Shown here: piece after piece, positions 1 through 34,114 of the stretch
Position numbering within the stretch: position 1 is the first letter of the stretch
Layout of the letters: every line of letters begins with the position of its first letter
The notes under the pieces: model-generated
The model's input: the letters and a program-made list of their open reading frames with translations, nothing else
What the model was told of the DNA's origin: nothing
Database searches by the model: none
Assembly: GCA_945868215.1 (NCBI GenBank)
Contig: CAMBLN010000012.1
Coordinates: 1 to 34,114 of the forward strand
Source of the DNA: Opitutus sp. GAS368
GTDB lineage: Bacteria; Verrucomicrobiota; Verrucomicrobiia; Opitutales; Opitutaceae
Reading direction: 5' to 3'
DNA length: 34,114 bases
Made by a program: the position numbers and the translations under genes

Positions 1-149
1 GCTGTTCAGCGCCGCCGCCATGAACTTTAAGAAGCTCCTGGGCTTCTTTTTGGCCTTTTTGTTCCGCCTGCTCTCCGCTCTTCTCCCGTCTCGCCCCACG
101 GCCTGCCGAACATGTCTTGCCTAAAATGGCGTTTTTCAGAACCGACTAG
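1..149 (+). mobile_element. end of an insertion sequence (IS5/IS1182-like), rest outside window
   Basis: The first 124 bases read as the tail of a transposase. The following bases include GTTTTTCAGAACCGACTAG (131-149), which resembles the terminal inverted repeats of IS5/IS1182-type elements and ends in CTAG, a common target of the IS5 group. Only one end is visible, so neither the inverted repeat nor the target duplication can be confirmed. The sequence after it drops sharply in GC, which fits an insertion boundary. The element assignment is from memory of family style. Confidence 0.45.
2..124 (+). CDS. transposase, C-terminal fragment (partial at window edge)
   Basis: The frame is open from the window edge to a TAA at 122-124 and gives about 40 residues. 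It begins LFSAAAMNFKKLLGFF and continues as a hydrophobic, arginine-containing tail. The AAAMNFKKLL pattern followed by an aromatic/leucine-rich stretch is typical of the extreme C-terminus of IS5- and IS1182-type DDE transposases. The catalytic core lies outside the window. An alternative reading is a separate small membrane peptide starting at the ATG at 20. Homology is judged by eye only. Confidence 0.45.
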   Translation: MFSAAAMNFKKLLGFFLAFLFRLLSALLPSRPTACRTCLA

Positions 150-154
150 TAAAG

Positions 155-346
155 GTGCTGAAGCAAAACCATAGTTGCATTTTCCAGAAGAGGGATGGCA
201 CCAACTCAATCATTCACTATGGCAATGGCATACTCTACGCGAACTATAGTGAGGGAAAACTCATGTGGATGAATCGGCGGAACAATACCCTAATTTGGGA
301 CGATCAATCAGCTAAAGCGCTCGAAATTATTGAGCTGATAAAATAA
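155..346 (+). pseudogene. low-GC gene remnant next to IS end, function unknown
   Basis: An open frame of 63 codons starts at a GTG, or simply continues from the IS end because the frame is open from 125. It stops with TAA at 344-346. Its composition is clearly AT-richer than every other gene here, with codons such as AAA, ATT, AAT and TTA, which suggests acquired DNA. The product contains a Trp-rich segment and ends in LEIIELIK. It has no convincing own start, and the IS end lies directly upstream, so it is probably the 3' end of a gene broken by the insertion. No family is recognised. Nothing else is seen between 347 and 512. Confidence 0.35.
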
Positions 347-512
347 TATACAAAATTAAACTAACCACTTAATAGGAAACCAGCAATTTTCGCTAAGAAG
401 CCCAAGCCTAGTGGCGCAGATCGCTCGCCGCGAGCGTTGCACAATCCGGATCGAGGTCGCCCGTCCGAAACATTCGCCAAGGGATTCCCCTCCCACCATC
501 GTATCATTCGGC

Positions 513-860
513 ATGAACGATCAATCCGACCGCGATCCGCTCGCTTCCACCCTCCGCTCGTGGTCTCACACGCCCGCCCCCGCCCCCGACTTCCGCGATC
601 AAGTCTGGAGCCGCATCCGCTCCGCCTCATCCGCCGCCCCCTCGCCCTTCGCTTCGATCCTGCGCTTCCCGTCCGCGCTCCCCCTCGCCGCCAGCCTCGC
701 ACTCCTCCTCTCCATCGCCGCCGGCACCGGCACCGCCTTCGCCCTCAACCGCACCGTCTCCACCGATCGCATGGCCGCCGCCTACGTGCGCACCATCGAT
801 CCCGTGCAACTCACCGCCTCCGGCGCCCACTCCGCCCACGCACACGCCCACCACCCGTGA
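513..860 (+). CDS. single-pass membrane protein of the ECF sigma cassette, possible anti-sigma factor
   Basis: This 115-residue protein starts at the ATG at 513; longer in-frame extensions upstream lack protein-like character. It has a short polar N-terminal part (residues 1-50), one hydrophobic helix at about 51-78 and a short C-terminal part containing the block AAYVRTIDPVQL. It ends in a His-rich run (HAHAHHP) that could bind metal. The stop overlaps the GTG start of the next gene, and that gene overlaps the sigma factor gene, so the three are co-transcribed. A cytoplasmic N-terminus plus one membrane helix next to an ECF sigma factor suggests an anti-sigma or sensing role. No zinc-binding anti-sigma motif (HxxxCxxC) is visible, so the role is inference from context. 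Confidence 0.7.
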   Translation: MNDQSDRDPLASTLRSWSHTPAPAPDFRDQVWSRIRSASSAAPSPFASILRFPSALPLAASLALLLSIAAGTGTAFALNRTVSTDRMAAAYVRTIDPVQLTASGAHSAHAHAHHP

Positions 861-1267
861 GCCCCGCCGTCCGCTACACGCTCCTCGCCCTCTCCGCCGC
901 CGCACTCGCTTTCGGCGTCACCTTCCTCTGCCTGCGTCCGTCCGTCGCCGCAGCGAGCACCGACGAAATCGCCTGGCTCCGCACCGAGTTCCACCTCACG
1001 CCCGCCCAGCTCGCCGCCGTCGAACAACTCCACGCCGACTACCAGCCCGTGTGCCTGGCCCACTGCGTCGCCATCACCGAGGCCCGCGAAACCTCCGCCC
1101 CGCCCGCCGAACTCGCCCGACTCGAAGCCGTCTGCCGCGACGCCACTCTCGCCCACTTGCAACGCGTCGCCGCCGTCATGCCTCCCGCCGAGGGCACCCG
1201 CTTCCTCGCCCTCGTCACGCCCAAGGTCTCCGCCCCTCCCCACGACGCCCCGCTCGGGCTCAAATGA
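857..1267 (+). CDS. periplasmic CpxP/Spy-like (heavy-metal-sensor type) protein, Cys/His-rich
   Basis: This 136-residue protein starts at the GTG at 857, which overlaps the preceding TGA by two bases. Residues 5-27 form a hydrophobic signal anchor. The remainder should lie in the periplasm and looks helical, with an EFHLTPAQLAAVEQLHADY segment of the kind seen in CpxP, Spy and heavy-metal-sensor proteins. Potential metal or redox ligands are H59, C66, H69, C70, C93 and H100. The stop overlaps the ATG of the ECF sigma factor (ATGA), which implies translational coupling. It probably senses metal, oxidant or envelope stress for the sigma factor; this role is inferred from context and fold style. 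The Cys-x2-His-Cys arrangement is the main clue. Confidence 0.7.
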   Translation: MSPAVRYTLLALSAAALAFGVTFLCLRPSVAAASTDEIAWLRTEFHLTPAQLAAVEQLHADYQPVCLAHCVAITEARETSAPPAELARLEAVCRDATLAHLQRVAAVMPPAEGTRFLALVTPKVSAPPHDAPLGLK

Positions 1268-1830
1268 CCCCCGAGCCGCCCCCCGCTCCTTCCGACGAAG
1301 CCTTCGCCTCCGCCTTGCGCGACGGCGACGACACCGCGCTCGACGCCCTCATGCTGCGTTGGCAACTCCCGCTGCGCGCCTTCCTCTACCGCCACCTCCA
1401 AAACGAGGCCGACGCCCTCGATCTCGCCCAGGACACCTTCGTCCGCATCTACCGCCACCGCGCCGCCTACCGCGAAGGCGCCCGCTTCAGCACGTGGATG
1501 TTCCAGATCGCCCTCAACCTCTGCCGCGACCACGCCCGCCGCCGCACCCGCCGCCCGCTCGTCGCCCTCGACACCACACCCGATTTCGCCGACCCACTCC
1601 CCGCCCCCGATGCCACCGCGCTCGCCACCGAACGCACCGCCTCCGTCCGCGCCGCCATCGCCGCGCTCCCCGAAAAACTCCGCGCCCCGCTCCTCCTCTC
1701 GACCTACGAAAATCTCTCGCACCTCGAGATCGCCGCCATCCTTCGCGCCACCCCGAAAGCCGTCGAAACCCGCCTCACCCGCGCCCGCGACCAGCTCCGC
1801 CAAAAACTCACCCGCTGGCTCGCGTCGTAA
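1264..1830 (+). CDS. RNA polymerase sigma factor, ECF family (sigma-70 regions 2 and 4)
   Basis: This 188-residue protein starts at the ATG at 1264. Region 2 spans roughly residues 25-95 and shows the hallmark run DALDLAQDTFVRIYRH followed by FSTWMFQIALNLCRDHARR. Region 4 spans about 125-185, with LPEKLRAPLLLSTYENLSH and the helix-turn-helix ATPKAVETRLTRARDQL. The length and the absence of region 1 and most of region 3 are typical of ECF sigma factors. It should direct RNA polymerase to stress promoters, probably including that of its own cassette. The sigma gene comes last, after its putative membrane partner and sensor, which is the reverse of the usual sigma then anti-sigma order. It converges on pntB with only 6 bp between the stops. 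Confidence 0.93.
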   Translation: MTPEPPPAPSDEAFASALRDGDDTALDALMLRWQLPLRAFLYRHLQNEADALDLAQDTFVRIYRHRAAYREGARFSTWMFQIALNLCRDHARRRTRRPLVALDTTPDFADPLPAPDATALATERTASVRAAIAALPEKLRAPLLLSTYENLSHLEIAAILRATPKAVETRLTRARDQLRQKLTRWLAS

Positions 1831-1836
1831 AAAAAC

Positions 1837-3282
1837 TCACGCCGCCGCGATGCTCTTGAACTCCCCGACCACCCCTTGCAGCGCCGCCTTCGCGTCGCCG
1901 TAAAGCATCCGCGTATTCGGCAGCAGGAACAACTGGTTCTCTATCCCCGAAAACCCCGTCCCCTTTCCGCGCTTCAAACAGATCACCGTGCGAGCCTCAT
2001 GCGCATTGATGATCGGCATCCCGTAAATCGGCGAACTCTTGTCCCGCGCCGCCGCCGGATTCACCACGTCGTTCGCGCCGATCACAATCGCCACATCCAT
2101 CGTCGGCATCATCGGGTTGATCGCGTCCATTTCCACGAGCTGTTCGTAAGGCACGCTCGCCTCCGCCAGCAGCACGTTCATGTGCCCGGGCATGCGCCCC
2201 GCCACCGGATGAATCGCGAACCGCACTTCCGCCCCGTTCTGCTCCAACAAATCCGCCAGCTCGCGCACCTGATGCTGCGCCTGCGAAACCGCCATTCCGT
2301 ATCCGGGAATAATGACAACCTGCCGCGCCGCCTCCAGCACCGCGAACGTGTCCTCCGGCGAGATCGGTTTCAACTCGCCCTGAATCGCACCTTCGCCCCC
2401 CGCCTCCGCACCGCCCGGCACCACTCCCGAACCGAAGCCCGAGAACAACACATTCGTCAGCGACCGGTTCATCGCCTTGCACATGATCGCCGACAATATC
2501 ACGCCGCTCGTCCCCACCAGACACCCCGCGACGATCAGCACGTTGTTCGTGATCACAAACCCCGCCGCGCACGCCGCCAGTCCCGACAGGCTGTTCAAAA
2601 ACGAGATGACCACCGGCATGTCCCCTCCACCGATGGGCATCACAAAGGTCCAGCCCAACACCAGCGACACCACCAGATACGTCGTGAACCCCGCCAGCAC
2701 CCACGTCGGATCCCCCGCAAAAATCGCCACGCCTCCGCCCGCCGCCGTGAGCACGAGCAAAAGTCCGTTCACCAGATGCTGACCGCGAAACAACACCGGC
2801 TTCCCGCTCACCAGCCCCGCCAGTTTCGCAAACGCATACACCGATCCCGTGAACGTCACCCCGCCGATCAACACAGCCAAAAAAATCACCGTCCCCGTGA
2901 ACACCGGACTCCCCGCAAACTCCGCCAGATACCGCTCCCACCCAAACGCGCGGATCTTCCCATACTCCGCCCATCCCACCAGCAACGACGCGAGACCGCC
3001 AAACCCGTTCAAGAGCGCCACCATCTCCGGCATCGAGGTCATCTTCACCACCCGCGCACAGATCACACCCGCCACCGTGCCGATCACCAGCCCGGTGACG
3101 ATCCACGTGAAATTAACCACCTGCTTGTCGAGCAATGTTACCACCACCGCGATCAACATACCCACCGCCGACACCAGATTTCCCCTCCGCGCCGTGGCCT
3201 GCCGCCCGAGCATTTTCAACCCCAGGATGAACAACACCGAGGCGACGATATACGAAAGATTGATGAGTGTGGCGGAGCTCAT
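1837..3282 (-). CDS. pntB: NAD(P) transhydrogenase subunit beta
   Basis: This 481-residue protein is the beta subunit of the proton-translocating transhydrogenase. The enzyme couples proton re-entry to hydride transfer from NADH to NADP+ at the inner membrane. Residues 1 to about 270 are a run of membrane helices (domain II). The C-terminal ~190 residues are the NADP(H)-binding domain III, with PGYGMAVSQAQHQVRELADL, HPVAGRMPGHMNVLLAEA, VIGANDVVNPAA and CLKRGKGTGFSG. The length is close to that of known PntB proteins. The start ATG overlaps the stop of pntA2 (ATGA), so the subunits are translationally coupled. The gene order pntA1-pntA2-pntB is the split-alpha arrangement. Confidence 0.97.
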   Translation of the reverse strand: MSSATLINLSYIVASVLFILGLKMLGRQATARRGNLVSAVGMLIAVVVTLLDKQVVNFTWIVTGLVIGTVAGVICARVVKMTSMPEMVALLNGFGGLASLLVGWAEYGKIRAFGWERYLAEFAGSPVFTGTVIFLAVLIGGVTFTGSVYAFAKLAGLVSGKPVLFRGQHLVNGLLLVLTAAGGGVAIFAGDPTWVLAGFTTYLVVSLVLGWTFVMPIGGGDMPVVISFLNSLSGLAACAAGFVITNNVLIVAGCLVGTSGVILSAIMCKAMNRSLTNVLFSGFGSGVVPGGAEAGGEGAIQGELKPISPEDTFAVLEAARQVVIIPGYGMAVSQAQHQVRELADLLEQNGAEVRFAIHPVAGRMPGHMNVLLAEASVPYEQLVEMDAINPMMPTMDVAIVIGANDVVNPAAARDKSSPIYGMPIINAHEARTVICLKRGKGTGFSGIENQLFLLPNTRMLYGDAKAALQGVVGEFKSIAAA

Positions 3283-3590
3283 TTGACGCCTCCTTTCTTC
3301 ACCGCGCCCGCATCCTTCTTCTTAAAAAATCCGAGCATCCGGTCGGTCACCAGATAACCGCCCACCACATTGATCATCGCGAGAATCACCGCGCTCGTCC
3401 CCAACACCGTCGTCAGCCACGAATCATCCGCCGTCCCTCCCGCGATCAACGCCCCCACGATGGTGATGCCCGACACCGCGTTCGATCCCGACATCAGCGG
3501 CGTGTGCAATTGCGACGGCACTTTCGCGATCAGCTCGAAGCCCAGAAACGCCGCGAGCACGAAGATGAAAAAAAGCAGCATGAGGTCCAT
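3279..3590 (-). CDS. pntA2: NAD(P) transhydrogenase subunit alpha part 2 (membrane)
   Basis: This 103-residue membrane protein corresponds to the C-terminal membrane part of a one-piece PntA. The ATG at 3590 is chosen because it starts directly at the first helix (MDLMLLFFIFVLAAFLGFE), as in other PntAB proteins. Three hydrophobic helices follow, with the conserved segment VPSQLHTPLMSGSNAVSGI between the first two. The C-terminus is Lys-rich. It lies 38 bp after pntA1 and overlaps pntB by 4 bp. Together with pntB it forms the proton channel (domain II). Confidence 0.95.
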   Translation of the reverse strand: MDLMLLFFIFVLAAFLGFELIAKVPSQLHTPLMSGSNAVSGITIVGALIAGGTADDSWLTTVLGTSAVILAMINVVGGYLVTDRMLGFFKKKDAGAVKKGGVK

Positions 3591-3628
3591 GTGAGGAAAT
3601 TTTTTGCGCCCGTGCGCGGAGTTAAAAC

Positions 3629-4768
3629 TTAAGCGGCCGGCTTCGATACGAACTGCGGATGCACCACCGCGCCGTCGCGCGTCAGCAGGCACCCCTTGAG
3701 AATTTCGTCGGCGGGATCGAGCCGCAGCGCCTTCGCTCCCGCGTCCCAAAAATGCGTCACCCACGCCGCGATGTTCGCCGCGAACACCTGCGACGCATGA
3801 GCCGGCACCAGCCGCTCCAAACCCGCCGCACCGAGAATCAACACCCCGTTCGGCGTCGTCACGTCGCGCCCCGGCACCGAGCCTTCCACGTTCCCGCCGC
3901 TGTCGATCGCGAGATCCACAACCACGCTGCCCGCCTTCATTCCCGCGAGCATCGCGTGCGTCAGCAAAACCGGCGCTTTCCGCCCGAATAATTTCGCCGT
4001 CGTGATCACGATGTCCGACTGCGCGCACACTTTCGCCATGCCGGCCTGCTGACGCGCGATCTGCTCCGGCGTGAGCGCCTGCGCATAGCCGCCGCTCGTC
4101 TGCCCCGTCTCGCCCAAATCGATCTTGATGAACTTCGCACCCAACGACCGCACCTGCTCCTCCACCACCGGACGCGTATCAAACGCCTCCACCCGCGCCC
4201 CCAACCGCTTCGCCGTCGCGATCGCCTGCAAACCCGCCACACCCGCCCCGATCACAAACACCCGCGACGGCATCAACGTGCCCGCCGGCGTCATCATCAT
4301 CGGCAAAATCCTCCCCAACCGCGCCGCCGCCTGAATCACCGCGACATACCCCGCCAGACTCGCCTGCGAACTCAACGCATCCATCTTCTGCGCCAGCGTC
4401 GTCCGCGGAATCATCTCCAGGCTCACCGCCGACACCCCCGCCGCCGCAAACGACGCCAGCAACTCCGGCTCGTTAAACGGATCCAAAAAACTCACATGCA
4501 CCGCCCCGCGCTTCATCCGCGCCACGCTCTCCGCCGTCGGCTTCCCCGTGCGAATAACCAAGTCCGCCTCCGCCAACGCCGCATCCTCATCGTCACGCAA
4601 CACCACACCCGCGGCCCGATACTCATCGTCCGCATGACCCGCCGCGAGACCCACGCCGGGCGCGGCGTGAACGGCCAGACCCAGTTGCACAAAAGTCGCC
4701 GCACTTGCGGGAGTAAGAGCAGCCCGGGTTTCCCCCGAAGCCGCGCCGGATGGAGCGTAGCAGAGCAT
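3629..4768 (-). CDS. pntA1: NAD(P) transhydrogenase subunit alpha part 1 (NAD-binding)
   Basis: This 379-residue soluble subunit (domain I) binds NAD(H) and passes hydride to the NADP site of PntB. It belongs to the alanine dehydrogenase/PNT family. The N-terminal PNT domain begins with a GETRAALTPASAATFVQLG segment. The Rossmann fold is marked by RVFVIGAGVAGLQAIATAK and by EAFDTRPVVEEQVRSLGAKF. The segment SDIVITTAKLFGRKAPVLLT is also typical. The ATG at 4768 gives the usual very short lead before the first strand. It is the first gene of the pnt operon. The promoter should lie in 4769-4998, which also contains two kinds of short intergenic repeat. Confidence 0.96.
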   Translation of the reverse strand: MLCYAPSGAASGETRAALTPASAATFVQLGLAVHAAPGVGLAAGHADDEYRAAGVVLRDDEDAALAEADLVIRTGKPTAESVARMKRGAVHVSFLDPFNEPELLASFAAAGVSAVSLEMIPRTTLAQKMDALSSQASLAGYVAVIQAAARLGRILPMMMTPAGTLMPSRVFVIGAGVAGLQAIATAKRLGARVEAFDTRPVVEEQVRSLGAKFIKIDLGETGQTSGGYAQALTPEQIARQQAGMAKVCAQSDIVITTAKLFGRKAPVLLTHAMLAGMKAGSVVVDLAIDSGGNVEGSVPGRDVTTPNGVLILGAAGLERLVPAHASQVFAANIAAWVTHFWDAGAKALRLDPADEILKGCLLTRDGAVVHPQFVSKPAA

Positions 4769-4863
4769 ACGCTTACATTAACAATCACCCACCCACCCCG
4801 TCTGAGCGTTATTTGCCCAACCTTCCGCAACCCTTGCTGGAGAGAAAGCCCTCCGTCCGAAAA

Positions 4864-4885
4864 GTAGCGCAGGCTTCCAGCCTGC
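4864..4885 (+). repeat. intergenic repeat, copy 1 of 2 (GTAGCGCAGGCTTC family)
   Basis: This 22-bp unit starts GTAGCGCAGGCTTCC and ends AGCCTGC. It recurs after secA at 17060-17081 with a single base change. Its GCAGGCT and AGCCTGC arms are complementary, so it can form a short hairpin. Units of this kind are dispersed in many verrucomicrobial intergenic regions, in my recollection. It lies between the divergent pntA1 and aldehyde dehydrogenase genes. Confidence 0.65.
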
Positions 4886-4901
4886 TCCGCACCACGCCTC
4901 C

Positions 4902-4973
4902 TTTTTTGTGCCTTTTGTGCTTTTTGTGGCCACCTCTTCCTCTCAGGCAGGTCTTCTTTGCGTTCTTTGCGTT
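4902..4973 (+). repeat. short-period T/G-rich intergenic repeat tract
   Basis: The tract contains three near-copies of TTTTGTGCC/GCT/GGCC in a row (4902-4932), then about 20 unrelated bases, then two exact tandem copies of TTCTTTGCG followed by TT (4954-4973). This pattern of 9-11 bp degenerate repeats is known in intergenic DNA of several large environmental genomes; the precise family name is not certain. It sits just before the aldehyde dehydrogenase start. Confidence 0.5.
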
Positions 4974-4998
4974 AAAAAACTCCGTCCCCTCCGTCCCC

Positions 4999-6369
4999 AT
5001 GCCGCTCGTCTCCCTCAACCCCGCCACCGGCCGCCTCATCCAACGCCACCGCGCCCACACCGCCGCGCAGGTCTCCGCCGCTCTCGCCGCCTCCCACACC
5101 GCCTTCCTCGCCTGGAGCGACACCCCTCTCACCGCCCGCGCCCGCCACCTCCGCGCCGTCGCCGCGACCCTCCGCCGCCAGCGCACCGCCCTCGCCCGCC
5201 TCATCACCGCCGAGATGGGCAAACCCCGCGCCGACGCCCTCGCCGAAATCGAGAAATGCGCCGCCTGCTGCGAATTCTACGCCCAACACGCCGCGCATTT
5301 CCTCCGTCCCGTCCACCCCGTCGGCGCCCCGAAAAACGCCTCCGTCACCTTCGAACCTCTCGGCGTCATCCTCGCCGTGATGCCGTGGAACTACCCGTTC
5401 TGGCAGGCTTTCCGCGCCGCCGTCCCCGCCCTCCTCGCCGGCAACACCGTCCTCCTCAAACACGCCTCCAACGTCTCCGGCTGCGCCCTCGCCATCGAAC
5501 GCATCTTCACCTCCGCCCGTTCTTCCGTCCCCGCATCCTCCCGCTCCCCCGCCAACCTTCTCCGCACGCTCCTCGTATCCGCTTCCCAACTACCGCCGCT
5601 CGTCGCCGACCCGCGCGTCCGCGGCGTCACCTTGACCGGCAGCACCGCCGCCGGCCGCCGGGTATCCGCCCTCGCCGGCGCCGCCCTCAAACCCGCCGTC
5701 TTCGAGCTCGGCGGCAGCGATCCTTACGTCGTCCTCGCCGACGCCGACCTCGACCTCGCCGCCGAGGTCTGCGCCGCCGCCCGTCTCGTCAACAACGGAC
5801 AAAGCTGCATCGCCGCCAAACGCTTCGTCGTCGTCGAAAAAATCCGCCCCGCCTTCGAACAAAAACTCGCCGCCCGCCTCTCCGCGCTCGCCCCGAAGCT
5901 CGGCCCCCTCGCCCGCGCCGATCTCCGCACCGAGCTCCATTCCCAAATCCAAAAATCCATCAAGCTCGGTGCCCGCGTCCTCCTCGGTGGCAAACTCCCG
6001 CCTCGCTCCGCCCCCGGCTTCTTCTACCCCGCCACGCTTCTCTCCGGCGTCCGCCCCGGCATGCCCGCCTACGACGACGAACTCTTCGGACCCGTCGCCG
6101 TCGTCATCTCCGCCCGCGACGAGACCGACGCCGTCCGCATCGCCAACGACACGCCCTACGGACTCGGCGCCGCCGTCTTCTCGCGCAACCTCCGCCGCGC
6201 CCGCTCCCTCGCCCGCCGCCTCGACACCGGCATGATCGCCCTCAACGCCCAGATCGTCTCCCACCCCGCGCTTCCCTTTGGTGGCACCAAAGCCTCCGGT
6301 CTCGGCCGCGAACTCGCCGGTTTCGGCGCCCGCGCCTTCGTCAACATCAAGACCCTCACGTGGTCCTGA
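4999..6369 (+). CDS. NAD(P)-dependent aldehyde dehydrogenase, succinate-semialdehyde type
   Basis: This 456-residue protein matches the length of the Sad/YneI-type succinate-semialdehyde dehydrogenases, which oxidise succinate semialdehyde to succinate. Visible features are the MPWNYPFW block at residues 128-135, cofactor-binding K154, GSTAAGRRV, the general base E236 in [10 protein letters not shown], and the catalytic Cys270 in [27 protein letters not shown] near the C-terminus is the family signature. The ATG at 4999 is chosen because the family's N-terminal NPATG block follows at once; the open frame upstream crosses the intergenic repeats. The substrate is not certain, as related medium-chain enzymes look similar. 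No GABA transaminase gene lies next to it. Confidence 0.88.
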
Positions 6370-6457
6370 TGTCCTTGGCTGCTCGTTACATTCCCGTCAC
6401 ACGCCATTAAAAACTGGTTTCGCCCCGTCTGCCGTTTACGTTGATCCGTCTTTCCCG

Positions 6458-8689
6458 ATGGCCACGAAGCGCACCCAATCCCGCCCGAAGACCAAAGCCG
6501 CCCGCACCCCCAAGGTGCGTCGTGCCGCTGAAGCCGCCCCGGTAGCCGCCCCGGCCGACGATCTCGTCCTCATCCCCAAGTCCCGCAACCGCCGCGTCAC
6601 CCCGTCCGCCAAGCAGGTCAAAGCCGCCTACTTCAACCGCGAACTCAGCTGGCTCGCCTTCAACCGCCGCGTCCTTGAACAGGCCCAAAACGAAAAACAC
6701 CCGCTCCTCGAGCGCGTCAAATTCCTCGCCATCGTCTCCTCCAATCTCGACGAGTTTTTCGAGATCCGCGTCGCCGGCATCATCCAGCAGGTGGACAGCG
6801 GCATCACCGAACCCAGCGTCGACGGTCTCGGCCCCAAGGAATCCCTCCGCCGCATCCACTCCGTCGTCGGTTCCCTCGTCGAGGATCAATACGACTGCTG
6901 GCACAACCAGCTCCTGCCCGCACTCGCCGCAGAGGGCATCGTCTTCAAAACCGCCGCCGAGCTCAGCCCCGCGGAGCTCGCCTGGGTGACCGGGTATTTT
7001 CACGAGCAGGTCTTCCCCGTGCTCACACCGCTCGCCTTCGACCAGTCGCACCCGTTCCCGCAGCTGGGCAACAAAACCCTCAACGTCGTCGTCTGCCTCG
7101 ACAATCCCGAGACTCCCGAAATCGACCGTCACTTCGCCATCCTGCCCGTGCCGCGCATCCTGCCGCGCCTCGTGCCGCTCGATCCCGCCGGCTCCCGCAC
7201 CCAGCGTTTCGTCTTCCTCTCCGAAATCATCAAACTCTGCGCCGGCGAGTTTTTCCCCGGCTACGCCATCGAAGGCGCCCACTCCTTCCGCGTCACCCGC
7301 AACAGCGACCTCTACATCGACGAGGAGGAAGCCGACAACCTGCTGAAAAAAATCGAGGAGGAACTGCGCAATCTCCGCCGCGGCGCAGCCGTCCGGCTCG
7401 AAATCGAAGAAGGCGTCCACGACGGCATTTTCACCACGTTGTGCGAAAACCTCGACCTCTCCCACGAATACGTCTTCCGCCTCAACGGTCCCATCAACTT
7501 GCTCCGCCTGATGGCCCTCGCCGACATCGACCGGCCCGACCTCAAGTATCCGCCGTTCAACCCCGTCAACGTCTCCCCGCTCCGCGACACCACGCGGCTC
7601 TTCGCCACGCTGCGCGAACAGGATGTCCTCCTTCACCATCCCTACGATTCCTTCCAGCCCGTCGTCGATTTCGTCGAGCAGGCCGCCCGCGACCCCAAGG
7701 TCTTCGCGATCAAACAAACACTCTACCGCACCAGCGGCGACTCCCCCATCGTCCGCGCCCTGATCGAAGCCTCGAAAAACGGCAAACAGGTCACCGCGCT
7801 CGTCGAGCTCAAGGCCCGCTTCGACGAGGCCAACAACATCCAGTGGGCCAAACAGCTCGAGGAGGCCGGCGTCCACGTCGTCTACGGTCTCATCGGACAC
7901 AAGACCCACTGCAAGTGCTCCCTCGTCGTCCGTCGCGAGGGCAAGCTGCTCCGCCGCTACGCCCACCTCGGCACCGGCAACTACAACCCGAAGACCGCCC
8001 GGCTCTACACCGACCTCAGCTACTTCACCGCCCGCGACGAACTCACCTCCGACGCCGCCAATCTCTTCAACACGCTCACCGGCTTCAGCCGCGAGCCGTC
8101 CTTCAAGCACCTGCTCGTCGCCCCCTACAACCTCCACCGCCGTATCCAGGAATTGATACAGGTCGAGTCCGCCGCCGCCGCCGCCGGCCTCCCCGCCCGC
8201 ATCGTCGTCAAGATGAACTCCCTCGTGGACAAGGCCACCATCGACAGCCTCTACGCCGCCTCCCGCGCCGGCGTGAAGATCGACATCATCGTCCGCGGCG
8301 TCTGCTGCCTCGTCCCCGGCGTCAAGGGTCTCAGCGAAAACATCCGCGTGCGCAGCATCGTCAGCCGCTACCTCGAACACGCCCGCGCCTTCTATTTTGA
8401 AAACGCCGCCGCCGGCGAACCGCTCGTCCTCGCCGGCAGCGCCGACTGGATGCCCCGCAACTTCTTCCGCCGCGTCGAGGTCGTCTATCCCGTGCTCGAC
8501 CCCGTCCTGCGCCGCTGGGTCATCGACGAGCTCTTCGCCATGGAGCTCCAGGACAACGAATGCGCCCGCGAACTCCACGCCAACGGCGGCTACCTCCCCG
8601 TCCGCCGCCCCGCCGGCGCCCCCGCCTTCTCCGCCCAAAGCTACTTCGTCGCCTCCGCCACCCAGCGCGCCCGCGCCTCCGTGGAATAG
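6458..8689 (+). CDS. ppk1: polyphosphate kinase 1
   Basis: This 743-residue enzyme reversibly polymerises the terminal phosphate of ATP into polyphosphate. The N-terminal domain begins with [16 protein letters not shown] and the [19 protein letters not shown] block. The phospholipase D-like catalytic half contains [34 protein letters not shown]484 in [10 protein letters not shown] (the position equivalent to the phosphorylated His), [17 protein letters not shown], and H641 in [11 protein letters not shown]. The ATG at 6458 leaves a basic, Ala/Lys/Pro-rich N-terminal extension of about 55 residues before the core. This extension is probably disordered and is unusual for the family. The gene converges on the glycoside hydrolase gene with 8 bp between stops. 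Confidence 0.96.
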
Positions 8690-8697
8690 AGGAACGT

Positions 8698-11535
8698 TTA
8701 ATTGGTCACCAGCCGCGCCCGGCCCCACGCGGTCCGGTGCGTGGAATTGTCATGGTTGCCGTTCCACATGAGCTGCTGGATGCGCAGATGGCCGTCGTCG
8801 CTGTTGTTGATCGCCAAATCAAAAAGGAACTCCTTCCCGCTTTCCGGCGTGACTCCGAAGATCGACCAGGGCAACGCGGCCGCGATCACGTAGCCCGAGC
8901 CCGCCACATCCTTCACGACCGTCGCGCGGAATTCTTTCGCGAGCCTCCGTCCATCCGCCTCTCCGCCTGCAAGCGCCACGAACACGGGCGCCTTTTCGGC
9001 GGCCCCGAGCATCACCTGGCGATCGTCGAAAATGATGCCCGCGTTCGTCGTCAGGTCTTTGCCTCCGACGAACAACTCCACTCCGTCCCCGCTCCAAAGG
9101 GCGCCGTGTTCTTTTTTGTTTTGCAGGGGCGTCGGGTCCTTGACCTGGACGTGCACGTAAAGGAACCGTTCATCCCAGCACAGGCGGAAGTCGCCGCGCA
9201 GCCCCGGATTGGGCAGCCCGCTGACGAGCCGCGCGCTGTCCACCGGCTCGGTGGGGACGCCGGGCCAGTTGGTGGTGGTGCCGTCGAGAGCGATGTCCGG
9301 CGGAGCGCGATGCACGCGCACGACTCGGTTGGCTCCCGCTGATTTCTGCCCCGTGAATTTCGGGTCCTGAAACGCATACGGCGCCTCCTTGCCGAGCATC
9401 ACGTCGTAGAGCCGGTCGTTCGTGAGCTTCGCGGCCGCGACCAGATCCGCGTAGGGCCGGTCGGTCACGTCCACCAGTCCGGTGTTGCCGCCTTCGCCGT
9501 GGAAACCGGAGAACCACCGTCCGGTGATGGACTGGTCGGCGTAGATGAACCATTCGGAGCCGACGACAAACGGCAACGAGGCGGACTGTTCGACGTAGTT
9601 GCGGTAGGCGTGCCCGCGGTCGGCGAGCGTCTTCACCTCGATGGCGCCGCCGCCCAGCCCGTTCTCTGTCGATCCGTAGTGCCACTCGCTTAGAATGATC
9701 GGGCGCCCGCCGCTCCACTCGTGGGCGCGCGTCAGGAAGGCTTTATCGATGCCGTGCGTGTAATAGTTGATGCTGACGACATCGACGTATTTTCCGCCGA
9801 TGCGCACGACGTCCTCGTGGCCGGAGGTGCCGGGTGTCCAGCGGCTGCCGATGAGCAGATGATTTGAGTCGTATTTCTTGAACGTGTCGCGCACGAGCGC
9901 GTAGTAAGTTTCCAAATACAATTTCAGGAACGCGTGCATGTCGGCGGCGCCGGCCTCGGTGCGCACAAACAAGGGCGCATCCTTCGCGGATTCGAAATCC
10001 GCAAAGGCTTCCGCGGGCTTCCAGGCGGCGTTGAACGCGGCGATGTCTCCGTATTTTTCACGAAGCATCTCCACGAGCCGGACTTTGGCGGCGACGTTCG
10101 CCTTGTAGGCGGGGATGAGCCGCGGGAGCGACTCGAAGTGTTGCTCGTTGCCGAGGAAGAATCCGATGAGCAGCGGATCGTTCGCGACGGTCGGCAGGTA
10201 GGTCGCAAAGGCCTTGTCTAGAGCGCCCGCCGTCTCCGGGGCGAAGGGATCGATCAACTTGGCCGCGCCGATCTGGTCGGGCAGGACCTTGACGCCCTTC
10301 GCGCTTTCGATGGGAAGGCCCGCAGTGTAGGGCACGCCGAGGCGGCGGGTGGTGTCGTTGGTGACGGAAAAGGCACCGGTGCTGTTGAAACCCCACGCAC
10401 GCAGGCGCGTGATCGACTGCGCGAGCCACTCGTTCTGGTCGTAGGGTTTTCCATACTTGCGAATCCAATTGGCGATCTGGAACGACAACACACCGGGGTT
10501 GCCCTTTTTCCACGCGGTGGCGAATTCACCGTTGGTTTCGGGCAACCATTCGTAGGTGTGCTCGCGCCCCTTCACCACCGTGTAATCGTCGATGTTGTGA
10601 AGGCCGCACACTGCGATGTGGAAAAACACATTGCCCTCGGGCGTGACCAAAACCTGCCGGTTTCCGGCCTGTCCGACGTGGAAGAACCCCGTCTTCTTCA
10701 ATCCATGGACCACCCCGCTGCCGGCGATCCCGCCATAGGCGTCTTTCTCCGGTCCGCCTGGCGCGGGCAACGCGGCGCGCTGCTCGGCGATATCATCACG
10801 CAACTCCTGGTCACTCTTCACCTTGCCCGGATAATCTTTCCGCGCGCTCTGGCCGTAACGGTCCACGAGGAACTTCCGCGGCGACGCCTCATCCCCTTTG
10901 GCGGATGCTGCGACCACCGGCGCACTCAGGCTGAAAACGACCTCGCCTTCGGTCTTTCCCTGAATGTCCGCATAAAAAATATAAACGTAGGAAGCTCCCC
11001 AGCCATGCACGCGGTTGTCCTGCAATTGGTGAAAACCCCAGGGCGTGGTGAGCGAAAAACCGTAGTCCAGCGGATCCACCAGGGTGATGCGCGTGCCCGG
11101 ACCTTGGCCCACAAACTGTCCGGCCGGCTCCGGGGGGATCGCCGCAAGCCCTGCCGACTCGAACGCATAACGCCCGCCTTGGTTGAATTTAATCGGTAAC
11201 ATGATCGCGAACTTCAGGCTCTTCGCCGCCGCCGGCGCTCCGGTGAACCGCACCGCAAGGCGCGAGCCCGCGGCCTCCGCCCGGTAAACCGCGGCCATTC
11301 CCGACGCGTAAACCGCCTTCGCCGTTCCGTCTCCATCGGTTGAATACGACGGCTTTTCGTCCTTGCCGCCGGTCAACATCAGCACCGGCCCCTCCAGCGT
11401 GAACCGGCCCGCGCCGGGCACCGTGATCGCGACGCCTTTCTCCTCGATGGAAAAAACCGCCGGCTTCTCCGGCCGGGACCACGCGCACGCGGTGAGGACA
11501 AAAAACAGGGAAAGACCGATCAGCGGAAATCTCAT
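8698..11535 (-). CDS. glycoside hydrolase (clan GH-A, agarase/GH42-like) lipoprotein with CBM9-like C-terminus
   Basis: This 945-residue protein starts at the ATG at 11535, which places a signal peptide with a lipobox (LTAC, followed by AWSRP) at the N-terminus, so it is probably a lipid-anchored exported enzyme. The central part resembles beta-agarase and GH42-type TIM barrels, with VLVTPEGNVFFHIAVCGLHN, LRAWGFNSTGAFSVTND, IGFFLGNEQHFE and REKYGDIAAFNAAW. The likely acid/base is E464 (GNEQ) and the likely nucleophile is E617 (LSEWHYG). The last ~190 residues look like a CBM9-type sugar-binding module (WDERFLYVHVQVKD, GVELFVGGKD, ALPWSIFGV). The substrate is unknown; an algal or plant polysaccharide is plausible. 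A palindromic site shared with the GH30 gene lies 57 bp upstream of the start. Confidence 0.8.
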   Translation of the reverse strand: MRFPLIGLSLFFVLTACAWSRPEKPAVFSIEEKGVAITVPGAGRFTLEGPVLMLTGGKDEKPSYSTDGDGTAKAVYASGMAAVYRAEAAGSRLAVRFTGAPAAAKSLKFAIMLPIKFNQGGRYAFESAGLAAIPPEPAGQFVGQGPGTRITLVDPLDYGFSLTTPWGFHQLQDNRVHGWGASYVYIFYADIQGKTEGEVVFSLSAPVVAASAKGDEASPRKFLVDRYGQSARKDYPGKVKSDQELRDDIAEQRAALPAPGGPEKDAYGGIAGSGVVHGLKKTGFFHVGQAGNRQVLVTPEGNVFFHIAVCGLHNIDDYTVVKGREHTYEWLPETNGEFATAWKKGNPGVLSFQIANWIRKYGKPYDQNEWLAQSITRLRAWGFNSTGAFSVTNDTTRRLGVPYTAGLPIESAKGVKVLPDQIGAAKLIDPFAPETAGALDKAFATYLPTVANDPLLIGFFLGNEQHFESLPRLIPAYKANVAAKVRLVEMLREKYGDIAAFNAAWKPAEAFADFESAKDAPLFVRTEAGAADMHAFLKLYLETYYALVRDTFKKYDSNHLLIGSRWTPGTSGHEDVVRIGGKYVDVVSINYYTHGIDKAFLTRAHEWSGGRPIILSEWHYGSTENGLGGGAIEVKTLADRGHAYRNYVEQSASLPFVVGSEWFIYADQSITGRWFSGFHGEGGNTGLVDVTDRPYADLVAAAKLTNDRLYDVMLGKEAPYAFQDPKFTGQKSAGANRVVRVHRAPPDIALDGTTTNWPGVPTEPVDSARLVSGLPNPGLRGDFRLCWDERFLYVHVQVKDPTPLQNKKEHGALWSGDGVELFVGGKDLTTNAGIIFDDRQVMLGAAEKAPVFVALAGGEADGRRLAKEFRATVVKDVAGSGYVIAAALPWSIFGVTPESGKEFLFDLAINNSDDGHLRIQQLMWNGNHDNSTHRTAWGRARLVTN

Positions 11536-11591
11536 GGGTAATAGGGTGGAAACCGAAAACGCCCGCAGGTTGCGCAAGCGCGACTCTTGAA

Positions 11592-11607
11592 GCAGTTAAC
11601 AGTAAAC
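11592..11607. promoter_or_regulatory. candidate LacI-type operator upstream of the GH lipoprotein gene
   Basis: The sequence GCAGTTAACAGTAAAC contains the odd palindrome GTTAAC-A-GTAAAC with one mismatch. It matches the site upstream of the GH30 gene (13025-13040, read on the minus strand) at 14 of 16 positions. GTTAAC half-sites around a short centre are typical of LacI-family regulators of sugar genes. No such regulator is encoded in the window. Confidence 0.55.
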
Positions 11608-11653
11608 CAACCGATTTCCGATGCGTGCTTAAAAGAAATCCTGCCGCGTTGGT

Positions 11654-12976
11654 TCACCACGTGAACGTGGCGATCGAGCGCGCCCCGATCTCAATCCGCC
11701 CCTCGAATCCATCAAGCGCGATTTCCGCATCCAGCGAAAACGCGAGGGGATTGGCGACGACGAGCACGCGGGAGCCGTCTTCGTTTTGGAACAACAGCGA
11801 GAGCGCCGCCTGATCCCCTCGCAACGGTAGGCAGCGCGCCCCGGGGCGGACGAAATGCGCGAGGTGCTTCATCACGTAAAACTCGGGGTTGTAGGTGATC
11901 GCTCCCGTCGCTCCGTCCACCGTGATCATCGTGTTTTGTTTCCAACCCCAGGTGCTCTCTCCGCCGGGCGCCAGAATCATGTTCCAATACGCGTAGGCAC
12001 GGCAGCCTTGGTTGAAATAGTGCCACATCAGATCAAAAACATAGAAGGCGTAGGACCACGAATTGCGGCCGTCCCCGCATTCGTTCTCCGTCTGGATGAT
12101 CGGCAGCTCCGGCCAGTTCGCGCGGGTCTGCGCCAAGGCACCTTTCCCGTTCCACTGGTATCCCACGCCTTTCACCACGCGACGAACTTCCCGGTCGGAA
12201 AGCAGCGTATGCAGCCAGTTGTGATAACAATCTCCCTCAAGGCTCTCCGGCTGCCAACCCAGCAACAAGCCGCGCTCGATCGTGCCCGCCCAGATTTCAC
12301 ACCGTTCGCCCGCCGCCTCGAACCGCGGCCCCAGGTGATCGCGGATAAAATCACGCATGCTCGCCCCGGTCCACAGGCAGGAGGGAAACTTCTGGTCGGA
12401 GTTCGGTTCGTTCTGCACATGGAGCTGCCCGATCTCCACGCCTTCGTTCCGATAAGCCTTCACAAATTTCAACAGGTAGTCGGCGTAGGCCGCCTGCACG
12501 CGGGGCTCGGAACGAAGCCGGCTGCCATTGTATCGCGCACGCTCCTTCATCCACGCAGGCGGACTCCACGGCGATGCAAACAATCGCAACCCGGGTCGGA
12601 TCGCCTGCGCCGCACGGACATAAGGCAGCAGAAGCCGGTGGTCCCTATCGATCGAGAATCCCTCCATCGCATAATCGTCCGGCGTGTCCGCATGGCTATA
12701 CCAGTCGAGCGCGTAATCGCTCGCCCCGATGGGCAACCGGCAAAAATCAAACGCACACCCGTCGTCTCCGAACAAAGCGTTCACCACCTCCCGCTTCCCC
12801 TCTTCACCTAGCTTGAACAGTTCCCGTGCGCCGAGCTCGTTGAAACAGCCGCCAAATCCCAGCAAGGGCGGACCCGCGGGGCCGGCGATCTGCAGCAGGT
12901 TGCCCCCCAATGCCTTTGCCGTAACCGGCTTTGTTTCACGCCAAACACCTTCCGCCGTGCTGATCACACATTTCAT
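11654..12976 (-). CDS. glycoside hydrolase family 30 enzyme (glucosylceramidase/beta-glucosidase-like), cytoplasmic
   Basis: This 440-residue protein has the GH30 layout: a short N-terminal strand, LLGFGGCFNELGA, a TIM barrel, and a C-terminal beta domain that ends with its last strand. The acid/base is E190 in HVQNEPNSDQ and the nucleophile is E297 in IIQTENECGDG. Further family marks are FASPWSPPAWMK and YWNMILAPGGESTWGW. No signal peptide is present, so it should act in the cytoplasm on imported oligosaccharides, unlike the neighbouring lipoprotein enzyme. GH30 includes beta-glucosidases, beta-1,6-glucanases and xylanases; the exact substrate is not readable from sequence. It probably belongs to one regulon with the downstream gene through the shared upstream palindrome. 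Confidence 0.9.
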   Translation of the reverse strand: MKCVISTAEGVWRETKPVTAKALGGNLLQIAGPAGPPLLGFGGCFNELGARELFKLGEEGKREVVNALFGDDGCAFDFCRLPIGASDYALDWYSHADTPDDYAMEGFSIDRDHRLLLPYVRAAQAIRPGLRLFASPWSPPAWMKERARYNGSRLRSEPRVQAAYADYLLKFVKAYRNEGVEIGQLHVQNEPNSDQKFPSCLWTGASMRDFIRDHLGPRFEAAGERCEIWAGTIERGLLLGWQPESLEGDCYHNWLHTLLSDREVRRVVKGVGYQWNGKGALAQTRANWPELPIIQTENECGDGRNSWSYAFYVFDLMWHYFNQGCRAYAYWNMILAPGGESTWGWKQNTMITVDGATGAITYNPEFYVMKHLAHFVRPGARCLPLRGDQAALSLLFQNEDGSRVLVVANPLAFSLDAEIALDGFEGRIEIGARSIATFTW

Positions 12977-13024
12977 GGAGCGTTATCAGCATCCCGCCCG
13001 ATCCTCGCCACCAGCTGGCATTGT

Positions 13025-13040
13025 GTTAACGGTTAACTGC
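13025..13040. promoter_or_regulatory. candidate LacI-type operator upstream of the GH30 gene
   Basis: GTTAAC-G-GTTAAC (13025-13037) is a perfect odd palindrome followed by TGC. On the minus strand it reads GCAGTTAACCGTTAAC, nearly the same as 11592-11607. It lies 48 bp upstream of the GH30 start, a suitable place for repression or activation. Confidence 0.6.
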
Positions 13041-13054
13041 AAACGATCCGTTCC

Positions 13055-13371
13055 TTGTCGGAACAAAGACAGGCAGGCGCCGACCTCGCTTTCATCGCCG
13101 CAACTGACCGCATCCACTTCGCCAATCCCGATTTCACCCTCATCAACACGCTTCTCGGCATCGATCTCCTCGCCGACTCCAACCCTGGGACGCTCAACCT
13201 TCCACCGTCGCCACCCGCGTCAAACTTCCCCTCGAAGGCAAAACCAACCGCTTCGAGGGTTACCGTTGTATCGAAGAAGGCCGCCCGTTGATCCGGGGCA
13301 TGTATTCAATCGAAGGCTACAACGCCCTCGCCGACGTCAACACCCCAAGCCGCAACGGCTCCCCGCGGCGC
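13055..13371 (+). pseudogene. frame-broken gene remnant, family not recognised
   Basis: Two protein-like stretches lie in different plus-strand frames. From 13055 to about 13200 one frame reads with FIAATDRIHFANPDFTLIN and GIDLLADSNPG. From about 13200 onward a second frame gives TRVKLPLEGKTNRFEGYRC and IRGMYSIEGYNALADVN. Joining them needs one frameshift near 13200. Neither piece has a proper start or finish, and the second runs into the 3' end of the gene on the other strand. I read it as a decayed gene; a sequencing error is the alternative. No function is assigned. Confidence 0.35.
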
Positions 13372-13779
13372 TCAACCGCGGCGCGCCGCCGTCATCTCAA
13401 ACGGCACCACCGTCCCGCGATCTTGCTGCAGCCCGGGATTCGTGTTCCCCGTTTTCGCCGGCAGCGTCTCCCGGATCAGCACTTTTAATCTCCCGGTGGA
13501 CACCCGCAGACAAAACGTCCGCCGCAACCACCCGCGATTCGCCGGATGCTCGTTGAACCGCTCCGCCTCCGTCGCGAAATCACGCATCCGCTTCAATCCT
13601 TCCACGCCGTAAATCAGGTCAAAGTCCGCCGCGAAATAATTCTGATTCACCAACGGCAGCAGCCACTTGAACACGTGCGTCCTCCGATAAAGAACCCGGT
13701 TGAAAACTTCGCGCGCATAATGCTCCGGAGGGATATTGTTTTTCGCGCAAAAACACTCCGCAAAGGTAAGATTACTCAT
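13372..13779 (-). CDS. small protein of unknown function
   Basis: This 135-residue protein starts at the ATG at 13779; a 12-residue extension to a TTG at 13815 is possible but would run into the inverted repeat. It has no signal peptide or clear membrane helix. It is rich in aromatic and basic residues, with blocks such as HYAREVFNRVLYRRTHVFKW, YFAADFDLIYGVEGLKRMRD and HPANRGWLRRTFCLRVS. Similar proteins with a conserved AADFD...LRDF...HPANRG pattern occur in Opitutaceae as far as I recall, without a known role. It stands alone between the GH genes and secA. A perfect 13-bp inverted repeat 20 bp upstream of the ATG suggests its own regulation. Confidence 0.7.
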   Translation of the reverse strand: MSNLTFAECFCAKNNIPPEHYAREVFNRVLYRRTHVFKWLLPLVNQNYFAADFDLIYGVEGLKRMRDFATEAERFNEHPANRGWLRRTFCLRVSTGRLKVLIRETLPAKTGNTNPGLQQDRGTVVPFEMTAARRG

Positions 13780-13799
13780 CAGGGGTAGGGGGTATACCT

Positions 13800-13829
13800 G
13801 CGATGTTGTAAACAAATTTACAACATCGC
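13800..13829. promoter_or_regulatory. perfect 13-bp inverted repeat upstream of the small unknown gene
   Basis: The arms GCGATGTTGTAAA (13800-13812) and TTTACAACATCGC (13817-13829) are exact complements with a 4-base spacer, CAAA. The site lies 20 bp before the start of the 13372-13779 gene. It is AT-rich at its centre and has no T-run, so an operator is more likely than a terminator. The secA promoter should lie farther right, in 13830-14064, but no convincing -35/-10 pair is claimed. Confidence 0.6.
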
Positions 13830-14064
13830 CACATCATCGTGCGCAAACCCCATGCATTTGAATACAACCAAATACTCTGCATTACTTTAAATTTTAACAC
13901 ATCGATTTTATCGTCGTCGCATTCCGACGTCCAAACCCCTTATGCGCCCAATCCCATCCTCACTCCGCTTCCCCAGTCTCGCTTTCCTCGCCCCTCCCGG
14001 ACTCTTTCACCTCTGATTTTGTCGTTTGCCAAGCCCGCTCCCGAGCCTACGTTCCTGACCCTTC

Positions 14065-17055
<2,991 letters not shown>

Positions 17056-17059
17056 GAAA

Positions 17060-17081
17060 GTAGCGCAGGCTTCAAGCCTGC
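17060..17081 (+). repeat. intergenic repeat, copy 2 of 2 (GTAGCGCAGGCTTC family)
   Basis: This copy begins 5 bp after the secA stop and differs from 4864-4885 at one base (TTCAAG instead of TTCCAG). Its arms GCAGGCTT and AAGCCTGC are complementary. Its position inside the 3' untranslated region of secA, just before the terminator, suggests it is transcribed. Confidence 0.65.
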
Positions 17082-17093
17082 CTTGCCACCTCG

Positions 17094-17124
17094 AGCCGGT
17101 CGCCCCCCAGCGACCGGCTTTTTT
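17094..17124 (+). terminator. Rho-independent terminator of secA
   Basis: A perfect 10-bp stem, AGCCGGTCGC (17094-17103) with GCGACCGGCT (17110-17119), has a 6-base loop and is followed by a run of T to 17124. It is the best intrinsic terminator in the window and separates secA from the sulfatase operon. Confidence 0.93.
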
Positions 17125-17166
17125 GCGTCCTCCTCCAACATTGCCGCCCGGGCGGGATCCTGTTTT

Positions 17167-17195
17167 CATTAGCGGATAATTTCCACTAATGGAAA
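17167..17195. promoter_or_regulatory. nested palindrome over the start of the IclR-type gene, probable autoregulatory operator
   Basis: Two overlapping inverted repeats are visible. CATTAGCGGA (17167-17176) and TCCACTAATG (17182-17191) match at 9 of 10 positions around a 5-base spacer. TTTCCACTAATGGAAA (17180-17195) has perfect 6-bp arms. TTTCCA/TGGAAA half-sites recall the E. coli IclR consensus. The ATG start codon of the regulator (17189) lies inside, so bound protein would block transcription start or early elongation, and the transcript may have a very short leader. Confidence 0.6.
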
Positions 17196-17941
17196 CCAAG
17201 CCCCGCTCCGCCGCCTCCGCCGTCCCCGCCTTCGCCCGCGGACTCTCCGCCATGCGGCTCCTCGCCGACGAAGGTCCGCTCGCCATGGAGGCCGTCGCCT
17301 CCCGCCTGTCCCTCCCGCGCAGCTCCACCTTCCGCCTGCTCGAAACCCTCCGCGTCCTCGGCTACGCCGAACGCGACCCCGCCAAGCGCTACCGGCTCAC
17401 TTGGAGCTTCCGTCCCGACGAAATCAGCGCCTTTGCCCCCCGGCTTTCCTCCGCCATGAAGCGGCTCGCCGACGCCCTCGGCGTCACCATCGAGTGGTAT
17501 GAATCGTCCGCCCGCGGCATGGAATTACGCCTGCAACATTTCCCCACCCGCGCCGAGGTTCTCGTGCAGGCCCGCCCCGGCTTCGTCCGCGAATGGAACG
17601 CCGAACTCGATGCCGTCGCCCGCCTCGGCCACGCGCTCGTTCCCTCCGCCCCCGCTCTCAAAGCCGGCGTCCACCACTACATCCGCGACGGTCAAAAATC
17701 CCGTCTCCCGTTGCGCGAAGCCCGCGCCTTGCTCGCCGCAGCGCGCCAACACGAGTCCGCCTCCGACACCGCCTTCAACCCTTTCGGCGTCCGTCGCGCC
17801 GCCGTCGCCGTGCGCCTTCCCGGCGGCGTCCTCGCCGGCCTCCTCGTCGCCGCGTCTTCCCTCACGTTCGATCCCAAGGCCCCCACACCCGCGCGCCTCG
17901 TCGCCGCCCTCCGCGAAACCGTCGCCACCCTCGTCCGCTGA
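17189..17941 (+). CDS. IclR-family transcriptional regulator of the sulfatase operon
   Basis: This 250-residue protein has an N-terminal winged helix-turn-helix at about residues 10-70, with GPLAMEAVASRLSLPRSSTF as the HTH and RLLETLRVLGYAERDPAKRYRLT as recognition helix and wing. The rest is a ligand-binding domain, weakly conserved, with a SSLTFDPKAPTPARLVAALRE tail. It is the first gene of the cluster and lies 4 bp before the first sulfatase gene, so regulator and enzymes are probably one transcript. The ligand may be a sulfated sugar or a breakdown product; that is inference from context. Confidence 0.87.
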   Translation: METKPRSAASAVPAFARGLSAMRLLADEGPLAMEAVASRLSLPRSSTFRLLETLRVLGYAERDPAKRYRLTWSFRPDEISAFAPRLSSAMKRLADALGVTIEWYESSARGMELRLQHFPTRAEVLVQARPGFVREWNAELDAVARLGHALVPSAPALKAGVHHYIRDGQKSRLPLREARALLAAARQHESASDTAFNPFGVRRAAVAVRLPGGVLAGLLVAASSLTFDPKAPTPARLVAALRETVATLVR

Positions 17942-17945
17942 TCCC

Positions 17946-19433
17946 ATGCGCATCCTTTACATCGACATCGACAGCCTTCGCCCCGACCACCTCGGCTGCT
18001 ACGGCTATCATCGCAACACCAGCCCCGCCATCGACGCCCTTGCCCGCGAGGGCATGGTATTCCAGCGAGCCTACACGTCCGACGCCCCCTGCCTGCCTTC
18101 GCGCACCGCCCTCTACTCGGGCCGGTTCGGCATCCACACCGGCGTGGTCGGACACGGCGGCACCGCCGCCCAGCCCAAAATCGAGGGCCCCGGCCGCAAC
18201 TTCCGCGACCACTTCGACAACCAGGGCCTCGCCCGCCAGCTTCAAAAGCTCGGCCTCCACACCGCCATGATCAGTCCGTTCGGGCAACGCCACGCCGCCT
18301 GGCATTTCTACGCCGGCTTCAACGAAATCCACAACACCGGCCAGGGCGGCATGGAATCCGCCGAGACCGTCCAACCCGTCGTCGATCGCTGGCTCGCCGA
18401 CCACGCCGCCCGCGACAACTGGTATCTCCACATCAACTACTGGGACCCGCACACTCCCTACCGCACCCCCGCCTCGCTGGAAACCCCCTTCGCCGACGCC
18501 CCCATCCCCGCCTGGCTCGACGACGACGACCTCATCGCCCGCCACAACCGCCTCACCGGCCCGCACACGTCGCTCGACATCGACATGTATTCCGGCGACG
18601 GCAACCCCTCCTTCCCCCGCCACCCCGGCGCGATCACCGACCGCGCCTCCATGCGCCGTATGATCGATGGCTACGATCTCGGCGTCCGGCACGCCGACAA
18701 CCAGATCGCCTCCATCATCGCCACCCTCAAGGCCGCCGGCGTTTACCACGACACCGCCATCATCATCTCCTCCGACCACGGCGAAAACCTCGGCGAACTC
18801 GGCATCTACGGCGAACACGGCACCGCCGACGACACCACCTGCCGCGTCCCGCTCATCGTCAAATGGCCCGGCGGCGCCGTCGGCGTGAATTCAAAATTCC
18901 ACTACAACGTCGATCTCGCCCCCACGCTTATGGATCTCCTCGGCGGGGAATCCCAGCCGCTCTGGGACGGCCAGTCCTACGCCGCCGCCGTCACCGGCGG
19001 CACCGACGCCGGCCGCGACGAGGTGATCGTCAGTCAATGCGCCCACGTCTGCCAGCGCTCCGTCCTCTGGGACCGCTGGATCTACCTTCGCACCTACCAC
19101 GACGGCTTCCACCTGTTCCCGCAGGAGATGCTGTTCGACCTCGCCGCCGACCCGCACGAACAGCACAACGTCGCCACGCTCCACCCCGACATTTGCCGCG
19201 AAGGCCAGTGGCGTCTCTCCCTCTGGCACGACGCCCAGATGCAGCGCATGGCCCAAAACTCCACCGACGTCACCGACCCCCTCTGGACCGTCATCCGCGA
19301 AGGCGGCCCGTTTCACGCACGTGCCACCCTCCCCGGCAACCCCGGCGGCCCCGAAGGCCTTCGCCGCTACATCACCCGCCTCGAAGCCACCAACCGCGCC
19401 GACGGTGCCGCGCAACTCCGCTCCCGCCTATGA
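17946..19433 (+). CDS. sulfatase (alkaline phosphatase superfamily), CxPSR type, cytoplasmic
   Basis: This 495-residue hydrolase removes sulfate esters, probably from carbohydrate. The start ATG at 17946 leads directly into the metal-binding strand YIDIDSLRPDHLGCYGY. Cys49 in PCLPSRTALYSGR is the residue converted to formylglycine, with the CxPSR signature read by both FGE and anSME. The second metal site is formed by the IIISSDHGENLGE block. No signal peptide is present, so it should act inside the cell on imported substrate. It overlaps the next sulfatase gene by 4 bp (ATGA) and shares an operon with a maturase. Arylsulfatase A and N-sulfoglucosamine sulfohydrolase-like enzymes are the nearest style; the substrate is not assigned. 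Confidence 0.94.
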   Translation: MRILYIDIDSLRPDHLGCYGYHRNTSPAIDALAREGMVFQRAYTSDAPCLPSRTALYSGRFGIHTGVVGHGGTAAQPKIEGPGRNFRDHFDNQGLARQLQKLGLHTAMISPFGQRHAAWHFYAGFNEIHNTGQGGMESAETVQPVVDRWLADHAARDNWYLHINYWDPHTPYRTPASLETPFADAPIPAWLDDDDLIARHNRLTGPHTSLDIDMYSGDGNPSFPRHPGAITDRASMRRMIDGYDLGVRHADNQIASIIATLKAAGVYHDTAIIISSDHGENLGELGIYGEHGTADDTTCRVPLIVKWPGGAVGVNSKFHYNVDLAPTLMDLLGGESQPLWDGQSYAAAVTGGTDAGRDEVIVSQCAHVCQRSVLWDRWIYLRTYHDGFHLFPQEMLFDLAADPHEQHNVATLHPDICREGQWRLSLWHDAQMQRMAQNSTDVTDPLWTVIREGGPFHARATLPGNPGGPEGLRRYITRLEATNRADGAAQLRSRL

Positions 19434-20905
19434 AAGCCGTCATGCTCATGTTCGATTCCTTGAATCGCCACATGCTCCCGCCCTACGGCGGCGACTGGGT
19501 CCACGCGCCCAACTTCAAGCGTCTCGCCACCCGCACCGCGACGTTCAACCGCAGCTACGTGTGCTCCATGCCGTGCATGCCCGCCCGCCGCGACCTCCAC
19601 ACCGGCCGCCCGAATTTCCTCCACCGCAGCTGGGGCCCTCTCGAACCGTTCGACGACTCGATGCCCGAAATGCTCAAACGCGCCGGCGTCTTCACCCATC
19701 TCTCCACCGACCACCAACACTACTTCGAAGACGGCGGCTGCACCTATCACCCGCGCTACAACACCTGGGACTTTTCCCGCGGACAAGAGGGCGACCCGTG
19801 GATCGGCCAGGTCCGCGACCCCGCCCAACCCGACACCGCCTTCGGTCCCGCCGTCACCCGCGGCCTGCACCGCCAGGACGCCGTCAACCGCCCGTTCACC
19901 GACCGCCCCGAAACGTTCCCGATGAACCTCACGTTCAAGAACGGACTCGAGTTCATCCATCGCAACCGCGACGCCGACCGTTGGTTCGTCCAGATCGAAA
20001 CCTTCGATCCCCACGAGCCGTTCGTCAGTCTCGCCGAACACAAAAACCCCTACGCCGCCCACTACGCCGCCTACGACGGCCCGCCCGCCGACTGGCCTCC
20101 CTACCGCGAGGTCCGCGAATCCCGCGACGCCGTAGAACACACCCGCCACGACTACGCCGCCCTCGTCACCGCCTGCGACGCCAAACTCGGCGAACTCCTC
20201 GACACCTTCGACGCCCTCAATCTCTGGGAAGACACGATGCTGATCGTCTGGACCGACCACGGCTTTCTCCTCGGCGAACATAACAACTGGGCCAAGTGCT
20301 GGACCCATTTCTACGAGGAGATCGCCCACACGCCCTTCTTCATCTGGGATCCGCGCCACCCCGCCGCCGCCGGCCAACGACGCGACGCCCTCGTGCAACC
20401 GTCCATCGACCTCGCGCCCACCCTCCTGCGTTTCTTCGGACTCGAACCGGCGCCCGACATGCTCGGCCACGACCTCGGCCCCGTCATCGCCCGCGACACA
20501 CCCGTCCGTGAACACGCCATCTTCGGCATCTTCGGCGGACACGTGAACATCACCGACGGCCGCCACGTTTACATGCGCGGACCGGCTTCCACACCGTCGC
20601 CGATTTTTGAATACACGCTCATGCCCACGCACATGCGCGACCTCTTCTCCGTCGCGGAACTTTCCTCCGGTGTCGAACTCTCCCCGCCGCTCCCCTTCAC
20701 CAAGGGCTGCCCCGTCCTTAAAATCCCGTCCTCGCGCCACCTGTCCGCGCCCACCCTGCTCTTCGACCTGGCCGCCGACCCCGGCCAGCTCCGCCCCCTC
20801 GCCGACCCCGCGCTCGAAGCCGCGCTCACCCGCGCCCTCGCCGCCGAACTCCGCCGCGTCTCCGCCCCGCCCGAACAATTCACCCGCCTCGGCCTGCCGT
20901 CATAA
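19430..20905 (+). CDS. sulfatase (alkaline phosphatase superfamily), CxPAR type, cytoplasmic
   Basis: This 491-residue second sulfatase starts at the ATG overlapping the stop of the first. The N-terminal strand is MKAVMLMFDSLNRHMLPPYG, with D9 as the visible metal ligand. Cys49 in SMPCMPARRDLHTGR is the formylglycine site; here Ala replaces the Ser of the classical motif. Metal-binding residues recur in IVWTDHGFLLGEHNNW. No signal peptide is seen. The two enzymes are clearly different in sequence and probably remove sulfate from different positions of the same sugar. The next gene encodes the maturase, 20 bp downstream. Confidence 0.93.
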   Translation: MKAVMLMFDSLNRHMLPPYGGDWVHAPNFKRLATRTATFNRSYVCSMPCMPARRDLHTGRPNFLHRSWGPLEPFDDSMPEMLKRAGVFTHLSTDHQHYFEDGGCTYHPRYNTWDFSRGQEGDPWIGQVRDPAQPDTAFGPAVTRGLHRQDAVNRPFTDRPETFPMNLTFKNGLEFIHRNRDADRWFVQIETFDPHEPFVSLAEHKNPYAAHYAAYDGPPADWPPYREVRESRDAVEHTRHDYAALVTACDAKLGELLDTFDALNLWEDTMLIVWTDHGFLLGEHNNWAKCWTHFYEEIAHTPFFIWDPRHPAAAGQRRDALVQPSIDLAPTLLRFFGLEPAPDMLGHDLGPVIARDTPVREHAIFGIFGGHVNITDGRHVYMRGPASTPSPIFEYTLMPTHMRDLFSVAELSSGVELSPPLPFTKGCPVLKIPSSRHLSAPTLLFDLAADPGQLRPLADPALEAALTRALAAELRRVSAPPEQFTRLGLPS

Positions 20906-20925
20906 ATCCATCCGACGCACCCGCC

Positions 20926-22149
20926 ATGCCCGCCACCGCCCCGTTCCACCTCATGGCCAAGCCCGCCGGCTCGGCGTGCAACCTCGACTGCGCCTACTGC
21001 TTCTACCTCGAAAAGGAAAAACTCTACGACCGCGGCACCCGCTTCCGCATGACCGACGAGACGCTCGACCGTTTCGTCCGTGACTACATCGCCGCCAATC
21101 CCGCCGACGCCCCCGTCGTCTTCGCCTGGCAAGGCGGCGAACCCACCCTCATGGGCATCGACTTCTACCGCCGCGCCGTCGCCCTCCAAAAACAACACGG
21201 CGCCGGTCGCGTCATCGAAAACGCCTTCCAGACCAACGGCACCCTCCTCGACGACGACTGGGGCGCCTTCCTCAAGGAAAACAACTTCCTCGTCGGCGTG
21301 AGCATCGACGGCCCCCGCGCGCTCCACGACCGCCACCGCGTCAAAAAAGGCGGCCAGCCCACCTGGAACGCCGTCATGCGCGGAATCGAAGTCCTCAAAA
21401 AACACCGCGTCGAGTTCAACACCCTCACCTGTGTCACCCGCGAAAGCGCGCAAAAGCCCCTCGAAATCTACCGCTTCCTCCGCGGCATCGGCTCCACCTT
21501 CCTCCAGTTCATCCCCATCGTCGAACGCCGCCCCGACACCCGCGCCCGCGACTGGAACCTCTCCCTCGCTGCACCGCCCGACGCGGCGCAAACCGACGAT
21601 CCCCGCGTCACCCCGTGGTCGGTCCGCTCCGCCGATTTCGGGAGCTTCCTCTCCGCGATCTTCGACCGCTGGGTGCGGCACGACGTGGGCCGCATCCACG
21701 TCCAGCTCTTCGACGTCGCTCTCGGAAAATGGCTCGGCCTCCCCGGCGGCATCTGCGTTCACGCCGAGACGTGCGGCCGCGCCCTCGCCATCGAACACAA
21801 CGGCGATGTGTATTCGTGTGATCACTACGTTTATCCCGACCACCGCCTGGGCAACCTCACCACCGACCCGCTGTCCTCGCTCGTCGATTCCGGCCGCCAG
21901 CGCGCCTTCGGTCTGGCCAAACGCGACACGCTCCCGCGCCACTGCCGCGAATGCCCCGTGCTCTTCGCCTGCAACGGCGGCTGCCCCAAACACCGCTTCG
22001 CCCGCACGCCCGCCGGAGAACCCGGCCTGAATCACCTCTGCGAAAGTTACCGCTCCTTCTTCACCCACATCGACGAACCCATGCGCCTCATGGCCCGCCT
22101 CTACCGCTCCGGCCGCGCACCGGCCGAGGTGATGGACATGCTCAACTGA
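20926..22149 (+). CDS. anaerobic sulfatase-maturating enzyme (radical SAM, SPASM)
   Basis: This 407-residue enzyme oxidises the active-site Cys of sulfatases to formylglycine without oxygen. The radical SAM cluster is bound by C18, C22 and C25 in SACNLDCAYCFYLEK. WQGGEPTLMGIDFYRR and NAFQTNGTLLDDDW are characteristic of the anSME group. The C-terminal SPASM domain carries further cluster ligands in GICVHAETCGRALAIEHNGD, VYSCDHYVYPDHRLGN and CRECPVLFACNGGCPKHRF. It is the last gene of the sulfatase operon and most likely acts on both upstream sulfatases in the cytoplasm. It converges on an FGE gene 31 bp away. Confidence 0.96.
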   Translation: MPATAPFHLMAKPAGSACNLDCAYCFYLEKEKLYDRGTRFRMTDETLDRFVRDYIAANPADAPVVFAWQGGEPTLMGIDFYRRAVALQKQHGAGRVIENAFQTNGTLLDDDWGAFLKENNFLVGVSIDGPRALHDRHRVKKGGQPTWNAVMRGIEVLKKHRVEFNTLTCVTRESAQKPLEIYRFLRGIGSTFLQFIPIVERRPDTRARDWNLSLAAPPDAAQTDDPRVTPWSVRSADFGSFLSAIFDRWVRHDVGRIHVQLFDVALGKWLGLPGGICVHAETCGRALAIEHNGDVYSCDHYVYPDHRLGNLTTDPLSSLVDSGRQRAFGLAKRDTLPRHCRECPVLFACNGGCPKHRFARTPAGEPGLNHLCESYRSFFTHIDEPMRLMARLYRSGRAPAEVMDMLN

Positions 22150-22180
22150 GTCTCACGCCCGCCGACCCAGCCGACATCGC

Positions 22181-23143
22181 TCACACGTCTCGCACGCACC
22201 GAAACCCGAGGTTCGTCGTCGCGCTGTCCGGCGTGTTCGAATTCCGCGCATCGACCCGGTAGCGGTTGCAGTAACTCGCATGGCACAGGTAGCTGCCGCC
22301 GCGCATCACCCGCCGCTCACCGTGACACGGCCCCTCGGGATGAATCGCCGGACTCCGCGCATAATACGTCTCGTCAAACCAGTCCCAGCACCACTCCCAC
22401 ACGTTGCCCGTCATGTTGTAGAGTCCGAATCCGTTCGCCCGAAAACTCTTCGCTGGCGCCGGCCCGTAATACCCGTCCGCCTCCGTGTTCTTCAGCGGAA
22501 ACTCCCCCTGCCACACGTTCATCATGTGCTTCCCGCCCGGCTCCAACTCGTCGCCCCACGGATAACGATGCAGGTGAGGCGCTCCGCCGCGCGCCGCGTA
22601 TTCCCACTCGGCCTCCGTCGGCAACCGCTTTCCCGCCCACGCCGCATAAGCCCGCGCGTCGTTCCACGACACATGCACCACCGGATGCGCCCAGCGCTTT
22701 TTGATATTCGAACCCGTCCCCTCCGGATGCCGCCAATCCGCGCCATCGACGCGGCACCACCACTCCGAACCCAACACCCGCGCCGGCGTCGCCGCCTCCA
22801 ACTGCTTCGGCGTAAGATGCCCTTGAAACACAAACGACCAACCGAACCGCTCCGACTCGGTCTTGTGCCCCGTCGCGTTCACGAAGTCATTGAACTGCTC
22901 GTTGGTCACCGTCGCCGCATCGATCCAGAACGGCGCCAACTCCACTTCGTGCACCGGCCCTTCCCCGTCCGATGCAAACCCGTAACCGCGCTCGTTCCCC
23001 ATCAGGAACTTTCCGCCCGGCAGCCGCTTCATTCCCGCAGTCACACCGGTCGCCACATGCAAAAACTCCGGTGCCCCTCCGCCTGCCCCGTCCGTCCCGT
23101 CGCCCTCGCGACCAGGCGCGCAACAGCTGCCGTTTTTGTCCAT
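22181..23143 (-). CDS. formylglycine-generating enzyme (oxygen-dependent sulfatase maturase)
   Basis: This 320-residue protein from the ATG at 23143 belongs to the FGE/SUMF1 family; a GTG at 23158 would add five residues. It begins with a short flexible part containing CCAPGR, then LPGGKFLMGNERGYGFASDG and the substrate fold. The family blocks ATVTNEQFNDFVNATGHKTE, HPVVHVSWNDARAYAAWAGK, RLPTEAEWEYAARGG and NMTGNVWEWCWDWF are all present. The catalytic Cys pair is C287 and C292 of this start, in RGGSYLCHASYCNRYR, the pair that separates true FGE from other family members. It needs oxygen and copper. It is the last gene of the terC-CNNM-FGE operon and faces the anSME gene. Confidence 0.92.
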   Translation of the reverse strand: MDKNGSCCAPGREGDGTDGAGGGAPEFLHVATGVTAGMKRLPGGKFLMGNERGYGFASDGEGPVHEVELAPFWIDAATVTNEQFNDFVNATGHKTESERFGWSFVFQGHLTPKQLEAATPARVLGSEWWCRVDGADWRHPEGTGSNIKKRWAHPVVHVSWNDARAYAAWAGKRLPTEAEWEYAARGGAPHLHRYPWGDELEPGGKHMMNVWQGEFPLKNTEADGYYGPAPAKSFRANGFGLYNMTGNVWEWCWDWFDETYYARSPAIHPEGPCHGERRVMRGGSYLCHASYCNRYRVDARNSNTPDSATTNLGFRCVRDV

Positions 23144-23159
23144 GTCGATGCCGGCCACC

Positions 23160-24470
23160 CTACGCCTTCGCGACCGTCTTGCTCAACAGAACTTTGTCCA
23201 CGCGGTGACGATCCATGTCGACCACTTCGAATTTAAAACCGCCCCAGGTGACCGACTCGCTTTCCACCGGAATGTGACCGAGACGGTCCATCAAAAAGCC
23301 GCCGACCGTTTTGAAATCGTCGTCCTCTTCGCCCGGCAAAGCGGAAATCGCAAACAGGCTTTTGAAGTCCTCGATATCCATCGCCCCGTCCACCAGCCAC
23401 GAACCGTCGTCACGCTGGATCGCCCCGGGCGTGCGGCGGTCGCCCGGCTCCGGAAGATCGCCGACGATCGCCTCCATCACGTCGATCAAGGTCACGATGC
23501 CTTCGATGCTGCCGAACTCGTCGCTCACGAGCGCGAGATGTTTGCCCGACTTCTTGAAGGTCTCCAGCAACTGCACCGCGTTGAGCGTGTGCGGCACATA
23601 AAGCGGCTGCGTGAGGTGATCGCGCAGATTGTTCTTCAGCCCGATGGCCGAATTCGCCCACAACGCCTTCACCGCCACCATGCCGAGCACATGGTCCCTC
23701 GTGCCTTCAAACACCGGGAAAAGCGAATGCCCGCTCGACACGATCTTGCGCCAGTTCGCCTCGTCCGCGTCGTTCACGTCGAGCCACACGATCTTGCCGC
23801 GGCGCGTCATGATCTCCGTCACGGGTTTCTCGTCGAGTCGCAGCACGCCTTCGACCATCGCCCGCTCCGCTTTGTGAAACACCCCCGCCGTCGTGCCCTG
23901 CTCCAGCAGATGCGCGACTTCCTCCTCGGATGGCGGCTCTTCCTTTTCCAGCCCGACGCCGAACAACTTCAACACCGCGTTGGTCGACACCGTGAGCACC
24001 CACACAAACGGCAGCGCCAGCCGCGACAACGCCCGCATCGGCGCCGCCATCGCGATCGCCTTGCTCTCGGGGTTGTTGAGCCCGATGCGCTTGGGCACCA
24101 GTTCGCCGATGATCAGCGAAACATAGGTGATCGCCCCGACCACCGCCAAAATCGAAACCCACTCGGCATAACCTCCCGTCGCCGGATAATTCACCGTCAA
24201 CCACACAGCCAGCTTGTCCGCCAGCCGCGTGCCGCCCACCGCGCCCGCCAGCGTGCCGATCAGCGTGATGCCGATCTGCACCGTGGACAAAAACCGCGTG
24301 GGATCCTCAACCAGCTGCAACGCCGTTTTCGCCCGCGGCGACCCTTCGTCCGCCAGCTTCTTGATGCGCGCCTTGCGCGATGAAACCACCGCGATCTCCG
24401 TCATGGCGAACACCCCGTTCGCCAGCAAAAGCAGGAGAATCAGAAAAATTTCCGTCAGAATAGTGCTCAT
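23160..24470 (-). CDS. CNNM/CorC-HlyC-type membrane protein (DUF21 + CBS pair)
   Basis: This 436-residue protein has three parts. The first ~190 residues are the DUF21/CNNM membrane domain, with EIFLILLLLLANGVFAMTEIAVVSSRKARI at its start as helix and MTEIA motif. Residues ~205-330 are a CBS pair (MTRRGKIVWLDVND, VSDEFGSIEGIVTLIDVMEA). Residues ~345-430 are the CorC/HlyC transporter-associated domain (GGFLMDRLGHIPVESE). Relatives export Mg2+ or other divalent ions, although many are annotated hemolysin. Its start overlaps the terC stop by 4 bp, and its stop lies 16 bp before the FGE ATG, which supports one operon. Confidence 0.93.
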   Translation of the reverse strand: MSTILTEIFLILLLLLANGVFAMTEIAVVSSRKARIKKLADEGSPRAKTALQLVEDPTRFLSTVQIGITLIGTLAGAVGGTRLADKLAVWLTVNYPATGGYAEWVSILAVVGAITYVSLIIGELVPKRIGLNNPESKAIAMAAPMRALSRLALPFVWVLTVSTNAVLKLFGVGLEKEEPPSEEEVAHLLEQGTTAGVFHKAERAMVEGVLRLDEKPVTEIMTRRGKIVWLDVNDADEANWRKIVSSGHSLFPVFEGTRDHVLGMVAVKALWANSAIGLKNNLRDHLTQPLYVPHTLNAVQLLETFKKSGKHLALVSDEFGSIEGIVTLIDVMEAIVGDLPEPGDRRTPGAIQRDDGSWLVDGAMDIEDFKSLFAISALPGEEDDDFKTVGGFLMDRLGHIPVESESVTWGGFKFEVVDMDRHRVDKVLLSKTVAKA

Positions 24471-25531
24471 ACAGTCGGCGCAATCTCCTCATTCTTTTTC
24501 GGAAACATCAACGAAAGCACCACCGACGCCGTCAGCAGTCCGCCGATGATTCCGAGTGACCACACCACCGGGAACTTGTTGTTCGGAAACAGCGAGCTCA
24601 ACCACACCATCTTCAGGCCCACGAAGACCAGAATCACGCCCAGCCCGTATTTCAGGAAGTGGAACTTGTGCATGACGCTGATCAGCAGAAAAAACAGCGC
24701 GCGCAGACCGAGGATCGCAAAAATATTCGACGTAAACACGATCAGCGGTTCCCGCGTGATCGCAAAAATCGCCGGCACCGAATCCACCGCAAACACGATG
24801 TCGGTCAGCTCGATGAACACCACGCACACCAGCAGCGGCGTGCCGAACAGCACCCCGTTCTTACGCACAAAAAACTTCTGCCCTTCCATCTCCGGGGTGA
24901 TCGGCAGAAATTTGCGCAGCAGGCGGATGAACGGGTTTTTCTCCGGCTCGATCGGCTTGTCATCCGCGAAGAAAATTTTGACACCCGTGAAAATCAGGAA
25001 CGCCCCGAAGATCCACAATACCCAGTGAAACTGGATGAGCGCCGCGCCGATGGTGATGAAGATCGTGCGAAAAACCAGCGCACCGATGATACCGAAAAAC
25101 AGCACGCGGTGCTGATACATTTTCGGCACGCCGAAATAACTGAACACCACGATGAACACGAAAATGTTGTCCACCGAAAGCGACTTCTCGACGACGAAAC
25201 CCGTCAGAAATTCCAGCGCCGTCTGATTGGCCAGCCTGCCCGCCTCGACGGCAATCGCCGCCGGATCCGTGATCCCCTGCGCCGCCAGCATCTCCAGCAA
25301 CGGCGGATAGTTGGGCAGCTTCCATTGCGCGTAATGCCAGAAACCAAAACAAAAAATCATCGCCAGCGAGATCCAGGCGACACTCCAGCCCGCCGCCTCT
25401 TTCACGGAAACCTCATGGGCCGACTTGTGGAAAACTCCCAGGTCAAGCGCCAGCATGCCGAGCACGAACAGCGTGAATAACCCATAAAACCACCAGTAGT
25501 CGGCAAATGGGAAAAGGATCAGGTTTTGCAT
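24467..25531 (-). CDS. TerC-family integral membrane protein
   Basis: This 354-residue protein starts at the ATG at 25531, directly before the first helix (LILFPFADYWWFYGLFTLFV). About nine membrane helices follow. The family motifs are FLTGFVVEKSLSVDNIFVFI and FIELTDIVFAVDSVPAIFAI, whose acidic residues are thought to bind metal. A Lys/Glu-rich cytoplasmic loop (DDKPIEPEKNPFIRLL) separates two halves. TerC proteins are linked to tellurite resistance and, in several bacteria, to manganese export. It is the first gene of the operon with the CNNM protein and FGE, and is divergent from lnt. Confidence 0.93.
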   Translation of the reverse strand: MQNLILFPFADYWWFYGLFTLFVLGMLALDLGVFHKSAHEVSVKEAAGWSVAWISLAMIFCFGFWHYAQWKLPNYPPLLEMLAAQGITDPAAIAVEAGRLANQTALEFLTGFVVEKSLSVDNIFVFIVVFSYFGVPKMYQHRVLFFGIIGALVFRTIFITIGAALIQFHWVLWIFGAFLIFTGVKIFFADDKPIEPEKNPFIRLLRKFLPITPEMEGQKFFVRKNGVLFGTPLLVCVVFIELTDIVFAVDSVPAIFAITREPLIVFTSNIFAILGLRALFFLLISVMHKFHFLKYGLGVILVFVGLKMVWLSSLFPNNKFPVVWSLGIIGGLLTASVVLSLMFPKKNEEIAPTV

Positions 25532-25588
25532 ATACGAATACCCGCATCCAAACTTCCGCCCCGACATCGCGCAAGTGGGAACTCCCGG

Positions 25589-25613
25589 TTGGAAAACAGC
25601 CGGGGTTTTCCAA
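25589..25613. promoter_or_regulatory. 9-bp inverted repeat in the terC/lnt divergent intergenic region
   Basis: TTGGAAAAC (25589-25597) and GTTTTCCAA (25605-25613) are exact complements with a 7-base spacer. The site lies 58 bp before terC and 53 bp before lnt. It could be an operator for one or both genes, or a transcribed hairpin in the lnt leader. Confidence 0.4.
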
Positions 25614-25666
25614 TCCACCCCGCGCCTTGCACGTCGCGCACCGCCCGCCACACTCCGCCTTTTCCC

Positions 25667-27406
25667 GTGTCCGCCGACCCTTTCCCTTCACTTCCCGATA
25701 TCTCCGACCGTGCCGTCAACCTGCCTCCGTCGTGGGTGCAACGTCACGCCGCCCATCTCTGGTCCCTCGGCGTCTTCCTCACCACGGTCCTTCTCACCGT
25801 CCTCTCTTTCCCGCCGTCACGCACCCCCGAGTTCGCCTACGCCTTCGCCGCGCCCGCGCTGTTCTGGGCCTACCTTCGCCCGTCGTTCCGACTCTACGCG
25901 CTGACCGTTCTCGGCGCGCAAGCCGTTGCCTGGACCCTCCTGCTCGGCTGGTTGCACAACGTCACCTTGGGCGGCCTCCTCCTTCTCGGGCCGTTCATCG
26001 GCGCATGGATCGGCACTTGGTTTCTCGCCGCACGCTGGGCCCTCCCGCGCATGGTCACCCAAACCACCCCCGTCCGCCTGCTCGTCGTTTTCGGCCTCGC
26101 CGGCCTCTGGGTCGTCGGCGAATGGACCCGCACCTGGGTTCTCAGCGGTTTCCCTTGGATGCCGCTCGCCGCGACTCAATGGCAACGCCTGAGCATCCTG
26201 CAAATCTCCGCCTTCACCGGCTCAGGCGGCGTCTCTTTTGTTCTCATCGCGATGAACCTCGGCTTCACCGCCTACGCCCACCGCCTCATCCGCGAGGGTC
26301 GCGCCGGCCTCGGCAAGCGCTCCCAGGAATTTTTCGCCGCCATGTTTCTGCTGGTGATCTGCGTGGCCACCCAGATCCAGGAAACGTTTAACCGCGCCCC
26401 GTATTCCATCCCGCTCGGCAAGTTCGCCTTCGTCCAGCCCTACATCCCGCAGGACATCAAGTGGGACAACTCAAAGGGCCCCGCCATTCTCCAAACGCTC
26501 GAAGAACTCACCCTCGCCGCCGCCGCCACGAAACCCGACGTCATCCTCTGGCCCGAAGCCACCACTCCGTGGGCCGTGAAGGGTGACGCCAACATGCGCG
26601 CCTGGGTCGAACACCTTATCACCCGCGCCGGCGCGCCTCTCGTGCTCGGTTCCATCGCGCGCCAGCCCATGGCCTCCGATCCCGCTCAAGAAGACTGGCT
26701 CAACGGCGTGTTCACCGTCGATCCCGCCTCCGGTGTCGCCGAACACTTCTACGCCAAACGCAAACTCGTCCCCTTCGGCGAATTCGTCCCCCTGCGCCCC
26801 GTGCTCGGCTGGCTCGAAAAATTCGTCCCCATCGGCGGCGATTTCCTGCGCGGGCAAAATCCGTCCCCCCTCGTCGTCAACGTCGCCGGCCGCCCGCTGG
26901 CCTTCGGCCCGCTGCTTTGCTACGAGGACATTTTCCCGCGCCTCTCACGCGAAAGTGTGCTCGCGGGCGCCGACTTGCTGGTCGTGCACACCAACAACGG
27001 TTGGTTCGGCGAAGGCGGCGCCGCCTATCAACACGCCTCCCACTCCGTTCTGCGCGCCGTCGAGACGCGCCGCCCGGTCCTGCGGATAGGCAACGGGGGC
27101 TGGAGCGGCTGGATCGACGAATTCGGCGGTATCCGCGCCGTCCTTACACGCGACCCCGCCACCGGCGAACTGTCTGCCGCGACTCCAAAGCGCGCACCTC
27201 AGGGCACCGTTTATTTCCGCGGCACGCAGACCATATCCGTCACCGCCGACGCCCGCTGGCTGCACAAACAAAGTTTCTACGTCCGCCACGGCGACTGGTT
27301 CGTCCTCGCCTGCGCCTTGCTGGCTACCGGAGGATTTTTACTCCTTCGCACCGTCCGCCCCGCATCCACCACGACGCCCCGCCCCCACGGCTGGAATGAT
27401 CGCTGA
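25667..27406 (+). CDS. lnt: apolipoprotein N-acyltransferase
   Basis: This protein, about 579 residues from the GTG at 25667, adds the third acyl chain to lipoproteins at the periplasmic face of the inner membrane. This start is chosen because the frame before it is composition noise and no ATG lies close to the first helix. The first ~210 residues contain about six membrane helices. The nitrilase-like domain follows, with the triad E297 (LWPEATTP), K364 (YAKRKLVPFGEF) and C418 (LLCYEDIFP). VVHTNNGWFGEGGAAYQHAS and a final C-terminal helix complete the family layout. It would process lipoproteins such as the GH enzyme at 8698-11535. It is longer than the ~510 residues of E. coli Lnt. Confidence 0.95.
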   Translation: MSADPFPSLPDISDRAVNLPPSWVQRHAAHLWSLGVFLTTVLLTVLSFPPSRTPEFAYAFAAPALFWAYLRPSFRLYALTVLGAQAVAWTLLLGWLHNVTLGGLLLLGPFIGAWIGTWFLAARWALPRMVTQTTPVRLLVVFGLAGLWVVGEWTRTWVLSGFPWMPLAATQWQRLSILQISAFTGSGGVSFVLIAMNLGFTAYAHRLIREGRAGLGKRSQEFFAAMFLLVICVATQIQETFNRAPYSIPLGKFAFVQPYIPQDIKWDNSKGPAILQTLEELTLAAAATKPDVILWPEATTPWAVKGDANMRAWVEHLITRAGAPLVLGSIARQPMASDPAQEDWLNGVFTVDPASGVAEHFYAKRKLVPFGEFVPLRPVLGWLEKFVPIGGDFLRGQNPSPLVVNVAGRPLAFGPLLCYEDIFPRLSRESVLAGADLLVVHTNNGWFGEGGAAYQHASHSVLRAVETRRPVLRIGNGGWSGWIDEFGGIRAVLTRDPATGELSAATPKRAPQGTVYFRGTQTISVTADARWLHKQSFYVRHGDWFVLACALLATGGFLLLRTVRPASTTTPRPHGWNDR

Positions 27407-27450
27407 TTAATTCCATTGCCGGAAAGCCTGCTGTTTGTGCTAGTGGGCCA

Positions 27451-28347
27451 ATGGCCGTGCTCGCAAAAGGCATCGATTATTTCGGCGCAGACGGGTTTCC
27501 CATCACGGCGCGCCGGGTGCGCACGGAGCCGGGCGGACGCCCGTCGCACCTGAACGACGTCACCGAAATCGACCACTATCATGATTTCAGCGAGTTGGTT
27601 TTGATTTTAAGCGGCCGGGGCCGGCACCTCCTGGAGGGCGAGTCCTTTCCGGTCGCCGCGGGCAATGTGTTCGTCGTGCAGGGCAACCAGGTGCACAGCT
27701 TTCGTGACCGCGAAGGACTCGTGCTCGTCAATGTCATGTATGATCCCGCGCGTGTCCTCCTGCCCGCCGGCCTGCTGCGCCGGCTTCCGGGTTACAGCGC
27801 GCTTTTTCTGTTGGAGCCGACGTTTCGCAGCGCGCATCAATTTTCGAGCCGGCTGCAACTTGATCGCGAGGATCTGGGTGCGGCCGAAGCCTTGGCCGAC
27901 CGCATCGAACAGGAGTCAAAGCAGGCCCATCCCGGACATGAGGCGGTCCTTCTGGGACTCCTTATCGAACTGATGGTTTTTCTCTCGCGGCGCTACGGGG
28001 AGAGTGACGCGCACGAGAGCCGCGCGCTGCTAGAAATGGGCAAACTCATCTCCACGCTCGAACAACGTTTCCATGAACCATGGACGCTCGCTCAGATGGC
28101 CAAGATCGCGCATGTTTCGCGCACGAATCTCCTGCGCGTGTTCCGCCAGGCCACGGGCAAGTCGCCCATCGATTACCTCATCGGTTTACGCGTCGAGGCA
28201 GCCAAGCGCCTGCTTCGTCAAAGCACACTCCCGATGACCGACATCGCTCTCGAGACCGGCTTCGGCGACAGCAATTATTTCGCCCGTCAGTTCCGTCTCG
28301 TGACCGGACGCACGCCGACCGCCTTCCGCCGCGCCGGTCGCGCATGA
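27451..28347 (+). CDS. AraC-family transcriptional regulator with cupin domain, probable xylose-operon regulator
   Basis: This 298-residue protein has an N-terminal cupin sensor at about residues 25-110 (DHYHDFSELVLILSGRGRHLLEGES, then FVVQGNQVHSF). It is joined to two helix-turn-helix motifs at about 195-295: WTLAQMAKIAHVSRTNLLRVFRQ and LPMTDIALETGFGDSNYFARQF. The end RTPTAFRR is the usual AraC C-terminus. The architecture matches RhaS/RhaR-type sugar regulators. It lies 97 bp upstream of xylB in the same orientation, so control of xylBA is likely. The ligand is inferred to be a sugar; xylose is the simplest choice from context. Confidence 0.9.
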   Translation: MAVLAKGIDYFGADGFPITARRVRTEPGGRPSHLNDVTEIDHYHDFSELVLILSGRGRHLLEGESFPVAAGNVFVVQGNQVHSFRDREGLVLVNVMYDPARVLLPAGLLRRLPGYSALFLLEPTFRSAHQFSSRLQLDREDLGAAEALADRIEQESKQAHPGHEAVLLGLLIELMVFLSRRYGESDAHESRALLEMGKLISTLEQRFHEPWTLAQMAKIAHVSRTNLLRVFRQATGKSPIDYLIGLRVEAAKRLLRQSTLPMTDIALETGFGDSNYFARQFRLVTGRTPTAFRRAGRA

Positions 28348-28364
28348 TTCCTGTCCGATTGTGC

Positions 28365-28380
28365 TAATTTAGGTAAATTA
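28365..28380. promoter_or_regulatory. perfect AT-rich palindrome upstream of xylB
   Basis: TAATTTA-GG-TAAATTA is a perfect palindrome with 7-bp arms, 64 bp before the chosen xylB start. It is overlapped on the left by TTGTGCTA (28359-28366), an octamer that also occurs just before the AraC-type gene (27435-27442). Either could be the regulator's site or part of the promoter. Confidence 0.4.
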
Positions 28381-28444
28381 TGGTCTTTTTGTGAAGGCAG
28401 GCCGGTGGACTTCCTGCTAGGGTGGGATGCTTTCAACCCCCACC

Positions 28445-29926
28445 ATGTTTCTCCTCGGACTCGATCTCGGCAGCTCCGCCGTCAAAGCCTCGCTTCTTGA
28501 TGCCGCCACCGGCCGCGTTGTTTCATCCGCGCAATCGCCCCAAGGCGAAGAATTGCCCATCTCCGCGCCGCAGCCCGGATGGGCCGAACAGGATCCCGCC
28601 ATGTGGTGGGAACACACCGCGCTCGCCATCCGCGCCGCGCTCGCCGGCCAGGACGCCTCGCAGGTCGCCGCCATCGGCATCTCCTACCAGATGCACGGCC
28701 TCGTCACCCTCGACGCGCACCACCAGCCCGTGCGTCCCGCCATCATCTGGTGCGACAGTCGTGCCGTGGAGATCGGCGCGCAGGCCTTCGCCGAACTGGG
28801 CACCGCCGCCTGCCTCGGCCGCCTGCTCAACTCCCCGGGCAACTTCACCGCGTCAAAGCTCCGCTGGGTTCAGAAAAACGAGCCCGCCCACTTTGCCCGT
28901 ATCCGCAAAATCATGCTCCCGGGCGACTACCTCGCTCTCCGCCTGACCGGCGAAACGCAAACCACCGCTTCCGGCCTTTCCGAGGGCACACTCTGGGATT
29001 TCTCCACCAACGCCCCCGCCGATTTCCTCCTGCAACACTGGGGGCTCGACCGCGCGCTCCTCTCCACGCTCACCCCGACCTTTGGCAAACAAGCGGGTGT
29101 GCTCGCCTCCGTCGCCGCCAACCTCGGTCTGCCCGCCGGCATTCCGGTCGCCTACCGCGCCGGCGACCAGCCCAACAACGCCTTTTCCCTCAACGTCCTC
29201 AACCCCGGCGAAATCGCCGCGACCGGCGGCACCTCGGGCGTCGTTTACGGCGTGACCGACCAACTCGCCTATGACCCGCAGAGCCGTGTCAACGGCTTTG
29301 CCCACGTCAACCACACCGCGAGCGATCCGCGCGTCGGCGTCCTCCTCTGCATCAACGGCACCGGCATCCTCTACGCTTGGTTGCGCCGCACGCTTGGCGG
29401 CAACCTCTCGTATCCGGAACTCAATACGCTCGCCGCCGCCGTCCCCGCCGGCAGCGAGGGCCTCTCCGTGCTTCCCTTCGGCAACGGCGCCGAACGCATG
29501 CTAGGCAACCGCCGCATCGGCTCGCAATGGAGCGGCCTCGACTTCCTCCGCCACACGCCCGGGCACCTCGCCCGCGCCGCGCAGGAGGGCATCGCGTTCT
29601 CCTTCAGCCACGGTATCGCCGGCATGAAGGCCACCGGTCTCACCCCGAAGAAACTCCGCGCGGGCAACGCCAATCTTTTCCTCAGCCCCGTGTTCCGCGA
29701 CACGCTCGCCGCCACCCTCGGCGTGAGCATCGAGCTCGTCCGCACCGACGGCGCCGCCGGTGCCGCCCGCGGCGCGGGCCTCGGTGCCGGCATCTACAAA
29801 ACCTCCGCCGAGGCCTTCAACGGTCTCGAAGTCATCGAAACCATCAACCCGAACCCCGCGCTCGTCGGCCCCTGCCAGGACGCCGCCGCCCGCTGGGAAG
29901 ACACGCTCGCAAAAGCCCTTTCCTGA
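28445..29926 (+). CDS. xylB: xylulokinase (FGGY family)
   Basis: This 493-residue kinase phosphorylates D-xylulose to xylulose-5-phosphate with ATP. The ATG at 28445 is preferred because the family begins MxxGxDLGSS; an ATG at 28427 would add six residues. Phosphate 1 is FLLGLDLGSSAVKASLLD. Substrate-contact blocks include GISYQMHGLVTLD and IWCDSRAVEIGAQ. The catalytic Asp is expected in AYRAGDQPNNAFSLNVLNPG, with the FGGY-type second phosphate motif near GEIAATGGTSG. The C-terminal part has GAARGAGLGAGI. It is followed 28 bp later by xylA, and together they carry xylose into the pentose phosphate pathway. Confidence 0.95.
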   Translation: MFLLGLDLGSSAVKASLLDAATGRVVSSAQSPQGEELPISAPQPGWAEQDPAMWWEHTALAIRAALAGQDASQVAAIGISYQMHGLVTLDAHHQPVRPAIIWCDSRAVEIGAQAFAELGTAACLGRLLNSPGNFTASKLRWVQKNEPAHFARIRKIMLPGDYLALRLTGETQTTASGLSEGTLWDFSTNAPADFLLQHWGLDRALLSTLTPTFGKQAGVLASVAANLGLPAGIPVAYRAGDQPNNAFSLNVLNPGEIAATGGTSGVVYGVTDQLAYDPQSRVNGFAHVNHTASDPRVGVLLCINGTGILYAWLRRTLGGNLSYPELNTLAAAVPAGSEGLSVLPFGNGAERMLGNRRIGSQWSGLDFLRHTPGHLARAAQEGIAFSFSHGIAGMKATGLTPKKLRAGNANLFLSPVFRDTLAATLGVSIELVRTDGAAGAARGAGLGAGIYKTSAEAFNGLEVIETINPNPALVGPCQDAAARWEDTLAKALS

Positions 29927-29954
29927 TTCTGTCCAACTTTCCTCCCAAACTTCC

Positions 29955-31292
29955 ATGTCCACGAAACTCACCACCGGTTCCAAGACCTACTTCCCCAACA
30001 TCGGCCGCATCGCCTTCGAAGGCGTCGATTCGACTAATCCGCTCGCGTTCCGTTACTACGACGCCAACCGCGTCGTCGCCGGCCGCTCACTCGAAAGCTG
30101 GCTGCGCTATGCCGTCTCCTACTGGCACAGCTTCTGTGGCAACGGCGCCGATCCCTTCGGCGCGCCCACCCGCCCGATGCCTTGGCTCACCGCCACCGAC
30201 CCGATCCAGCGCGCCAAGGACAAAGCCGACGCCGCCTTCGAGTTCATCACCAAGATCGGCGCGCCTTACTACTGCTTCCATGACACCGACATCATCGACG
30301 AGGCCGACACCACGCTCGCCGAATTCGAGAAACGCATGGGCGCCATCGTTCCTTATCTGAAGGAAAAACAAGCCGCCTCCGGTGTGAAACTCCTCTGGGG
30401 CACCGCCAACCTCTTCAGCAACCCGCGCTTCATGAACGGCGCGTCCACCAACCCCGAGTTCTCCATCCTCGCCCGCGCCGGCGGACAACTCAAAGGCGCC
30501 ATCGACGCCACCATCGCCCTCGGCGGCGAAGGTTACGTTTTCTGGGGCGGCCGCGAAGGCTACCTCACTCTCCTCAACACCGATATGAAGCGCGAACGCG
30601 AACACTTCGCCCGCTTCCTCACCATCGCCCGCGACTACGCGCGCGCCCAGGGGTTCAAGGGCAAGTTCTTCATCGAGCCCAAGCCCTGCGAGCCCACCAA
30701 ACACCAGTATGACTTCGACGCCGCGACCGTCATCGGCTTCCTGCGCGAGTTCAACCTGCTCTCGGACTTTGCCCTCAACATCGAGGTCAACCACGCCACG
30801 CTCGCCGGCCACACCTTCCCGCACGAGCTGCAAGTCTCCGCCGACGCCGGTCTCCTCGGCAGCGTGGACGCCAACCGCGGCGACGTGCAAAACGGCTGGG
30901 ACACCGACCAGTTCCCCATCGATCCGCTCGAACTCACCGAGGCCATGATGGTCATCATCAAAGCCGGCGGCTTCACCCACGGCGGCGTCAACTTCGACGC
31001 CAAAATCCGTCGCAACTCGACCGACCTCGAAGACCTCTTCATCGCCCACGTGTCCGGCATGGACGCCTTCGCCCGCGCCGCCATCGCCGCCGAGAAGATC
31101 CTCACCAAGTCCGAAATTCCCGGCCTCGTGAAAGCCCGTTACGCCTCCTTCGACGCCGGCCAGGGCAAGGCCTACGAAGACGGCAAGCTCACGCTCACCG
31201 ACCTCCACAAGATCGCCCACGAACAAGGCGAAGTCACTCCGAAGAGCGGCAAGCAGGAACTCTACGAAAGCATCCTTCTCCGCCACATATAA
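29955..31292 (+). CDS. xylA: xylose isomerase
   Basis: This 445-residue enzyme interconverts D-xylose and D-xylulose. The length and N-terminal FPNIGRIAFEG place it in the longer class II. Catalytic His109 and Asp112 lie in YYCFHDTDIIDE. VFWGGREGYLTLLNTD and the metal ligand E241 in FIEPKPCEPTKHQYDF follow, then EVNHATLAGHTFPHE and SVDANRGDVQNGWDTDQFP with further metal ligands. Residue 245 is Cys, where Gln is usual in this block. The ATG at 29955 is 28 bp after the xylB stop. The pair ends in a hairpin (31291-31309) without a T-run, then the bidirectional terminator. Confidence 0.97.
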   Translation: MSTKLTTGSKTYFPNIGRIAFEGVDSTNPLAFRYYDANRVVAGRSLESWLRYAVSYWHSFCGNGADPFGAPTRPMPWLTATDPIQRAKDKADAAFEFITKIGAPYYCFHDTDIIDEADTTLAEFEKRMGAIVPYLKEKQAASGVKLLWGTANLFSNPRFMNGASTNPEFSILARAGGQLKGAIDATIALGGEGYVFWGGREGYLTLLNTDMKREREHFARFLTIARDYARAQGFKGKFFIEPKPCEPTKHQYDFDAATVIGFLREFNLLSDFALNIEVNHATLAGHTFPHELQVSADAGLLGSVDANRGDVQNGWDTDQFPIDPLELTEAMMVIIKAGGFTHGGVNFDAKIRRNSTDLEDLFIAHVSGMDAFARAAIAAEKILTKSEIPGLVKARYASFDAGQGKAYEDGKLTLTDLHKIAHEQGEVTPKSGKQELYESILLRHI

Positions 31293-31411
31293 CAACCCAT
31301 CGGGTTGTTGATGAATCTGATGCGTCCGGCTTTAGAGCCCTTCAAATATAGTCCGGGCATTTCTATGCAGGCCGCGACCACCTCGCAGTCCGTGCCAGGC
31401 AACTACCCAAC

Positions 31412-31443
31412 AAAAAGCCCTCCCGAAACCGGGAGGGCTTTTT
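31412..31443. terminator. bidirectional terminator between xylA and the initiator tRNA
   Basis: A perfect 9-bp stem, GCCCTCCCG (31417-31425) with CGGGAGGGC (31430-31438), has a 4-base loop. It is flanked by five A on the left (31412-31416) and five T on the right (31439-31443). It can therefore end xylBA on the plus strand and the tRNA transcript on the minus strand. Confidence 0.92.
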
Positions 31444-31450
31444 ACTAAAT

Positions 31451-31531
<81 letters not shown>

Positions 31532-31544
31532 GAGGGAGGGCGAG

Positions 31545-31572
31545 ACCATGCTTTCGCACCACCCTCTGTCAA
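31545..31572 (-). promoter_or_regulatory. sigma-70-type promoter of the initiator tRNA
   Basis: On the minus strand a perfect TTGACA (31567-31572) is followed after 16 bases by CATGGT (31545-31550), which matches TATAAT at three positions. The -10 lies 17 bases before the tRNA 5' end. The rest of the gap to rpsB (31573-31745) shows nothing firm; it should hold the rpsB promoter. Confidence 0.5.
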
Positions 31573-31745
31573 CGGTCATTTTAGAAAATTCCCGATTCTC
31601 CGCTTGCCAGCCCCTTTCCCGCACTCTGTGCTCTCACTTTCCTTCTCCCAATTCCGGGCGCGGGAAACCACAACCACAACACTCATCTCGATCGCAAGGC
31701 GGCCCACTGGCCGACCTGTGTTTCCAAGATACATAGATCACACCC

Positions 31746-32639
31746 ATGAACGTCTCACCTAAAGACCTCCTCGATGCCGGCGTCCACTTCGGCCACCAGA
31801 CCCGCCGTTGGAACCCGCGATCCAAGCCCTACGTTTTCGACCACCGCCAGGGCATCACCATCATCGACCTCGGCAAGACCCACGAGCTCCTCCAGAAGGC
31901 CTACTCCTTCCTCGAAGAGACCGTCGCCGGCGGCGGTAACGTCCTCTTTGTCGGCACCAAGCGCCAGGCCCAGGAAATCGTCCGCGAGGCCGCCATCGCC
32001 ACCCACCAGCCTTTCGCGGTTGACCGCTGGCTCGGCGGCACCCTCACCAATTTCGCCACCGTCAAAAAATCCATCGCGAAGTTCAAAAAATTCCAGCAGC
32101 AGGAAACCTCCGGCGAACTCGCCAAGCTCTCCTCCAAGGAAGAATCCGCGATCAAGCGCGAGATGGTCCGCATGAACAAGAATTTCTCCGGCATCATGGA
32201 GATGGCCTCCCTGCCTTCCGCCGTGTTCGTCCTCGACGCCAACCACGAAGCCATCGCCGTCGCCGAAGCCAAGCGCCTCAACATTCCTTGCGTCGGTCTC
32301 GTTGACACCAACTCCGACCCAACCCAGCTCGCCTACCCGATCCCCGGTAACGACGACGCCGTGAAGTCCATCCGTATCATCGTCGACACCGTCGTCGAGG
32401 CCATCCAGAACGGCCTCGCCCAGCGCGACAGCCGCCGCAACACCCGCGGCCAGGCCGACCTCCGTGCCGTCTCGGCCGAGCTCGCCTCCTCCACCGGTGC
32501 CGTCAACGAAGAGGGCGAGATCGACCTCTCCAAGGTCAGCATCCCTTCCGGCGTTGATATCTCCGAGGCCGATGCCGCCCTCGCCGCCGCCAAGAAAAAG
32601 GCCCCGGCCCGCAAGAAGGTCGCCGCCCCCAAGGAATAA
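31746..32639 (+). CDS. rpsB: 30S ribosomal protein S2
   Basis: This 297-residue S2 protein of the small subunit binds near the head-body junction and is needed for S1 binding. Family blocks are DLLDAGVHFGHQTRRWNP, YVFDHRQGITIIDLGKT, FVGTKRQAQEIVREAA, RWLGGTLTNFATVKKSI and CVGLVDTNSDPTQLAYPIPGND, the last starting near residue 180. It is about 55 residues longer than the E. coli protein. The extra part is an acidic linker followed by an Ala/Lys/Pro tail (AAAKKKAPARKKVAAPKE). It lies 27 bp before tsf, the usual rpsB-tsf operon. Confidence 0.98.
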   Translation: MNVSPKDLLDAGVHFGHQTRRWNPRSKPYVFDHRQGITIIDLGKTHELLQKAYSFLEETVAGGGNVLFVGTKRQAQEIVREAAIATHQPFAVDRWLGGTLTNFATVKKSIAKFKKFQQQETSGELAKLSSKEESAIKREMVRMNKNFSGIMEMASLPSAVFVLDANHEAIAVAEAKRLNIPCVGLVDTNSDPTQLAYPIPGNDDAVKSIRIIVDTVVEAIQNGLAQRDSRRNTRGQADLRAVSAELASSTGAVNEEGEIDLSKVSIPSGVDISEADAALAAAKKKAPARKKVAAPKE

Positions 32640-32666
32640 CCCGCCCGCCCGACTCTTATTCAATTA

Positions 32667-33260
32667 ATGAGCACTGCAATCACCGCCACCCAAGTCAACG
32701 ACCTGCGCTCCCAGACGGGCGCCGGTCTCATGGACTGCAAGCGCGCGCTTGTTGAGACCAACGGCGACGTCGAGGCCGCCATCACCATCCTTCGCAAGAA
32801 GGGTGCCGCCTCGGCCGCCAAACGCGCCGACCGCGAAGCCAAGGAAGGCCTCATCGACACCTACATCCACGTCGGTGGAAAAGTCGGCGTCCTCATCGAG
32901 GTCAACTGCGAGACCGACTTCGTCGCCCGCAACGACGACTTCAAGGCCCTCGTCCGCAACCTCGGCATGCACATCGCCGCCGCGAACCCGCTCTACGTCA
33001 CCCGTGACCAGGTTCCCGAGGCCGACCTCGCCGCCGAGCGCGACATCGCCAGCGCCCAGGTCGCCGGCAAACCGCCCGCCGCCGTCCAGAAGATCGTCGA
33101 AGGCAAGATCGAGAAGTTCTACGCCGGCGTCGTTCTCCTCGACCAGCCCTACGTCAAAGAACCCGAGAAATCCATCAAGGAAATCCTCACCGAAGCCATC
33201 GCCAAAACCGGCGAGAACATCCAGGTTCGTCGCTTCATCCGCTACCAGCTCGGTTCCTAA
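32667..33260 (+). CDS. tsf: elongation factor Ts
   Basis: This 197-residue factor exchanges GDP for GTP on EF-Tu. The N-terminal UBA-like domain shows VNDLRSQTGAGLMDCKRALV and NGDVEAAITILRKKGAAS. The core contains the conserved EVNCETDFVARNDDFK block, whose TDF residues enter the EF-Tu nucleotide site. The C-terminus ends with GENIQVRRFIRYQLG. At 197 residues it is the short form, lacking the dimerisation module of E. coli Ts (about 280 residues). A strong terminator follows 30 bp after the stop. Confidence 0.98.
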   Translation: MSTAITATQVNDLRSQTGAGLMDCKRALVETNGDVEAAITILRKKGAASAAKRADREAKEGLIDTYIHVGGKVGVLIEVNCETDFVARNDDFKALVRNLGMHIAAANPLYVTRDQVPEADLAAERDIASAQVAGKPPAAVQKIVEGKIEKFYAGVVLLDQPYVKEPEKSIKEILTEAIAKTGENIQVRRFIRYQLGS

Positions 33261-33290
33261 TACGGTCACTCCTCCCGCTGCTGACTCCAT

Positions 33291-33319
33291 GGCACGCCGT
33301 TTTACGGCGTGCCTTTTTT
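33291..33319 (+). terminator. Rho-independent terminator of rpsB-tsf
   Basis: A perfect 9-bp stem, GGCACGCCG (33291-33299) with CGGCGTGCC (33305-33313), encloses a 5-base loop and is followed by six T (33314-33319). It lies 30 bp after tsf and 40 bp before the next gene. Confidence 0.93.
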
Positions 33320-33359
33320 CTTTCCCATCTCGCACACTCCAACCGTGTCCGCCTCCCCC

Positions 33360-33767
33360 ATGAACGTCACCAAAGGCCAGATCCTCACCCGCGGCCTCAC
33401 GCACTGCTGCCCGAATTGCGGCGCCCGCAAACTTTTCAAGGAGGGCACGTTCTTCGAACTCAACGCCGAGTGCCCCGACTGCGCACTCAAGATCGAACGC
33501 GACGAGGGCTTCTTCCTCGGCTCCATGTCGCTCAACTACGGGGTCACCATCATGGGTTTCCTGCTGCCCGTGCTCGTTCTTTACCTGCTCGGCGCGGTGT
33601 CCGGACTCGCCGCGGCCATAATTGCCGGCGTGGGCGCAATCGGCTTTCCTGTTTTATTCTACCGCTCATCGCGCAGCTGGTGGCTCATGAGCTACTACTT
33701 TTTCCTCCCCCACCACCTGCCCGCCAACCGCGGTGAAACCAAGTCCGGCCAGGACGAAAACAGCTGA
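33360..33767 (+). CDS. DUF983-type small membrane protein with zinc-ribbon-like motif
   Basis: This protein of about 135 residues starts at the ATG at 33360; a GTG at 33345 would add five residues. The N-terminal part has four or five cysteines in THCCPNCGARKLF and ECPDCALKIERDEGFF, arranged like a zinc ribbon. Two membrane helices follow (about 64-85 and 88-107). Then comes a WWLMSYYFFLPHH segment. This is the layout of DUF983, a family without established function. It is separated from tsf by a terminator. A 7-bp hairpin without T-run directly follows its stop (33769-33785). Confidence 0.8.
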   Translation: MNVTKGQILTRGLTHCCPNCGARKLFKEGTFFELNAECPDCALKIERDEGFFLGSMSLNYGVTIMGFLLPVLVLYLLGAVSGLAAAIIAGVGAIGFPVLFYRSSRSWWLMSYYFFLPHHLPANRGETKSGQDENS

Positions 33768-33862
33768 GCTTTCAGGAACTGAAAGTCACAGTATTACCGA
33801 CCGCCCAACTTTCGGCTTCCGTTTTGTCCGCCGGGTTCTACTTTCGCCCCTCCACGACAGCC

Positions 33863-33950
33863 GGAGAGGTGGCAGAGTGGTCGATCGCGCCGCACTCGAA
33901 ATGCGGTGTTCCGAAAGGAACCGGGGGTTCGAATCCCTCCCTCTCCGCCA
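33863..33950 (+). tRNA. tRNA-Ser (CGA)
   Basis: The 88-nt sequence has the acceptor stem GGAGAGG/CCTCTCC, discriminator G, encoded CCA (33948-33950) and a long variable arm, as expected for tRNA-Ser. The anticodon loop CTCGAAA gives anticodon CGA, reading UCG. The T loop is TTCGAAT. Its 3' end lies 62 bp before a probable integrase gene, so it is a candidate integration site. Confidence 0.95.
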
Positions 33951-33982
33951 GTTTTTACCTCTGAAAGAGAAGAGCAGACAGC

Positions 33983-34009
33983 AGATTTGCCAGTTGACGT
34001 GGCAAATCT
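33983..34009. repeat. perfect 10-bp inverted repeat with 7-bp spacer before the integrase
   Basis: AGATTTGCCA (33983-33992) and TGGCAAATCT (34000-34009) are exact complements around GTTGACG. The 7-base spacing with inverted arms resembles a tyrosine-recombinase core site. It ends three bases before the integrase ATG, so it could equally be an operator or an RNA hairpin that controls translation. Confidence 0.6.
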
Positions 34010-34012
34010 CAC

Positions 34013-34114
34013 ATGGCCCAGGCCTCTCAGTTCGTCATCTCAGAATTCACGAATCCCTCCGGGGAGATCGTTTTCCGCGTCACCGGTTGGCTCGACGGTA
34101 AGCGCATCCGCAAA
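34013..34114 (+). CDS. probable tyrosine recombinase/integrase, N-terminal 34 residues (partial at window edge)
   Basis: The frame is open from the ATG at 34013 to the window end. The visible part contains FVISEFTNPSGEIVFRVTGW followed by LDGKRIRK. This strand-turn-strand pattern with NPSG, FRV.GW and GKRIRK resembles the N-terminal arm-binding part of verrucomicrobial phage-type integrases, as I recall them. The catalytic R..HxxR..Y residues would lie beyond the window, so the call is not proven. The gene points away from tRNA-Ser, as in many integrated islands. Confidence 0.55.
   Translation, partial: MAQASQFVISEFTNPSGEIVFRVTGWLDGKRIRK

What the first reader, a model, noticed from the sequence alone, without database searches (positions are those of the whole stretch)
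11592..13040. Two glycoside hydrolase genes share an almost identical palindromic operator
GCAGTTAACAGTAAAC upstream of the GH lipoprotein gene and GCAGTTAACCGTTAAC upstream of the GH30 gene (minus strand) agree at 14 of 16 bases. The second contains the perfect palindrome GTTAAC-G-GTTAAC. One enzyme is exported and the other is cytoplasmic, so a single sugar signal may control outer hydrolysis and inner finishing of one polysaccharide. LacI-family regulators typically use such sites. No regulator is encoded here, so it must be elsewhere in the genome.
Basis: partly seen in the sequence, partly recalled or inferred. Interest (0 to 1): 0.6.

Follow-up and report, generated by a model that had tools for sequence, protein, structure and literature searches.

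The report
Shared LacI operator, beta-glucan enzyme genes
Two neighbouring sugar-cutting enzyme genes carry the same short DNA switch, and the same switch sits in front of one LacI-type repressor gene elsewhere in the genome, so one repressor very probably controls them together; this is a well-supported but ordinary kind of sugar regulon in a poorly studied bacterial lineage.

Summary
GCAGTTAACAGTAAAC (11592-11607) and GCAGTTAACCGTTAAC (13040-13025, minus) match at 14 of 16 bases and lie 59 and 48 bp upstream of two enzyme genes: a GH50-agarase-like lipoprotein with a CBM9 module, and a leaderless GH30. The conserved unit is an odd palindrome, TTAAC-N-GTTAA. In 3.07 Mb the perfect core occurs at only two places: the GH30 promoter and 3 bp before the ATG of a LacI-family gene (contig C143). 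All five close orthologs and paralogs of that LacI have the core just before their own start. Remote homologs carry a related palindrome in which the base read by recognition-helix residue 22 changes with the residue (R with G, M/L with T). Sites are conserved upstream of the GH30 and GH50-like orthologs in two congeners. In one, seven sites cluster in 28 kb with GH16, GH94, GH1 and another LacI. A probable third own target is a GH158-GH149 (beta-1,3-glucan) operon. Two corrections: relaxed genome scans give only noise, and odd palindromes are the minority form for LacI proteins. Binding is untested. New member of a known kind.

The parts
13025..13040 (-). Operator 2, GCAGTTAACCGTTAAC; core GTTAACCGTTAAC at 13025-13037, 48 bp upstream of the GH30 ATG (12976)
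11592..11607 (+). Operator 1, GCAGTTAACAGTAAAC; core 11595-11607, 59 bp upstream of the lipoprotein ATG (11535), in the gap between GH30 and the lipoprotein gene
11654..12976 (-). GH30 glycoside hydrolase, 440 aa, no signal peptide; closest model endo-1,6-beta-glucanase (below that model's cut-off); conserved HVQNEP and TENEC catalytic motifs
8698..11535 (-). Lipoprotein (lipobox LTAC), 945 aa: GH50 beta-agarase-like catalytic region plus C-terminal CBM9 module

Best explanation
The two 16-mers are operators of a LacI-family repressor that binds the odd palindrome TTAAC-N-GTTAA. In this genome the repressor is most likely the 326-aa LacI-A protein encoded at G000:C143:896-1876, which also represses itself through a site 3 bp before its start codon. 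Without inducer a dimer on operator 2 blocks the GH30 promoter and one on operator 1 blocks the GH50-like lipoprotein (and any read-through from GH30). A sugar released from a glucan-type polysaccharide relieves repression of the exported GH50-like/CBM9 protein, the cytoplasmic GH30 and, probably, a GH158-GH149 beta-1,3-glucan operon on C37. Shown by sequence: the sites, their conservation, the autoregulatory site in all LacI-A copies, and covariation of operator with recognition helix. Inferred: binding, repression rather than activation, the inducer, and the substrate.
For: The perfect 11-mer core is present at only two places in 3.07 Mb: the GH30 promoter and the LacI-A promoter. All five LacI-A genes in three genomes have the core 3-14 bp before the ATG, as the longest invariant block of their upstream DNA. 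Remote LacI-A homologs with TVSR helices have TGCAACNGTTGCA or TTGTAACGGTTACAA upstream of their genes, mostly right before the start; the G/T switch follows residue 22 (R vs M/L), as in the published code where arginine pairs with G at NT-6 (PMC2978694). Sites are conserved at the GH30 orthologs of G004 and G010 and the GH50-like orthologs of G004 and G010. In G010 seven of 35 core sites fall in 28 kb holding GH16, GH30/GH94, a LacI (B type), GH50-like and GH1 genes (binomial P about 4e-9 before window correction). In the own genome a one-mismatch site lies 126 bp upstream of GH158 and GH149 genes.
Against: No binding or expression data. In G004 and G010 the LacI inside the locus with the clustered sites is LacI-B (78% identical to each other, about 32-36% to LacI-A), and the own genome has no LacI-B ortholog, so assigning LacI-A to the GH promoters rests on identical core sites and similar helices. 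The C63 LacI of the own genome has the same helix residues (VATVSM). Apart from three or four sites the one-mismatch hits equal the control. The GH158 site is not conserved at homologous genes of other genomes.
Confidence: 0.7

Rival explanations
1. The operators are real, but another LacI-family protein reads them here: the C63 LacI with the same recognition-helix residues, or an unassembled LacI-B. The LacI-A site would then be only its own operator.
For: LacI-B sits with these operators in G010 and G004; the C63 LacI has the same SVATVSM helix; the genome is in 220 contigs; several LacI groups in the genus have similar sites.
Against: No TTAACNGTTAA-like site lies before the C63 LacI or its likely orthologs in G004 and G009. 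No LacI-B ortholog was found in a 99.8% complete genome. LacI-A has the matching site at its own promoter.
Confidence: 0.2
2. GH30 and the lipoprotein form one operon read from the GH30 promoter; site 1 in the 118-bp gap is an auxiliary operator for looping or a roadblock, not the operator of a separate promoter.
For: Same strand, 118-bp gap, centres 1430 bp apart, no clear sigma-70 promoter found at either site.
Against: In G004 and G010 the GH50-like gene is unlinked from GH30 and has its own site or sites close upstream, so a site for its own promoter is ancestral or convergent.
Confidence: 0.3
3. Chance resemblance of two AT-rich palindromes in a GC-rich genome.
For: At 2-3 mismatches hits do not exceed the control; many one-mismatch hits in other congeners lie inside reading frames.
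Against: Conserved at orthologous promoters in congeners and before every LacI-A gene; covariation with the recognition helix.
Confidence: 0.03

Closest known systems
LacI-family local sugar regulons (RegPrecise set, PMC4052901)
   Same: Autoregulated LacI-type gene; palindromic operators 30-140 bp upstream of catabolic glycosidase genes; small regulon
   Different: Odd palindrome with free centre, against even palindromes in 1251 of 1303 regulators; the paper's text does not mention Verrucomicrobia
E. coli LacI/lac operator and other odd-operator members (LacR, GalR, EbgR)
   Same: Odd palindrome, LacI-type HTH, several operators
   Different: T at the position that pairs with helix residue 22 (M/L instead of R); in LacI-A and LacI-B the hinge residue at the place of lac Leu56 is G or A (my alignment by eye); half-sites closer together
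Laminarin / beta-1,3(1,6)-glucan utilization loci (GH158, GH149, GH30, GH16, GH94)
   Same: The same enzyme families carry or adjoin the operators in the own genome and in G010
   Different: No SusCD or other transporter found under the operator; scattered over contigs; regulated by LacI type; includes a GH50-like CBM9 lipoprotein of unknown substrate

Membership tests
LacI-family transcription factor (C143 protein) | N-terminal LacI HTH domain above the curated cut-off | tested here: met
   PF00356 37.1 bits against cut-off 27; 41.1 bits in the genome scan
LacI-family transcription factor (C143 protein) | C-terminal periplasmic-binding-protein-like effector domain | tested here: inconclusive
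   Length 326 aa fits and other LacI align over nearly the full length, but Pfam reports no PBP domain for it
LacI-family regulon | Palindromic operator shared by regulator gene and target genes, conserved in orthologs | tested here: met
LacI-family regulon | Even palindrome with central CG (majority form, not required) | tested here: not met
   TTAAC-N-GTTAA is odd in every copy; the odd form is known for about 4% of regulators
LacI-family regulon | Sugar-dependent binding | not testable with these tools
   needs gel shift or titration
GH30 (window 11654-12976) | GH30 TIM-barrel model and the two catalytic glutamates | tested here: met
   PF02055 144 bits, cut-off 23; invariant HVQNEP and E297 in TENEC
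GH50 agarase (window 8698-11535) | Sequence similarity to GH50 catalytic domain | tested here: met
   6xj9 6e-51, 4bq2 1e-49; that these entries are GH50 is from my own knowledge
GH50 agarase (window 8698-11535) | Agarase activity | not testable with these tools
   assay needed; no agar pathway seen

The most novel reading that the evidence does not exclude
A lineage-wide variant of LacI-DNA recognition in these bacteria: LacI-A and LacI-B type proteins lack the hinge leucine that normally intercalates at a central CG and instead read a contracted 13-bp odd palindrome (xTTAAC-N-GTTAAx, or TGCAAC-N-GTTGCA) in which helix residue 22 still sets the outer base. It would coordinate scattered polysaccharide genes without polysaccharide-locus clustering.
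Probability: 0.3. Interest if true: 0.5.

Novelty: new member of a known kind. Interest (0 to 1): 0.38.

Why it matters
It gives a concrete regulator-operator-target set for polysaccharide use in a lineage with dozens of LacI paralogs in some genomes, for which my literature searches found no described LacI regulon. The recognition-helix/operator covariation offers a way to pair other orphan LacI genes with their targets here. It also suggests that odd, N-centred operators may be common in this lineage although rare in curated sets.

Tried and rejected
Relaxed genome scans of the 16-mer and 13-mer: no excess over the reversed-pattern control, so they cannot define a large regulon. Genus-wide one-mismatch scan (55 sites vs 17 control): in G002, G007, G008 and G012 many hits lie in long reading frames, repeats or flagellin genes and were set aside as noise. 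The LacI of the G004/G009 GH50-like locus (LacI-C) as the own regulator: no ortholog in the own genome, best 39%. The AraC-type (27451) and IclR-type (17189) genes of the window as regulators: no operator copy near either. GH30 homologs in named genomes: the two closest hits (L255 Cerasicoccus, L256 Verrucomicrobia bacterium) have no core site within 300 bp upstream; two of the 80 hits, in Litchfieldia and Tamlana, have a one-mismatch core, not followed up. Sigma-70 promoter and terminator scans: at chance level. A survey of 86 LacI upstream regions gave 12 long odd palindromes vs 1 even (shuffles 3.8 and 3.2), but the set is enriched for LacI-A relatives and holds a few genes twice, so it does not prove a rule for all LacI here. 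GH158 homologs elsewhere: no conserved core site.

Full report
Observation. They face opposite ways, but their shared unit is a palindrome, TTAAC-N-GTTAA, so orientation does not matter. Both genes are on the minus strand: GH30 (12976-11654) first, then the lipoprotein gene (start 11535, lipobox LTAC, stop 8698). Site 2 ends 48 bp before the GH30 ATG. Site 1 ends 59 bp before the lipoprotein ATG, inside the 118-bp gap between the genes.

Chance. The genome (G000, 3.07 Mb, 220 contigs, the window being all of contig C12) has GTTAACNGTTAAC with at most one mismatch only at these two places, reversed control 0. At two or three mismatches hits equal the control, so a scan alone would not convince. 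The perfect 11-mer core TTAACNGTTAA is present at two places only: the GH30 promoter and C143:882-892, 3 bp before the ATG of a LacI-family gene.

Regulator. The C143 protein (LacI-A, 326 aa) has four close orthologs or paralogs: G004 C130 (68%), C65 and C88, and G010 C2 (62%). All five genes carry the core, with at most one mismatch, 3-14 bp before the ATG, as the longest invariant block in an otherwise diverged upstream alignment. From the hit density of each genome the chance of this is negligible even allowing for shared descent. Remote homologs in other genera with a TVSR helix carry TGCAAC-N-GTTGCA or TTGTAAC-G-GTTACAA upstream of their own gene, mostly right before its start. The homolog with helix VATVSR differs from own LacI-A (VATVSM) at the residue equivalent to lac R22, and its operator differs by G for T at the matching base. 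This is the pairing found across the family: arginine at AA-20 (lac numbering 22) with G at NT-6 (PMC2978694). Of the 11 LacI genes of the genome, LacI-A is therefore the best candidate. None of the other own LacI upstream regions I examined holds the core.

Targets in relatives. The GH30 orthologs of G004 (84%) and G010 (53-56%) have the site about 50 bp upstream, and the GH50-like orthologs of G004 and G010 have one and two sites. In G010, 28 kb hold seven sites serving GH16, the divergent GH30/GH94 pair, a second LacI (LacI-B), a large exported protein, the GH50-like gene and a GH1 gene. G004 C14 has a matching cluster with LacI-B and GH94. LacI-B is absent from the own genome, so cross-use of the operator by LacI-A is an inference and the main weakness.

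Targets in the own genome. Beyond LacI-A, GH30 and the GH50-like gene, one site (C37:6422-6434, GTTAACCGTTTAT) lies 126 bp upstream of genes matching GH158 (9oro 6e-91, 6pal 3e-65) and a beta-1,3-oligosaccharide phosphorylase, family GH149 (6hq6 6e-225). With GH30 (nearest model endo-1,6-beta-glucanase, below cut-off) this points to a beta-1,3/1,6-glucan such as laminarin. The lipoprotein is GH50-agarase-like with a CBM9 module; its substrate is not known, so a single shared polysaccharide is plausible but not shown. No transporter with a site was found.

Mechanism. Most likely a LacI-A dimer represses its own gene and the two window genes until a glucan-derived sugar releases it. Whether the two window genes have separate promoters or share one transcript with an internal operator is open. 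The promoter scan is uninformative; separate sites at unlinked loci in relatives favour separate control.

Relation to known systems. Autoregulated LacI-family regulons over glycosidases are ordinary (72% of the regulators surveyed are autoregulated). What differs is the odd, N-centred operator: 96% of surveyed motifs are even. LacI-A and LacI-B also have G or A where the hinge leucine normally sits (my alignment by eye). LacI-C keeps that leucine yet lies next to an odd site, so the hinge explanation is unproven. I file this as a new member of a known kind.

Taxonomy.

Noticed in passing
G004:C10:80682-80798 (L112), directly downstream of the GH30 ortholog: A short remnant (residues 914-959, 69% identical) of the C-terminus of the GH50-like lipoprotein follows the GH30 stop, suggesting the GH30-lipoprotein pair is ancestral and was largely deleted there while another copy sits on a different contig.
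   Followed up: partly
L108:481-753, L226:6454-7227, L230:1983-2753, L231:7301-8116, L224:12843-13628, L227:9914-10711: LacI-A and LacI-B genes are usually divergent from a small exported protein, with the operator between them; G004:C29:1973 has the operator before another such protein without an adjacent LacI gene.
   Followed up: partly
window 27451-31292; L114:2618-6253: An AraC-type regulator, xylulokinase and xylose isomerase cluster lies about 15 kb from the GH30 gene in the window and directly beside the GH16/GH30 cluster in G010; it has no copy of the operator in the window.
   Followed up: no
G000:C23:12000-22000 (L209): A second GH158/GH30 pair with sugar-ABC permease-like genes and another LacI gene, without the TTAACNGTTAA core: probably a separate glucan regulon.
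   Followed up: no
L335, L336 (G004:C163, G009:C232): LacI-C paralogs on contigs that also hold paralogous GH50-like genes have a related but different odd palindrome (TTGACAGTCAA / TGACAGTCA), hinting that paralog pairs diverged together with their operators.
   Followed up: partly
L043 and L374 (LacI genes at G000:C17 and G010:C2:994806): Long odd palindromes ACATTACAGTAATGT and CCTCTCTTTACTGTAAAGAGAGG upstream of other LacI genes, with the same AC-N-GT centre.
   Followed up: no
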